This document shows positions 1-64,000 of a stretch of 64,000 nt of DNA, piece after piece. The stretch covers positions 62,001-126,000 of the forward strand of contig BGKB01000085.1 of assembly GCA_003116975.1 (NCBI GenBank). Reading direction: 5' to 3'. Numbering within the stretch: the first letter of the stretch is position 1; each line of letters opens with the position of its first letter. This stretch comes from Aurantiochytrium sp. KH105. Lineage: Eukaryota > Sar > Bigyra > Thraustochytrida > Thraustochytriidae. Made by a program: the position numbers and the translations under genes. The notes under the pieces are model-generated. The model was not told the origin of the DNA, made no database searches, and worked only from the letters and a program-made list of their open reading frames with translations.

Positions 1-386
1 CGCGGGATCGTTTGCCAAGATGGACAACTTGAATACGACTAGTAAAAGAAAGTGGCTCAACGGCCCGCAAGACCAATAGACTCGGACAGACAAAAGGTGT
101 CCCGCCATCGGAAAGAGAAGGACGAGCCTAGCCCAGGTTTACCTTGACCGTTCTGTCCGTCAGGCTGTTATACAGGTCGTTTAAGAGAATGCTAGGGTGT
201 GTGTGTGCGTGAGAGAGAGAGAGAGAGAGAGAGAGATGAAAGAGTTAACCGAAAGACTTGCATGCAGATGAAAGCTACAAATCATTTGCGGTGATTTCTG
301 ACTTTCATCAGAAACAAAGCGTACGGGACGATACGGAAGTGAAATTCATGAGAATAAAGCATGGGTAGGCTGGCTAACTACTACTA
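1..386. other. 3' flank, no gene seen
   Basis: No convincing reading frame lies here. The stretch is the 3' flank of the minus-strand AAA_28 gene and is relatively AT-rich. The only structure seen is a short TG tract running into a GA dinucleotide tract at about 196-236. Confidence 0.6.
211..236. repeat. (GA)n microsatellite
   Basis: An uninterrupted run of about 13 GA units follows a short TG/TGCG tract. It is non-coding and lies about 150 bp downstream of the stop codon of the minus-strand gene. Confidence 0.95.
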
Positions 387-1325
387 CTACATGGACCGAG
401 AAGAAGCCGCAGCGGAAGCGGCGGCAATCTGCTGGAGCTCGGCATCGAGCACCTCCTTGAGATGCTCGTACACGCGCGCGAGCTTGGCGTCAAAGTTCTG
501 AGCATTATCAATGACACGCTGGTGCGGATGGCCGCGGTAGCTATCCAGCACAGCCGAATCAAGACGACGCGCCTCTTCGAGTTCCTCCTCGGTTGCGTCC
601 GGATGTTTGTCCAAATAAAAGGTTTCCGCACCGTCAGCAGCTGTGACGAGGTGCAAGATGAGATCGTACCTGTCAAGCACAGACAACAGGCCGTTGCGCA
701 CCCACGAGTTGACATTGAGTACGCGACCCCAGAGCTCCGGGGGCAGAAAGGCGGCCACGTCTGGCAACGCGCGGTCATAGAGAATGATCGAAGGTAGCCT
801 CGAGGAACGTGCAATGTCCGTAAAGCTGTGCTCCATCTGCAGCTGGAGTTCTAAAAGACGCGATTCAAAGGTGACGAGAGCATCTACGTCGCCGTCCTGA
901 CCGGGATACACACAGCCGCCGTTCATGAGCAGCGTCGGAACCTCGGGTACCGTGTACACATTCCACCCGTCTTTGTGCAGCTCGGCCGCAAGGAACTCAA
1001 TCGAGGACGCCTTGCCTGCGCACTGGCCTCCCGTGATGACCACCTGAAAGACGGGTGTTTCATTGGGTGCGAAGGGAGCGCTATCGCCGGCAAGTTTGTT
1101 CTGAAGAACCACCTGGCTCTTCTCCCTTGCGCTGGCGTCCAGGTGGTGCCAGGCAGACCACTTGGAGATCTTCCTGCGACGGCTCTCCCGCACAATCACA
1201 TACACGCTCCGTGCCAGCGCCACGGCCGACAGACCTGCGGCACACGCCGCGACGCCCACCGCAAAGGCGTGCCTCTCCTCGCGGCCATACTCGGGCACTC
1301 TCGCCGCCCACTCCATGAACGCCAT
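387..1325 (-). CDS. TTD14-like AAA_28 P-loop protein with N-terminal membrane segment
   Basis: The 312-residue product has a hydrophobic segment at about residues 20-46, followed by an Arg/Lys-rich stretch, so it is probably membrane-anchored with the ATPase domain cytosolic. A nucleotide-binding domain begins at about residue 92 with VVITGGQCAGKASS. This matches the AAA_28/NadR-kinase-like family that includes TTD14 of fly photoreceptors, a GTP-binding trafficking factor. The family P-loop normally reads GGPCAGKS/T; here the Ser/Thr after Lys105 is Ala106, with Ser107 next. The C-terminal HQRVIDN-type motif is present. The ATG at 1325 is used; the codon before it is GTG. The gene is divergent from the galactose mutarotase gene across about 1 kb. 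The family call is fairly sure; the function is not. Confidence 0.75.
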   Translation of the reverse strand: MAFMEWAARVPEYGREERHAFAVGVAACAAGLSAVALARSVYVIVRESRRRKISKWSAWHHLDASAREKSQVVLQNKLAGDSAPFAPNETPVFQVVITGGQCAGKASSIEFLAAELHKDGWNVYTVPEVPTLLMNGGCVYPGQDGDVDALVTFESRLLELQLQMEHSFTDIARSSRLPSIILYDRALPDVAAFLPPELWGRVLNVNSWVRNGLLSVLDRYDLILHLVTAADGAETFYLDKHPDATEEELEEARRLDSAVLDSYRGHPHQRVIDNAQNFDAKLARVYEHLKEVLDAELQQIAAASAAASSRSM

Positions 1326-2315
1326 CACCCACCTCCTCCGGCCGCTGGCCCCGCCCGCGCAGAGCCGAGGGGGGCGGGGGACGGGGCCTCCGCGCGACCG
1401 CTCTGCCGCGCCCGCGCCGCTGCCGGCCTCCTCCTCGCGCGCCGCGCCGCCAGAAGCTGCTCCCTGCCCGCGCTGCCCGGCTCGCTCGCGATATGCCGCT
1501 CTGCCTGGCCCCTCGAGACCTCCTCCTTGTAGGCCCCGCTACCACTCGACTACCTGGCCGGCGTGCATGCCTGCCTGCCTGCTGTGCGCGGCGCAGCTAC
1601 GTGCGGACGCCGAAGCCGCCCCAGCGCCCCGGCCAGCGACGCCGCGCCCTGACCCCGACCTGACTGGCGGCCAGCGAGCGAGCCACGTGCCGCACGGAAC
1701 GTCGGGTCCGAGCGCGAGACGGGGAGAAAGGAGGTCTGCTCGCATAAATCGTCCCGGTTCTTGCTTGCACGAGATCATTGTGGCGCCGTAAAAAAGCACA
1801 GATTATTCAATACAGCACAGCACAACACAGCCAGCACCGTGGCAGCATGCGAGCGCATCTGCTAAAGAGGGCCAGCCCTGATCTGATCTGCTTACCCGTA
1901 TTCACGAGCATGCGGCTCTCGTGCCTCCGCGTGGATGGAGTAGTAAACGTATACACTGGTTTTCATGCAACATTCGGGCTCTCGTGGCTGCGCAGCGCCT
2001 CGCCAGAAACAAAGGCGTGGCATTGGCTTTCAGAACATCAGTGCAGTCTCTGATCGCCGGAGCGCACGCCAAGTCGCGTCGGCGTTGCAGTGCAAGTTGC
2101 AGCAGCAGCTGCAGATGCGGCCAAAATGAACTGTGCGCGGGCCAGGGCCGATCTTTCGCCCGGTTTATGGCCGAGAGAGCGCCGCCTTGAAAAGATCCGC
2201 TTCCGCTCGTTGTCACACATCCGTCTCTGGCAACACTTTGGTCAAAGCCAAACCAAGCAGATCCGCAAAGCGAGCGACGGCGAGAGCGAGCGAGAGCAAG
2301 GAGGAGCAAGGGAGA
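1326..2315. promoter_or_regulatory. divergent intergenic region (AAA_28 / galactose mutarotase)
   Basis: About 990 bp separate two divergent ATGs. The first 350 bp next to the minus-strand gene are very GC-rich, and the rest is mixed. Open frames here lack codon character and conserved motifs. It probably holds both promoters and 5' leaders. A purine-rich leader (GAGCGAGAG-type) immediately precedes the plus-strand ATG. Confidence 0.5.
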
Positions 2316-3473
2316 ATGAGCGTCAAGGTGAGCGAGCTCGACATGCGGTGCGACGCCGGGGAGCCGCCGGTGGCGCCCGCGCGACCGCCGGGAAAGCCGG
2401 AAAAGGTGACCATCGAGAACGGTCTGGGCCTCGTCGTGGAGATGGCCACCTTTGGGGCGACGCTGCTCTCAGTCAAGCTGGATGGCGTCGAACTCATCGT
2501 GCGCATCGACCGCGAGGTGCTCCCATGCAGGTACGGAACCTACGGTGGCGCCACCATTGGCCGCTACGCCAACAGAATTGCCAAGGCAAGCTTTGACCTC
2601 AACGGCAAAACCTATGATCTCGAGGCCAACAACGGACCAAACTCGTTGCACGGCGGCGTCTTCGGCTTCCATCGACGCGTCTGGAACATTTCCGAGGTCA
2701 TTGAGTCCGACGAGGAAATTGGCCTTTGCATGGAGTACCTCTCGTCCGATGGCGAAGATGGCTTCCCCGGCAAACTTCTCGCCAAAGCGCGCTACTCACT
2801 CAGTCGCAAGTCTAACGAGCTTCGTACTGTCTTTTCGGCCGAGCTCGACGCCGAAGAAAAGCAAGAGACCATTGTTAACATGTGCAATCACGTGTACTGG
2901 AACCTTTCCGGTAAGACCGCTCATACTATCACGGATCATGCGCTTCAGATGCATTGTCCTTCCTACATTCCCGTCGATGACACGCTTATCCCCGTGTCAA
3001 AGATTGCATCTGTTAAGGATACTCCCTTTGAGTTCCGCGAAAAGCCACATCGTATCGGGGACCGTCTCAAACAAGTAGGAGAAGGCGCGAACTATGGTTA
3101 TGATCACTGTCTCTGTTTCATGGCCCCTGATGGCGACACCGAGGTGGAGACCGCAGCTGTGCCGACCATCAAGCGCAATCTTGGCGCTGATTTCCAAGAC
3201 ACCGAGCTCAAAGTCTTGCTCACACTTTCCGATCCGGCCGATTCCGGCCGTTCCATGACAATGGCCACCACGCAACCCGGTGTACAAGTCTACACAGCTA
3301 ACTTTATGCCTGATGAGCATCAGCATACAGGGGTTGCGCTTGAGACGGAAAATCTTCCAGACGCTGTGAACCAGCGTCACAAGAATGCACGCTTTCCTTC
3401 GCCAGTCTTGAGTCCGGGCGAAAAATACATGCAGGCCACCACCTATGAGTTCTCATCCAACCCCAAGGTCTAG
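2316..3473 (+). CDS. GALM: galactose mutarotase (aldose 1-epimerase)
   Basis: This 385-residue protein interconverts alpha and beta anomers of galactose and glucose at the entry of the Leloir pathway, in the cytosol. The family signature is nearly complete. Residues 105-114 read NNGPNSLHGG, carrying the substrate-binding Asn and His112. The catalytic acid His192 sits in CNHVYWNLSG, the Asp263 segment is YGYDH, and the catalytic base Glu343 sits in ALETENLPDA. The C-terminus is the expected beta-sandwich strand. The open frame continues 61 codons upstream only through a non-ATG codon, so the ATG at 2316, after a purine-rich leader, is chosen. That start leaves about 30 residues before the conserved domain, with no targeting signal. 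Confidence 0.95.
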   Translation: MSVKVSELDMRCDAGEPPVAPARPPGKPEKVTIENGLGLVVEMATFGATLLSVKLDGVELIVRIDREVLPCRYGTYGGATIGRYANRIAKASFDLNGKTYDLEANNGPNSLHGGVFGFHRRVWNISEVIESDEEIGLCMEYLSSDGEDGFPGKLLAKARYSLSRKSNELRTVFSAELDAEEKQETIVNMCNHVYWNLSGKTAHTITDHALQMHCPSYIPVDDTLIPVSKIASVKDTPFEFREKPHRIGDRLKQVGEGANYGYDHCLCFMAPDGDTEVETAAVPTIKRNLGADFQDTELKVLLTLSDPADSGRSMTMATTQPGVQVYTANFMPDEHQHTGVALETENLPDAVNQRHKNARFPSPVLSPGEKYMQATTYEFSSNPKV

Positions 3474-4078
3474 GCGGAGAAAAGAGAGAAAGAGGGAAGG
3501 GTTGAGTTCAAGATTTTGCTTCTTATTTCGAAGCGGTAATACTGCTATTCTAAGTTATGCGCGCAATGATTTTGCTCACGCTATTGGCCCAATCAATCTA
3601 TCCTCCGAAGATCTTTCTTCTTGTTGTCTGCGCTGCTGTCCCGGCCAGATCTTGCAGCAAATCCAAAATAGAATCCAGCTTGCTCGAGAGTAGTACATGC
3701 CCGCGAACTGCGCGGTGCGTGCTCGCGTTCTCACTCCAAGGCCTCCGCTAAACACCATAAGATAAGCAGGACAAAAAGATCGCCTCACTCACTGTTTGTG
3801 GTGGTTGGGCGCCGCTAGCTGCTGGTCGCTCTCATCAATCAACAAAACCCATTTGGCCTCGCGCAAGGCGAGCTCGCGACGCCGACGCCACCTCGCGAGG
3901 GGGCGCAGCCCGCGCCACCAACCGCGCGCCGCGCCCGCCTTTGTGTGTGTGCGTGCGCGCGCACGCTGCGCAGGTGTGTCTTGCGCGCCACTCGCGGGAT
4001 CGACCCAGATCGAGCAGAGCCAACCGCCCGCATCGCGCGAACGTCAAGCCGCGGCCCAGCGCGGCGCAGAGAGCCGCC
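3474..4078. other. intergenic region before NUP210
   Basis: About 600 bp hold the 3' flank of the mutarotase gene and the promoter and leader of the gp210 gene. A GT/GC-alternating tract lies at about 3943-3963. No independent gene is supported. Confidence 0.5.
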
Positions 4079-7000
4079 ATGACCCGCCAGACGGCGCGCC
4101 AGACGCGAGCGGCGGCAGCCACGGCGCTGATTCTGCTCGTGGCCGCCCTCGCATGTCTCGCTGTAGGTGCAGCCCCTGAGCTGCGCCGACAAAACGCCAA
4201 GCGCTTCGACCCGGAGCAGCTCGAAGACCAAGCCTTTGCGGTGGGCGAGGCGGGTCGTGTTGTTTCGAGCGGGTCCATCTCGTCTACCTCGTCATCCTCA
4301 TCCGCGTCGTCCTCATCGTCCTCCTCGTCTTCGACGTCCGGATCGTGGCAGCGTATGGGTCGCTTCCGCGTGAGCGACGTGAGCTTGCTCCTGCCCTCAG
4401 AAAAGGCGCTTCGCCTTGATGCAGATGACCTCGTGCCTGTGTCGCGAGTAGTGTCAGCCAAACCAGGATGCTTCCGCTGGATCAGCAACGATGAGCGCGT
4501 GGTGAGCATTACCCCCGAGACCGACGCACGATGCGCGCAAAAGCTCACGAGCGGGTCGGCCAAAATCGTCAGCCGCCACGACACTAGCAACGCAACTTCC
4601 ACGGTAGTGACGGCCATTCAGGAGGACGCCACGACGGGGGAAGAGCTCGAAATCAATATCGAGGTCTACATTGCACCCATTCGTGGCGTTCGAATCCTCA
4701 CCACCGTTCGCCGTCTCAATCTCTACGAGGCCGAGACGCTCGAAGTTCAGGCCTTTGATGAGGAGGAAAACGTCTTTTCCAGTTTGATGGGCCTTGCATT
4801 CCAGTGGACAGGGGTCCATGCAACAATGGCGGACCGCGAGGTTCCCTTGGTCATTTCCAGGCTTGCCAATTCGGATGTCTCGGTCACGGATGAGCTCCTT
4901 CAGGAGTCTTATGGGCGCTTTGGACATAAGATTGAGGTGCGCGGTAAGAAGACTGGCCCGGCGCGCGTCACCGCCGAGCTCAGCCATGTTGGGGCCGGCG
5001 GCATCGCCTCCCGAATCCTCGACGAGGTCGTCATTGACGTCGTCGAAGCCATGGGAGTCTGCCCACCGGCGCCCATTCTCATTCCAAAAGCCTCAATCAG
5101 AGCTGTGGCGGCGCGCAAGGTCAATCGCTCCGCCTGGGGTATCATTGATGGCACAGGGAACGGCCACTATCAGTGGCGCATCGAAGACACCGAAGCTGTT
5201 CGCGTGGTTGATCCCGAGGGTCACCTCGAAGCGATCGAGCCCGGCATCGGCCGCCTTCGCTTTGAGGAAAAGTCGTACCCCACGAACGGCCTCTCGGTAC
5301 CTCTCCGCGTCGTTGACCCTGACACAATCACACTGTGGTTCGCTCCCCTTCCGAAACGTGGCGGAAACCTCGCCGGGATCTCAACCAAGTTGAACACACT
5401 GACAAAGTCGAACCCCTGCACGTGGATGGCCGCGAGCCGCTTTCCACTCGATGCAAGACTTCCCAAGGCCCGCGAGTGGCGTGGTAGCGCTGGTTCCGCG
5501 CGAGGTTCATCGCGCTGGCTCATGGTTGTGGGTCGTCGGTACTACGTCATGGCAACACTTGGTTCGGCCATGCTCGCCGAGGACCAGGTCATCTTTGTGA
5601 CGCCAGAAATGGACTTTTTCTTTTCGAAGGCAAAGTCCGCAGACAAAGCCGCCGAGGGTGGCCTCTCTTTTCTTCCTGCAGAAGAAATGGAGCACGATTT
5701 TGCTGGCAATGTTCGCCTTGTGGAGGCGACGCGCGCTGGGTTCATCGATCTGTCCGCCTCTTTCGCGGAAGCGAGCCTTGGCGTCGTGCAGAATGCTGTG
5801 CAAATCGTCGATCCCGTGCAATTGGAAAAGTACATTATCCGTCTTCCCATCGACATTGTGGCGGGCGTCATGCACTCGTACCGGATTCGGGCGCGTGGCG
5901 GCACGACGCGGTACATTTTCTCCTCTGCGGATAGTAATCCTGTGGTGGATGTCGATCGGCAACAGGGCTCGCTCCTTGTGCGCCAGCAGCGACCCACGAA
6001 TCAGTCGGTTGTGGTCCAGGATATGCACGACGAAACCAATTACGCTGAGGCCTTTGTCGTTGTCTCCGAGCCCAAGCTGCTCCGCTTCCAGAGCTCGGAG
6101 ATCTATGTGACCATTGGCGACATTTTCCCCGTGCAGGCTATTCTGCAGGATGCAGAGGGCGTTTCCTTTGACAACTGCACCGGTCTTGAGACGTCGCTCA
6201 AATGGGAGGTTCACGGCGCGGCAGTCTCGCGCACCGCGGAGACGGATCAGGCCACCATCTCTGGCATCGATGGCTCCGTGAATGCCTCCGTTTGCAGCGA
6301 GCGCATGTACAAGGCTGGTGCCGCGGGAACGGCGACCATTACGGCCCGTTACGGGGACGCGACGCGTGCCACACTACGCGTTATTGTCCTCAACAAGATC
6401 TCAATTGAGTCTCCCAAGCCGAACCTCGCGCTCGACGCGAAAAACCGGCCCGTGGCGCTCATCATGGTGCACGCGAGTGTTGACATGCGCGTTCTGGGAG
6501 GTAAGCTTGTCGACAGCGAAATGCAGGTGTTTTCGATGGAGAAAGACGCTGGCGCGCAGCATGGGCGTCGACAGATTGACATTTCCAACAGTGACCGCCG
6601 CGAGGAAGATCACATTGGCATCCATGAGCGTCGCGTGAAGCCAGGGACCCGCGAGTTCATCTTGACGTGCCGACGCGAGGGAGACTTTGAGATCGTTCTC
6701 GAGCGCACCGCTACTATGGTCCTGCTATGCCGTCCCGCCGCTGGAGCGGCCATTACACTTATGCCCGAGATGGCCTACGATGGCGCGACTTGCGGAACGG
6801 GGCCAAACGGTGCCAATGTCGTGACCGGCGTGGCGCTGCCATTGCGCATTGATGCTTTTGACGCAGAGAACCGCCGCTTTACGCACCTTCAGGGCTTCAA
6901 GAATGAGTGGTCGTTGCCGAAACTCTCGTCAGCGGCTCAATTTGAGACGCTGGGCGGTCGAACCTCCAACGACCCCATGCGCAACGTGCGCGTCGACGCA

Positions 7001-9754
7001 GATTTTACCGGGAATGCCACTGTCAAGGGCGTGCTTACTTTCGACGATGGCGAAGACTCGCATCACCTCACGCTCGAGGCTCTCTTTGCGCTTGGAGTCT
7101 ACGAAGATCTTGCGCTTGACCCTCCCAACGTGTGGCCCATTATCCCGGACCCCGAGGTCGAGTATCGCATGCGCGTCACGCATGGTCCCCAGCACGGTCA
7201 ACTGGAATGCTCCGCAACATCATCAAATGCAGACCTTGTGGTCGTCTCTGTGACCGGTCGCGACGTCGCGGTCCGGTACGCTGCGCACCGCGAGCCGCGG
7301 GACGCGGACGCCACGCTTTTGTGTCAGCTCAACTGCCTCATTGGCGCCAAGGGACTCCATGCGCCTCTTCAATTCCGACGTGTAGCAAAGGTCGCTCTTT
7401 CGGGCCCCAACAAGCTGCGCGAAGGCGCCAAGGCGACGCTGGTAATGCAGGCCTTTAGCCGCGACAACGGCCCGTTCTCTGCCGAGATGCATCGTGCTTT
7501 GCTCCCTGTGTTGGAGCCCATTCCTGCAGGCGCCTTGTCGCTCCCCTCGGCGTTGGACCAGGCGGTCTGTGCTCAAGCAGGCACCGACCCGCGATCTTGT
7601 GCCGGCGAGTGGCGTGTGGACATCACCGCTGTGAAAGCGGGCGAGGTCCTTTTGCGCGGAAGTACGCTCAATGGAGCGGTATCGGCGGACCATAAAATCC
7701 GCATCTACCAAGGCATTGAAATTACCCCAGGCCCCGAAAAGGCTGTGGAACCGGGTGTCAAGTTTCGCCTCCGGCGCCGCTACGGTCCCTTTTTAGACCC
7801 CAGCGAGTGCCATTTCGAGGTTGGATCCCAGGACGCGTCTGTGGCGGAGATCTTGGACGAACCCCACGGCATCTTTTATGCCCGTTCGCAAGGTCGTGCT
7901 GAGGTCTGCGTCTTGTGCCGCGAAGACGGTCACGTGATTGACAAGGCATGCGTCAGTGTGCGTGTCATGGTTCTCAGTCAGATGGAGATTCAGCCGGCGC
8001 TTGTTCATATGATCGAGGGGGATGAAATGCGTCTTCGCGGAATCTTTCCAGAGGTCAAGGAAGTCCCCATTGACTATGGGGTCATCCCTCGTGCATACTC
8101 GTGGTCTGTCGAAAACGCCACCGTTGCCGCCATTCAGGGCCCGGTGTCTTCGAACGAGTACTCGGTGTGGGTTTCTGGTCTTCGTCCGGGCAAAACGCGC
8201 ATTTCCTTGCGGTCTTCGTCTCGCAAGGGCCATGGTGGTCTCGAGACGTCCGTCATTGTGATTGTGGAGCAAAAATTGCGCTTACTGACACCTGCCCAGG
8301 TGATCATGCCGCGGCATGGCGCTCTGGAGATTCGCACGAGCGTCGATACCCTTATTGCAAAGACGGGCGGAATTCTCTCGTTCTTTGTGGGTGGCCGCGC
8401 ATGCCACAGTCTCGCTGCAGAGAGTAGCAACATTATTGACGTGGATGTCGACGGCGTCATTCGCTCCAAGGAGCGTCTCGGGGAGGCGCCTGTCATTGTC
8501 GAGTACCGCAGTGTGGGCTCCGCCGATGAGGATATCGTTCAGTTCGCGACTGTGCACGTTCTCGTTCGCGAAATCGCCTCGATTGGCGTGCGCCAGCTCT
8601 GGCCTGACCTCATCGTCCCGCTCGGTATGCCCCGCGAGGTCCATGCCTCTGTCTTTGACAAACAGGGAAGCCTGTTTACAGCACCGTTCAACACCATCAA
8701 GGTGGAGGCAGTGGCGGTGGATGATGATGTCTTGGCAATTTCGGACGTGCAGGTCCCGCGCGAACCCGTTTCCTTTCACCGTCTCTCCCTAGAGGGCCTG
8801 CAGACGGGAACGTCCTCCGTGTACCTCACCATCAAGGCACCTTTGCAGGAGCCTGTTCGCGAGGACTACGTGCGTGTGGTGGTTATCCCTGGCGTCGATG
8901 GCGTCCGCTTTGTGCTGGATGAGGTCGCTCCTCGCGGCGCGCTTCGTTCGCTGCTTCTCGTTCCTGGGCAGCCTCTTTTGGTCCCGGTGCAGACAATGCA
9001 CCATCTTAATGCTTCGCAGTTGCTCTCGTGCGAGGCACAAATTGGCGGCCAGACTCTCAAGACCTCGATGAAGGTTTACAACGACTCAAGCGCAGCTTGC
9101 CAGATTTTAGGTCCAGCCGATGCTCATGACGATAGCCAGGACAGAATCGTCTTGACTCTTTTGGTTGGGGACCAGGTCATTAGCTCGCAGACAGTTCCTC
9201 TTCGTTTTGGATTCCGCCTCGTTCCCGCTGATGGAAATTCTGCCTCATCGCGGCAAGCGACCATTGGAAAGGGTTACATGCGCTGGGAAGAGGAAGATGC
9301 GGTTGAGGTCAAGCTTGTGGGCGATCATCTGGATCAGGTCACTGTTTCCAGTGAACGTCCTTCGCTCCTCACGGCCCATCACCATCCTCATGAAGTAAAC
9401 CACGTGCGCCTTGAGCGCCAGCGGAATGATACATGCGGTCAATCTGTGCATGTTGTCTTTGAAAGCACCATGACAGGTCAAGTCACCTCGCTCGTGATAT
9501 TCTTTGCTTGCGAAACCACTGCTTGGTGGTGGCCGCTGCCCCATGTTCTCGACCTGCTGCGATGGCAACCGATCGTTATTAGCACGCTCGTCTGCCTTGT
9601 AGTATCATGTCTTTTGTGCGGAAGCGCTTCAGGCCCGCTCGGCGGAAGCCGTCGTGGACATCCGATTCGTTTCGCCGACGCAGACCATCCCCGCGACATT
9701 CCACAGACAAGCCGTGACCATGGTCTCGGCGCGCCACATCACTATCGTCGCTAG
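4079..9754 (+). CDS. NUP210: nuclear pore membrane glycoprotein gp210
   Basis: This 1891-residue type I membrane protein matches gp210, the pore-membrane component of the nuclear pore complex (about 1890 residues in animals). An N-terminal signal peptide (about residues 11-32, ending LACLAVGAA) is followed by a poly-Ser tract at about residues 55-80. A very long lumenal region of Ig-like/BID-type beta domains follows. A single transmembrane segment lies at about 1829-1850 (WQPIVISTLVCLVVSCLLCG), with a tail of about 41 residues facing the pore. Several N-glycosylation sequons are visible. The open frame extends 46 codons upstream only via GTG; the ATG at 4079 puts the signal peptide at the terminus. 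No intron is needed over 5.7 kb. Confidence 0.88.
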   Translation: MTRQTARQTRAAAATALILLVAALACLAVGAAPELRRQNAKRFDPEQLEDQAFAVGEAGRVVSSGSISSTSSSSSASSSSSSSSSTSGSWQRMGRFRVSDVSLLLPSEKALRLDADDLVPVSRVVSAKPGCFRWISNDERVVSITPETDARCAQKLTSGSAKIVSRHDTSNATSTVVTAIQEDATTGEELEINIEVYIAPIRGVRILTTVRRLNLYEAETLEVQAFDEEENVFSSLMGLAFQWTGVHATMADREVPLVISRLANSDVSVTDELLQESYGRFGHKIEVRGKKTGPARVTAELSHVGAGGIASRILDEVVIDVVEAMGVCPPAPILIPKASIRAVAARKVNRSAWGIIDGTGNGHYQWRIEDTEAVRVVDPEGHLEAIEPGIGRLRFEEKSYPTNGLSVPLRVVDPDTITLWFAPLPKRGGNLAGISTKLNTLTKSNPCTWMAASRFPLDARLPKAREWRGSAGSARGSSRWLMVVGRRYYVMATLGSAMLAEDQVIFVTPEMDFFFSKAKSADKAAEGGLSFLPAEEMEHDFAGNVRLVEATRAGFIDLSASFAEASLGVVQNAVQIVDPVQLEKYIIRLPIDIVAGVMHSYRIRARGGTTRYIFSSADSNPVVDVDRQQGSLLVRQQRPTNQSVVVQDMHDETNYAEAFVVVSEPKLLRFQSSEIYVTIGDIFPVQAILQDAEGVSFDNCTGLETSLKWEVHGAAVSRTAETDQATISGIDGSVNASVCSERMYKAGAAGTATITARYGDATRATLRVIVLNKISIESPKPNLALDAKNRPVALIMVHASVDMRVLGGKLVDSEMQVFSMEKDAGAQHGRRQIDISNSDRREEDHIGIHERRVKPGTREFILTCRREGDFEIVLERTATMVLLCRPAAGAAITLMPEMAYDGATCGTGPNGANVVTGVALPLRIDAFDAENRRFTHLQGFKNEWSLPKLSSAAQFETLGGRTSNDPMRNVRVDADFTGNATVKGVLTFDDGEDSHHLTLEALFALGVYEDLALDPPNVWPIIPDPEVEYRMRVTHGPQHGQLECSATSSNADLVVVSVTGRDVAVRYAAHREPRDADATLLCQLNCLIGAKGLHAPLQFRRVAKVALSGPNKLREGAKATLVMQAFSRDNGPFSAEMHRALLPVLEPIPAGALSLPSALDQAVCAQAGTDPRSCAGEWRVDITAVKAGEVLLRGSTLNGAVSADHKIRIYQGIEITPGPEKAVEPGVKFRLRRRYGPFLDPSECHFEVGSQDASVAEILDEPHGIFYARSQGRAEVCVLCREDGHVIDKACVSVRVMVLSQMEIQPALVHMIEGDEMRLRGIFPEVKEVPIDYGVIPRAYSWSVENATVAAIQGPVSSNEYSVWVSGLRPGKTRISLRSSSRKGHGGLETSVIVIVEQKLRLLTPAQVIMPRHGALEIRTSVDTLIAKTGGILSFFVGGRACHSLAAESSNIIDVDVDGVIRSKERLGEAPVIVEYRSVGSADEDIVQFATVHVLVREIASIGVRQLWPDLIVPLGMPREVHASVFDKQGSLFTAPFNTIKVEAVAVDDDVLAISDVQVPREPVSFHRLSLEGLQTGTSSVYLTIKAPLQEPVREDYVRVVVIPGVDGVRFVLDEVAPRGALRSLLLVPGQPLLVPVQTMHHLNASQLLSCEAQIGGQTLKTSMKVYNDSSAACQILGPADAHDDSQDRIVLTLLVGDQVISSQTVPLRFGFRLVPADGNSASSRQATIGKGYMRWEEEDAVEVKLVGDHLDQVTVSSERPSLLTAHHHPHEVNHVRLERQRNDTCGQSVHVVFESTMTGQVTSLVIFFACETTAWWWPLPHVLDLLRWQPIVISTLVCLVVSCLLCGSASGPLGGSRRGHPIRFADADHPRDIPQTSRDHGLGAPHHYRR

Positions 9755-10038
9755 ATAGAAAGACAGCTATACCTACTACGTAAAAGCGGAACCAACCTTG
9801 AGACTCCTTGGCTGCTCATCACATGTCAGAACCTACGGCATGAGGAAGCAAAGATGAAGGTTATGCTAGCATCCAGCATCCGGCATGGCATGTTCAGAGT
9901 ACTATACCCAGCAAAGAAAAAAGGCTCTATGTTGCAATGCTCCACCCGTCATTCGAAGCTTGGGTTGCGATAATCGAGCAACCAGATGACTGCGATCGAC
10001 AAAGCATTTAGCATGGTGCTTGCTGTGCTCGAAGAGCA
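9755..10038. other. gp210 3' flank
   Basis: About 280 bp of AT-richer sequence downstream of the gp210 stop codon. I see no gene or repeat in it. Confidence 0.5.
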
Positions 10039-10536
10039 ATGTCTCGGGAGAACGCCTTTTTCGTCTTCACGACGCACTCATCGCAAGGCCCTGTCGCGCG
10101 ACCATCATCTGTCTGGCAATTGCAAGTGGAACGAACGTTTAACCGCTCGCAGACATTCTATGTATACACCTGGCAAGGACACACTTGCCTCAGGTGAAGG
10201 ATCGACCAGATGCGATGAGACGTCGCATTGTATGTCCACGTGCTATTTGCCTTTTTTCTGCAAAGCGGTTTTCCAGGGTGCCGTACGCATGGAGCTCGAG
10301 ACGGCGCTACAAGAGGAGAAGCCATTCTGCTTGTACACGAAGGCGACCCAGCTCGCACGGGCTTTGCCGACTTCTCCGCATACATTGACACTGCTCCGGC
10401 ATCGGCCAAGCACCTCTTTCTGGAGATGGAGTCCATGCCTTTTCAGAGTCGTCTGTATTCGGCCAAGGGCTTTTACGAAGAACTCATCTCGTGCATCACG
10501 AATGCATGGTACGTACAATTCCCAGAGAGGAAATGA
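10039..10536 (+). CDS. candidate two-exon gene, unknown product
   Basis: Two coding-like blocks in different frames are joined by good splice signals. Exon 1 is 10039-10193, starting at ATG (MSRENAFFVF...) and ending CAG|GTGAAG. The 72-nt intron 10194-10265 ends in a pyrimidine run, CTTTTTTCTGCAAAG. Exon 2 is 10266-10536 and ends at TGA. Together they give exactly 142 codons (141 residues) with no stop. A second donor-like site (GCATG|GTACGT at 10508/10509) could lead to a further exon near 10690-10870, but the frame there is ambiguous. No family is recognised. It could also be a degraded gene; transcript evidence would settle it. Confidence 0.35.
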
Positions 10537-10983
10537 TGTTGAATTTTGTTGTTGTTTCTGCTGTGCTTGCTGGTTTGCGTTTTGGTCTTCGCATCAAAAA
10601 ATTGTCAAGCAAGCTAGACGGCGATGGTCAACGGTGTGCAAAACTTGTTGTTCTCTATTTTTGCTCGGTATGATGCGTTTACAAGAATCGGCAGCTCAGC
10701 TTTGCAGCTGGCCACGCCCGCATTCCACTTCCCACATTCACGAATTGCTGCTCGCGGCCCGCATGGTGTCGTGCCGACCTTTTCGTCCTGGGAAATTTTC
10801 CATCTTCCTCTCCCAAGTTGCGGGCCAAGACGAGTCGCTTTTATGACTGCAAAGAGCGAGAAATCCAACGCGGCAGCGTCGGCAGCACTTGCCGGCAATA
10901 AACATCGCGGCAGCAGCAGCAGCAGCAGCAGCAACCGTCATCACTAGGTATCGCAGCAGCGGCGCCAGCGGCAGACTCGGTAG
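10537..10983. other. intergenic region before sulfotransferase, with CAG tract
   Basis: About 450 bp. Several short frames overlap here and none stands out. A (CAG)n run of about seven units lies at 10911-10932. It may include a third exon of the preceding candidate gene as well as the sulfotransferase promoter. Confidence 0.4.
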
Positions 10984-12522
10984 ATGCGTAGGAGCAACAT
11001 GTCAGCCTGGAGACTCCCTCTCCCACGGGCAAAGCACCTTGCGTGGCCAGAGGAGAACGCCGTCGGGCCAGACGAGACTGTGCTTGTGGCCGCTGCGCAC
11101 GAGGACCTCGATGAGGTTGAGCGTGCGCTGCAAAAGGCTCCACCAAAGACGCGCGCACATCGATTTCATGGATTCCTGGCCGAGGCTCCAGTCGGCGCAA
11201 GCTACATCGTGGTGCTTCGCGACATGACAGCAGACAGCACGAACGAAGAGCAAATGCGGAGACTTGTAGAGGCCTGGGCCGTGCGACATCACCCTGATGT
11301 TCTTGTTGTTGTCCATGGAGCGCACGAACAGAGCGACCTCGAGGCACTCACCACATTGCATCTGAGTTCTCAGACCAGCTCCATCGGCAGCGGAGACAAT
11401 GCTGCGCAAACCTCCTCCATACCAGAGCTTGAGCTACCCGCTTCCTCCGAGGCTAGCAAAACTGATGTCAAGTCTGCCTTGCCTCACTCTGCTCTGTTTG
11501 CAGAGGTCGATTCCGTTGGCTTTGGTGGCGTAGCGACGGTCATCGCAGAAGCGAATCGGTGGAAACTCAAGCATGGACGATGCTGGAAATTGCCGATTGC
11601 ACGCATCGATCCACCATTCATGGCTGCAACCATGTCACCTGAAAGTTGCGAGAGAGCTCGATGCTTTGTACCGCGGCCCTCGGATATCATCATTGCCACG
11701 GCTCCCAAGTCTGGGACGACCATGCTGCAATGGATTTGCCACCTTTTGCGCACTGATGGCGGCAGGACGTCCGGCGCACTGGAGTATGCTGACATCTACC
11801 AGCCTAGTCCCTGGATCGAACTCTCCTACGATATGGGCCTTGACCCGTACGAGGCGCCGCATTTCCCGCGAAACTACAAATCACATGTGCGCCTCGGGTC
11901 CGTCCAGCCAGGATGCAAGTACATTGTCACCGTGCGCGACCCCGCTCGCATTGTCATTTCCTACTACAATTTTCTCTCGGAAAAGGGTGTTCCCGAGGTC
12001 TGCTCCCAGACTCTTTCAGAATTTCTGCGCTCGCCCGATATTGCAGATGGTCAGATGTTTGGCGCGTCCATCTGGGAATATTATCAAGAGTACTATGCAT
12101 GTCGAGACGATCCTTCGGTGCTTTGCCTTGTTTTTGAAGACTTTCTCACAGATCCAAAGACGCAAATTCAGGCAATTGCAGACTTTATGGACATTGGCGA
12201 TGCCTCCGAAGATCTTGTGGACCGCGTAGTCGCGGCCAGCACAAAGGAGGCCATGAAGGAACATGCGTCTAAATTCGACGAGAGCTGGGCCTCTGAAGAG
12301 ATAAGACGACTCGGTCGCGCGCGCCAGGCCGTCCACTTTGAGGTTTCCTCTCGCGTCGTCACCAAGACGCACAGTGACACTTTTGAAGAGGCCGACTTGG
12401 CTCTTTTGCGTGAGAAGTGGGACTCAATCATCGCCAAACCTCTCGGATTCGCAACGTACGAGCAATTTGCGCAGGAAATTAGGAAATCTGTGCACGCCAG
12501 GTTGTCGCGCACGTCTTCATGA
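10984..12522 (+). CDS. sulfotransferase with unusual N-terminal half
   Basis: The C-terminal 280 residues of this 512-residue protein form a PAPS-dependent sulfotransferase domain. The 5'-phosphosulfate loop is at 240-249 (APKSGTTMLQ). A KSH segment with candidate catalytic His301 follows, and the 3'-phosphate-binding motif runs over 318-326 (RDPARIVIS). Such enzymes move sulfate from PAPS to a hydroxyl or amine; the substrate is not predictable. Residues 1-220 match no family I know and look partly structured (VLVAAAHEDLDEVERAL, ASYIVVLRDM) and partly Ser-rich linker. No signal peptide or TM is seen, so it is probably cytosolic like SULTs. The ATG at 10984 follows an immediate in-frame stop. 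Confidence 0.85.
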   Translation: MRRSNMSAWRLPLPRAKHLAWPEENAVGPDETVLVAAAHEDLDEVERALQKAPPKTRAHRFHGFLAEAPVGASYIVVLRDMTADSTNEEQMRRLVEAWAVRHHPDVLVVVHGAHEQSDLEALTTLHLSSQTSSIGSGDNAAQTSSIPELELPASSEASKTDVKSALPHSALFAEVDSVGFGGVATVIAEANRWKLKHGRCWKLPIARIDPPFMAATMSPESCERARCFVPRPSDIIIATAPKSGTTMLQWICHLLRTDGGRTSGALEYADIYQPSPWIELSYDMGLDPYEAPHFPRNYKSHVRLGSVQPGCKYIVTVRDPARIVISYYNFLSEKGVPEVCSQTLSEFLRSPDIADGQMFGASIWEYYQEYYACRDDPSVLCLVFEDFLTDPKTQIQAIADFMDIGDASEDLVDRVVAASTKEAMKEHASKFDESWASEEIRRLGRARQAVHFEVSSRVVTKTHSDTFEEADLALLREKWDSIIAKPLGFATYEQFAQEIRKSVHARLSRTSS

Positions 12523-12830
12523 GCAAGTGTTTCGCTTACCAGGCTAGCTGCTGTTGCTGTTTGACATGTGGAGACTTGGGAGCGCGATGAGCTTGACCTC
12601 AAATGAAATGCGGAAGAATGCGGCGAGCTTCCCTTGTCGTCTAAAGAAAAAATCTTCAAGAATAGGTCCTTCAAAAGAAAGAGAAGTAATTTTCACAACC
12701 TATTCGCTCTCAACTTCCTAGCAGACCATTGTCGAAAACGTAATCCTTCCCTTTTCACCTTCCCTTTTGTTATACAAGCGAGCCATGGTAATTTTTGGTG
12801 ATAAAAGCGAGATCGCACGGCAATTCTTAG
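12523..12830. other. convergent 3' intergenic region
   Basis: About 300 bp between the converging ends of the sulfotransferase and S74 genes. It is AT-rich. No gene is seen. Confidence 0.5.
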
Positions 12831-15800
12831 TTATTCTTGCTTTGCCTGTGCTAGCTGTGCCTCAAGAGAGCGTACGCGCTCCTCGAGACGCTTGATGCTC
12901 TCTACAAGTAGCGGGACCATACGTGAATACTGTACAGCTAGAGTATCGTTGCCAATGACAACCTCTGGCACAACTTCAGCGACTTCCTGTGCCAAGAAAC
13001 CGAGTTCGCGTCGCGAAGAATGAGAGGCCTTGGCATGGTACGAGATTCCCCTCAGCTTCCGCACCTTTTTAAGCGCGAGATCCCCATCGATACTTTGAAT
13101 GTCTTCCTTGAGACGCGCGTCCGAGGCCTCTGCGATGCCCCCTGAGACGTGCATGCCGCCCATGCCAACTTGAAGCTCTGTAATTCCATGCAGGGCACCA
13201 CCATCAATCGTGACATTCCTCAAGTGGTGTCCATTCATGTCAATTGGACCGGACATATTCATGGCGCCGACGCACTGGGTCTGCACGCACGAGTTTGAAG
13301 CGTCATGGTCCGCGGGTACGAGCACCAGCGCCGAGGATGCAGCTAGCGTTCCATTCGGCGTTGCTACAGTCACGCGAAAAGGTGTCCCTGCGCTCGCGTC
13401 ATCGTGGGCGCTATTCGTGCCCTTGTCAGACGAGGAAGCGTCCATGTACGCCAAATTTTCCGCACGGAAACTACCTGCTGCAAACTCAATATCAGGACCG
13501 ACATGAATGTCTGCTTCCGCCGTGAGCGACCGCACACCTGTGAGACTTGCTCCAGAGACAGCAGGAGCATTTGGAGTGGACCATTTCTCGCCATCGTGCA
13601 CAAAGAGCGACATGACACCGGGAGCCAACGTAAAGGTGACGGACGATGCCGTTGTTCTTTGTGCCGCGGCTTGCTCCGACACAACTTCTAAGTCGCCTTC
13701 ATCAATGGCATTCTGCACCAAGAGCCACTCGCCGCTTTTTGCTTCAAGAGGTAAATGCATGACAGAGCCTTTTCCTTGGACGCGAACAAATGAGGAAAGC
13801 AAAGAAGCCTTTGCTTCGGCGGTAGATGCCGCGTCAATTGTCTGGGCAGTCGTCACAAATTTGCCATCAAAAATCACATCTGAAAGAGCATGCACAGAGA
13901 CGTTGAGAAACGCGTGACGATCCGAAATCTTGATTGCGGACTCACCAATTTGCAAAGCGCCATCGTGCTCATTTGCCCAAAGGCCCAGCGAGCTATTGGC
14001 GAGACGAAGAGCGCGTAAGCCCCGAATTTCGCTCTGCACGAGGCTGACGCCTTGTGCAGGCCACTCTGCATGTGTAACATTCACAGTCGAAATGGCAATT
14101 TCTTGATTGGAATTCTCAACCTTGCTGCGCAATGACATTGCGCCCGAGCCAAGAGAGAAGCGCGTGTGAGACTGACGATCGACAAGTTCCACATTTTTCT
14201 CGAGTCCAAGCTCTCCGGATTGCGAACGGAACCGAAGTCCCTGATGCGAGTCGAAAACGGTCGTACCTGCGTCACTTGTCGGGTCTTTGCTGGGGTATAT
14301 TGTGAGCAAGTCCCCAACTTGCAAAGCGGTTTCGTTCCACTCGACAGCATTTTCACCAAGCAAGATTCGGCCAGAGAGAATAGAAGCGGTACCTGAAACA
14401 TTGAGAGTCCCCTCCAATTGGGCAGCGCCTTGCACCGTGGTTGAGCCTGCGACATGGAGGGTTTCGAGTGAAGCAAATGCGTCAACACTGAGGTTCCCGT
14501 GAACAAGAGCATCCTGGCCAATGGAGATATTCCCATGAACTTTCATTTCGCCATGCGTATGCACATCTCGTGCCACAGCAAGCGAAGCATTGGCAAGAAT
14601 ATCGTGGAAAAATTCTGTTGCGCCATCGACATCGAGGCGCAGCAACTTATCCACATGCAGCCCACCATGAAGCTCGAGCTCGTCGAGCACGACGACCTTG
14701 CCTTGAATCTCGAGGCTCGTACTTTCTTGGCTGTCATCCTCCGAAGTGATCACGGCATTGATGGCCGCTGTGCCATCCGTGCCAAAGACGATACCATCGC
14801 CGACAGAGATGGACCGCTCCACGCCAAGTCCTCCCTGAAGCACCAGCGCGCCTGTTTCAGTGGAGGTAGACTCTGTGGGGCTGGTGATGACAACGTTGCC
14901 AGCCAGACTTACATCGGACCCCACGGCCATAGTGCCGGGAACATTGAGCGAAGAGGTCTTGCCCAGGACCACATCGCCCTCGATACCAACCATGTCTCCA
15001 AAAAGTGCAGCTCCCGAGACAGCCATGGAGCCCTGCACGGCTGCGGCTTGTTGCTTTGCATCGAAAGACACAAAGGCACTCCCATCTTGCGCGGCAATCT
15101 CGAGCGAGGAAGTGGCGCTACCTTTCTTTGGGGAAATGCGCAAGCTGCCCTGCAGGGCAACACTGCCGGACTCTGCTGCAACATTGAGCGTATCTGCACC
15201 GAGTACGGCATCACCGGCAACGCGGAGACCGCCTTCGCCGGCCGAGACTGTGCCTTGAACATCAAGATCACCGCCCAGCGCAGCATTTCCCCCAACACTC
15301 AAACGGCCCAAGGTTTCAAGAGCCGTCGATGCTCGCAGAGTTCCGCGCGTGACGATATCCCCAGCTTCCAGACGAAGTCCACCTTGTTCAAGTGTCACTG
15401 AGCCCACGCCTCCCATTTTTAAGTTTCCAGAGGCGAGCACGACATCGCCATTGAGCACAGAAAGTCCTTGGTGCAGCTTTGCTTCTCCGAGGACTTCTTG
15501 CTTGCCGCTAATATGGACGGACCCCCCTTTAGCAATGTCGATAGAGCCCCCATTCAGCTGAAGGTGCCCGTTTTGGCCGAGCGTAAGGTTGACATTGTCG
15601 GCAAGGTCCATTGCACTCTCGTGTAGTGTAAGTTTGGTGATGGCCTTGATACGAGCCTCGAGGCGCCCCGAGACCTGATTCGCCTGCACAGGGCCATGAA
15701 CGAGGGCAGCGATTGACGCCAATGTGGACCAGTTCGCTCCATCGTAGGCTTCAAAGGCCATTTCTCCAGCAGCATCATCCTTGAGAGCGATTTGTGGAAC

Positions 15801-16523
15801 GTGAGGTGAGGTACCGCGCGCGCGACGCAGCTGAAGTCGCGGGAAAGAAACTGTCGCCGCACCGACCTGCGTGAGCGATAGACGACCGCCTTCGTCGATG
15901 CGCATGCTTTGTGGAGACGCACGCGAGCTTACCTGCAGGACAGCGCTTCCGTCAGCCGCGTCAATCGCTTTGGTGCTCTGTGAGAAGGACAGTCCCCAAA
16001 AGAGACCTTGTGCATTGAAATAGAGATTGGCGCACTGATGAGAGGTAGCATCGCCGAGTCTGACGGCAGCACTTGCAAGCGAACTTTCTTCTGCCCCTTT
16101 ACCCTGCTGCTGCACGCGTCCCTCGAGGCGAAGCGCAGAGGTGCCCTCAGTGTTGGTTGCGTCGATTTGATGCTTGGGATCCTTGGAGCCAATGGCAAGG
16201 AACCCTTCGTTTGTCAAGTGCATGCGCGTCTCCAGCTGTTTGTCTTTACCCTTTGCCACTCCATCTGCACGAGGCAGAGACACGCGAAGGTCATGCTTTT
16301 CTGGGACATGCTCAATCGCCGCTGAGAGTTTGTCTTGCGCGTCCCAGAACTGCACGCTACGCGGCTCGTTGTCCGCTGCCTTGGATCTTATGTTAAACGC
16401 GCACGCACCCTTTTCATCATCCGTGCACCATCCGTATGCGCTTGTGCAGACCACCGCGAGCGCCAACGCCGCCAGCAGGTAGCGCGTACTCCGCCGTGGG
16501 ACGCGCGTTCCAACCGTTGACAT
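12831..16523 (-). CDS. secreted beta-fibre protein with C-terminal S74 intramolecular chaperone
   Basis: This 1230-residue protein starts with a signal peptide (about residues 15-31, LLAALALAVVCTSAYG). More than 1000 residues of short Gly/Val/Leu-periodic repeats follow (such as LSVGGNAALGGDLDVQG and LNVPGTMAVGSDVSLAG), typical of beta-helical phage tail fibres. The last 100 residues are a peptidase S74 (chaperone of endosialidase) domain. The SDARLKEDI motif keeps the Ser1134-Lys1139 dyad with the family's five-residue spacing, GFLAQEV follows, and a coiled-coil tail ends the protein. In the family this domain trimerises the fibre and then cuts itself off; MYRF transcription factors use a relative. 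The frame opens one codon upstream at GTG, so the ATG at 16523 is used. A secreted trimeric surface fibre is the likely product; the ligand is unknown. Confidence 0.85.
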   Translation of the reverse strand: MSTVGTRVPRRSTRYLLAALALAVVCTSAYGWCTDDEKGACAFNIRSKAADNEPRSVQFWDAQDKLSAAIEHVPEKHDLRVSLPRADGVAKGKDKQLETRMHLTNEGFLAIGSKDPKHQIDATNTEGTSALRLEGRVQQQGKGAEESSLASAAVRLGDATSHQCANLYFNAQGLFWGLSFSQSTKAIDAADGSAVLQVSSRASPQSMRIDEGGRLSLTQVGAATVSFPRLQLRRARGTSPHVPQIALKDDAAGEMAFEAYDGANWSTLASIAALVHGPVQANQVSGRLEARIKAITKLTLHESAMDLADNVNLTLGQNGHLQLNGGSIDIAKGGSVHISGKQEVLGEAKLHQGLSVLNGDVVLASGNLKMGGVGSVTLEQGGLRLEAGDIVTRGTLRASTALETLGRLSVGGNAALGGDLDVQGTVSAGEGGLRVAGDAVLGADTLNVAAESGSVALQGSLRISPKKGSATSSLEIAAQDGSAFVSFDAKQQAAAVQGSMAVSGAALFGDMVGIEGDVVLGKTSSLNVPGTMAVGSDVSLAGNVVITSPTESTSTETGALVLQGGLGVERSISVGDGIVFGTDGTAAINAVITSEDDSQESTSLEIQGKVVVLDELELHGGLHVDKLLRLDVDGATEFFHDILANASLAVARDVHTHGEMKVHGNISIGQDALVHGNLSVDAFASLETLHVAGSTTVQGAAQLEGTLNVSGTASILSGRILLGENAVEWNETALQVGDLLTIYPSKDPTSDAGTTVFDSHQGLRFRSQSGELGLEKNVELVDRQSHTRFSLGSGAMSLRSKVENSNQEIAISTVNVTHAEWPAQGVSLVQSEIRGLRALRLANSSLGLWANEHDGALQIGESAIKISDRHAFLNVSVHALSDVIFDGKFVTTAQTIDAASTAEAKASLLSSFVRVQGKGSVMHLPLEAKSGEWLLVQNAIDEGDLEVVSEQAAAQRTTASSVTFTLAPGVMSLFVHDGEKWSTPNAPAVSGASLTGVRSLTAEADIHVGPDIEFAAGSFRAENLAYMDASSSDKGTNSAHDDASAGTPFRVTVATPNGTLAASSALVLVPADHDASNSCVQTQCVGAMNMSGPIDMNGHHLRNVTIDGGALHGITELQVGMGGMHVSGGIAEASDARLKEDIQSIDGDLALKKVRKLRGISYHAKASHSSRRELGFLAQEVAEVVPEVVIGNDTLAVQYSRMVPLLVESIKRLEERVRSLEAQLAQAKQE

Positions 16524-17608
16524 CACCTTCTGTTCGAAGTTCTAGCCGCTGCAGAGGCAGCCGACGGCAGCGCGCTCGCTGGAGCGAAGTAGACGAAAGA
16601 GGTGGCTGGACAGGACAAACGGCCGCACAAGCTCGCGCCTGCTCGCAACGCTTGCTCCTCGCTCGTGCTTTTCGCGAGCGAGCTCAACGTATGGAGCAGA
16701 AATTCTGCATTGCTTTGCTTTTGCTTCCATTGCGCAACCCTTTTTCTTTTCTTTCTCGCTTTTGCGCAACCCCTTTTGCGCAATGGGATGATGAACAACG
16801 CTGATCAGAGCCGAGATGAGAGTGGCAACCTTCATCTTCAGCCTGCAGCCTGCAGAAGCAACTGCGGCCTGCAGAAGCAGCATGTAGCTGCAGCAGAGGA
16901 GAGAAGGCATCTTTCGAAGGACTCGAGATCTTATCAACAGCTGCGGCCAGCTTGGAAGCGGCTGGCCTTGAGATTAGCGTCTTCTCGGTGATGTTGAATC
17001 AATGAATGAATGGTCAGGTTCAAGCATTTTGCCCGTCTCAAGCTGCAGCTGCTACTGGCAAGACTTCCTGAGTTTCGACAGCAGTAGCGGTTGTTCTTTA
17101 ACTTTGGCACCAATCCCGCAAACACGCTCGCACGCAAACACGCGCGCTAAGCAGATGCACGCGCAACATTCAGTATTTTCGTGGGCAAAAAAATCGAGGA
17201 TCACAAACAACAACAACAAGTTCAACATTCACGACAACCTGCCGCTCCACGCTCGAAGAGGCGAACAAGCTCGTAGAGACAAACAAGCAATCGACATCGT
17301 TTCACCGCGACCCTCGAGCAGTGCATACAGCTTGCTTGCTTGTACTTGGACCTGCGAAGAAGAAATCGTGTAGAAAGCGCAAGAAAGATAGAAAGAAACA
17401 TCATCGTCGGACCGACCGACCAGAGGCAGATCAGATACTCGCGACGAGTTCATCTCTGTCGCGCGCAGAGCAAACGAGCAGAGACGCTCGCAGCTGGGGA
17501 GGCGGAGCTCGCGTGAGTGCGTGAATGCGTGCGTGCGTGTGTGACTTCTATAGGGCTTGTTGAACGAACGTCAGTCAGTCGAGAGACGAACGCGGCAAGA
17601 CGCCAGCC
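16524..17608. promoter_or_regulatory. divergent intergenic region (S74 fibre / prolidase)
   Basis: About 1.1 kb between divergent ATGs. It contains two direct copies of CCTGCAGAAGCA at 16849-16860 and 16868-16879 inside a CTGCAG-rich patch. No reading frame is convincing, and it probably carries both promoters. Confidence 0.45.
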
Positions 17609-19141
17609 ATGAGCAACGGAAGCGAGTTCCGAGGCGCACCGCCGCCCGTGGCGGGCAACGGGGCGAACGGGAAGTGGGCCGATGCCCTCGACCTGTACGA
17701 GGTGGACCTCGACATGTACAAGGAAAACCGCGAAAAGCTGGTGTCCAAACTCAAGGCCCGCGACGACGTTATCTGCAAGGATAACAGCATCGCCCTCTTT
17801 CAGGGTGGACCCGCGCCCACGAGATACGATTCTGACCACGAACCCATTTTTCGCCAAGAGTCCAACTTTTCGTACCTCTTTGGCGTGAAGGAGCCTGACG
17901 TGTATGGCGTTATTGAACTTGAGAGTGGCCGGACCACGCTCTTTTTCCCGAAGCTTCCCGAGTCGTACGCCATCGTCATGGGCGAAATTCGGTCCGCCGA
18001 GAGCTTTAAAAAGGAGTACGCGGTGGATGATGTGCGCTTCGAACCCGAACTACGCTCCTTTATCGAAGATCTCGATCCTAGAGTCATTTACACCACGCGG
18101 GGACTCAACAAGGACAGTGGCATTTACGCCAAGGAAGCCCACTACGAAGGCGTCGAAAACCACCGCGTGGACAATGGCACTCTTTACGACGTGATTGTAG
18201 AGTGCCGCGTGATCAAGTCGGCGCGTGAAATCGCTCTGATGCGTCACATCAACAAGATTAGCAGCCAAGCGCACTGCTGGATCATGACCCAGGCGCAGCC
18301 TGGCATGCGCGAGTTCCAGCTCGAGAGTCTTTTCGAGCATTGGGGCTACTTTCGCGGAGGCTGCCGGCACCGCAGTTACACGAGCATCTGCGGCTGCGGC
18401 GGCAATGGTTCGATCCTGCACTACGGTCACGCTGGTGCACCCAATGACGGCATCATCGAGCCGGATGATATGTGCTTGCTCGATATGGGCGCCGAGTATA
18501 AGTGCTACACGAGCGACATTACCTGCACGTTTCCCGTGAGTGGCAAATTCTCGGATGACCAACGTGCCATCTACGAGGCTGTCCTCGACGCGCAATGGAC
18601 TGTCATGCGCGCCATGAAGCCGGGAGTTTCGTATGTTGACATGCACACGCTGGCGTACCGCGTCATCCTTACACATTTGTCGAAGCTTGGTGTCGTCAAG
18701 GGCGACATTGACGAGATGCTGGCTGCCGACCTTGGAGCTGTCTTTATGCCACATGGGCTCGGCCACTTTATGGGCCTTGACACGCATGACGTTGGCGGGC
18801 GCGCCAAGGGTCTTCCTGTGCAGACACGTCCCGGTTACACGAGTTTGCGTTGCTGTGCAACGCTTGAGCCTGGCATGGTGCTCACCGTCGAACCGGGCGT
18901 TTACTTTAACGATTATTCGCTCGATAAGGCGCTTGCCGACGACAAACAGGCGCATTTTATTGACGCCGACGCCCTCAAACGTTTCCGAAACACGGGAGGA
19001 ATTCGTCTCGAGGACGACGTTCTCGTCACGGAAACGGGGGTTGAGAACATGACGCAGTGCCCGCGTGCCGTTGACGATGTTGAGGCCGTCCTAGCTGGCA
19101 AGCTGGACTACACCTCCACCTTCAAATCTTTTTCGTCTTAG
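17609..19141 (+). CDS. PEPD: Xaa-Pro dipeptidase (prolidase), M24B
   Basis: This 510-residue cytosolic dipeptidase cleaves X-Pro dipeptides with a dinuclear metal centre (Mn in known prolidases), recycling proline. The N-terminal AMP_N-like domain covers about 30-180 and the pita-bread catalytic domain about 200-490. The five metal ligands are intact at Asp292, Asp303, His386 (in HGLGHFMGLDTHD), Glu428 (TVEPG) and Glu468 (GIRLEDD). Each lies exactly 16 residues after its human PEPD counterpart (276, 287, 370, 412, 452), so the core has no indel between them. Length matches the family (human 493). The ATG at 17609 is well placed, with a short Gly/Pro-rich leader. Confidence 0.97.
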   Translation: MSNGSEFRGAPPPVAGNGANGKWADALDLYEVDLDMYKENREKLVSKLKARDDVICKDNSIALFQGGPAPTRYDSDHEPIFRQESNFSYLFGVKEPDVYGVIELESGRTTLFFPKLPESYAIVMGEIRSAESFKKEYAVDDVRFEPELRSFIEDLDPRVIYTTRGLNKDSGIYAKEAHYEGVENHRVDNGTLYDVIVECRVIKSAREIALMRHINKISSQAHCWIMTQAQPGMREFQLESLFEHWGYFRGGCRHRSYTSICGCGGNGSILHYGHAGAPNDGIIEPDDMCLLDMGAEYKCYTSDITCTFPVSGKFSDDQRAIYEAVLDAQWTVMRAMKPGVSYVDMHTLAYRVILTHLSKLGVVKGDIDEMLAADLGAVFMPHGLGHFMGLDTHDVGGRAKGLPVQTRPGYTSLRCCATLEPGMVLTVEPGVYFNDYSLDKALADDKQAHFIDADALKRFRNTGGIRLEDDVLVTETGVENMTQCPRAVDDVEAVLAGKLDYTSTFKSFSS

Positions 19142-19461
19142 GTTGTTGTCCCGAAAAAAGGATGAATGAATGCCTCATTTTTAGCCGTATTCGATCTTGA
19201 GGCGGGCCGTTCCTGCTGGCAGGCTGGACTAGGATCTTTTATGTTAAACTTTTTCGTCTTGTTGTCTTCTAATCCCAGAGCAACCCTTTTCTTCTCCAGT
19301 TTGAGCCCAAGAAGGTCGCAGTTGCGCTTTGCATCTTCGCGCGCGGGCGACATTCGACGCGGCATAGGCCGGCAAGGCGACAGCGCGGCGTCGGCCCCCC
19401 GCGAGGTCAGCCTGACGCTAGCGCGCCGACGCGGCGCGGGCCGCCGCTTCATGAGGACGCC
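19142..19461. other. intergenic region
   Basis: About 320 bp containing the prolidase 3' flank and the leader of the next plus-strand gene. No gene is seen. Confidence 0.5.
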
Positions 19462-20850
19462 ATGGTCACCATGAACAGCACAAATAGTAGCAGCAACAGC
19501 AGCAGCAGCAGCAGTAGCAATAGCAGCAGCAGCAGCGGCGGCGTTGGCGGCGTTGGCGGCAGCGAGGATATCACGGGACCTCGGACGTCGCCACGATCGG
19601 CACCGCCAGGCTCGCCACGCGCGAACGGCGTGCAGCCGACGCTGACGGTTGTAATTCCTGCTCGGCCAGAGGATTTCGACCGCTTCCAACGCAAGCGCGA
19701 ACTGGGCTTGACAGCGCGACCACCAGGTCTCGAGCCTGTTGTACAGTCACCACGCGAGAATGACTCCGTCATGGAGGCCCAGCAGCTTCCGCCTCAGCAC
19801 CGTGCAGGCTCCAATGCACGACGCATGCCAGGTGCGTCGCTGTCAAATTGGTCCCAAACATCGTCCGACGCCGCCTCGGAGAGGAGCACCGAGCAGACTC
19901 TTGCAAACTTTCGCCAGGTGCGCGACTCCGAACAAAGTGATCCTCACGAGCGTGAAGCTTTGGTTCGTTCCAACCACGTAACGCTCTGCAAGCTCGAGGA
20001 GGAGCAGCATCTCTTGTATCTGGAACTTGAGGACCAGGAAGAGCTCCTCGAGAAGCTCGAGCAAGAGCTCCAGGAAGATCTTGACGTCATCGAAACCTGT
20101 CTCGACAAGCAACTTATTCCCATGTTTGAGCGCGTAGAGTCGATGCACAACGATATCGTAAGTCGTGCGGATGAACTCGTCTTTTTGCAAAAGGAGGTCG
20201 AACTTATCGTGCCCGGCGTTGTTGCCGAGCGCATCGAAAAACTTATGGATCGAGTCAATAGCGCCGGTGAAAGCACTGCGTCCGAAGTGGAACTGGCACT
20301 ACGAAACGTTCAAGAAAAGAAGGAAAAGGCGCTCGCCATGCGCTATCTTCCGCGCTGGGTGTCATCCCGTTTCTTTAGTCAAGGAGAGCGCGATGTGCTC
20401 GATGATAATGAGGAAGACAGTCCCAAGAGCGACGCGGATGGGCCTGATGAACACATCAAAAGGAAGCATGACAAAAATGCGGACGGCAACCGCACCTGGA
20501 GTGCAAGAGATCGCGATTGGAACAGGCGTCAGTCTCAAGAGAAGGAGGGCGAACTTGGCGGCAAAGAAGATGAAAGTATTATAAAGAATGCCACCATTGC
20601 TAACACAGGCGACGCGAAGGCCTCGGCCCTTCCAGATTCATCTGCTGATGCTGAAGACAATAGCGAATTTAGCAAGCCGCCAAGTGACACAATCGCTCGT
20701 AGCGGGCCGCTCGAGACGATACAGCGTCTCGCACGTCTACTCTACTCTCTCTTCGCGACCACGATAAAGCTGGGCGTCGTGGTTGCGGTCGCCGCTTTTC
20801 TGTTGTCGACAGTTCTACTCGCGCAGGAAAGTGACTCCGAGCACGCATGA
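19462..20850 (+). CDS. predicted tail-anchored coiled-coil protein
   Basis: The 462-residue product is not assigned to a named family. The order is: a Ser/Asn-rich low-complexity N-terminus (AGC-type codon run), a disordered Pro/Arg region, and a heptad-rich acidic coiled coil at about 165-290 (LEEEQHLLYLELEDQEELLEKLEQEL). A charged linker at about 305-420 follows, then one C-terminal transmembrane segment at about 432-453 (LGVVVAVAAFLLSTVLL) with only nine residues after it. That topology fits a tail-anchored protein of the ER, Golgi or mitochondrial outer membrane with a cytosolic coiled coil, as in tethers and SNARE-like proteins. No SNARE or golgin signature is clear. Confidence 0.75.
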   Translation: MVTMNSTNSSSNSSSSSSSNSSSSSGGVGGVGGSEDITGPRTSPRSAPPGSPRANGVQPTLTVVIPARPEDFDRFQRKRELGLTARPPGLEPVVQSPRENDSVMEAQQLPPQHRAGSNARRMPGASLSNWSQTSSDAASERSTEQTLANFRQVRDSEQSDPHEREALVRSNHVTLCKLEEEQHLLYLELEDQEELLEKLEQELQEDLDVIETCLDKQLIPMFERVESMHNDIVSRADELVFLQKEVELIVPGVVAERIEKLMDRVNSAGESTASEVELALRNVQEKKEKALAMRYLPRWVSSRFFSQGERDVLDDNEEDSPKSDADGPDEHIKRKHDKNADGNRTWSARDRDWNRRQSQEKEGELGGKEDESIIKNATIANTGDAKASALPDSSADAEDNSEFSKPPSDTIARSGPLETIQRLARLLYSLFATTIKLGVVVAVAAFLLSTVLLAQESDSEHA

Positions 20851-21181
20851 CAATCAAGGTAAGGCGAAATACGTCGATCAAAACAGACCAATTTTCACTT
20901 TGCCGGCCACATGCTCTCTGCCAGTATTCCGCTGTGTTTTTACTGTTATTTGGTATGTTTGCCATCACTTGAGCGCAAGCCAAGTATTCGAACCTCCGAG
21001 GGAGAAATTTTAATTCCACCACCCTCCGCATTCATCACACTACGTTCACATACATACACGACGGTAGCCAGCTGGCAAGCGAAATGAGATGCGTCTGAAT
21101 GCACAGAAAAATGTTTGACAAATAAAGTTACGAATACCGAACGTTGAGGGGAAGAAAATGGGAAAGAATTGTTTTCCCCTA
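20851..21181. other. convergent 3' intergenic region
   Basis: About 330 bp between converging genes, AT-rich, with no gene or clear repeat. Confidence 0.5.
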
Positions 21182-23152
21182 CTACACGGCGCCAAATTCG
21201 GCACAAGCATTGTAAACGTCGCCTCGCTGGAACTCCTCAGCCTCGTTGAAGACCATCTCCCAGCCCCCGTAGGCATACTCGGAGGCAACTGTCAGGTCCG
21301 GGCCGAGCGATGATGGCTCGCGGTGCACCGCGGTGATGAGCTCTGTCATTTCATTCCAAATGGTAGGACCCAAATTCGTGCCAGGATAATCAGAAATGGT
21401 GGGATTTCCGTTGGCTTCAAGAAAGTGGATGTTTTGATCGGCGTCAATCATCCAGTCGAGCCCAAAGAGCATAAAGGCTCCCGGACGCCGCTTCAGACGC
21501 ATGCGCGCAGCCTGAAAGACAAAATTTGTCGCACGCTTCACGTAATGCCGAAAGTGATCATCCATAAAGTTGGCCGGAAAGTGAGCTTCCTGCGTCAGGT
21601 AGTCACCGAGCTGCGCAAAACTCCAGAAATGGCCCTCGGTGTTGTCCTGGACCTTGTGGTTCGTAATGTGTCCTGCGCGCGAAAAGCTTGAGCCCGAGTA
21701 CGCTTTCGACGATCGTCGAATAAACCCCTTGTGGTAAAAGACGATAAACGGCTTGGTTGAAGCAATGAGCAAATACGTGCGCAAATCAAACTTTCGGCCC
21801 TCAATGAGCTGTGGATTGGCAATGTAATCCATCATGATGTACCCGGCGCTGCCCTTTTTGTCCTTGGTGCACCGTCCGTACCGCTTCTTGATATCGTACT
21901 TTAGACCCTTGTAAATTTTGATATTCTTGCCGTGGTAAGACCCGCCGTCCTTGCCGATCCACAGCTTTTCCGCGTTTTCAGAGGCCATGGCAACTTTAAA
22001 GAAGCGCTCGCAGTCAACTTTCTCCCTTAAATTGTATTGCGGGGGGGAAAGCTTTAGCGCCGAGTACTCGCAGCCATGTTTGTTTGCAAGAGCAACTTTG
22101 CAGCGAAGTTGCGCGCCCTTGGTACCGCCAATGCATGAGCTCTTAGAAATTTGGCTAATCATTTTGCCTGTCGAACCCGGCACCTTAGAGATCGGCTTGG
22201 TCACGTAGAGCGCTACAGGTGCCGTAGGATCATATCGATGTCTCCAGCCGGCGTGTTCCCAGGCGTGGAAAAGACTGATAAACTTAGTGTTTACGACGCG
22301 AAAGGTCTTGTGCAGTTTGTTTGAAACCTGAGGCAAGAGCTCGAATTTGCCATTCTCCAGCACCGAGAAGCCGAGCTCACTCGGCCGCACAAGCACAGGC
22401 TCGTCTTCCTCATCATCTTCGTCCTCGCCATCTTCAGCCTCTACAAGCGGCTCGGACTCCCCGCGCTCTTCTTCGCTACGATCGACAACAAGACCAGCAA
22501 GTGCACCAGCATCTTCGCCCACAATTTCATCAGAGCTCGAATCGTCCTCTGTTTGCTCTGAAACCTCCTCAAGCACGTTCTCTACATCGAGATCGGCGAC
22601 GCCATCGACGTTCGCCCGGCTCACGGGCGCGCTGTCACGGTCACGGTGATAGTCGCTGTCCTTGTTGTTGTTGTTGTTGTTGGTGGTGGTGCCAACTGGG
22701 TTCTCTTCGTAGCCGTCAAGAGTCAGAGACACCTCGTCAGTCTCTTCGGGAGCCTCCAGATCAGACGGGCTATCCGCTAGAGGCTGCGACTCTTGTGGCT
22801 CTTCATGACGGAGAGAGGCGCGTTGCTTCTGGAGCGCGACCTGCTTGATCTGCTCCACGGTTTCGTCGAGTTCGAGGTCTGGCCGTTTGTTGAGGCGCGC
22901 GTTTTCGCGCTGCAGGGCTTCTACGCGGCTCTGCAGGTCGGCGACGGCCTGATGCAGGCGTCCGAGCTCGCGATCATGCTCGGCTTGCCGCTCTTGGGCA
23001 GCGTCGTCGGCCTCTACCGCCGCAAAGAGCGCGCTCGGCTCGAACCGCTGCAGCGGGCCATTCTCACACGCCACCCGCCCGTCCAGGGCCAGCAGCGCCA
23101 CTGCGCACAGGCAGACCAGCGACACCACGTCGCGGAACCGCACGAGGCCCAT
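21182..23152 (-). CDS. tubulin-tyrosine ligase-like protein with signal peptide
   Basis: The 656-residue product carries a TTL/TTLL ATP-grasp domain over about 290-630. Diagnostic pieces are a LIEGRKFDLRTYLLI strand and the metal/ATP motif FGLDWMIDADQNIHFLEANGNP. TTLLs ligate Glu, Gly or Tyr to protein carboxylates such as tubulin tails. Here the N-terminus is a signal peptide or signal anchor (about residues 9-31, VVSLVCLCAVALLALDGRVAC), followed by a coiled coil and a roughly 200-residue acidic disordered region. This implies entry into the secretory pathway, where tubulin is absent. The frame opens 29 codons upstream at GTG; the ATG at 23152 puts the signal at the terminus. The TTL fold is confident; the substrate is unknown. 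Confidence 0.85.
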   Translation of the reverse strand: MGLVRFRDVVSLVCLCAVALLALDGRVACENGPLQRFEPSALFAAVEADDAAQERQAEHDRELGRLHQAVADLQSRVEALQRENARLNKRPDLELDETVEQIKQVALQKQRASLRHEEPQESQPLADSPSDLEAPEETDEVSLTLDGYEENPVGTTTNNNNNNKDSDYHRDRDSAPVSRANVDGVADLDVENVLEEVSEQTEDDSSSDEIVGEDAGALAGLVVDRSEEERGESEPLVEAEDGEDEDDEEDEPVLVRPSELGFSVLENGKFELLPQVSNKLHKTFRVVNTKFISLFHAWEHAGWRHRYDPTAPVALYVTKPISKVPGSTGKMISQISKSSCIGGTKGAQLRCKVALANKHGCEYSALKLSPPQYNLREKVDCERFFKVAMASENAEKLWIGKDGGSYHGKNIKIYKGLKYDIKKRYGRCTKDKKGSAGYIMMDYIANPQLIEGRKFDLRTYLLIASTKPFIVFYHKGFIRRSSKAYSGSSFSRAGHITNHKVQDNTEGHFWSFAQLGDYLTQEAHFPANFMDDHFRHYVKRATNFVFQAARMRLKRRPGAFMLFGLDWMIDADQNIHFLEANGNPTISDYPGTNLGPTIWNEMTELITAVHREPSSLGPDLTVASEYAYGGWEMVFNEAEEFQRGDVYNACAEFGAV

Positions 23153-24009
23153 GCTCGCGCCTCCTGCGTCTCTCCGCGCGCGCGCAGACCCGCTCGAGCC
23201 CGACTGGCTTTGTGACTTTGCCGAGTGGACTCCTGTCACTTGGGTGCCCTCACGCTCACCGGCTATCGCATTGCGGCCATTTATTATGATCCCACTGGCA
23301 AAGCAGTAAAGGCTGTCGTAGGCCTAGCCTAGTGCTACGACGAGGGGCCAGCGCTGCTTGCGAGACTGACGCCCATTCGGGGTCGCCCTCGCGCAATAAT
23401 TCGATCTTGAACTCGATCGTAGTCGTATGCAGCAGGAAGGATTCACGCGTGCGCCGAGAGTCGAGACCTGGCGAGCCGAGCAACGGCGCATGAGGGAAAT
23501 GTGCCTGTGCTGCTAGTGATCGTCAAGCACCTACCTATCTCAACATGAAAAGAACCTGATGAAGAGAAATGACTTTTCGAAGCGTGACTCCTTGCTCGAG
23601 CTGAGGATTCGAGTAGCCTCTCCTACATCCACATCAGGTAAAGCAAACTTTCTCCAGCTCGGATGGACATTGGAATTTGACTAAAACTGCAATTTGAAAA
23701 AAAAAATTTGAGCAGCCTACTTGCTTGCTTGCTTGTTTGCCTGCCTCTGCAAAAGAGAAAAACGAGCACTTCTTCGATCAGCGCTGGCCCGTTTCCGGTT
23801 CGAGAGTACGCATTTTTGTCATGGCCGGCAGCAGCCGGCTGCGGCATGATCCCTTTCCATGTCAATGTCGAGCAGAGCTTCAGTCTGTCAAGACCAAAGT
23901 GGGGGTGTGGGGTGTGCATTACAGCCCGAAAGATCAGTGGCAGCGCTACAGCACGTGCCGTCCGTCACGCCTCCAATGTGTAAATTGAAGAGGCCAAAGG
24001 GAGGTGACG
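23153..24009. promoter_or_regulatory. divergent intergenic region (TTL-like / ARM kinase)
   Basis: About 860 bp between divergent ATGs, with no supported gene. An A-run sits at about 23696-23706. A palindromic TAGGCCTA-type patch lies near 23320. It probably contains both promoters. Confidence 0.45.
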
Positions 24010-27000
24010 ATGGACGCCACCTCCGGCATCGGGCTCGTGCTGCAGCTTGCGCGAGACGGCGTCTCCCTTCTGGAGAGCGCCGTAGCATGCAAGCGACAGG
24101 CAGCGCGCCTCCAGCGCGCGCTCTCGCAGTTTGCCTCCCGTCTTGAGCAGCTGCGCGAGACGGACGTTAACGTAGCTCAGCTCGAAGCGGAGCTGCGCAG
24201 CCTTCTCGACCTTCTGAAGCCGTACTTTGGCGATACTGCTCGCAGCGGCCTTGCCGCTAAAACGCTCTTGCTCTTCCAGGTGAAAGCCATCCGGCAAGCA
24301 CTTGCAAAGGCGGAGCAACATCTTCAAACATGCCTTCAACTCTGTCAGCTAGATCGGCAACCTGGGCAGCTTCGGGGACTCTGGCAGGGTCGAACTGCTG
24401 CAAGGCTCGCTGAAGAGGCCAAGGACGACGAAGATGCGCGGAATGAACTGCTACGCCTACTTGAAACTTTGCAAAGGCGTGGCCTCCTCAATAGTGCTTC
24501 AGAAGAAATCCTCTCGCTTCTTCAAGAAAATCCCGACATGGACGCCGGAGCTCTCTTTGAAGGACGGCTCGGGACTCGCCGTCAGCGCCGAGCTCTGGGG
24601 CGTCTCACAACCAGTCTTACTCGGGCCGAAGAGGTCGAGGCTGCTTCGCTTGGAAGAGATCAAGTCTTCATCAAGTCTCCGTTGCAGGTTCTTGGTGAAG
24701 GCCAATTCGGCCAGGTCGTTCTCGGCGTACTTCGACGCGATGATGGATCGGAAGTCGAGACTGCAATTAAGCGCGTCAACCCTGACGGCCGCGGCATGCA
24801 GTTCTGGGAGCAGCAAGCTCTTATGCGCGAAGCCGCGAGCTTGAATGGTCTCAAGCATGCCAATATTGTCTGTCTCCTCGGAACGTGCATTCTCCAGAAC
24901 CGCTTTCATCTTGTCATGGACAAGTGCGACATGTCGTTGTACGATCTCTTGTACCAAGGGGAGGCCGACGCGATGTCAGCACTGACTCTTGACGATAAAG
25001 AAGCCATCCTGCGTGGGATCGCTCGCGGTCTAGATTACCTCCATGGCAAATTGGTGCTGCACCGTGACCTCAAGCCAGCCAATATCCTGCTCAACCGCAA
25101 CCTTGGTCTCGTCAAGCTGGCGGACTTTGGGCTCGCCACGCAGCTCGAGGCCAACAGTAGTGTCGCCAACACCGTCTCATTTGCTGGGACACCTGTCTAT
25201 ATGGCACCTGAAGTTCTGCAGGTGCCTGCCCGATGGACAACGCGCGCGGATGTCTATGCTTTCGGTATAGTCATGTGGGAGGTCTACCATGGCAGATCGC
25301 CTTTTGCACGGGTGCGCTCGATCATGGATCTACAGACCCGAGTGTTGAACGGAGAGCGACCCATCATTTCTGACGAGATTGTGGTGCGTCCGTGGGTCGT
25401 GCCTCTGATACAGCGGTGCTGGGAGCATGACCCGGAAAACCGCCCACTTGCATCTGAGCTCCTAAAAATCTTTGAAGGTCGCAAGAATGTACGTCGATCG
25501 GCACGTCTCATTCGTGGTATGGTGTCAGTGTTTTCGCGACGCCGCAGCGGCCAGAATGTCGCAGAAAGCACAAGCACCGAACTTGTGCAGAGTCTTGCAC
25601 GCGAGGTGTCACAGAAGTCAAATCGGCTTTCGCAAGCGCTCGACGCACTTCGCGAGATCCTCGAGCAGGAGTACCATGCCGGCGATGGTGACGTGGTGCG
25701 TGCAGATGTCCGGTCGCGCGGAATCATTCTAAGCATGAAACGACTTCTTGAACACGACACGGATGTAAACATCCTATCAAAAGCTCTATGGGTGCTTCGC
25801 TTCGCACTGTCTGGTGCTACGGGCAGACCGTTTCGCATGGCCGCCGTTCAATCGCATGGACTCGACAAGATTGTGGTCAACATGTTTCAGGCTTTTCGCG
25901 AGCACGAAGATCTTCAAGGAGCAGCTTGCGGGTTTGTCATGGTTGTTGCGAATGCCAGTGACGCCAACGGGGTGAGCCTTGTACAAGAAATGAAGATTGG
26001 CGATGAGATTGTCGCGGCCATGCGCGCGCATCGCACAAGCGAGACCGTGCAAACAGAGGCTTGCGGAGCACTTTGGCATCTCGCAGAGAACCTTGCTCGC
26101 AATATGGAGATTCTCGGGCAAGAGCTCAGGGTTGGCAGAGATATCGCTGGGGCGATGCGCTCGCATCCAGGGAGCCGGACCGTGCAAACGAATGCATGCG
26201 GAGCTCTTTGGGTACTCGCGATCAACAGCCACAACCGTATCATTCTTGGTCAAAGACTCAGGGTCGGCAGCTACATTGTCAGAGCCATGCGAGCTCACCG
26301 CACGAGTGTAAAGGTGCAGCAAAATGCGTGCAAAGCTCTTTGGAAGCTTGCAGGTAATACCAACAATCGCGTGATTCTTGGGCAAGAGCTAAATGCTGGT
26401 CAGGCGATCGTCGCGGCCATGCGCAGACATCCAATGAACGAAGGCGTCCAGAACTTTGCTTGCTCTGCTCTTTCTGACCTCGCAGGCAATGCCCGCAACC
26501 GTGTAATTTTGGGCCAAAAACTGAATGCCGGCGAGGTGATTATGGCTGCAATGTGCGCGCATTCCAGGAGTGCGACTGTTCGGGAGAAAGCCTGTGCAGC
26601 TCTTTCGGCTCTCGCAATCGATGGCCGCAACAAGGTAATTCTTGGGCAAGAGCTCAAGGTTGGCAAGGAGATCGCCAAGGCCATGCGCGAACATCGCACG
26701 CGCGAGGGCGTGCAGAAGAATGCGTGCCGGGCTATTGGAGCCCTTGCTTGGGATAGTCACAATCGCGAAATACTTGCTCAAGAGGTCAAGGTCGGCGAGG
26801 AGATTGTTGTGGCCATGCGCTCCCATGCTGCGAAAAAGGTCGTGCAGACGCATGCATGCGAGGCTATTTGCAGCCTTGCTTTGAGCGAGCGGAACAAGGT
26901 CATCTTGGGCCAAGAGCTCAACGTTGGCAAGTACATCGCCGAGGCCATGCGCGCGCATCGTAGGTGCGAAAGGGTTCAACAGGAAGCATGTCGTGCTCTC

Positions 27001-27408
27001 CAGATTCTTGCAATGAATGACCGCAACGAGACCATCCTTGCGCAAGAGTTCAAGGTCGGCAAGGAGATTGCGGCGGCCATGCGTGCAAATTATGGGAATG
27101 CGAGCGTTCAAGAAAACGCATGTGGAGCTCTTTGGACTCTCTCCTTCAAGAGTCGCAACAAGAGTATCCTCGGGCAAGAAGTCATGGTCGGCAAGGAGAT
27201 CGTTATGGCCATGCGCACGCACCCTTGGAGCGAAGGCTTGCAAAAGAAAGCGTGCGGCGCTCTTAAAAATCTTGCATTCGACTCAACCGTGCGATCAGTT
27301 CTTCGAAGGCAAGGCGCTGTGCAAGCAGTCCAGCGCACCTGCCAGCGCTTCCCATCGCTTCAAACTGCCAAGGAAGCGAGAGCGAGGCTGAGTCGTGGCA
27401 ACGTCTGA
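24010..27408 (+). CDS. helical-bundle / TKL protein kinase / ARM-repeat protein
   Basis: The 1132 residues comprise an all-helical N-terminus (about 1-120, reminiscent of the four-helix bundles before plant and animal MLKL-type kinases), a linker, a TKL-like Ser/Thr kinase (about 221-490), a second helical linker, and at least ten ARM-like repeats (about 655-1110). The kinase looks active: glycine loop GEGQFGQV, Lys254 in TAIK, Glu274, HRDLKPAN with Asp353, DFG 372-374, and APE 399-401. The ARM units are 44 residues each with consensus ILGQEL-x-VG-x-x-I-x-x-AMR and ACGAL-x-x-LA. The frame starts two codons upstream at GTG; the ATG at 24010 is used. It is likely a cytosolic signalling scaffold kinase. 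The MLKL resemblance rests on domain order and helicity only. Confidence 0.85.
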   Translation: MDATSGIGLVLQLARDGVSLLESAVACKRQAARLQRALSQFASRLEQLRETDVNVAQLEAELRSLLDLLKPYFGDTARSGLAAKTLLLFQVKAIRQALAKAEQHLQTCLQLCQLDRQPGQLRGLWQGRTAARLAEEAKDDEDARNELLRLLETLQRRGLLNSASEEILSLLQENPDMDAGALFEGRLGTRRQRRALGRLTTSLTRAEEVEAASLGRDQVFIKSPLQVLGEGQFGQVVLGVLRRDDGSEVETAIKRVNPDGRGMQFWEQQALMREAASLNGLKHANIVCLLGTCILQNRFHLVMDKCDMSLYDLLYQGEADAMSALTLDDKEAILRGIARGLDYLHGKLVLHRDLKPANILLNRNLGLVKLADFGLATQLEANSSVANTVSFAGTPVYMAPEVLQVPARWTTRADVYAFGIVMWEVYHGRSPFARVRSIMDLQTRVLNGERPIISDEIVVRPWVVPLIQRCWEHDPENRPLASELLKIFEGRKNVRRSARLIRGMVSVFSRRRSGQNVAESTSTELVQSLAREVSQKSNRLSQALDALREILEQEYHAGDGDVVRADVRSRGIILSMKRLLEHDTDVNILSKALWVLRFALSGATGRPFRMAAVQSHGLDKIVVNMFQAFREHEDLQGAACGFVMVVANASDANGVSLVQEMKIGDEIVAAMRAHRTSETVQTEACGALWHLAENLARNMEILGQELRVGRDIAGAMRSHPGSRTVQTNACGALWVLAINSHNRIILGQRLRVGSYIVRAMRAHRTSVKVQQNACKALWKLAGNTNNRVILGQELNAGQAIVAAMRRHPMNEGVQNFACSALSDLAGNARNRVILGQKLNAGEVIMAAMCAHSRSATVREKACAALSALAIDGRNKVILGQELKVGKEIAKAMREHRTREGVQKNACRAIGALAWDSHNREILAQEVKVGEEIVVAMRSHAAKKVVQTHACEAICSLALSERNKVILGQELNVGKYIAEAMRAHRRCERVQQEACRALQILAMNDRNETILAQEFKVGKEIAAAMRANYGNASVQENACGALWTLSFKSRNKSILGQEVMVGKEIVMAMRTHPWSEGLQKKACGALKNLAFDSTVRSVLRRQGAVQAVQRTCQRFPSLQTAKEARARLSRGNV
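25970..27290 (+). repeat. tandem 132-bp coding repeat (44-aa ARM-like units)
   Basis: Ten or more head-to-tail copies of a 132-bp unit encode the ARM array. The units share a motif near ILGQ-E-L-VG at the start and ACGAL-LA near the middle, with no indels between units. The DNA copies are diverged in sequence but exactly periodic, which implies expansion by unequal exchange under selection for repeat length. Confidence 0.85.
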
Positions 27409-27747
27409 AAAGTTGGAGAATCTCAGATCGTTGCAAGCATAGTCGTCTCTGATCCATTGTCCAAAAACATGCGTCATCTTTTACGCAAGGGACAAAGATG
27501 AGACGAATTCTTTAAAAATTAGTTTTGCAGAATAAATGCATTTGTTGAATTTTGTTCGTTCATCTCGATCACCGTTTTGACAACAACGCATCATCGAATG
27601 ACAGAGGACTTTATGGCGTACAGCGGCCGCCTATTTTCACAATAAACACCAGCAAGAAAGTCCATCCTGGTCGTAAAGAAAATTTCCCGACTTCCCTTCC
27701 AACGCGTTAAGCGTGGGGACGAAAACTTTTGCAACGAAGGTGTGGAT
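27409..27747. other. convergent 3' intergenic region
   Basis: About 340 bp between converging genes, AT-rich near 27500-27560. No gene is seen. Confidence 0.5.
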
Positions 27748-28944
27748 CTAAACTGCGGACATGGTTTGTTTTCTGGGCTCCGAGCCAGAGCTGTCTGAGT
27801 CCGACGAATGTCCTCGAAAACTATCCGGGGGCGACTTCGCTTCCTCCATTGTAGCGTCGCCACGTTGCTTTCGACGCCGGTAGCGCCTGGAAACAGCCAA
27901 GATCAAAATCAATCCTACGACGACACTCACGATCGATGCTATGACGATAGTTGTGTGAGAAACGGAGGGCATGGTGCCAGATTCTTTTGCTCCTGAACCA
28001 GCAGTACCATGCGTCGTCGGCGCAAAGCTTGGGGCGAGTGTGAAGTTCTGGAGATCGGTTGATTCGATGGGCTGATGGCTAGGTGCAAGCGTATGCACAC
28101 TTGGCCAAGTAGTTGGCGTGAGCGTTGGAGCAGTGGTCTGGACAACATCTGGCTGTAGATCCGTCACGTTCGAGATCCATCGCGAGAGTTTGGAAATACT
28201 TGTGTAAATTCCAACGCTACCCAGCTGATTACAGTTGCCTCCCCAAGATGTAATACCGACCTGACGCAAAATACCCGACGAGTCTGTACCATACAAGGGT
28301 CCTCCACTATCACCTACACAAGTGTTTCGTAACAGAGTGGCGTTTCCTGCGCAAACATTCGTGTCGAACACACGACCACTGTACGTTTCGTTGCAAGCAG
28401 AGAGTTCCACGACAGGAACTGTCGTTTCACGTAGCTCATTCACAAACGAGGTCCCCGTGTCTTCTTCAAAGGTAGCTCCCCAGCCAGCAACATAGAGAAG
28501 ACGCCCAGAAGACTCTAACCGCGACATGCTGTTGTTCCAATTGAGGCGGACGGGTTCGACGTCGGTGACTTCGTCCTCAAGCTCCAAAACAACAAGGTCA
28601 TCGCGTACATCCGAGCGTCCGCTCCCAACGGGGGGATACGTATAGTCTGGTGGAAAGTGAGTAGCCTTAACCCTGGCAATAACCGCATTACCATCGTCGT
28701 TCTCGAGGTTCGTTGTATTGAAGACCAAGCGCTCGGGTATGTAGATGCTTTCCAGACAGTGTCCCGCGGAGAGAGCAAACCTTGGCGCGATTAGACTTGC
28801 GCCGCAAAAATGATCATTGCCTAATGCGAAAGAGTCTTGCATGGAACCTATCCATGCCAGCGAGTTTCGCGGGACGAGACTGCCGCCAATGATGCGCGCT
28901 TGCGTCTCCCTCCGCGGTCTTTTCTTGGACCCTTCCTCGCGCAT
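27748..28944 (-). CDS. membrane-anchored S1A (trypsin-fold) serine protease
   Basis: This 398-residue protein has a zymogen cleavage site Arg17|IIGG and a complete triad: His62 in LSAGHC, Asp116 in RDDLVVL, Ser213 in GDSGGP. The residue at chymotrypsin position 189 is Asn207 instead of Asp, so Arg/Lys specificity is doubtful. A Thr/Pro-rich stalk (about 260-325) leads to a transmembrane segment (about 333-355, IVIASIVSVVVGLILILAV), an RRYRRRK stop-transfer and a Ser-rich cytosolic tail. This is type I ectoprotease topology. No signal peptide precedes the short propeptide in this frame, and an in-frame stop lies 9 nt upstream of the ATG. The signal may therefore be encoded in an unseen 5' exon, or the N-terminus is incomplete. 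Confidence 0.85.
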   Translation of the reverse strand: MREEGSKKRPRRETQARIIGGSLVPRNSLAWIGSMQDSFALGNDHFCGASLIAPRFALSAGHCLESIYIPERLVFNTTNLENDDGNAVIARVKATHFPPDYTYPPVGSGRSDVRDDLVVLELEDEVTDVEPVRLNWNNSMSRLESSGRLLYVAGWGATFEEDTGTSFVNELRETTVPVVELSACNETYSGRVFDTNVCAGNATLLRNTCVGDSGGPLYGTDSSGILRQVGITSWGGNCNQLGSVGIYTSISKLSRWISNVTDLQPDVVQTTAPTLTPTTWPSVHTLAPSHQPIESTDLQNFTLAPSFAPTTHGTAGSGAKESGTMPSVSHTTIVIASIVSVVVGLILILAVSRRYRRRKQRGDATMEEAKSPPDSFRGHSSDSDSSGSEPRKQTMSAV

Positions 28945-30146
28945 TCTGCTTCACTCGTCCAATTGCGCGCTCGTTCCGAACGCTCGAGCAGGTGAACACG
29001 TGACAGCAGGGCGAGCAAGAGCGCCTCTCTCTCTCTCTCTCTCTCCCTCTCGATCGTTTGGCGTCTCGCAAGGTCTGGCGGTCTTGCGCCCGCTCTGCGC
29101 AGCGCGCACGCAAGCAGGCTGCTCGTCTGTCTGCCACAAGACTGCCTTACTAATAAAACTTACTCACTGTCAGTCGGTCGCTGAGGCGTAACATCCCTCG
29201 TGGCGAAAAGGACTCCCTCACAGATCAGCCTGAGAAGGAAGGCTCTTTGGCTGAAGGCTCGAATGCTGATGCAGCCTGAATCAGCCGTGTCCCTCGGCCG
29301 GACGGGGGTCATGAGAACGGGTTTTTGGAGCGGGGGGAAAGCTTGAATGGCCAGCGGTATGGCGGGCAGTGTAGTAGTATACGGAGACTTGACAGACCCC
29401 AAAGTCCGCACTTGCATTTCACAGACCGTGGTGAGGACACCTGGCTTCGGATCGGTCTGAAACGTGCGATTCCGGGCTTTTTCAGCCGCACAACTTCGAA
29501 GAAGAAAAAAAATCATCGCTTGTACGGGCCGCACGGGGTGGTGGCAATAGGCGCCAATTACAATTTCAAAAAAGGCGACAGATTCGCGACTTCCATGGCT
29601 GTGCTCTGGTATCATTACTCCTCTGCATAATATTTCGTGAGGTAGGCGTAACACCTAGTGAAGGTGGATTTTAAACTTCTTAAGGAATGCGCGTTTGCGG
29701 CACACGTGCAGATTTGGTCGCGCTAAGGTCAAACTACCTTTCAACTTCCGTTCACGCGCTTTTTCCTCGAAAAAATGCGCCTCCCTCCGTCACGCACAAA
29801 AGTCACACGTAGTCTCTACAGCTTGCAGCCCGTCTGTGCGAAATGCAAATGACGAGGTGTCTCTTGGTCTGATCGAGTTCTACAATGAGCACCAAATCGT
29901 CAACGACAAAGCAGAAAGAAAGAAAAAGATATCGTAGTTGAGGGATGTTCAGTATCTTTCCGATTTTATTTCGAGGCTAAAGGATGGCAATGCTCTCTAA
30001 AGCTTCCTTTTCCAGGATAGTGGAACAAGCACTGTTCGTGATCTGTTTGGATATTCAAAAAGAAAGAAAAGTAAACCACTCACAGTCAGCGGGGCGCGCA
30101 AGATCCGAAGGAGTTTTCCGCTTTTCAGTCCAGTCAGAGAAGAACC
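28945..30146. other. long intergenic region, no gene supported
   Basis: About 1.2 kb between the protease 5' end and the 3' end of the PHO88-like gene. It contains a CT dinucleotide tract at 29025-29045, close to the protease start, and several A/T runs. Short open frames lack motifs or codon character. A 5' exon for the protease could lie in the first 200 bp, but I cannot place it. Confidence 0.45.
29025..29045. repeat. (CT)n microsatellite
   Basis: About ten CT units, 80 bp upstream of the minus-strand protease ATG. On that strand it reads as a GA-rich leader. Confidence 0.9.
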
Positions 30147-31461
30147 TTAGTTAGAAATGGACCCTAGCAACTTTACGAGGGCCTCCGCATTCTTCGTCTC
30201 CGCTTCAACTTCCACCTTGGCAATGTCGAGCGCTGTAGAGCCGTCAATCGTTTTCGCCTCGAGCAAACGCTTATCGCGACCTTCATCCGCGCTCGCAAGA
30301 AGCGCACGGGCGGCGTCGAGGTTCACGTAGAAGCTGGCCCAATGCAGCGCATTCCAGCCATCAATGTCAGCTTTCAAAGGGTCTGCACCGGCTTGAAGCA
30401 AGTCCTTGATGAGCGGGACGACCTCTTCATAGCAATGACGCGAAAGAGCCATGAGGAGCGTGGTTTGTGTCTCCTTGTGCTGCACATTTGCCAAATCGGC
30501 TTCGATGGCATTTTTCACAGTTTCCTGGAAAAATTTGATCAGGGCATCCGTCTTGAGACCGGACTTGGCAATTTTGTACGCGTCGTTGCCCAATTTCGTT
30601 TCAAGCGCCTGCGCCGCAGCCTGAACTCCATACTTGACTTCGAGACGGTCTTGCTCGGGCAGAGTCTCCAGTACTTTGTCCTGGACCTGCTCCTTACTCG
30701 CCTTTGCCTTTGCTTTTGCCTTTGCCTCTGGGGCCTTCTGTTGTACCACCTCTTCAGACACCGCGTTCCATGGATTCTCTGGCCTAAAGCCCAAAACGTA
30801 GATGAGAAAGAGTTTGCTGCGCAAGAAGCTCACGGGAATAATGACGGACTGCAGCAGGATGGGCTGGTTAAAGCCAAGAAATCTGGGGACCGCCAGTGCT
30901 ACAATGGCACTAATAAAGAGTGATTTCTGCGCTTCCCAGACTTCGTTCTTTTCAAACTCAACCTCAGAAACTTCGACATAAGGATCCTCCTTCTTATCCT
31001 CGGGAACCTTTTTGTACTGCTGAGGTCTGATCCAAATCGTTTTGTCGGCTCTGCGATTTTTGTCGATGCAAGATCTGGAAGCGCACGCGAGATGAAGCGA
31101 AGCAATCAATCGTCAGAATTCCTGTGAGCTCCGCGTCGGAATCAACAAGAGGCAAGACTTACTCAATGTAAATAAGGGCGCCAAGACACGCGAGTGCCTC
31201 CGTCATGACGATGATTTGCCCAAAGTTGACGGACTCTGGGGTCCACTCAAAGTTGCGCATGAGGAGCGCGAAAGGCATGGCAAAGAAGGCCGAGGGAATC
31301 TTCTCCAAGAAGTTGCCCTCCTCGGTCTCTCCCGCTGGCACCGCTGCAGCTACAGACTTCCCCTCGTCGCCTTTCGCCTCGACGGACTCCCGCGACACAT
31401 CCTCCTCTCCGGCGTCGGGCCCCTCGCGCGGCGCGGCGCCGTCTCCCGGTCCCGCCGTCAT
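30147..31461 (-). CDS. PHO88: PHO88/SND3-like ER protein fused to ankyrin repeats (two exons)
   Basis: The coding region joins 31461-31163 and 31074-30147 across an 88-nt intron (31162-31075) with GA|GTAAGT donor and CTTCCAG|A acceptor. The join restores one frame of 408 residues, reading ..LIYIE then SCIDKNRR... The first 230 residues resemble fungal PHO88/SND3, an ER membrane protein of the SND targeting pathway, once named for phosphate transport. Matching parts are TM1 at about 75-99, a charged loop, then KSLFISAIVALAVPRF and FNQPILLQSVI, like the family's YTNPLFMQSI. A KAKAKAK linker then leads to a C-terminal region with at least two ankyrin-like units (WNALHWASFYVNLDAARALL, DGSTALDIAK). 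The N-terminus is acidic and disordered. Confidence 0.72.
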
Positions 31462-31777
31462 GACGCGTGAGGCGTGCGCTCTTGCGCGCTCGCTCGCTCG
31501 CTCGCTCGCTCGCTCGCCTCTGCCAGGCCTCGCCCGGAGAACTCGCGCCTCGCTCGCTGTCCGCTCGCCGGGAAGCCGCGCAGGCAGCCGCCGGGGTCTG
31601 CTCTGGCGGTGGCTCTGCGCGCGAGGGCGGCCGCGTGCGCCAGACTCGCCTGCGCGCGTCGCCGCGATTCCTGAATTGGACGCGGTCAGCGGCGAATCTG
31701 CCTCCCTGGCGCTCTTGGAAGCGCGACGCTCGGGCGCACCGCAGGGCTGAATCTGGGGCTTGCTTACTATACTGACC
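31462..31777. other. intergenic region with (CGCT)7 tract
   Basis: About 315 bp of very GC-rich promoter-side sequence upstream of the PHO88-like gene, including seven CGCT units at 31487-31514. Overlapping GC-rich frames here look like base-composition artefacts. Confidence 0.5.
31487..31514. repeat. (CGCT)7 tetranucleotide repeat
   Basis: Seven perfect CGCT units lie 26-53 bp upstream of the minus-strand PHO88-like ATG. A similar GCTC-type tract occurs at 41014-41037, upstream of the Kelch-BTB gene. Confidence 0.95.
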
Positions 31778-32092
31778 TTACTGTGAGGAGGCCCACTCCT
31801 GCACGCGCGTGTAGTACGCCAGCCAGGCCGTCGACAAATTCCGCCGGGCGGGAATGCCGCTCTGCGGCTGACATCGTGACAACCGCGGGATTTTTGGCAA
31901 GCAAGCGCCTCCGTCGTGGCTCGTCAGAGCGCCGCCGCGCATGGCCGGCCAACTGGACTCATCCGGCAAGCTGGGGATGAGGGGATTATTTGAGGGCTGG
32001 TGCAGCGGCTGCGGCGACCGCTTGCGCCAAGAGATGATGCGCAGAGCAGGACCGATGCCGGCTGCAGCTGCAGCTGACAGTGAGAGCACCAT
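31778..32092 (-). CDS. candidate small protein, possible mitochondrial presequence
   Basis: A 104-codon frame starting at ATG 32092. The N-terminus is a hydrophobic/basic stretch (MVLSLSAAAAAGIGPALRII then SWRKRSPQP), which could be a mitochondrial presequence. The C-terminus ends in a short helical piece (WLAYYTRVQEWASSQ). The middle is rich in Pro, Ser and Arg and looks less protein-like; part of it could be an intron or 5' leader. No family is recognised. It lies between two minus-strand genes with about 200-300 bp either side. Treat as tentative. Confidence 0.25.
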   Translation of the reverse strand: MVLSLSAAAAAGIGPALRIISWRKRSPQPLHQPSNNPLIPSLPDESSWPAMRGGALTSHDGGACLPKIPRLSRCQPQSGIPARRNLSTAWLAYYTRVQEWASSQ

Positions 32093-32289
32093 GGCGACAA
32101 AAGGAAACACAAGAAGTCATTTGCCTTTCAGGCAACCTCAGACTCCGGCGCGCTGGTGAAGTGAAGTGCAGCGGGCTGGTGGTCGGTCCATGGTCTTTAG
32201 TAGCAAGTTCCTCGGGTGTATCAAGGGTATATAGGAAATCTGAAAAGAGAAGAAGAGAAAGTGATCATTTACCTTTCAGAGTGTGGGTT
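32093..32289. other. short intergenic region
   Basis: About 200 bp between minus-strand genes; nothing seen. Confidence 0.4.
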
Positions 32290-34662
32290 TTAGCTCTCAC
32301 GCGCAGGCTCTGGCGTGCCAGTGAGCTCCTGCTCAATGTCTTTGTCAAGTCCCTCGTAGAACGACCCGAGCCGGTCAGCGGAGCTCTCAACCTGCGAAGA
32401 CGGAAAGCCATCGTTCTCCATGTTAAAGCTCAGTCCCAGAGGTCCCAAAGACGACAACGAATTCTGCGAAAGATTGAACTGCGAAATGTTGAGCATCTCT
32501 TGTGAGATGTTGAAAATTTGCGATGTGCCAGAAAAAGATCCCATCGAATCCTGCGAGAAGACAGCGTCCGGGAACTCATTGCGCGTCGAAGAAGCGGCAC
32601 GCGGACTAGGCAAGGCAGAGAGAGCGGCCGGCGCTTCGTTCTCCAACACAACGTCGTCCTCTCGCGCAGACCCATTGCGAGACATGTTTTCCTTGAGTTG
32701 GTTTGCACTGATTGCTTGATGCTGAGGAGACTCCTTGGACTGGGAACCGGGCAACAGCGACGGACCGTTATCCTTTTTCACGTCAATTGAGAGCTCCGAT
32801 TTCCGCTGCGTGCCCAGAACTTCGCTCTGTCGACTCGAATTAGCACCATCCTGCGACTCATTCCCCATCGCAAGGTCTTCCGGAGTGAGAACCTTGATGG
32901 GATTTCCAGTGACTTTCGAGTAGTACGCGCAGTAGCGCGTCATAAATTCTTCCACACAAGATATTTGGTACTTGAGCATTTGACTCGGGGTCGGCAGAGG
33001 CGGTTCCGACTCCAGCGCTTTCGGTTCTTTGTCGCTGAGAACACGTTCCGTTACGAGAGCTGCATTCGCAGGATGACCTTGCGCAGTCTTCGGAACGGGC
33101 AAGGGGTGCTGAAGATATGAGAGCTGGGCTCGTGAATTTGAGCTAGATGGTGATTTGGCGTCCGCCGCGACTGCACTCTCCTTTCTGGCCTTGCTGACTT
33201 GTCGAGGTGGCTGGAAAGCCCTGGGACGGGGCACCCTTTTCGGGACGCGTTCCGAAGCTTGGGAGTTTGCCAACGAGGACGCCGGCGCCGGCGATGGTGA
33301 TGGTGTTGGGGACGGCGAGGGCGATGACACGACAGATCCCTGACTGTTTTGAATGACGTACTTTTTGTACGTTTTCCTCGAGCTTAACGGAGCCGAACCC
33401 AGCGCGTGCTCCTCCTGCACACCCGTGCTGGAATTCCTCGATGGCGATGACGACAAAGAGTTGGCGAGGGGCGAGGCGGCGCCTTTGAAGCCGCCAGATG
33501 ATGGCTGCGTTTGCAATTGCGATTGCCTTTGCGTTTGCGATCGTGCCCGCTCCTTGGACCGTGACGTCGTTTCGAGCTGGTGTCTACTTCGCGCAGAAGG
33601 GCCCGCATCCGCTGAAGTTGCGGTCGTCTGCGCGTCTCTTACACCGTGCGGCGTGGCTGCCGTTGCCAAAGACGAAGAGGATTTGCAAAGCTTTTCAATC
33701 CAAATCCGCAATTCTTCTGCATCACGCGAACTCCTTCGCTGCGCAAATTGACGAATGTGGTGCACAAAGTTTTCTGACCAACGATAGTACGCCTTTGTTT
33801 TTGCGGTTGCTTCAAGGTGTATCTCCACGTACCCGAGTTCAACGAAAAAGGCGATCATCTCATCGAGATTTGATTCGCTCAGAGGTGCAACGAGAAGGTT
33901 AATATATTTGCTCAGCAGCTCATGGGCGCACCACGGATTGAAGGGCCCAGGCGTCGTGATTTCGTTGAAGCCAACAACCGTGAGTCTACGTGCCAAATGA
34001 ACCAAAGTTGCTTTCGAACTGCTGACAACCGCATCTTGCACCACGCCAGAGATCCCTCGAAAGGCACGACCCATACCATTCCAAACGAGCTCGTTGGTAA
34101 TCTCGTCGCGCGACACGACCTCAAATGCTCCGAGGATGCGAATGCAGGTTCGAAGTGGGTCGTTGTTGAAGCCAAAGTCCGAGACGAGCTCCTGCACGTC
34201 AAAGTGAGTCACTGTGGCCCCATAAAGAGTTGACAGCCCCCGAAGTGCTTCCGTTGGGGTTTTATTGTCGCCCAGCAGTCGAAACTCGCGATTCTCCCGT
34301 TGGAGCTGATGGGCTTGTTGTTGCATGCGCTCCTGGTGCACTTTGGCGGCTTCATTAAAAGTCTGCGCCTTTCTCTGCGGTCTTTGTCGAATCTTGGGCT
34401 TTGCTGCTTGTTGCTGCGGCGATCTTTGGCCGTCGGGGGTCCAGGAGCCTTCTTTTGACGACGACGACGACGACTTCGTTTCGAGGTCGCCCGCTGCGAC
34501 CGCTTGCTGCGCTTCCAGACCATGTGTCGCCGCTTTCGAAGGGCTTTGCGCGTGCTCAGACGTTCTCGCAGCTTTTTTCGGTGGCGTATCCCCGGTCCGC
34601 GCCGCGTCTGTCTTTGCTGCCTCGCGCGCTGCGTACGGAGAACTCCGCGGTCGCTGCGCCAT
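32290..34662 (-). CDS. putative nuclear protein with two winged-helix-like segments (E2F7/8-like?)
   Basis: The 790-residue protein is mostly disordered. Two adjacent segments have the layout of atypical E2F (E2F7/8) DNA-binding domains. Segment 1 (about 140-197) ends RTCIRILGAFEVVSRDEITNELVWNG, like the E2F recognition helix and wing (YDIVNVLESL-x-x-VSR-x-x-x-N-x-x-x-W-x-G). Segment 2 (about 214-296) begins SSSKATLVHLARRL and ends AKTKAYYRWS, like the second E2F8 domain. The hallmark RRxYDI helix is not conserved. A Gln-rich coiled stretch lies at about 100-128. The rest is Ser/Pro-rich, with C-terminal NISQ repeats. The frame extends 71 codons upstream via non-ATG codons; the ATG at 34662 (MAQRPRSSPY) is chosen. 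The E2F link is my reading and needs a profile search. Confidence 0.5.
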   Translation of the reverse strand: MAQRPRSSPYAAREAAKTDAARTGDTPPKKAARTSEHAQSPSKAATHGLEAQQAVAAGDLETKSSSSSSKEGSWTPDGQRSPQQQAAKPKIRQRPQRKAQTFNEAAKVHQERMQQQAHQLQRENREFRLLGDNKTPTEALRGLSTLYGATVTHFDVQELVSDFGFNNDPLRTCIRILGAFEVVSRDEITNELVWNGMGRAFRGISGVVQDAVVSSSKATLVHLARRLTVVGFNEITTPGPFNPWCAHELLSKYINLLVAPLSESNLDEMIAFFVELGYVEIHLEATAKTKAYYRWSENFVHHIRQFAQRRSSRDAEELRIWIEKLCKSSSSLATAATPHGVRDAQTTATSADAGPSARSRHQLETTSRSKERARSQTQRQSQLQTQPSSGGFKGAASPLANSLSSSPSRNSSTGVQEEHALGSAPLSSRKTYKKYVIQNSQGSVVSSPSPSPTPSPSPAPASSLANSQASERVPKRVPRPRAFQPPRQVSKARKESAVAADAKSPSSSNSRAQLSYLQHPLPVPKTAQGHPANAALVTERVLSDKEPKALESEPPLPTPSQMLKYQISCVEEFMTRYCAYYSKVTGNPIKVLTPEDLAMGNESQDGANSSRQSEVLGTQRKSELSIDVKKDNGPSLLPGSQSKESPQHQAISANQLKENMSRNGSAREDDVVLENEAPAALSALPSPRAASSTRNEFPDAVFSQDSMGSFSGTSQIFNISQEMLNISQFNLSQNSLSSLGPLGLSFNMENDGFPSSQVESSADRLGSFYEGLDKDIEQELTGTPEPARES

Positions 34663-35656
34663 GGTTAGTTCGAGCGGCTTCCGCGCGCGTCCCCCGGATT
34701 TCAAAGCGTGGGTGCCCGCGCAGAGCCGGAGAGAGAGAAACAGACGGACAGACCAAGACCGAGATCGAGATCGGGGGAGAGGCCCGGTCTCTCCGCTCCG
34801 CGCCGCGCGGCCCCGCGCCGGCGCGCTCGGCGCCCGGGCTCCGGCGCGAGTCTGTCTGTCTCCCCGTCTGCGCAAGGTGGTTCTGCCGTGGCGCTTGGCC
34901 GTGCCGGGGAATCGGGGAAATATCTATCTCTGCCGGAAGATCTTCCGCTTCGCTGGGTTCTTCCCGGCCTCACGCGCCTCCCCCCTGCTCCACGTGCGCG
35001 GCGCCGCGCGGGACGGTCTCGCGCGGGCTGAGCGCGGCAGGAGGGCGCGAGAAGGAGCGCGTCGGGAGCGGCAAGACGAGCACTACAAGATGCGCGAGTT
35101 TTTCTTTCTTGAAGGCGAGCAGGTGAAGGTGTAGAGGCGGAACGGGCCGGCGGCCGGAGACGAGCAGGGGGAGGCGTAACAGCTGGCTGGCGCTGTTTTT
35201 CCAGCCGCTGACAAACAACAAACAAACAACAATCAATCGATCAATCAATCCTCGAGCCTGACGCTAACAGGCAGGCAAGCAGGCAGCGGGCAGGCGGGCG
35301 GGCGGGCGGACGGGCAAGCGGACGGGCGCGAGAGAGCTCCGGCACGCCGCTCGCGCGACGTGCGCAGGTCGCGCACGCATCTTTCTCGCCCGACTCCCTC
35401 TCTCGTTGTTCTCGCTGGCGAAGGGCCGCGGCGCCAGAGCAAGACGTGCTTGCTTGGCCTCGCGCGCTGTCAGTGCAGGGCGGCCACGGCTCCAACGACA
35501 GGCCAAGGCCGGCCTGCTTCGTGCCTCGACGGCTACGGCGGTCAAGCATCCGAGCGCAAAGAAGAGGTTGGCGAGGTGGCGTGCCAATCGTCGTTTGATT
35601 GAGATCCTCCTCCCTGTTGTCATCGTAGTCTACGATTTTGGCAAAGCAGTGATACG
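34663..35656. promoter_or_regulatory. divergent intergenic region (E2F-like / HDAC-like)
   Basis: About 1 kb between divergent ATGs and very GC-rich, with GCGGGCGG-type Sp1-like runs around 35287-35320. An AAC/ATCAATC tract occurs at about 35210-35250. Long overlapping frames on both strands are composition artefacts. It presumably contains both promoters. Confidence 0.45.
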
Positions 35657-37132
35657 ATGGACGCGACGGCGAATGCAACAATAACGAAACCCTCGGTATC
35701 ATCGACGACAGCGAGCACAGCCGCCATGTCGGGTGCATCATCAGGGACAACGACACCTCCAGGAGGCGCGAAGCGCAAACGGTCCGAACCTGGGTCCGGA
35801 TCCAGCAGCAAAGAGGCCAAAGGCGGCAAAGGCGGAAAAAAAAGTAGCTCAAACGGTGTGGCGGGTGGCAAGCATGGCAGCAAAACAGCGAATGGAACCG
35901 CGGCGGGGAGCGGCGAGGCCAACCCGAAACGAATCGCATACTTTCATGATCTCGAGCTGTCGACCTATGAGCACGGGCGCGCGCACAAGTTTCGACCATT
36001 TCGCGCAAAGCTCGCACATCAACTCATTAATGGCTACGGCGCTTACAAGGACCTGATGGAGGTCCTGCGCCCGCGACTCGTCACGCGCACAGACATGGGC
36101 CAGTACCACTCGGATGCTTACCTCGAAATCCTTGCAACGGCCCAAGCCACGGCGAATAAGCGCTTTGGTTGGGCCCAGACCGATGTCGCGGAGTCCGAGG
36201 ATCCCTTGGTGCGACGCAAGATCGAGGAAGTCTTTCAGCGCTTCAACGTTGAGCTCGACCCACAAAAGTCAGGAAACGCCATCTTTCCTGGCGTTCTTGA
36301 CTACTGCAGACTGTACACGACAGGCTCGCTCGGGTGCGCGGCACGTCTTTGTGCTGGGACTGCCGATGTCGCCATCAACTGGTACGGCGGCATGTGCCAC
36401 GCCCGGGGTTCTCGCGCGGCCGCCGGGTGCTATGTGAACGATGTTGTTCTGGCGACCCTCGAGCTCTTGAAAAGGTTCAAACGGATTCTATACATCAATT
36501 TGAGCGGGGTCCACGCCGACGCCGTGGAGGAGGCCTTTTACACAACGAGCCGGGTCATGACTCTTTCGTTTCATTTAAATGCGGAGCAGAATCCTCGCGA
36601 ATGGCCAGGCACCGGGCACGTCGACGATGTCGGCGTTGATGATGGTGAAGGTTTCGCCATAAATGTTCCCGTGGACCCAGGTATCGACGACCCAATGCTT
36701 GTGTCCACATTCACGGAGATTGTGAAGAAGGCCGCTGCTGTCTACCTCCCAGAGGCGATTGTCATGCAGTGTGGTGGTGGTTTTCTCTCGACGGAGCGCG
36801 GCGGCTGCTTCAACGTAACGGAGCAGGCTTATGCAGATTGCGTGCGCGTTGTGCGCGACCTTGACGTTCCGCTGCTCATGCTTGGAGGCAACGGCTCCAA
36901 CATGGCGCGCACGGCGCGCATGTGGGCTTTCGCCACGATGGTCCTGCTGCGCAAGGAGTCTCTTCTCAAAGACAATCTTATTCCGGACGTGGTGCCTTGC
37001 AGGTACTATTTTGAGCCAAACTACGAAATCGTGGGACCCACGGCAAAGATGCCAAACCTCAACACGGAAGAGGAGAACCTCAAGTTACGGCGTCGGGTGC
37101 TTGGTAACTTGAACCAACTCATGACCAAGTAG
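35657..37132 (+). CDS. class I HDAC homologue, predicted catalytically dead
   Basis: This 491-residue protein has an 80-residue Ser/Gly/Lys-rich N-terminus and then a full-length Rpd3/HDAC1-type domain (RIAYFHD, CYVNDVVLATLELL, EEAFYTTSRVMTLSFH, PGTG). The active site is destroyed. Human HDAC1 zinc ligands Asp176, His178 and Asp264 align with Ser283, Val285 and Gly375. The first catalytic His of GLHHAK is Cys247, and transition-state Tyr303 is Ser414. The frame is intact and codon use matches its neighbours, so this is a pseudoenzyme and not a decaying gene. Class I HDACs are nuclear corepressor subunits; a structural role is likely. The ATG at 35657 is the first in frame. Confidence 0.9.
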   Translation: MDATANATITKPSVSSTTASTAAMSGASSGTTTPPGGAKRKRSEPGSGSSSKEAKGGKGGKKSSSNGVAGGKHGSKTANGTAAGSGEANPKRIAYFHDLELSTYEHGRAHKFRPFRAKLAHQLINGYGAYKDLMEVLRPRLVTRTDMGQYHSDAYLEILATAQATANKRFGWAQTDVAESEDPLVRRKIEEVFQRFNVELDPQKSGNAIFPGVLDYCRLYTTGSLGCAARLCAGTADVAINWYGGMCHARGSRAAAGCYVNDVVLATLELLKRFKRILYINLSGVHADAVEEAFYTTSRVMTLSFHLNAEQNPREWPGTGHVDDVGVDDGEGFAINVPVDPGIDDPMLVSTFTEIVKKAAAVYLPEAIVMQCGGGFLSTERGGCFNVTEQAYADCVRVVRDLDVPLLMLGGNGSNMARTARMWAFATMVLLRKESLLKDNLIPDVVPCRYYFEPNYEIVGPTAKMPNLNTEEENLKLRRRVLGNLNQLMTK

Positions 37133-37543
37133 ACCGGATGCGCACGCGCTCTTGTGAGAGTGTGTGTGTATGCGTGTTTGCGTTACTCCATTGCATGTGC
37201 AGATCACGAATAGAATTTTTTTTCATCCTTTACTCTCTGATCGTATGTTTCTCTTGTATTTCTCGATACCCTACCTCGTATCGTATTGCGTTGCGTCGTA
37301 TTGCGTTGCATCGTGTTACATTCCATCGTTCGCATCCAACGTCAAGCCCTGGGCCCAACTTGAAAGCTTTGGCGACAAATGGGCAAGAACTTGCTTGCGA
37401 ACGATTCTACGGAGCCGCCTGAGACGAGTCTGTCTAACATTCTGACCGACTGTTTTGGCTCTAAAAAGAAATGATCGTTGTTGCATGCCATCGTTGCATT
37501 TCATCTCAGCCGGATGGATGATAGAAATTGCTATCCATCGTCT
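37133..37543. other. convergent 3' intergenic region with TTGCG-type repeats
   Basis: About 410 bp between the HDAC-like stop codon and the end of the small minus-strand gene. It is T-rich and contains imperfect CGTATTGCGTTG units at about 37277-37315. These are related in sequence to the CGCAA array at 55236-55290. No gene is seen. Confidence 0.5.
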
Positions 37544-37774
37544 TCATCGCACGAATCTGACAAAGTACATGTAGTACGCGACGACGACGACCTGGAAAAA
37601 CACGACCGCAGGCACGACGAGCGCAGCCACATGCAGCTCCTGATTCTGCATCACAAAAAGCACGAGCAGAAGCAGCACAAAGAACAGCTTGAAGGCCAGG
37701 CGCTGCCCGGGTGAGCCGGGCGCGCTCTTCGGTCCACACGCGGCGGCCTGACCCTGCGGTCTCTGGCGGTTCAT
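37544..37774 (-). CDS. small two-transmembrane protein
   Basis: A 76-residue product starting at ATG 37774. A polar N-terminus of about 25 residues precedes two hydrophobic helices: about 27-42 (AFKLFFVLLLLVLFVM) and about 49-70 (VAALVVPAVVFFQVVVVAYYMY). They are joined by the short loop QNQELH, and the end is basic (FVRFVR). Codon use is strongly G/C-ending, as in neighbouring genes. The gene sits 95 bp downstream of the SET gene stop on the same strand. It looks like a small ER or endomembrane hairpin protein. I do not recognise the family. Confidence 0.6.
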   Translation of the reverse strand: MNRQRPQGQAAACGPKSAPGSPGQRLAFKLFFVLLLLVLFVMQNQELHVAALVVPAVVFFQVVVVAYYMYFVRFVR

Positions 37775-37869
37775 CGTTGCGTCCGCGAGGCTTGTGCGCC
37801 GCGCGCGAGACAGGGCGGCTGACAAGCGAGCCAGCAGCGCGCGAGCGCGCAAGCGCGCAAGCGCGGCGC

Positions 37870-38562
37870 TCACGGGCTGGCCGCCTCGAGCCGATCCGCG
37901 CGCTCGCGCACAAGTCGAATCTGGTCGAGCAGAATCTCCTTGCGCGCGGCCCGGTACAGCAGCGCGGCGCGGAGGCGTGGCGCCGGGCCAGCGGCGAGCG
38001 CGGCGCGGTCCTCGCGGAGCGTCGTCGGCTGCCGCGCGAGCTCGGCCTCCAGGGCGGCGGCGACGGCGGCGAGCGCGGCCGTTTCGGCTTCTGCTGGGAC
38101 CGCGGCGGCCTCCAGCGCGGCGCGGAAGCCGCTCGGGAGCAGCCGGTGGCGCGCGGCCACGGCGGCGATGTTCGCGCTCGCCAAGAGCGCGCGCACGCCG
38201 CCCGCGTCGAGGACCGAGAGCCGCATGAAGGCCAGGAGGTCCTCCTGCAGCTTGCCACGCTGCAGACGGAAAGACTTGAACCGGGTCAGTCCCAGGTCCC
38301 TGAGCAAGGCGCACTTGGCCTCGTACTCGACCACCTCCGGGTCGAGGCGCACCGTGAGCTTGTAGCTATCCCACTCGTTGTTCTCGAGGCAAAACCCGTA
38401 CTCAAGCAGCAGAAAGCTGTTCGAGCGACGCCCGTAGCTGTTGAAGGCCTCTTCGCCCTTCGCGTAGCGGTTTTTTCCCGTCGGGAAGAGCTGGAACTTG
38501 CCCTCGAACACGTGCTCCGTATCCTCGTTGGCATCCGCAACATCCTCGTGCTCTTCCTCCTC

Positions 38563-38593
<31 letters not shown>

Positions 38594-39549
38594 CCTTTGC
38601 CTCCTTGCACGACACCGCGACTTGTGTCAATGTGGCGAGGGATACCTTGGACCGTTTCCAGGCCGACGGCCTCATCGACTTTGCGTTCGATAGCGACACA
38701 GAGATCGCCGTTGCTCTTGAGACTAACCTTGCGTTCTTCCACATTCGAATGGTTTCTTCCTCCGTGCATTGCGAGAGCATACTTGACTTGAACGTTATTG
38801 TGGTTCAAACAGTCCGCAAACGGCACCATGGCTGTCCAGGGTAGACGACGGCCGAATGCACGCGACTGAATCACCATCCAAGCCCACTTAAAGAGCTCAA
38901 AAGAATACTGCGCTGGGTAGAGACCCGATAGTTCGATGGCTTCTTGCACCTGAGAGTAGAGGCGCTTGAGAGCTCCCGGCCTACGACGAGCCTCGGCAAC
39001 GAGGTCTCTGTCCTGCAGCTCAAGCTGCTCTTCATGGGACCATTCACCAATACCACCTGGAGTGGGAAGAACTTCGAGATATGGAAACCAGAACGAGTCC
39101 TTACCCTGCAGTCGCTCATGCATGAGGAAGACGGCAATGATGAGGTCGTCGTCTGATTGAAAAAATCTCCACCTGGCATGGTATACGGGCTGCAGCGCCT
39201 CGCACGCCAAGCAGACGGCAGGATAGATGATCATTTTTTGTGGAATCTCCAGCATTGGTTCGCCAGACTCGATGTCCTGAAGCGCCACGGTTCCACGCAC
39301 TCCAGAGGTCGTCGCCCGAGAAGGCCATTCGAGCTTGTCGATCATGGCCCCATTTTCTCTGAGCCATTGCAGAAAGGCAAACTCTCGCTCTTCCGTGACG
39401 ACCTCGGTCCCATCATCGTATTGTTCCCTCTCTTGCGCCACCGACATCGCCAAGGCCGCCATTGTCTCTATCGCCGGGCGCGAGGTCGTCAGCTCTTTAT
39501 CCTGGTGTTTTTTGTCTCCTCGTCCTTTGTCGTCGTCACCGCCGCCCAT
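37870..39549 (-). CDS. SET-domain protein, Rubisco LSMT/SETD type
   Basis: This 559-residue predicted protein-lysine methyltransferase has a split SET domain. The N-terminal SET strand runs over about 77-108, the SET-I insert follows, and MVPFADCLNH at 241-250 is the SAM-binding NH motif. GEEAFNSYGRRSNSFLLLEYGF at 365-386 is the C-terminal SET motif with its Tyr. A Rubisco-LSMT-type substrate-binding domain fills the rest. An (Asn-Glu) low-complexity insert of about 30 residues sits inside the SET-I/SET junction (about 318-345) and comes from a TTTTCG repeat. Members methylate Rubisco, aldolase, actin or eEF1A; the target here is unknown. The frame opens 14 codons upstream via GTG, so the ATG at 39549 is used. 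No targeting peptide is clear. Confidence 0.85.
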
Positions 39550-40390
39550 GCACAGCGGAGCACAACTCCTCCTCTTCGACCCAGACACCACGGTGATCTT
39601 CTCCGCGCGCTGCCCTTGACTTCAGCGTAGTCTGCGCGGCCAGCGCGGCTTGCGTGCGCGATCGCAACGATTCTACCCCGCGCGTCCGCGCTTGTGCAAA
39701 AGGAAACAAGTTCTGTGCGGTCTCGCGCAGGAGTTCTTGACAGAAAGGGGGAGAGAGAGAGAGAGAACCAACTCGCTTGAAAGAGCAGCGCCGTACACAC
39801 CTCGAAACCGTCATCTTGCCACCTGCGACGCTCGACGAGAGCCAAGATCAAGTTGGGAGGCAAGCGCGGGGCCAAGGTGGAAGGAAGTTGGGAAAGACGG
39901 CAGGATTATTTGATCTCACATCGCTCTTTGTACGACTTCGCAAAATCAAGTCGCCTTTTGCAAGCTCGTTTTATAATATACTCTGGCGTGGTGCTCTTGC
40001 TCGCATCATCTGTCCGTGAGACGGATCCAGCTCATTACTCTGAGCAGCAGCGAGAATTTCCACAAGAGTCCTTTTCGCGCTGCTGCAGGCACGTGACGGC
40101 GATACCGGTTCTCTCAGCGCCATGCTCACGGGCCCACACCTCGTTTCATTTCATCTCATCTCCAAGAGTAGCCAATTAGGAACTCGGCAGGGCGGTGAAC
40201 TTTAGGAATGATGCCATCTTGAAGTGCGGGAATCGCGCCCTCGTAGGGACGGAAATCTGCCATCGATCCTGTCCTGCACAGCTTTGGCTTGTTCGTCATC
40301 GACAAATGTAACAAAGCCGCTGCCGTTCTCATACGCGCGTCCGGATCAATCAAGTGTAAGAGGTGAAGCAGTTATTGTTATTGATGCGAC
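39550..40390. other. intergenic region
   Basis: About 840 bp upstream of the SET gene. A GA run lies at about 39750-39764. No frame carries a motif, and it is likely the SET promoter. Confidence 0.45.
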
Positions 40391-40627
40391 ATGGATATAT
40401 TCCGCGCGGCTTTTTCGGCCTCGAAAGAATCCGCACGAGCTCGTTCACCGACCACGCGAGCTGGTTCACCAGCTCGTGCTCGTTCCAAAGTGTATAAATT
40501 ACGCTTTGCGTTCCGTGCCCGGCCGCCAGTTGGCGTTAGTCTCGGATTCAAATTCCACAACTATTTCCCAAACTTTGTAAAAGTCTCCTGGGATCCAGTC
40601 GTTGTTGATGAGCGCTTGCTTCGGTGA
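40391..40627 (+). CDS. candidate small basic protein
   Basis: A 78-codon frame from ATG (MDIFRAAFSASKESARAR...) to TGA. The first 35 residues are Arg/Ala/Ser-rich. The last 40 (KLRFAFRARPPVGVSLGFKF then HNYFPNFVKVSWDPVVVDER) look more protein-like. It overlaps a hairpin-rich stretch. No family is recognised, and there is no second line of evidence. Confidence 0.25.
   Translation: MDIFRAAFSASKESARARSPTTRAGSPARARSKVYKLRFAFRARPPVGVSLGFKFHNYFPNFVKVSWDPVVVDERLLR
40433..40479. repeat. nested inverted repeat
   Basis: Outer arms GCACGAGCT (40433-40441) and AGCTCGTGC (40471-40479) are perfect complements. Partly overlapping the right arm is the near-perfect palindrome GAGCTGGT-TC-ACCAGCTC (40458-40475). 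The structure lies 10 bp before a TATAAA-like box at about 40492-40497. It could be a protein-binding site or an RNA hairpin. Confidence 0.7.
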
Positions 40628-41234
40628 CGGACGGCTCCTTCTTTTGCCCTTCTGTAATTCGCGAATAATCAGTCGCGCGCTGTGCGCGTTGCCGCCTGAG
40701 CGCACAGCTCTTATCAGCGGCAACGCGCATCTCTTTCCGCACGTCCTACATCCTAGAGAGCAAATCGCGCTCGGATTCTCTTCTCTCCTCTTCCTAGTAA
40801 CTCAAGTGTAGCATGCAGCCTCCTCTCAAGATGCATGCAGCCATGCCGCCCACTCTAGGCCTACACCGCGTGGAAACCTGGAAGCTGGCTGCTGCTAGCG
40901 CGCCCCGCGAGTTGCCATTCTGCTGGCAGCAACGGCGCCCGTGATCGTGACGACGAGGAGATTAAAGTGAACAAGGATGACGTTGGAGAGAACGAACGAA
41001 CGCGATTGATCGATCGCTCGCTCGCTCGCTCGCTCGATCAAGCAGGCGAACGTAGATCGAGCAATCGATCAACCTCTGGCGGGCGCTGCACGCAGATAGG
41101 CCGGCACCCAGATTCGCGCGGAGACCGCTGCTCGCTTGCAATCCGCCCGCCCCCTCTGCTCCTCGCCCGAGCGCGCGCGCGCGCCGCACGTCCGCGCGCA
41201 GAACGCAGCGTCCCGGCTCGGCCGGGCGAACGTC
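40628..41234. promoter_or_regulatory. upstream region of Kelch-BTB gene
   Basis: About 600 bp containing a 13-bp inverted repeat (40683-40695 / 40717-40729) and a GCTC tetranucleotide tract at 41014-41037 flanked by GATCGATC. The last 100 bp before the ATG are very GC-rich. No gene is supported. Confidence 0.45.
40679..40729. repeat. inverted repeats with mutually exclusive hairpins
   Basis: TGCGCGTTGCCGC at 40683-40695 is exactly complementary to GCGGCAACGCGCA at 40717-40729. GCTGTGCGC at 40679-40687 also pairs with GCGCACAGC at 40700-40708. The two stems share bases and cannot form together. Confidence 0.75.
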
Positions 41235-44200
41235 ATGGACAAGACGCGCCAGGATGCCCCGGGCGAGGCCGACCCCAGGCGCGAGATCTACGCCTGGCCG
41301 GCCTCGGTCGCGGTGCCGGGGCTGCGCGGCGTGCGCAGACGCAACTCGAGCGCTGGCGCCTCGGCCGCCGACCGCCTCGCAATAACCTTGAACGAGGACG
41401 ACGACACGGCGAGCCAACAGACGAGCAGAACACGAGCTCTGACGGGCGACGAGACCGGCGAGGACGAAGACTTCTACGACGAAGACGATGATGGCGGCGT
41501 AGACATGCCGAGTCGGACCGTATTTGGGTCCAATGCAACGCTCGCAAACAGCTTCGCGGCCCGAGATGACGCCACGCAGTGGTCCAGCGACAGATGCTGG
41601 GAACAAGTCAAGGTCAACCAGTATGACGGCGAAATCCCATCGCAGCGCTCGCTGCACATCGCCGTTGGATATCATCAAAGCATGTACATATTTGGCGGCT
41701 ACACTGGCCGCGATCGAGTCAACGAGCTGCACAAATTCGATTTTCTCAGCGCAACATGGCACGCAATGGACACAGCTGGAGGCGAACCTCCGTCGCCACG
41801 CGATCGCCACACAGGCGTTGTTGTCGAGGACGCCCTACTTATCTTCGGCGGCTACGACGGAATGGTGCGCTGCAACGACATCCACGCCTTCGACCTTCGG
41901 CATAATTCCTGGGTCCCCGTCGAACTTACCAGCAAGGTCGTGCCTTCGGCGCGGCACAGCCACGCAGCATGCTCTCTTGGCGACAAAATGTACGTCACTT
42001 GTGGCTACGACGGATCATACAGAAACGACCTCTATGAGTTCACACTCGTGAGCATGAGCGATGAAGGCGAGAACACGATGCCGCGCAGACGAACCGGAGA
42101 GAGCGACCTCGAAGATGAGACCGAAGAGAACAACACAGCTTTGGCTCCCTACGGCTCTGCCGCGTCCACAGTAGCGGCCAATGAGCCCTGCGTGCGCGGC
42201 CAATGGCGCAAGATCATGGCCAAAGGCCGATTCCCCCAGGCGCGATACCGAGCAACCTGCTGCGTCCATGCCGACGCCCAGAGTTCGCCCAAGATTGTGC
42301 TCTTTGGCGGCCATAATGGCCTCGTGCATCTTCAGTGCACTCACGTGTTTGACATTGTGTCCGAGACTTGGTCCACTGTGCGCACATACGGATCAGTGCC
42401 CTTGCCGCGCGACTCACACTGTGCTGTCATGTTCGAAGACAATATGCTCGTTTTTGGCGGCTCGTGTGGACAACCTCTCAATGACTTTTCGTGTCTCTCC
42501 ATGAGAACGCTAGAGTGGAGACCCGTGGGCGGGGACTCATGGACCCCTTCGGCGCGTTTCTGCGCCTCGGCAGTATTGCACGACCGCAGCTTTTATATTT
42601 TTGGCGGCTACGACTCCACCGAACGTCTTCGCGACATTCACCGCTTCAAATTTGCAGCCAGCGTCTACTCGGTAGAGCGCAGTACGATTCTTGAGGATTT
42701 TTCCGAAAGCGTCGGCGACGACTTTCTCAGCGATATGGTCTTTGTGCTGGGTGGCACGTACATTCCTGCTCATCGCATCTTTTGCACGCGATGCACCAAC
42801 ATACTCGCGTCGACACCAGCCGAGAGCGCCGTTGAAGAGGCGGGTTCCGAGTCCAGCCCGATGGAGTGCTGGCAAGACGGCGCAAATGGTGAATCCCAGG
42901 CCAAGGCCTCAAGTGCGCCCGAGCGCGACGGCAGCGGCCGTTACGTAATTCGCGTGCGCGAAAACGTCAAGCTTGATATTTTCAGGAGCTTCTTGCGCTA
43001 CCTGTACACGGACAAGGTTCAACTTGTGGACGCGGAGATGGCGCTCGAAATGTACACGATTGCCGAGGAGTACCAGGTGGAACGACTCCAAAAGATCTGC
43101 CTCAACTTCATTTCCATCACGCTTACCGTGCAAAACGCTGCAAATGTCTTTCAAGCGTCGGACTTGCACAAAATCAGAAAATTACGCGATCGCACGCTCA
43201 AATTTATCTTGCACAACTTTGATGCCGTCTCCAAGACAAAGGCATTTGAAGAGATGGGCCGCATCAATGTGGAGCTTGTCTTTGAGGTGCTGCGAAACCG
43301 CGGTGACGAGGGCCGGGAAACCACGCCAGAGGACGCGTTTAGCGAAGATTTCATTGGAATGTCGACCGCAGATCAGCTGTCGTTCGTGAGCGGCAGCGCC
43401 GTCAGCAGTCCGCGCGACAGTATCATGGGTGGAGGTGTCGGTGGGACTAGTGCTGTGGGACGCGAAGATGGCAGCTTTGCAGTTCACTCTGCCGCTGTGA
43501 AGGGACAAGAAAATCACGGAGCGGCTGAGCCACTCGTGGCGTCTTACTATGAGCGAGCGCGCCAATGGATCCCCGTCTCCGTGATTGACGACGGCGTCTC
43601 GCCGGGCAAGCGGTCGCTGCATGCAATGACTGTCTACAAAGATACAATTCTCTTGTTTGGAGGCTACAATGGGCGCGAGCGCGTGAACGACTTTTACCAA
43701 TTTTCGCTAAAGACTCACAAGTGGGAGATCGTGCCCGTGTTAGAAGGATCTTCGCCGCCGCCGAGTCCGCGCGACCGTCATACAATCATGCAACTGGGCC
43801 ATTGCCTCTGGGTATTTGGCGGTTACGACGGACAGGTTCGCGTTAATGAGCTGCACGCGTTCGATCTCCAGAGAAAACAGTGGTCTATCATTCCCCAAGA
43901 CCTTTCCACGCCGACGGCACGTCACTCTCACAGTGGTTGCGCTGTGCCCTCACGCAAGTGTCTCTACATTTTTGGCGGATACGACGGAAGCTACTTAAAC
44001 GACCTGCACGAGTTCGACGTCATGGACTATACCTGGCGCTGCGTAAAGACGAATGGAACTCCGCCCACGCCGCGGTACCGCGCAACGCTCGTGTGCATGG
44101 GCCACCATCTCGTCTGCGCCATGGGCCACGATGGCTACCGCCACCTGAACGACTTGCACTCGTTTAATCTTCGTACCAACACATGGGCCATGCTCCGCCT

Positions 44201-45032
44201 CTCGGGACCTGCGCCGGCCCCGCGCGATTCGCATACTGCATGCACGCTCGGCTCCAATCACATGATCATCTTTGGCGGCTCAAGTGGGAGCTCACTCAAT
44301 TGCATGCACAGGCTGCGCTTCTCCAAGGACGAGGGCGTGTGGAGCCGCGTCACCTGCAGTGGAATGTTGCCCTCGCCGCGATTCTGTCACAGTTCTGTGC
44401 TTATTGGCAAGACCATGTACACGTACGGCGGCTACGACGGCTCGAACCGGCTCGAGGACTGGATCGAGTTTTCTTTCGGGGAGAATCGCGTATCGCAAGT
44501 TCCACGAAGCACAATCGTCAGTGATCTAGCCTCGCTCGTGGACAATCCCAAGTGCTCGGATGTCAGCTTTCTTGTCGAGGGCAGGCGCATCGCGGCGCAT
44601 CGCATCGTATGCGTTCGCTGCGACTACTTCAAGGCTATGTTCGCTCGCGAGGGTGGTTTCCGTGAGTCGCGCCAGCAAGAAATTACCATTCTGGATGTGC
44701 GCTATGACACCTTTTACACTCTTTTACGCTATCTTTACACGGACCGTCAGGACGTTCCGCTCGAGATGGCCATGGATCTTTTTATCGCTGCAGATCGTTT
44801 CGGCATTGAGCGTCTGAAAAACATGTGCGAGAATCGAATGTTATCCTCGCTTGATATGGAGAATGTTTCTGAGCTTTTTGCTGCGGCCGATCTGCATCAT
44901 GCCGCGGGACTTCACTCCGAGTGTCTACGCTTCATTGTACAAAACTTTGACATTGTGTCCAAAACTCGAGGTTTCGAGGAGATGGGCCGTTCCAACATTG
45001 ACCTCATCTTTGCCATTCTCAAGAACCGCTAG
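41235..45032 (+). CDS. tandem-duplicated Kelch-BTB/BACK protein
   Basis: The 1265 residues contain the same module twice. Each module has a six-blade Kelch propeller (blades marked IFGGY-x-G-x-x-R-x-N-x-x-H and PSPRDRHT) and a BTB domain. The second BTB reads CSDVSFLVEGRRIAAHRIVC; the first (LSDMVFVLGGTYIPAHRIFC) has an acidic insert. A short BACK-like helix ending NFDxVSKTxxFEEMGR closes each module. The first module spans about 100-720 and the second about 760-1265. The design resembles LZTR1-type proteins, which recruit substrates to CUL3 ubiquitin ligases: the BTB binds cullin and the Kelch binds substrate. It probably acts as a cytosolic adaptor. The frame extends 33 codons upstream via TTG; the ATG at 41235 is chosen. 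Confidence 0.9.
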   Translation: MDKTRQDAPGEADPRREIYAWPASVAVPGLRGVRRRNSSAGASAADRLAITLNEDDDTASQQTSRTRALTGDETGEDEDFYDEDDDGGVDMPSRTVFGSNATLANSFAARDDATQWSSDRCWEQVKVNQYDGEIPSQRSLHIAVGYHQSMYIFGGYTGRDRVNELHKFDFLSATWHAMDTAGGEPPSPRDRHTGVVVEDALLIFGGYDGMVRCNDIHAFDLRHNSWVPVELTSKVVPSARHSHAACSLGDKMYVTCGYDGSYRNDLYEFTLVSMSDEGENTMPRRRTGESDLEDETEENNTALAPYGSAASTVAANEPCVRGQWRKIMAKGRFPQARYRATCCVHADAQSSPKIVLFGGHNGLVHLQCTHVFDIVSETWSTVRTYGSVPLPRDSHCAVMFEDNMLVFGGSCGQPLNDFSCLSMRTLEWRPVGGDSWTPSARFCASAVLHDRSFYIFGGYDSTERLRDIHRFKFAASVYSVERSTILEDFSESVGDDFLSDMVFVLGGTYIPAHRIFCTRCTNILASTPAESAVEEAGSESSPMECWQDGANGESQAKASSAPERDGSGRYVIRVRENVKLDIFRSFLRYLYTDKVQLVDAEMALEMYTIAEEYQVERLQKICLNFISITLTVQNAANVFQASDLHKIRKLRDRTLKFILHNFDAVSKTKAFEEMGRINVELVFEVLRNRGDEGRETTPEDAFSEDFIGMSTADQLSFVSGSAVSSPRDSIMGGGVGGTSAVGREDGSFAVHSAAVKGQENHGAAEPLVASYYERARQWIPVSVIDDGVSPGKRSLHAMTVYKDTILLFGGYNGRERVNDFYQFSLKTHKWEIVPVLEGSSPPPSPRDRHTIMQLGHCLWVFGGYDGQVRVNELHAFDLQRKQWSIIPQDLSTPTARHSHSGCAVPSRKCLYIFGGYDGSYLNDLHEFDVMDYTWRCVKTNGTPPTPRYRATLVCMGHHLVCAMGHDGYRHLNDLHSFNLRTNTWAMLRLSGPAPAPRDSHTACTLGSNHMIIFGGSSGSSLNCMHRLRFSKDEGVWSRVTCSGMLPSPRFCHSSVLIGKTMYTYGGYDGSNRLEDWIEFSFGENRVSQVPRSTIVSDLASLVDNPKCSDVSFLVEGRRIAAHRIVCVRCDYFKAMFAREGGFRESRQQEITILDVRYDTFYTLLRYLYTDRQDVPLEMAMDLFIAADRFGIERLKNMCENRMLSSLDMENVSELFAAADLHHAAGLHSECLRFIVQNFDIVSKTRGFEEMGRSNIDLIFAILKNR

Positions 45033-45527
45033 AACGGGCACAACAAAAACGACGACAACAACAACAACAACAACAACAACAACGATAATCTTACTACTTT
45101 TTCTCCAGCTTTCCAATTTTCCCTCTTTCTCTTTTCGAACTCATTGGGCCGTTGCAATCATTGTGATAGCAACCTTCAACTTTTTTCCATTGTGTTCTTG
45201 TCGAGTCGTTCGCTAAATTTCGCAGTGTGTCGGCGTTCAACCTACCGGAGGCGGTTTGAGAAGAGTCATCGATGGAGCGAAGGCTTAGTTATCAGGGAAG
45301 GCGGTGGGTCAAATGAAAGAAGAAGCCTGGCGTAGCCTGGAGCGAGCCGTATTCACAGTTCCGCGAAATTCCTCCTTCTTAGCGTCCACATTCGAGAATG
45401 GACGCGGTGAGCGAGGGAATCCATCTCGACGCTGGGGGTTACTTTACAACTTATTCTGCCGTCACATCGCGAATGTCCCCAAACACTAGTACGGGTACAC
45501 ATCTTGTTGACACCTGATAACTTATAG

Positions 45528-45749
45528 ACTACACCCTGCTTCCTCTCCGAAACGAAACGGCTCATACTATTGGACCACGGCCAGCTGTGGCGCTCCAGTA
45601 CTGACCGCACGCTACGCTCGTCTAATAACAGCGAACGTTTTCTGACGGCCGCTGCCGCCGCTGGCCACCTTGATCGCTTGCCGCTATATTGCTCGGGATG
45701 CGGAAAATTACCTGCCATTGTCGAAAAACGGAAATCTCTCCTCGAATGA
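45528..45749 (+). pseudogene. possible ankyrin-repeat gene fragment
   Basis: An uninterrupted 73-codon stretch between stops with no ATG. It contains RLILLDHGQLW and, about 23 residues later, FLTAAAAAGHLDRL. This is the spacing and wording of ankyrin repeats (LLLDHGA...AAxxGHLDVV). No continuation is found on either side. It may be a decayed gene or a chance match. Confidence 0.25.
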
Positions 45750-46194
45750 CTACTCTATACAAACAAGTGATCAGCCCCCTTGGCCTCCTCACAAAGGTCG
45801 TCTGCGTGCGGTGGCTTGACTTGGCTGGCTAGCTGGCTGGTGACGTGCGTTACTTCTTCCTCTGTGCAGTGGCGGGAGATGTTAAGATAGATAGCTAAAC
45901 TTATACTACCTGTGATTTGCATGACTTTTTGCCTAACTTGCCCCAAGTAGGTTTTTGGAAGAAATCACGAGAGCCCGTGGAAAAACCCTCCGCGTCCATT
46001 TATCCGGCGCCCGCGAAGGAAGCCGGGTCGGAGACCTTTGGGCGGGACTTTTTGCAAGGCACGAACGAAATGACGCGTGGACGGCGATTTGACCGCGGAG
46101 GAAGCCCTCGCCGTTCGGAATTTTTACGAGGCAAGCTCCCGAACTCGCGCGCTCTTGGCAAACAAACGCGAATCCACTGGCGTCCAACGCATCC

Positions 46195-46197
<3 letters not shown>

Positions 46198-46260
<63 letters not shown>
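46198..46260. repeat. (CTG)21 trinucleotide repeat
   Basis: Twenty-one uninterrupted CTG units, followed by four interrupted ones. It lies about 155 bp upstream of the chosen YeeE/YedE ATG. If translation begins at the in-frame ATG at 46070 the repeat would encode poly-Cys. In a neighbouring frame it would be poly-Ala. Confidence 0.97.
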
Positions 46261-46261
<1 letters not shown>

Positions 46262-46414
46262 CTGCTGGCTACCGCTGCTGCCGGAAAGTGGAATCACCAC
46301 GCTGGGGCCGGCCCTGCAGAGCTGTCGACAGCGACTCCATTTTTCCTAGCGGTTGCTCCATTTTTGCCCTCTTCCTTTAAGGCAAAAGCACGCCGAGGGA
46401 GCGAACGTGGCACA

Positions 46415-47845
46415 ATGCTCGAGGCAGGAGTCGAAGCCGTGCAAGTAGATGGGCAGCAAAACCGTGGCACCTCAGACACGGCAGTGGCCGCTGACGCGAT
46501 GCCTTCAAAGAACGAGGATGTGGCGGTCTACGTCGAAAGCAATCGTCAGGCGGCGCGCAGCATCGAGGATGACACGGCATCGACAGCCTTTGACGCGACC
46601 ATGGAGGATGGTGACCTCGTTGTGACGCCTCGCGTCAATAGCCTCAAGGTGGACCCGGAGGAGGCGAAATCAGGGCTCTCCATCTCAGTCGAAAAGCCGA
46701 CTTTGGTGGACTGGTTCGCAGTGCTTGCGATGAGCATCGTCATGGGCTTCATTTTTGGTTTCGCATTTGCCAAGTCACGTGTCTTTGAGCCCATGGTGAT
46801 TCGAGGGCAGTTCCTCTTTCAAAACAACATTATGATGAAGATGTTTCTTGCCGCAGTGGCCACTTCGCAAATTCTCTTTATCATCATTAATCGCACCCCG
46901 TACAAGCGGCGATTCGAGCGCGCGAGGCGGAAGCGCGAGACTGGACGAGGAATTCGCACGACGATGCTTGGCGCTTTCATTCTCGGCATGGGGCTTGCCG
47001 TTTCTGCTGCGTGTCCGGGCATGGTGCTTGCTCAGGTCGGCGCTGGTGTCGAGAACAGTGGCTACACCTTGCTCGGCGGCGTTCTCGGAGCACTTCTTTT
47101 CCAGCTTACTGATCCGCTCATCAAGCCCATTACGGATCGCTTTGGTGGTCAGAAGCTGACCATTGAGTACGTCGATGACTATCTGGGGCTTTCGTACACC
47201 AAGACGGCAGGACTTTTTGCATTTCTCATTACCCTGACAGTTATTCTCCTTGAGGTCTTCATTCCCTGGAAGCAGGATATCTACTACCAGCTGAGTCCGA
47301 ATTGCTCTGCCACAGCCTTTTGGAACTGCTACGCATGGCCGCCTTTTATTGGCGGTGTCTTCGTGGGTCTTTTGCAGCTCCCGGTGTTTTTTGTCATGGG
47401 AAGTGTCCTTGGCTCTTCGACAAGCTATGTTGTTGCCTGCGCGGGCTGGCTCCATCTTTTGCCTGAGGACTTTCGCCATCCCTTTACCTATGCCAAGCGG
47501 TTCATGTACCCGAAGCTTGACACTCACTGGCAGCTCATGTTTGTCATGTTTTCGATCCTTGGTGCCTACCTCACCGAGCTGCGCTCTGGCATGGTAGGAA
47601 CTGCGCAGGGGCTCAGCATTGGCTACTCGCTCGTGGGTGGGTTACTTTTGGTTTTTGGCGCTCGGATGGCTGGAGGCTGCACGAGCGGACATGGCGTCTC
47701 GGGCATGGCGCTACTCTCCATTCATAGCATGGCGGCTGTCGCGGCCATGTTTGCGGGCGCTATTGGCACTGGCCTCGTGCTTGAATTTATGGTCAGCACT
47801 GATAGCAACCCTTACTACATTGCACCTAATCCCATGCTCAACTGA
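46415..47845 (+). CDS. YeeE/YedE (TsuA-like) sulfur-compound transporter
   Basis: This 476-residue polytopic membrane protein has about 10 hydrophobic helices after a 95-residue acidic, cytosolic-looking N-terminus. Two family motifs with the transport cysteines are present: SAACPGM with Cys200, and FGARMAGGCTSGHG with Cys422. In bacteria these proteins take up thiosulfate by relaying it along conserved Cys residues. A plasma-membrane or organelle sulfur importer is likely here. A large extracellular loop (DIYYQLSPNCSATAFWNCYA) carries extra Cys and a sequon. The start is uncertain: the frame stays open to an ATG at 46070, but that would translate the CTG repeat as poly-Cys, so the ATG at 46415 is preferred. 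Confidence 0.85.
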   Translation: MLEAGVEAVQVDGQQNRGTSDTAVAADAMPSKNEDVAVYVESNRQAARSIEDDTASTAFDATMEDGDLVVTPRVNSLKVDPEEAKSGLSISVEKPTLVDWFAVLAMSIVMGFIFGFAFAKSRVFEPMVIRGQFLFQNNIMMKMFLAAVATSQILFIIINRTPYKRRFERARRKRETGRGIRTTMLGAFILGMGLAVSAACPGMVLAQVGAGVENSGYTLLGGVLGALLFQLTDPLIKPITDRFGGQKLTIEYVDDYLGLSYTKTAGLFAFLITLTVILLEVFIPWKQDIYYQLSPNCSATAFWNCYAWPPFIGGVFVGLLQLPVFFVMGSVLGSSTSYVVACAGWLHLLPEDFRHPFTYAKRFMYPKLDTHWQLMFVMFSILGAYLTELRSGMVGTAQGLSIGYSLVGGLLLVFGARMAGGCTSGHGVSGMALLSIHSMAAVAAMFAGAIGTGLVLEFMVSTDSNPYYIAPNPMLN

Positions 47846-48577
47846 TGTGAAAAGGGGTTCTGCATTGTTATCGCAGCAAACCAAGGGAAAAGTGGTTTGT
47901 AATTGCCGAGCAACAACCAGTGGAAAAAAAGGTTAGGGATGGCCGAGCAATAGGCCTAACTAGAAAAGGCGGTCAGGTGTGCCGAGCAAGGAAAAAAATG
48001 CCGCGGGTCCCACCACCAACCCTGTCCCCCTCCAAAAAGAAATAAAAAGGCGAAAGGAAGCGAATGTCATTTGGGGAGCTCTTGTAACATCACCTCACGT
48101 GCGCGAAGCAAGGTTTGGGGCCTACCAATGATTTACTACTCACAGTATACAAACTAACTCATGTTCTGATGTCGTTCTTCGAATGCGTGTCAACAACCTA
48201 ACAATAAGCTAAGTACAGCTCCTCAAGCTTGACTGTAAGCGGGTCTCCTTCGATTCTTGTTTTTTTTTTCTTGTTCTTTTTTCCCTTGGCTCCCACGCGC
48301 TCGATTCACGCAAACGCGATCGAGAGGCAGCGCGAGTGCGAGTGCCGCTCGCGCACGTTTCTGTCGGGTTGCAGCTGCAGCTCGCTGCTTGCGAAGAAAC
48401 ATAAGCTTATACAGAAACCAGGCTACCAGCAAGGAACTCGTCTGACGCACGCGGCGGCAGTATCTTTACGATCGTTTCCCGACGTCGAGACGAGAGCATC
48501 AGCGGCACGAGACGACGGACGGGGCGAGGAAGAAGAAGGAGAACAAAACACCAAGATCACCACCACCAAGAGCAAGG
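47846..48577. other. intergenic region with GCCGAGCAA repeats
   Basis: About 730 bp. Three copies of GCCGAGCAA occur at 47905-47913, 47942-47950 and 47981-47989 in the 3' flank of the transporter gene, 37 and 39 bp apart. A T-run lies near 48259-48270. No gene is seen, and the distal part should hold the promoter of the LarA-like gene. Confidence 0.5.
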
Positions 48578-50206
48578 ATGCTGGCAGAAGCAGGCAGCGA
48601 GACCGCAGAGCTGAGCTCCGCCGAGCTGCGCGCGCTTGTCTGCGACGCGTTGGGAAAGCTGGAAAAGGTCAAGGAGCGGAAAAAAGTCCTCATCCTGCCC
48701 CCAGATCATACGCGGCTTCACTCACGCGCCGGCGAGCTGACCCGCATGGTGTACGAGTACTATGGGAGCTACGTAGCAGACATCATGCCGGCGCTTGGCA
48801 CGCACAAGCCCATGACAGATGAACAGCTTTCTGGCATGTTTGGCACCTACATTCCAAAGTCGCTCTTTCGTGTTCACGATTGGCGCAATGACGTTGTCCA
48901 AGTGGGCGAGGTCCCTCAGAGCCTTGTGGAGTCCGCGAGCGAAGGAAAGGTCAAGGAGCCGTGGCCTGCCCAGCTCAATAAACTTGTCTGGGAGGGTGGC
49001 CACGACCTTGTCATTTCAATCGGTCAGGTTGTTCCGCACGAGGTTATGGGAATGGCCAATTACAACAAGAACCTCTTTGTCGGCGTGGGAGGGCCAGAAG
49101 CTATTCACTTGAGCCACTTTGTCGGTGCTGTTTACGGCATGGAGCGAATGATGGGGCGCGCAGACAACCCGCTGCGCAAGATTCTGGACTACGCCACGGA
49201 GCACTTTCTCAAGGGCAAGCTTCCCGTGGTGTACATGCACACTGTGATTGCCAACCAGGGCGGCGAGCTCGTCACGCGCGGTCTCTACATCAGTGAAGAG
49301 AGAGACTGCTTTGAGAAGGCGGCGGCGCTTTCCCTGCGAGTCAACTTTCAACTTCTCGATGAGCCCATCGCCAAGGTCGTCGCCTTTTTGGACCCCGACG
49401 AGTTTACTTCAACGTGGCTGGGAAACAAGTCCATTTACAGGACGCGCATGGCCATTGCAGACGGCGGCGAGCTCATTGTTCTAGCGCCTGCTGTCGAAAA
49501 GTTTGGTGAGGATGCGGAAATCGATGCTGTTATTCGTGAGCATGGGTATCGCTCGACGCCAGAGATTATGCGATTTCTGGAAAAGAGCAGGAGTCTGATG
49601 CGGAACTTGAGTGCCGCGGCGCACCTGATTCACGGTACCTCTGAAGGTCGCTTCAAGATCACGTATTGCCCAGGCAAGCTTTCCAAGGAAGAAGTTGAGT
49701 CAGTGGGTTACTCGTATGGCGATCTTGACGCTATGATGAAAAAGTACGATCCGGCCCAACTCAAGGATGGTTTCAACATGGTCGATGGCGAAAAGATCTT
49801 TTTCGTTTCCAAACCAGCGCTCGGTCTTTGGGGCTACAAGGGTCGCTTTGACCACGGCGATGATGGCGCCGCCGCGGAAGGCACAACAACAGCAGAAGGA
49901 GCAGCAGCAAAAGGAGGATTGAAAGCTGCTCAAGGTGAAGGCGCAGCGGCAGTTGCAACCAAGACTACGGAAACAGCATCCGAGGGCACGGCGGCCGGCG
50001 CCAAGGCCATCGAAGCAGCTGCGACACGATTCTCGTCATCAATGGACGCAAGCAAGCCGTCAGCAGATGCTGGTATTGGCGGTGGACCTTTTCAACACAG
50101 CTCAGGGCTTGAAGATGAAAGCGAAAAGGAGAGGCAAGAAGACGCCAAAGATGCTACTGAGCCAGCTGTCAAGAAACAAAAGACTGAGACTAGCGAACAT
50201 GACTAA
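48578..50206 (+). CDS. LarA-like (DUF2088) nickel-pincer racemase family protein
   Basis: The first 420 residues of this 542-residue protein match the bacterial LarA fold: an N-terminal DUF2088 domain and a C-terminal domain joined by helices. Key LarA residues have counterparts. The DxTR motif is Asp43-His-Thr45-Arg46, and GTH contains His76. His154, Lys164 and His180 fall exactly 20 residues before LarA His174, Lys184 (cofactor attachment) and His200 (Ni ligand). LarA racemises lactate with a Ni-pincer nucleotide; relatives act on other 2-hydroxy acids. The last 120 residues are a low-complexity Ala/Gly/Glu/Lys tail unlike bacterial members, ending in a nuclear-signal-like VKKQKTE. No LarB, LarC or LarE genes are in the window, so the cofactor source is unknown. 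Confidence 0.8.
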   Translation: MLAEAGSETAELSSAELRALVCDALGKLEKVKERKKVLILPPDHTRLHSRAGELTRMVYEYYGSYVADIMPALGTHKPMTDEQLSGMFGTYIPKSLFRVHDWRNDVVQVGEVPQSLVESASEGKVKEPWPAQLNKLVWEGGHDLVISIGQVVPHEVMGMANYNKNLFVGVGGPEAIHLSHFVGAVYGMERMMGRADNPLRKILDYATEHFLKGKLPVVYMHTVIANQGGELVTRGLYISEERDCFEKAAALSLRVNFQLLDEPIAKVVAFLDPDEFTSTWLGNKSIYRTRMAIADGGELIVLAPAVEKFGEDAEIDAVIREHGYRSTPEIMRFLEKSRSLMRNLSAAAHLIHGTSEGRFKITYCPGKLSKEEVESVGYSYGDLDAMMKKYDPAQLKDGFNMVDGEKIFFVSKPALGLWGYKGRFDHGDDGAAAEGTTTAEGAAAKGGLKAAQGEGAAAVATKTTETASEGTAAGAKAIEAAATRFSSSMDASKPSADAGIGGGPFQHSSGLEDESEKERQEDAKDATEPAVKKQKTETSEHD

Positions 50207-50539
50207 GTTTGTTTGGATCATGGTGACTGACACCTCGAGAGCAAATGCGAGTTCGGTCTCGCGATTCGGTTTCTACCACATAGGCCAGAAGCGGTCTTCG
50301 CCAATGCAACCTCGCTTTCGGAAAAAGACCATTACAAGCATGCTCGAACGGGCTTTTCGCTCTTGTAAAGACCAAAAAGAATCTTTGTTGTAAAGATTCG
50401 AGCCCTCTTTTGCGTTCATCCTCTTTTCTGTCCATGGGAAAGAAAGATGTGCCACCTTGGCATACATTAAAGTGCAGAGACTTTTCAGCGCAGCGTATGT
50501 CATAGTGAAGAGAGTGCATCGGCGGATCAGACCCTCTTC
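50207..50539. other. convergent 3' intergenic region
   Basis: About 330 bp between the LarA-like and octanoyltransferase stop codons. No gene or repeat is seen. Confidence 0.5.
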
Positions 50540-51289
50540 CTACCTGATGGTCTTTATTTCGGACTCGACCGGCGCAGCGTGCGACTTTGTGAGCCGCAGA
50601 CGATCGTATGTGAAAATGCGCATGAACTCCTTGACCAGGCGCTCCTGTACTTCCATGCGCGATGGCGCAGCCACGCCGCTGCCGAGAAGAGCCTCGATGC
50701 TGGTCACGGAGAGCGCGGGATCGTCAATTCCACACGGCACAATTCGACTAAAGGCCTCGAGATCGGTAGTGACGTTGAGCGCGAATCCATGCGAAGTGAT
50801 CCAGCGACTCGCGTTAAGGCCAATCGCACAGACTTTGGCGTCGTCGACCCAAACGCCCGTGTACTCTTCCTTGCGCGAGCCCTCGAGCCCATAGGTGGCC
50901 AGCGTGGCAATAATGACCTCCTCCACCTGCCGCATGTACCAGTGAAGGTCCTTGGTATGCGCGCGCAGGTCGAGGACAGGGTAGCCTACGATCTGCCCGG
51001 GTCCGTGAAAGGTGACCTCCCCGCCGCGGTCGACTCGCACCAAGTCAAAGCCGCCATCAGCGACGCCGGAGAGCACGTTCGCCACGTCGGCGGACCTCCC
51101 GAGCGTGTACACGGGTTCGTGCTCGAGCAGGAAGAGGCGGTCTCTGGGCATCTCGTGGCCCTCGCGCAGCGCCGCCAGCTTTGCGTTCATGGCCGCGCGC
51201 TGCAGGCCGAGGCCCTCTGCGTACGAGCAGCGACCCGCCACGTGGACCAGCTCCAGGGCGCGCATCGCGCCCCGCATCGCGCCCGCCAT
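50540..51289 (-). CDS. LIPT2: octanoyl-[acyl-carrier protein]:protein N-octanoyltransferase
   Basis: This 249-residue LipB/LIPT2 moves octanoate from ACP to lipoyl domains, the first step of lipoate synthesis. The signature RVDRGGEVTFHGPGQIVGYPVLDL runs over 86-109. The catalytic pair is Lys152 (DDAKVCAIG) and Cys186 (IVPCGI), matching E. coli Lys142 and Cys176. Length fits the family. The N-terminus (MAGAMRGAMRALELVHVAGR) has few acids and several Arg, so a short mitochondrial presequence is possible. The gene is divergent from COMMD6 across 429 bp. Confidence 0.96.
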   Translation of the reverse strand: MAGAMRGAMRALELVHVAGRCSYAEGLGLQRAAMNAKLAALREGHEMPRDRLFLLEHEPVYTLGRSADVANVLSGVADGGFDLVRVDRGGEVTFHGPGQIVGYPVLDLRAHTKDLHWYMRQVEEVIIATLATYGLEGSRKEEYTGVWVDDAKVCAIGLNASRWITSHGFALNVTTDLEAFSRIVPCGIDDPALSVTSIEALLGSGVAAPSRMEVQERLVKEFMRIFTYDRLRLTKSHAAPVESEIKTIR

Positions 51290-51718
51290 CGCTCCGTGCG
51301 GCGGGCTGCGGCGTGCTGTTCAGGTCTTGCCTTGCCTTGCCTTGCCTTGCCTTGCCTTGCCTTGCCTTGCCTTGCTTTCTTATGCTCTTCGTCGATGCCA
51401 TGCTCTCCGTGAACACCAAGTGCGACGACCAAGTGCCAAATTCGCAACCAGCTTCGTCGGCGCGACGCGGACGAAGCTGCCCGCCCGCGGCGAGCTCGGA
51501 CCTCGCGACGCGCGCAGGCAGGCAGGCAGGAAGAATCAGCAGGCAGGCGAGTCGGTCGCGCGCGCGAGGGAGAGCAGACCCGGAGTCCGCGCCGAGGGCC
51601 TTGCGTATGGCGGCTGGGTTTCTATCTTCTGGCACGAGATACACGACTTTGGCCAGCGCAGAGCGCCGCCAGCGTCGCGGGCACGGGCACGGCGAGCGGA
51701 GGCGGGGGAGGGGAGAAG
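51290..51718. promoter_or_regulatory. bidirectional promoter region (octanoyltransferase / COMMD6)
   Basis: A 429-bp gap between divergent ATGs. It contains ten perfect CTTGC units at 51326-51375, close to the minus-strand start, plus GCAGGCAGGCAGG at about 51516-51531. No gene is supported. Confidence 0.5.
51326..51375. repeat. (CTTGC)10 pentanucleotide repeat
   Basis: Ten perfect CTTGC units, 37 bp upstream of the minus-strand octanoyltransferase ATG. On that strand it reads GCAAG, in the leader or promoter. Confidence 0.97.
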
Positions 51719-51964
51719 ATGGCGGGCGAGAGCGCGCTGATTTTGCGAGACTTTGATTGGTCCGTGCGGGTCGTGCAGGCGAGCGACACGCTTGCGAATG
51801 TCGCGCAGCCGCTTGTCTCTCTTACGCTCTTTCTGCGCGACGGCGCGAGCGGTGAAGAAAGCAAGCGGATGCTCGAGATGGACATCGAAGAGGCCAAGAC
51901 TCTTCTTGCTGATCTGCAAAAGGTCGACGCCGAGCTTCGCAGGCAGGTCATCTCCACGCCATGA
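51719..51964 (+). CDS. COMMD6: COMM-domain protein, COMMD6-type
   Basis: An 81-residue protein that is almost entirely a COMM domain. It has an FDWSVRVVQASD opening strand (family pattern FxWxxxVxxSSD), central PLVSLTLFL and a C-terminal amphipathic helix (MDIEEAKTLLADLQKVDAEL) with the Leu pattern of the family. COMMD6 is the only COMMD without the N-terminal helical domain (85 residues in human), and this length fits. It would be a subunit of the Commander (CCC) complex, which works with retriever in endosomal recycling. The ATG at 51719 follows a purine-rich leader. Its presence shows that at least part of Commander is kept in this lineage. Confidence 0.88.
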   Translation: MAGESALILRDFDWSVRVVQASDTLANVAQPLVSLTLFLRDGASGEESKRMLEMDIEEAKTLLADLQKVDAELRRQVISTP

Positions 51965-52552
51965 CAACGGTATGTGTTTGTAGTATAGTGGTATGAACAA
52001 TAACTTGAGCCAACTTCGTTGGAGCTTTTGACTTGCTCTTGCTACTCGGCGAAGATCATGCTCTTGTACGCACAGCCGGCTCCCTTGCCTTTTCGATGGT
52101 GAAAGCAGAGATCCATGTGGAGGATGTGCTGGCTTCTGGCCTTTGGTATCTTTTTGCCTTTGGAAAATAAGGCCTGAAGGGCGGGCACCCCCAACGAACT
52201 TTCGCGACCACTTCAAGCCTTCGTTTACTGCCTCTCTCTCGCGCAATAGATCTAGCGATCCCGTGTCTCGCCGGCCGACACTGACGATGGCGCCTCGTTC
52301 TCCCCTTCCTTCCCTTCCTCCCTCCATTCTTTCCTCCCTCCATTTCTCCCTCTTGCTCGCTCGACGCATCGGTCTCCCACGTAGTTCCCGGGCCCGGCCA
52401 GCAACCATGGCAACAGCATCGTGTCATGTCCTGCCTCGCTCGCGACTTCGATGACGCGTAAAGGCGCAAAAGCGCAGCCACCCAGCTCCCGCTGGCCTCC
52501 GTAATCCTACTCCGTAATCCTGGCCCGACCGCCCACCTCCACGGTACTACTA
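51965..52552. other. intergenic region
   Basis: About 590 bp of COMMD6 3' flank. A CT/TCCC-rich stretch lies around 52290-52360 (TCCTCCCTCC type). No supported gene is seen on either strand. Confidence 0.4.
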
Positions 52553-52813
52553 CTATAGCAGCGACTCCGAGCAACGTGCTTTCTTGAAACATCCAATGGC
52601 ATCGTCGAAAAGTCGTCGATCGCCACGGAGGCCATCCGGACCTTCAACTTGAACGAGGAGGGAGTGAGCAACCTTTAGCCCCATCCTCGAAAACTCGCCA
52701 ACCGCATCCGCCTGCGCCTTCACCTCACCCGACGAGTGCGCACCACCATCGTCTACAAAGTCGTCGACCGCCGTCGCGGCCGCCTGCTCCCCAAACCTGC
52801 CCGAGTACGGCAT
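52553..52813 (-). CDS. candidate small ORF, possible frameshifted gene
   Basis: An 86-codon frame from ATG 52813 (MPYSGRFGEQ...) to TAG, with G/C-ending codons in its first half and a hydrophilic, acidic product. Directly upstream, a tandem ATGCC-ATGCC duplication (52806-52815) puts a second, earlier ATG (MGDLTTDDGM) in another frame. Without one 5-bp copy the two frames would join into one longer start. It may be a real small gene with an upstream ORF, or a gene with a recent frameshift. No family is recognised. Confidence 0.3.
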   Translation of the reverse strand: MPYSGRFGEQAAATAVDDFVDDGGAHSSGEVKAQADAVGEFSRMGLKVAHSLLVQVEGPDGLRGDRRLFDDAIGCFKKARCSESLL

Positions 52814-53429
52814 GGCATCCCGTCGTCCGTCGTCAAGTCGCCCATCGCCGCCGCCTCCAGCTCGTACGCGAGGCCGCCGTCGCGCTATGGCGCCGCGAGG
52901 CCGCCGTAGCAGGTCCTAGGCGCCGCCTACGCCCGCCGGGGAGGGAGTGTGCGCCGCGCGAGGCGGAAACCCCTCGCGCCCGGCCTGCAATCCCGAACCT
53001 CCCAAGGCGCCTCGCTCCGGGAGGGAACGTACGCGCCGGACGCCGCCGCGCCGCCGCGAGCGGCCCGCGCGCGCAGCGGGCGAGAGGCACGCGGGCAGCC
53101 GGCCAGCGAGCGAGGACAGGCGGCAGACCGCGGGGCGCGCGACCGGAACGCGCGCGGCCGCGCATTGATCATCGCGCAGCCGCCTCATCCCGAGCTGCAC
53201 GCGCGCACGCGCAGCCAAGCCCGCCCAGCACGCCTTGCCTGCGAGGCGCTGCGAGGCGCTGCAGACACGCTCGCCCGTCGCCTCGCCGCGGGCCCCGCGC
53301 ACGCGCTCCCCGCGCTCTGCGTGCGCTTCGCAATTGCGCCCGAGGTCAAGGCCGAGGTCGCGCACGTGCACGTGCACGTGCACGTGCTCGAGGTCGAGGT
53401 CGAGGTCGAGGTCGAGGAGGTTGGCAGCC
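52814..53429. promoter_or_regulatory. GC-rich upstream region with CACGTG array
   Basis: About 610 bp, extremely GC-rich. It ends with four overlapping CACGTG units at 53363-53386 and about five CGAGGT units at about 53389-53418, directly before the next ATG. Long frames on both strands here look like composition artefacts. Confidence 0.5.
53363..53418. repeat. (CACGTG)4 followed by (CGAGGT)5 hexamer tracts
   Basis: Four contiguous CACGTG hexamers (53363-53386), then CGAGGT repeats to about 53418, 12 bp before the plus-strand ATG. CACGTG is the palindromic E-box/G-box bound by bHLH and bZIP factors. Confidence 0.9.
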
Positions 53430-55148
53430 ATGGGAAGCGATTCGCGGCGCGCTTCCCGGCGCGCGTCCCGGCGCGCGAGCTCGAGCAAGAGCACGAGCAA
53501 GGGCAAGAGCAAGGGCGACGAGGAGGCGAGCAGCTTCACGGTGGAGGGCCTCTTCGACTACATCAACGAGTCCGCGGCCTCGCTGGCACGCGTGATCTCG
53601 CTTGAGCGCAAGGAAGACAACAAGCAGCATGACGAGGATGGCGACAACCCCGGCGGCTGGGAGGCCGAGGACCTACGGCCGCGCACCATGTCGGTCCACG
53701 CGAGCATTAAGAATCGCAAGTCCGGACAGCGTGTACGCTTCCACACCGAGGTTGAGGTCTTCCCGCTGCCCTCGGAAGAGGGTCAGGACGCCTGGCTCAG
53801 CCGGCGCGGCCATTGGGGCGCAGCGCCCGAGGAAGACAGATACTGGAGCAAGTCCACGAATAGCTTCAAGCCCAGCAAAGACCCCGTCGCCCACCCGTGC
53901 GAGGAGAGCAGCAGCGACGAGGAAGGCCCTGTCCTCGATCACACGCGGGACCACCGGGATTCGGTCTTGGGGAGTTTCTGGGAGACCATCAAACCTCTAT
54001 TCCAGCTCCCCGACAGGTCAGCGACGTCGTCCACGAATGGATCGAGCGACGATCTTGACCTCGAGGTAGAAATTGAGCTCGTCGAAGGTGATGGCCTCGA
54101 CACGCAGAACGACGACGAAGACCGAGACGAAGACAGCGTGGGTGACACCGATCTTGACGACGACTGTGATGACGAGGACGACGTGCATGACCGGCGACGC
54201 CACGAGCAAGAGAGCGCGGCACACGCGTCCAAGCTGCCGTGGTCAAAGTCACTCAGCAAACGCAGTAGCGTCGAGAGAAAAGCAAACGCGGGCGCGAGCC
54301 AGGCCGCTGCTATGTCCGGTGTCGACCACGTGTATCCGCCCACTCGCAAGCGATTTGCATACAAGATCCCAAGCGAAGAGCGCCGTGCCAGGGCGGCTGA
54401 CGAAGTCCTCAAGTCTCACGTGCTTGGGGGAAAGCTTTCGGGCTCTCAGGCTTCCGCGGCCGCATCCGCGGGCAAGGTGTTGGTCCTGCGAGGCCCTGAC
54501 GGCGTAGCTTTTGGTGCTGCAGTCAAGCGCAAAGTACAGCTCAAAACGGGTAAAAAGTCCAAAACCAAACATTCGCGACCGAAAGCCCCAGAGGGGCTGT
54601 ATGAGCGACGTCGTCGCCGTCGCGGCGAAACGCTTGCTCGCGGTCGCCGCGGTAAATCCGCAAAGAAACGCCCAAGCCTTCGTAGCCCAGGCATTGGCTT
54701 CAGTATGCGGCCTCGCTACATTTTCATCTTCTTTGTACTGCCTCTTATTCTCATTGGCGTGGACGATATGGCTCCCTTTTTTGAGGACACGTGGTACTTC
54801 TTGACGCATTCCAACGAGGACTACAAGGTGCGCATGTCTCAGCCAGTGTCGATTCCTATTTGGCTGCGTATCTTTTATCCGACCTTGCGGCCCGAGTCGC
54901 AAGTTCTGAAAAATACATTGCGCATGGGCTCCTTTGTCATTGAATTCGGAGGTCTGCTCGTGCTGCTTCAGTTCGTGTACCAGTTGGTAAACTTATTTCG
55001 TGTTGGCCAGTCCGTCATTGAAGTACACGTTTCGGATGCCGAGGACTCGGATGAAGATTCCGATTACGACGACTCAGACGAGAGTGAAAGCAATCAAGGC
55101 CAAGATTACTCTTATCTGTTCAAGTGGCAACCGTCCCACCACGCGTAG
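53430..55148 (+). CDS. acidic two-transmembrane protein, unknown family
   Basis: The 572-residue product is not recognised. The N-terminus is a basic SRRASRRASRRAS repeat, a likely phosphorylation target (RRAS is a PKA-type site). About 400 residues of charged, Asp/Glu/Ser-rich disorder follow, with an Asp-rich core near 210-250. Then come a KKSKTKHSRPK-type basic patch and two hydrophobic segments: about 430-446 (YIFIFFVLPLILIGV) and about 501-523 (FVIEFGGLLVLLQFVYQLVNLF). The tail is Asp/Ser-rich. Both termini are probably cytosolic. The frame extends 65 codons upstream via TTG and through the hexamer tracts; the ATG at 53430 is chosen. It converges on the CSC1 gene. Confidence 0.7.
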   Translation: MGSDSRRASRRASRRASSSKSTSKGKSKGDEEASSFTVEGLFDYINESAASLARVISLERKEDNKQHDEDGDNPGGWEAEDLRPRTMSVHASIKNRKSGQRVRFHTEVEVFPLPSEEGQDAWLSRRGHWGAAPEEDRYWSKSTNSFKPSKDPVAHPCEESSSDEEGPVLDHTRDHRDSVLGSFWETIKPLFQLPDRSATSSTNGSSDDLDLEVEIELVEGDGLDTQNDDEDRDEDSVGDTDLDDDCDDEDDVHDRRRHEQESAAHASKLPWSKSLSKRSSVERKANAGASQAAAMSGVDHVYPPTRKRFAYKIPSEERRARAADEVLKSHVLGGKLSGSQASAAASAGKVLVLRGPDGVAFGAAVKRKVQLKTGKKSKTKHSRPKAPEGLYERRRRRRGETLARGRRGKSAKKRPSLRSPGIGFSMRPRYIFIFFVLPLILIGVDDMAPFFEDTWYFLTHSNEDYKVRMSQPVSIPIWLRIFYPTLRPESQVLKNTLRMGSFVIEFGGLLVLLQFVYQLVNLFRVGQSVIEVHVSDAEDSDEDSDYDDSDESESNQGQDYSYLFKWQPSHHA

Positions 55149-55426
55149 CCACGGCGGGCGGGCTCTCTACACGGCACGGATTTTCTCTCTTTCCTGATCT
55201 GACTGAACATTTATAGAACCTTTAACCTAACCCAACGCAACGCAACGTAACCCAACGCAACGCAACGCAACGCAACGCAACGCAACGCAAATCAAATATG
55301 GTATCGTATTTCAGTCTGCTTCTACAAAACAAATCAGTCTTCTTCCTGCTCAAAAGAAGACGTCGCAAACAAATCGCTCAAGGCCAAGCCGTGACCAAAA
55401 TGGCTTAACTCTGAGCGTGTGCACAA
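55149..55426. other. convergent 3' intergenic region with CGCAA array
   Basis: About 280 bp between converging stop codons, containing the (CGCAA)n array and an AT-rich half. Nothing else is seen. Confidence 0.5.
55236..55290. repeat. (CGCAA)n pentanucleotide array
   Basis: About eleven CGCAA-type units with one CGTAACC interruption. It lies in the 3' gap between two convergent genes. A related diverged tract (TTGCG on the plus strand) lies in the HDAC-like 3' gap at 37277-37315. Confidence 0.9.
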
Positions 55427-58400
55427 TCAAGCATGTTCTAAAAGGGAAGAAGCGTGATCGACACCGTCGTCGTCAAACGTCTCGTCACCATTGACTTTCT
55501 CTTCCGACTGCATTTGAGAGTCTTCGTCCTGCATCTGGGTCTCGGATGAGGAACCATGTTGTGAGCCCTCGCCCCGCGGCAACGAAAACGAAGACGAGGA
55601 TTTGCGCAAAAGCGTCGAGGGCCTGAACGATCTGCAGAGGGAATGTGCGTACGCCAAATAAGAGAGATCAGTCTGGCCAGTCTGCGAGTCGTCCGACGAC
55701 CTTGCAAGCTCAGGATCAAAGAGGAATTTGGCCCGGCGTCGCAGCTGCTTTTCAGTAACAAAGGGCTGATCTGCAAAGCCAGCGCCTACAATCATACCTT
55801 CGTCGTTGTACTTGTCCACCATGAAGACGTAAAGAGCATCTGAGGCAGTGTAGATAAACAGTGCAAAAAGAAGCAAAAGCTGCACGGGCGTTCCGCGAAT
55901 GACCTGCGTTCCGGGCACGGCCACCGAGCCGTCCGCATCAGAAACCACGGTGCAGCCGCGCGGATGCTGACCCGCAGCCATGGGCAGGATCTCGTTGCTC
56001 ACGCACACGTACGAGGCAAAGTAGCCAATCGTACCAATCTGGTAAAGCAAGAGAGGAATGGGTAGATAGCGGACAGCAGCGCGTCCAATGCGACAGCGCG
56101 GTACGGAATGGCTCTTGTCGCGGCCATAAACGTGGTTAAGTTGATACTCATCGACACAAATCTTGACGAAAAAGTACACCACACCAAACGGCAAGATGAT
56201 AGGTACCGAAGTAGAAAAAACCACGACCAGGACTAGCACAGAAAGAAAGGTGGCGTACTCGCTACCGAACTCAAAGGTCGATACTCGATCCAAATGCGGA
56301 CGTTCCGATTCATGGCTTTGCCACGGGCACCGCAGCCGACCATTCAACATGCAATGCGACATGATCGACGAAAGGTCAATGAGCTGGAAGGCGGCACCGA
56401 CGAGTGTCTGCGTGATAATGTACGTGAGCGTAAAGGCTCCAGACGTGACCACGAATACCTGACCCAACAGTGCAAATGGGCTGGCGTCCTTGGACACGAG
56501 CGAGCCCACAAAGCTCTCGAGCGACTTGAAGGCCAACGCAGGAATAAAGAGAGTGTTAAGGAGTAGGAACCAAAAGGTTTTGCGCAGCGACGATTTTTCC
56601 TGCTGCGAGTACGTGTAATGCGGTTCCCACTTGCCCAGCACCGAGACGACGAACATGAGCATGTTGTTGACTGTCACAATAAAGAGCTGGGGCACAAAAA
56701 CAAAGATAAAGGCTGCCAGACCCGGATGATGCTCGTTCAGGCTGTCCATTTTGGCCAGCCACCACGATTCCACGTCTGGATCCTCCTCTGAACCCGTGGA
56801 CTTGCCCATGTGCGACAAAAGACCTAGGACGGACGCGGGCATAGAGAGCGCGACGAGGACAATGAAGATGAGCACGTTGACAAGGATCATGCGCATCATA
56901 TAGACACGGCTGTCCAGATGCAGAGACTCCCAAATGAGGTCATGTGGGTCTGGAGATGGTACCGCTTCCCAGTCGTACATGTGAGCACGCTCAATCTCGG
57001 CGTGCAGAGACTCGACTTGCGCGAGCAGCTTGATTGAAGAGAGCCTTCGAATCGGCATCGGCGGGAATGACCGCGTCTCTTCGGGCTCAGCCAGCTCACC
57101 CTTGCCGTCGTCGTCGTTGTCGTTGTCATTGTCGATGTCGTCAAAACGCTGATGTGCCGCGCGCTCCAACGCAACCTTGGCGGCGCCTTGTTCGAATTTT
57201 ACCTTTGACTCGATGGCAAGCCGAATGGACTTGCGTCGTTCAATCGGATCTGCAAATGCTGCGGCCAGATCGGCGTTCGCAAACGTTATGATGCACTTTC
57301 CGGAGTGCCGTGCTTGCAAGGTTGCCTCAAGGCGCCGCAGATCTCGGAGCTCCTGCTCCATGACTGACACGAGGTCCCAGCCGCGCGAACTCGGTGTTGA
57401 CTCCAAAAGGCTTGCACGCGCACTTGCGTCCTCGTCCTCATCTTCCTCATCTTCCTCGTCGTCTTCATCCTCGATGCGGTCGTCATCCGTCACGGAACTT
57501 CCAAGCGAGGAAAGATCTGCTTCGGGATCCTGGTGCAAGCTTGCGGTCGCTTGAGGGGGCAAAGAAGCTTCTGGTTCGCTCCCAGTTACAAAGGTCTCCA
57601 CGTCAACGCTGGAGGTAGGAGCTTCAATGTCGTCCTCAACTTTAGTCTCGCTGTCTTCAGCAGGGCGGCCGACGCGTCGTCGCCGACGACCTCTCTCGAG
57701 GTCCCCAATCTCAAAATGGAGCCATTCTGGGCTTCGGACACTGCGATTGGTCTTAGCATTTTCGAGATCCTCCTCATCTTCTTGCTTTGCCCTTGCATAG
57801 TCTCCGGTGAGAGGACTGGTGCCCTTGTGCAGCGCGCGGGCTTCTCGTTTTGTGAGCTTCGCGGAGCGCACTGTGGCTACGGCCTTGTCGAATGCGGCAG
57901 CAGCTTGCGGGTGCCGAAAGCTCGTCTTGGCAGCGAATTGCCGCAAGGTGCGCAAGTCTTGCTCAATTTGCTGGACGCGGCGCTCTACACGCGACGCCTC
58001 AGTGTTGTCCATAATCACAATGACGTTGCTCACCTGCCCAGGGTACAGAATACCGAGAAGTCGCTTTGTTTCCTTTTCGCCAAGGTCCTCGGGAAATTTG
58101 GACTTGATAAAGACAGAGGCATCCCACATGTCCAAAGAGCGTGCGCCAATCACGCCGTGTTTCCAGGACCATTGCACGTGCTGGCGGCAACGACTGACAT
58201 AGCGAAAGTACAAGAATGAAAACACAAAGAGACTCGCCGTATGGACCCACAAAAGGGGCGAGTGTTTGCGCAAGTGCTGAATGGTCGAACGCGTAAAGTC
58301 CAGCGTCACCGTTTCGTCGCCGGCCGAAAGATGCAATGGAAGAAGCACGGAGCATCCCACCACTGTCATCATGGCGACGAGAACCGCCGTCTCGCGATGG

Positions 58401-59620
58401 ATGGAGAGGTACAACGCCCCCTCACTGCCCAAGTTCTCGAGATCCTCACCACGACAGTGCCGTAAGCGCACCATGTTATAAAATGCTGCGCGAAGCTGCG
58501 ACCACGCCAAGGAGAAGCCCTTGTGAAGCTTTCCGTATGTTGTGCTTTCGTCCCGCACAGCATGCGTGTAAAAAGCAATGGCCGTAGTCGCTGCAACAGG
58601 CAAAAAGACCACCAAGCCAAACAAGCAGACCACGCCGATGGAGTCCCATCCCTGAGGCGGTTCAAACGCGTGCGAGTGCTGCAGATTTGATGTGGTCGCG
58701 TCGATGGCCAGCGTCTGCGTGGTCTGCCCGCCCCCGGTGCTATTTGAGATGACATAGACACCTTCACCGATCGCATTTCCGGCGGTGGGCGCCAAAGTTG
58801 CAGCGATGGTCTGGGTTGCCTCCTGAACGGCTTGCGCAATCGTTGGAGCTAGCGCAATCGTTGGAGCGATGGCAAGATCTGCCCCACCGCTTCCGATGGA
58901 AGAGGGAAACGTTGGCACAGCATTCGCATCTGGAAAGATCTCGGCACTCGTTGTTGGCGGGCTGGACTCTTGCGGCGTTTCAGGCTCGCTTGAAATGATC
59001 GGAGGATTCGTCGGCACAGATTGCGAAGGCGGTGATGTTGTCTTTGTTGTTGATGTCGTCGTCGTATCTGCTGGTGTGGTTGTCGTCGCATCTGTAGGCG
59101 ACGCAGGGGCAGTCTCCGCGATGGTCGGCGGTGGTGAGGCCCCATTCGTCTCGGGTGGAGCAGAGTCTCCTCCGAGTGTCGGCGGGGCTGTCGCGACGAC
59201 ACTCGGAGGTGCTGTCGCGACTCCCGTCGTTGGCGGGGCGGACTTGGGCTCTTTGGTTGAACTTCCAATCTTCACGCTTGACACGAACTCCTGCACCTTT
59301 TGCTTGGGCGCCGTCACCGGCGCCGCCGCCGGTACCGCCGCAGACGTTTCCGGCGCTGCTGGAGCTGGAGCTGGAGCTGGAGCTGGAGCTGGAGCTGGAG
59401 CTGCTGCTGGCTCTGCAGAGGTTTCCGGCGCTGCAGCTGTTGCTGCTGCAACCTGCGGGACCTGCGTCTGCGCGTCCTGACCCGCCGTGCGCTCGCTCGC
59501 GGCCACCTGGACGAGCCTTTGCGTGGCATTCCCCTCTCCGGCGTCCTGCTCGAGCGTCGCGCTGTCTTCGCCCGGCCGCATCGCGCCTCCCTCCTCCTCC
59601 TCCTCCCCCTCGGGCGCCAT
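55427..59620 (-). CDS. CSC1/OSCA-family (TMEM63) mechanosensitive channel
   Basis: The 1397-residue protein has the CSC1/OSCA layout: a late-TM-exchange region (first TM at about 325-350), a TM pair before a large cytosolic RRM-like domain (VSNVIVIMDNTEASRVERRVQQIEQDL), then RSN1-type 7TM helices (ILVNVLIFIVLVALSMPASVLGLL onwards). Family members are osmo- or stretch-gated cation channels in the plasma membrane or vacuole. Two parts are unusual: a roughly 300-residue N-terminus with Ala-Pro repeats and Thr/Ser/Pro mucin-like runs (TTTTPADTTTTSTTKTT), and a cytosolic loop enlarged by long acidic stretches (EDEDDEEDEEDEDED). The frame runs 306 codons upstream through GC-rich DNA; the ATG at 59620 (MAPEGEEEEE) is preferred because the upstream part is pure composition. 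Confidence 0.88.
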   Translation of the reverse strand: MAPEGEEEEEGGAMRPGEDSATLEQDAGEGNATQRLVQVAASERTAGQDAQTQVPQVAAATAAAPETSAEPAAAPAPAPAPAPAPAPAAPETSAAVPAAAPVTAPKQKVQEFVSSVKIGSSTKEPKSAPPTTGVATAPPSVVATAPPTLGGDSAPPETNGASPPPTIAETAPASPTDATTTTPADTTTTSTTKTTSPPSQSVPTNPPIISSEPETPQESSPPTTSAEIFPDANAVPTFPSSIGSGGADLAIAPTIALAPTIAQAVQEATQTIAATLAPTAGNAIGEGVYVISNSTGGGQTTQTLAIDATTSNLQHSHAFEPPQGWDSIGVVCLFGLVVFLPVAATTAIAFYTHAVRDESTTYGKLHKGFSLAWSQLRAAFYNMVRLRHCRGEDLENLGSEGALYLSIHRETAVLVAMMTVVGCSVLLPLHLSAGDETVTLDFTRSTIQHLRKHSPLLWVHTASLFVFSFLYFRYVSRCRQHVQWSWKHGVIGARSLDMWDASVFIKSKFPEDLGEKETKRLLGILYPGQVSNVIVIMDNTEASRVERRVQQIEQDLRTLRQFAAKTSFRHPQAAAAFDKAVATVRSAKLTKREARALHKGTSPLTGDYARAKQEDEEDLENAKTNRSVRSPEWLHFEIGDLERGRRRRRVGRPAEDSETKVEDDIEAPTSSVDVETFVTGSEPEASLPPQATASLHQDPEADLSSLGSSVTDDDRIEDEDDEEDEEDEDEDASARASLLESTPSSRGWDLVSVMEQELRDLRRLEATLQARHSGKCIITFANADLAAAFADPIERRKSIRLAIESKVKFEQGAAKVALERAAHQRFDDIDNDNDNDDDGKGELAEPEETRSFPPMPIRRLSSIKLLAQVESLHAEIERAHMYDWEAVPSPDPHDLIWESLHLDSRVYMMRMILVNVLIFIVLVALSMPASVLGLLSHMGKSTGSEEDPDVESWWLAKMDSLNEHHPGLAAFIFVFVPQLFIVTVNNMLMFVVSVLGKWEPHYTYSQQEKSSLRKTFWFLLLNTLFIPALAFKSLESFVGSLVSKDASPFALLGQVFVVTSGAFTLTYIITQTLVGAAFQLIDLSSIMSHCMLNGRLRCPWQSHESERPHLDRVSTFEFGSEYATFLSVLVLVVVFSTSVPIILPFGVVYFFVKICVDEYQLNHVYGRDKSHSVPRCRIGRAAVRYLPIPLLLYQIGTIGYFASYVCVSNEILPMAAGQHPRGCTVVSDADGSVAVPGTQVIRGTPVQLLLLFALFIYTASDALYVFMVDKYNDEGMIVGAGFADQPFVTEKQLRRRAKFLFDPELARSSDDSQTGQTDLSYLAYAHSLCRSFRPSTLLRKSSSSFSLPRGEGSQHGSSSETQMQDEDSQMQSEEKVNGDETFDDDGVDHASSLLEHA

Positions 59621-60503
59621 CAACGGCCTCGCGCGCAGACCCGACCCGCGCGCGCGCCTCGCGACTCGCCCGGCCAAGGATTGCGGCTTTGCTCGGCCTG
59701 GCTTTGCTTTGCTTTTTTGCCCGCGCTCGGCGCGACCGTCTCGAAGCGGGTCTCGGGCTCTTTCTCTCTGTCGCGCTTCTCTTCTTCTCCTCCTTTTCCT
59801 CGCACGGCCCGCCCCGGATTTCCGGGCCCCCCCTGCGCCTTTTCCGCCTCCCCGCCCTGGCTCCGCCGGCTCCTGCTGCGGAAGCAAGGCCGCGCGCAAG
59901 TGCGCTATGGCTGGGCGCGAATGCGCTATGGCTCCGATCCGCACTTGCGCCGCGCACGATTCCCGACTTGCGCCGTCGCGCCCAGCTCGCGGGCAGTCAG
60001 CCGGGCAGGCACGGGCCGCCAGTCGCCTGCGCCGCCTCGGCTCGGCTCGACTCGTCGCGCCCAGCCCGCTGCTCCTGCCGCGTCTCCGAGCCTTGCCGAG
60101 CCTTGCCGAGCCTTGCCGAGCCTTGCCGAGCCGGGAGCTGCCTGAAGTGACGTGCTGCGATGTGACGATGTGATGGACCATGCGGGAGACATGACGCACC
60201 TGCGCCGTACTACTATAACGTGCAGCAAAACCTGGACGAGCGCGGCGCGACGAACCAGACGAGCGCGACGTGGACCGCGGCGACGGCCCAGCCCGCGGCG
60301 AGCTCGGAGCGGCAGCAGCGGCGGGAGGAGGAGGGAAGTACTCTCGCCGCTGGATTGCGCAGCGTCTGCCAGGAGGAGGGGGGAGGGAGGAGGGAGGGAG
60401 CGCGGCCCAGTCCAGGTTCGGTCGCCTGCCACCTCGACGCCCACGCCGAGGGAGCTCCTTGGCGACGCGCGAGCCCGGGAGACAGACGCCGACGGGGAGC
60501 GAG
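59621..60503. promoter_or_regulatory. divergent intergenic region (CSC1 / alpha-beta hydrolase)
   Basis: About 880 bp and very GC-rich. It contains four CCTTGCCGAG decamers at 60091-60130 and paired CGAATGCGCTATGG-type near-repeats around 59900-59935. A CTATAA-like element sits at about 60207. Open frames on both strands look like composition artefacts. Confidence 0.45.
60091..60130. repeat. (CCTTGCCGAG)4 decamer repeat
   Basis: Four perfect 10-bp units in the divergent promoter. The CTTGC core matches the unit of the array at 51326-51375. Confidence 0.95.
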
Positions 60504-62039
60504 ATGGCGCCCAAGGCGGCCCAGCGGCCGAGCGGCAAAGCCTCCGCAGCTGCTGCTGCCCCAGCGGCTCAGGTGACGCGCGTCAAAGACGGGTCCGAGG
60601 CCGGGGAACTCCAGGGAGACGAGGTCATGCGCGCCTTGCAAGGGAACGCGCTGCTTGCCAAGACCGTCATGGCTCTGTGCAAGAGCGTCGCTCCCGTGAG
60701 CGCCGCGGCGCTCTTCTTCAAGCTAGTCTCATACCTTTCAGGCCACCACAAACACTTTCTTGTGCACCCGGTATCGCGAATGACCACCCTCATGAACTTG
60801 TACATGGTCGCCGAGACTGCCTTTGGCGTATACTGCGCACACGCTCGGGCGCAGGGACAAGCACTGGCGCAGAGCTCCACGCTCACGAAAGAGGAGCGCA
60901 TCGCGCTCTTTGAAAAATGCCTTGCCACTGTCGACGACCACGAGGCCTTTGCCACCTCGTGGCTTCGTGACGCCGACGCCTCGAAAGTCAGACGAGGCAA
61001 CATTGAGAACTGGCTCGCCTGGAGCTTTTTCAACATGCGCTACCAGCATCTATCCCAGGACGAACGGGACGAAGTAGAGGAATACTGCAAAATTTACGAG
61101 CGCGTCACGGGCTCGCCGCTCAAAGGCGGCCACAACGGCTTGATTCGGGCTTACAGATTTTCCATCGAACCTGTCCAGTCCGCGCACCGCCCGCTCGCGT
61201 ACTACTTGATTGTTCATGGTCTTTTGCAGCGCGTGCTCGCCCCGATTGGATATGCTGCGCTTGGGTTTAGTGGACTAAGGTCTCAGGGCTCGTTCAAGTA
61301 CTACATTCGCCGCGCAAGAATTGCATCGACGGAACCGCCCATCGTCCTTTTGCACGGCATTGGCATCGGGCCACTACCGTACTTGCGCTTCGCAAAAGGT
61401 GTTCTTGCACAAGTAGGCGACTCGCGGGATGTGGTGGTGCTTGAGCTGGGCGCAATCTCGCAACAAGTGGCGCCGGCCCCGCTTCTCCCCGAGCGTTTTG
61501 TCGAGGACTTGCGAGCCATGTGCACTCGTGAGGCCCTCGCGCCAGCGCGCTTTGTGGGCCATAGCTATGGGACAATGGTCATGGCATGGATTGTCAAGAG
61601 TGCCCCGGAGCTCGCCGAGAGCTACGCGTTCTTGGATCCTGGGTGTTTCTTGCTCCATTACACCAAAGCACTCAAGGCAATCATTTACAAGCATGCCGTC
61701 TCGGACGGCGAGAAGATTTTTGAATACTTTTTGCGCTCTGAGCTCTTTTTCAGCAACCACATGCGTCGTCATTTCTTTTGGTTCAAGAACGTGCTGTTTT
61801 TTGAAGACATTCCTCAGCATCAAAAGGCGCTCATCATTCTAAGTGACCGTGACGACATCATGCCCGTGAAAGAGGTCGTGCGAGCATTCGACGAGCATCC
61901 GCGCCGCGGCGAGGCGCTGCAGCATATTCGTATCCTGCGCCTGCCTAACCTCACGCATGGGTCTTTTCTTTTTGCCGAGGAATGCCAGCAGGTCATCGAC
62001 TCTGTTGTCTCCTTTGATCGTGTGCCTTCGCACGTGTGA
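60504..62039 (+). CDS. alpha/beta hydrolase
   Basis: In this 511-residue protein, residues 1-250 form a helical N-terminal region with a hydrophobic patch (about 60-85, SAAALFFKLVSYLSG) that may bind membrane. The hydrolase fold starts at PPIVLLHGIGIG (the oxyanion HG motif). The nucleophile Ser354 is in GHSYG, Asp450 in SDRDDIMP, and His485 in LTHGSF, giving a complete triad in normal order. It resembles a fungal and protist family of long lipase/esterase-like hydrolases. The substrate, perhaps a lipid, cannot be read. The frame extends 78 codons upstream via non-ATG codons; the ATG at 60504 is chosen. The gene converges on the CRT-like gene. Confidence 0.88.
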   Translation: MAPKAAQRPSGKASAAAAAPAAQVTRVKDGSEAGELQGDEVMRALQGNALLAKTVMALCKSVAPVSAAALFFKLVSYLSGHHKHFLVHPVSRMTTLMNLYMVAETAFGVYCAHARAQGQALAQSSTLTKEERIALFEKCLATVDDHEAFATSWLRDADASKVRRGNIENWLAWSFFNMRYQHLSQDERDEVEEYCKIYERVTGSPLKGGHNGLIRAYRFSIEPVQSAHRPLAYYLIVHGLLQRVLAPIGYAALGFSGLRSQGSFKYYIRRARIASTEPPIVLLHGIGIGPLPYLRFAKGVLAQVGDSRDVVVLELGAISQQVAPAPLLPERFVEDLRAMCTREALAPARFVGHSYGTMVMAWIVKSAPELAESYAFLDPGCFLLHYTKALKAIIYKHAVSDGEKIFEYFLRSELFFSNHMRRHFFWFKNVLFFEDIPQHQKALIILSDRDDIMPVKEVVRAFDEHPRRGEALQHIRILRLPNLTHGSFLFAEECQQVIDSVVSFDRVPSHV

Positions 62040-62527
62040 TTGATTCTCGCGCGCACCGCAAAGAAGAAGAAGACAGAAACCTCAAAAGTACTTTGGACAG
62101 AAAGCGGTTTAGCTCATTCCTCCAACATTCATTGTATATGATAACGCTATCGATTTTGAAAGCAGTTCGTTTCCAGCATGTGTGGAGCTGTAGTTGCATT
62201 GACTACATTTCACTCATATATTTGCTGCTCGCCTCAAGAGCGTGGGTACTTTGCTGGCCCTACCTTTTCGTTCTTTCCCCCAACAAGGGATAAAAGTAAA
62301 CGTTTGTATACTTTCTATTGCACAACGATTTCCTCGAGATAACGCCGTGCAGATTCTGTTGCTTGATATATGGCGTTTCGCGAGAACGAGGCATGGCCAG
62401 ATGATCGATACAAGTAAGATCTGTGCACATTCCATCGGCTTACGTTTGAGGCGATGCAACTATAACTGTCCCTACTTTTTTTTTTTGGAATGCTCGCAAA
62501 AGCCTTCATGGGCTGCCAGTTCCATTT
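62040..62527. other. convergent 3' intergenic region
   Basis: About 490 bp between converging stop codons, AT-rich, with a T-run at about 62477-62487. No gene is seen. Confidence 0.5.
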
Positions 62528-63988
62528 TCACGTCTGTCGTGGCGGACCGCCTGAGCGCATAATCTCGATCTTCAGATCGCTTTCCGCACGTTGTATCACA
62601 GCCTTTCCAAAGTAAAAACAACCTCCCACGGTGCATGTGAGACCAATGAATTGCCACACCGTGTAGGAGTCGCGAGGCAGGCCAAGGCGACTATAGAGTG
62701 GTGACGCGGAAGCGACACTGACAACAGGAATGATGACCCCGTTGGCCACGAAAAAGAGAACAGCAGAACCTTCGTCAATCACGATCAGCATGAGCAAATT
62801 GAAGGCACAGACGGTGATGATGTAGGTCCAAGTCGAAATGGCCGCACTCGAACAGTCCTCTTTGCCATAAGCTGGGTGCCCCGTCACCGGGTCGTACGTG
62901 TTGAGTCCAAGGAAACCGCATCGAAAACCATCGATAAAGTTGGCCATGATCTCGCCGCGCTCAATCTGGTTGAGGTCATCCATGTCTCGATTCTGAATCC
63001 AGACACCCAGGGGGACGAGAAAGAGACCAATGACGAACTGGAAAATTGCTACCCAGGCATTGAGTTGGTGCGCATCACAGCGGAAGCGTGGCTGGGTCAA
63101 GACCCATTCTTTGAGGCAGCCACCCAGGGCCAGCGGGAAGCACGATATTGCAAAGACGACAGTCCACATGGCATCAGATTGTCCCGGGCCGCCCTTGATG
63201 ACGTTCACCAGACAGAGAACAACGCCAAGTAGTACCATGATGGCGCCGATCACGTGACGCCGCGAAAAGCTGCGCCCAAGCATTAAGGCCGAGAGACCCA
63301 TGGACATCGGAATGGAGAGCTGCTGGAGAATTAGACGCAAGGCACCACCAAGGCCATGGCTCGCGAGAAGATTAATGTACAGAGCGATGGTATCGCACAG
63401 GGCCATGACGCCGACAAGCCAGAAAAATTGGTGGCGCGCAAAGACCGCCCTCGCGCGTTCGATCATGCTGCGCCGCAGCCCTTCGGGCGTATTGTGACGT
63501 CCATGCAAATAAGACTCGGCACGTTCGTCGAAATCGTCAAAGAAATTACGACTGCCGTGGTTTCGCCCATGACCTCCACCTGGGCCAAAGCGGCCGTCGA
63601 CATCTTCGTCATAGACCCCCTCGCTACCGCCAAAGTTGTAGTCGTCTTCGTCGGAAATGTATGACGTGCTCGTGGCGCGGGATTCACGCCCGGAACCAGG
63701 AGTGAGCCAACGGCGCGTCTTGGCGCGACGGCGCCGAGCTTCTTCGAGACCATAGAGTGTGGAAAAGAAAATGATGCACGTCAGCACGACGGCCTGGTCG
63801 AGGAAGCACCTGTACGGGGCCATGAGCACCTTGCCATTGACGGTGTAGCTGATTGTCTCTGCGCTGCCGCAAAGAATGAGGAGCGCGAGAATGGCGAGAA
63901 GCTTGGCCTGTTTACGCCATCCCCATTGGGCCATGGTGGCAGCCTCTTGCTCATCGACATCGTTCTCCGCGAGAAGGGGTCGGCTCAT
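62528..63988 (-). CDS. CRT-like (chloroquine-resistance-transporter-like) transporter
   Basis: This 486-residue, roughly 10-TM member of the drug/metabolite transporter superfamily is of the CRT-like type. It has the LQQLSIPMSMGLSALML segment (family LQLSIPINM), the LGGCLKEWVL helix, NAWVAIFQF, and a lumenal loop DGFRCGFLGLNTYD with paired Cys near CGFLGLNT and EDCSS, as in PfCRT. The C-terminal helix has a Gly-rich GLTCTVGGCFYFG turn. Plant and protist members export peptides, thiols or amino acids from plastids or vacuoles. A hydrophilic Gly/Asp/Arg-rich cytosolic insert (about 85-180) between TM2 and TM3 is longer than usual. It is complete, ending 12 bp before the window edge. Confidence 0.85.
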   Translation of the reverse strand: MSRPLLAENDVDEQEAATMAQWGWRKQAKLLAILALLILCGSAETISYTVNGKVLMAPYRCFLDQAVVLTCIIFFSTLYGLEEARRRRAKTRRWLTPGSGRESRATSTSYISDEDDYNFGGSEGVYDEDVDGRFGPGGGHGRNHGSRNFFDDFDERAESYLHGRHNTPEGLRRSMIERARAVFARHQFFWLVGVMALCDTIALYINLLASHGLGGALRLILQQLSIPMSMGLSALMLGRSFSRRHVIGAIMVLLGVVLCLVNVIKGGPGQSDAMWTVVFAISCFPLALGGCLKEWVLTQPRFRCDAHQLNAWVAIFQFVIGLFLVPLGVWIQNRDMDDLNQIERGEIMANFIDGFRCGFLGLNTYDPVTGHPAYGKEDCSSAAISTWTYIITVCAFNLLMLIVIDEGSAVLFFVANGVIIPVVSVASASPLYSRLGLPRDSYTVWQFIGLTCTVGGCFYFGKAVIQRAESDLKIEIMRSGGPPRQT

Positions 63989-64000
63989 GTTGTCTGCAAG

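Follow-up and report, generated by a model that had tools for sequence, protein, structure and literature searches.

The window analysed here, the whole stretch of 64,000 nucleotides, encodes a class I histone deacetylase (HDAC) homologue in which every zinc ligand has been replaced and which remains under strong purifying selection. Both haplotypes of the genome carry this protein, hereafter pseudo-HDAC, with the same catalytic losses. It probably serves a silencing complex in a structural or regulatory capacity rather than as an enzyme.

A class I histone deacetylase by descent

An earlier note on this DNA had described an Rpd3/HDAC1-type protein encoded by an intact frame of 491 codons. Its coordinates and open reading frame were exact (Table 1), the frame is intact, and phmmer and Pfam both support homology across the whole domain. 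The best phmmer match, over residues 89-488, was HDAC2 (E 5.2e-83, 283 bits), with Rpd3 at 278 bits, HDAC1 at 275, HDAC3 at 243 and HDAC8 at 196 when the top chain for each was taken from the best 60 of 131 matches. The Pfam family Hist_deacetyl was recovered at 1.4e-47, and 153 of 363 positions aligned with HDAC2 were identical (42%). In a tree, pseudo-HDAC clustered with HDAC2 and with paralogues from the same genome (on contigs C80, C2 and C17) with a support of 90/90, under the level that the tool stars; as the tree contains several long branches, we took only the class I grouping from it.

An AlphaFold2 model built from 37 alignment rows reached a mean pLDDT of 75.7 and a pTM of 0.78. The low mean is mainly due to an N-terminal tail of approximately 84-88 residues; the domain is mostly above 80, with weak stretches near residues 101-120, 171-180, 311-330 and 441-470. 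Foldseek aligned the model with HDAC2 at a TM-score of 0.85 (by target length) and an rmsd of 4.2, and matches to HDAC2, HDAC3 and HDAC1 ranged from 0.84 to 0.86 by target length, with an rmsd of about 4. Pseudo-HDAC is thus predicted to retain the HDAC fold, with the qualification that the remaining alignment rows are bacterial relatives with an intact motif, so that the prediction may be biased in favour of the active fold. Homology of the domain in both sequence and fold, with class I nearest, identifies pseudo-HDAC as a class I HDAC by descent. A KRKR cluster in the tail (residues 39-42) could be a nuclear signal, and the protein is presumably nuclear.

Table 1. Features of the pseudo-HDAC gene (window positions; equivalent HDAC1 residues in parentheses)
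Feature	Position	Strand	Basis or remark
Coding sequence, 491 codons and stop, one open frame	35657..37132	+	frame also on second-haplotype contig C83
N-terminal tail, residues 1-88, low-complexity, Ser/Gly/Ala/Thr/Lys-rich	35657..35920	+	pLDDT ten-residue means 32-59; haplotype dN/dS 0.056
Class I HDAC domain, residues 89-488	35921..37120	+	phmmer against HDAC2, AlphaFold2, Foldseek
C247 H248 (H140, H141): first catalytic His lost, second kept	36395..36400	+	codons TGC CAC; alignment
A256 G257 (G149, F150): tunnel Gly and Phe lost	36422..36427	+	alignment
N281 L S283 G V285 H286 (D174 I D176 I H178 H179): relay Asp and two zinc ligands lost	36497..36514	+	codons AAT, AGC, GTC, CAC; alignment
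Residues 291-302 (EEAFYTT.RVMT), conserved, with HDAC1 E185, F187, Y188 near second metal-ion region; SIN3B middle-domain contact of HDAC2 (PMC10156912)	36527..36562	+	alignment
G375 (D264): third zinc ligand lost	36779..36781	+	codon GGT; alignment
R381 (R270): basic-patch Arg kept	36797..36799	+	alignment
S414 (Y303): transition-state Tyr lost	36896..36898	+	codon TCC; alignment

Loss of the catalytic centre

For the catalytic sites we used HDAC1 numbering. In the phmmer and MAFFT alignments, which are free of gaps within the motifs, the Asp-His-Asp zinc triad is replaced by S283, V285 and G375 (D176, H178 and D264 in HDAC1), the first histidine of the His-His pair by C247 (H140) and the transition-state tyrosine by S414 (Y303). 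The replacements listed in the earlier note were therefore confirmed residue by residue, including its statement that every zinc ligand is lost; to say the same of every catalytic residue would be wrong, as H141 (H248) and H179 (H286) are retained. Replacement extends to F150, D174, G149, G301, L271 and D99 of HDAC1, and four changes (F150G, F205W, L271G and D99G) fall in the tunnel or rim that receives acetyl-lysine. From these residues, pseudo-HDAC would be expected to lack enzyme activity. The losses could have been only apparent had intact ligands lain elsewhere in the protein, a possibility raised together with the original claim. A search of the entire protein for the patterns HH, DxDxH, GADS and GG[GA]GY found none, so a displaced motif of the kinds tried is not hidden at another place.

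Residue loss exceeds chance: at the 25 columns invariant across HDAC2 and the 11 other HDAC loci found in the genome (one haplotype per locus), pseudo-HDAC has changed 12 and kept 13. A wider comparison used 143 columns that do not vary between HDAC2 and the three nearest paralogues; pseudo-HDAC retains 89 of them. Among these 143, changes affect 15 of 22 pocket columns and 39 of 121 columns elsewhere (Fisher P 0.003, with the pocket and ion positions as we assume them to be), indicating that the scaffold has been better kept than the catalytic centre.

A concentration of changes in the pocket, together with new pocket residues that are identical on both haplotypes, might also be expected of a neofunctionalised protein whose emptied pocket or phosphate patch senses a metabolite, inositol phosphate or peptide. 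We consider this unlikely, as loss of catalytic constraint would by itself explain the pocket pattern, the residues of the acetyl-lysine tunnel have been replaced, and the phosphate site lacks G27 and R306. Of the four HDAC1 positions that we presume to form the inositol-phosphate pocket, only R270 is kept, with G27 changed to A, K31 to R and R306 to A. Paralogues with intact catalytic residues also lack R306 (contig pair C2/C262) or G27 (C17/C58), so these changes neither show nor exclude binding by pseudo-HDAC. The class I pseudoenzyme proposed in the earlier note thus stands as regards ligand loss under selection and intact paralogues, whereas two of the roles suggested for it fared less well: an inositol-phosphate sensor is not supported in detail, and the replacements in the tunnel and rim make an acetyl-lysine reader unlikely.

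Cysteine and histidine residues do persist on or next to the former motif positions, and an altered metal site with new chemistry could be imagined, for example around C247, H248, C258 and H286. With both carboxylate ligands and the histidine ligand gone, and with no match to the few ligand patterns tried, we regard such a site as very improbable.

Paralogues and relatives

The assembly keeps two haplotypes, and at least 12 Hist_deacetyl loci were found in 26 matches, each locus on two contigs. H140, H141, D176, H178, D264 and Y303 are all kept, as in HDAC2, at 11 of 11 other HDAC loci (one haplotype each). Three of these loci (C80/C150, C2/C262 and C17/C58) encode class I paralogues that score 543-600 bits against HDAC1/2 and have intact catalytic residues, as the earlier note had anticipated for a pseudoenzyme paralogue. 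Judged by their residues, these paralogues would free the organism from dependence on pseudo-HDAC for catalysis. A divergent fourth class I-like HDAC, on contigs C30 and C87 (L017 and L018), has a long branch and intact catalytic residues and lacks several class I surface residues.

With the pseudo-HDAC protein alone as query, no relative was found in collections of viral and genome contigs. An alignment of class I proteins as query recovered one viral and at least 49 bacterial loci, with 23-36% identity in the best segment; DxDxHHG is kept in 50 of these 50 loci and GGY in 49 of 50, in a search whose patterns favour that region. The phage and plasmid collections yielded 4 and 9 records, respectively, with weak matches.

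Purifying selection between two haplotypes

A second copy of the pseudo-HDAC gene (L010) lies on contig C83, which is colinear with the window contig and 93.7% identical over 8.7 kb. The two proteins differ only at residues 86, 155, 194 and 277 (G86S, Y155F, Q194E and I277V), and the catalytic losses are therefore the same in both copies. Between these two haplotypes of one diploid genome we counted 28 synonymous and 4 nonsynonymous differences, for a dS of 0.083, a dN of 0.0036 and a dN/dS of 0.043 (Nei-Gojobori). A nonsynonymous share of 4/32 departs strongly from that expected from the numbers of sites (binomial P 6.7e-14). Both parts of the protein are constrained, with a dN/dS of 0.056 in the tail and 0.040 in the domain.

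Each of the 12 HDAC loci found is present on both haplotypes, and dS is approximately 0.06-0.11 in 11 of the 12 pairs, which makes dN/dS testable for genes of the window. Class I pairs with intact residues gave values of 0.026 (C80/C150), 0.052 (C17/C58) and 0.0 (C2/C262, where the start codons differ and 124 residues are unaligned), and the divergent pair C87/C30 gave 0.09. The other seven HDAC pairs ranged from 0.014 to 0.14, except for C37/C105 at 0.52; judged from the printed proteins, this value, which we left uncorrected, looks like a start-region artefact of unlike N-terminal reading frames. Pseudo-HDAC is therefore similar to residue-intact class I proteins (0-0.05) and well under both of its neighbours, the flanking genes having dN/dS values of 0.26 and 0.24 at a dS of 0.09 and 0.08. 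The protein of 790 residues encoded at 32290-34662 (reverse strand), with a haplotype dN/dS of 0.26, had no Pfam match at E 0.001 in a scan of the longer frame to 34875.

Several simultaneous substitutions in the most conserved motifs of the protein would suit a decaying gene, or an error of assembly or sequencing, but they are common to two haplotype contigs, dN/dS is 0.043, 28 of the 32 differences fall at third codon positions and there is no indel. We rejected decay or artefact, which agreement between haplotypes and purifying selection contradict and which we find scarcely credible. Loss common to both haplotypes, combined with this low ratio, instead identifies a selected pseudoenzyme, in which catalytic residues are lost and purifying selection is retained. 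The earlier note had read the intact frame in the same way and had looked for ligand loss with a dN/dS below 1 among orthologues; between the two haplotypes the ratio is well below 1.

A possible seat in a Sin3-type complex

Human SIN3B docks on HDAC2 through an acidic triad (E456/D457/E461) that meets a basic patch with HDAC K32 and R271 and also contacts Y304 through its backbone; the SIN3B middle domain rests against HDAC2 at L162, E186, F188 and Y189, in the vicinity of the second ion site, and cross-links fall near Y223 (PMC10156912, in excerpt). At the seven interface positions K32, R271, L162, E186, F188, Y189 and Y223, pseudo-HDAC has R113, R381, L268, E292, F294, Y295 and F333, that is, 5 of 7 identical and 2 conservative replacements (K to R and Y to F), although these sites come from one paper and are too few to tell a retained Sin3 interface apart from overall conservation of class I proteins. 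At the gate-loop and tunnel sites (HDAC2 H29, P30, H179, F206, L272 and Y304), 5 of 6 are changed.

The genome encodes its own Sin3, a protein of 1674 residues for which a single locus was found on two contigs, and which carries E, D and E aligned to the SIN3B docking triad. An Sds3-family locus was also found. The Sin3 locus (L104, on C104) and the Sds3-family locus (L102/L103, on C113 and C104) occupy the same contig pair, about 137-138 kb apart. A search for the Rxt2 family had no match in this genome and none in the control genomes either, and is thus uninformative.

In yeast Rpd3L, one of two Rpd3 copies is occluded by Rxt2, for a purpose described as unclear (PMC10224958, in excerpt). 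One of two Clr6 copies is likewise occluded by Rxt2 in SIN3L, where the authors ask whether the blocked copy is a scaffold only (PMC10115800, in excerpt). Inactivated mouse HDAC2 still joins complexes, lowers their activity and acts dominantly (PMC4719423, in excerpt). These precedents lead us to infer that pseudo-HDAC is a catalytically dead HDAC1/2/Rpd3 paralogue that serves a Sin3-type complex as a dedicated subunit without catalytic function, a reading to which we give about an even chance. Pseudo-HDAC would occupy one HDAC seat of the corepressor complex and hold the assembly together while adding no activity, like the blocked second HDAC of the yeast and fission yeast complexes. Alternatively, it might compete with active HDAC copies and so tune the dose of deacetylation. 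Proposed by analogy, the Sin3-complex seat is a hypothesis and not a result. Retention of 89 of the 143 class I-invariant columns means that retained Sin3 contacts are partly expected from general conservation, and the genome offers at least three other class I paralogues as candidates for both seats.

Class I homology and the retained basic-patch residues R113 and R381 would also suit a scaffold in another class I setting (ELM2-SANT, NCoR-like or lineage-specific) or a free-standing decoy for regulators of HDACs. One contig carries an ELM2 match above the family cut-off (27 bits, E 6.9e-4), but this match spans only 19 of 53 positions, whereas both haplotypes show a clear Sin3; we hold this alternative to be possible if doubtful.

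Returning to the Sin3-type seat, the likeness to the occluded copies of Rpd3L and SIN3L, a proposed parallel only, lies in an HDAC unable to act within its complex. In those complexes the enzyme itself is intact and Rxt2 blocks it in trans, whereas pseudo-HDAC has itself lost the site. The parallel is also imperfect because nucleosome binding reportedly opens the blocked Rpd3 copy, which hence is more than structural; the reason for its blocking is again called unclear (PMC13183676, in excerpt). We suggest, tentatively, that this lineage may have hard-wired the asymmetry of its Sin3 complex, with a dead class I paralogue filling one seat in place of the Rxt2-blocked active copy of yeasts and with structural and catalytic jobs split between genes. 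A separate gene for the dead copy would make the role of a blocked HDAC testable by gene removal, without mutating the active HDAC.

Comparison with other HDAC-fold proteins

Pseudo-HDAC resembles the class I enzymes HDAC1/2, Rpd3 and Clr6 in whole-domain homology, predicted fold and the SIN3B-contact residues of HDAC2, and differs from them in the loss of the zinc ligands, the transition-state tyrosine and one catalytic histidine, in its replaced tunnel, in extra loops and in the low-complexity N-terminal tail. HDAC-fold pseudoenzymes are already known from class II. Class IIa HDACs, with Tyr changed to His, keep zinc (PMC12383505, in excerpt), and in HDAC10 the pseudodeacetylase domain belongs to a larger, active protein (PMC12993782, PMC11532494 and PMC5454378, in excerpt); unlike both, pseudo-HDAC is a stand-alone class I protein that has lost every zinc ligand. 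Pseudo-arginases form a clade within the same arginase-deacetylase superfamily, but on the arginase and not the deacetylase branch (PMC5454378, in excerpt). Among the matches listed for a few search wordings in openly licensed papers, none concerned a class I HDAC that is naturally dead and lacks every zinc ligand.

Other features of the window and genome

At 46070-47842 and 48578-50203 of the window (forward strand), a PF04143 sulphur transporter, presumably of the YeeE/YedE type, lies beside a protein whose N-terminal domain is of the lactate racemase type (PF09861). The two families are best known from bacteria, and horizontal transfer is possible. Elsewhere in the genome, split matches to TIGR02813 (PfaA) reach 930 bits, less than the cut-off of 1010, and matches under the cut-off also occur in 11 of 14 control genomes; they are compatible with a polyunsaturated fatty acid (PUFA) synthase of thraustochytrid type. 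The window also encodes, at 24010-27405 (forward strand), a protein kinase domain fused to LRRK2-like armadillo repeats.
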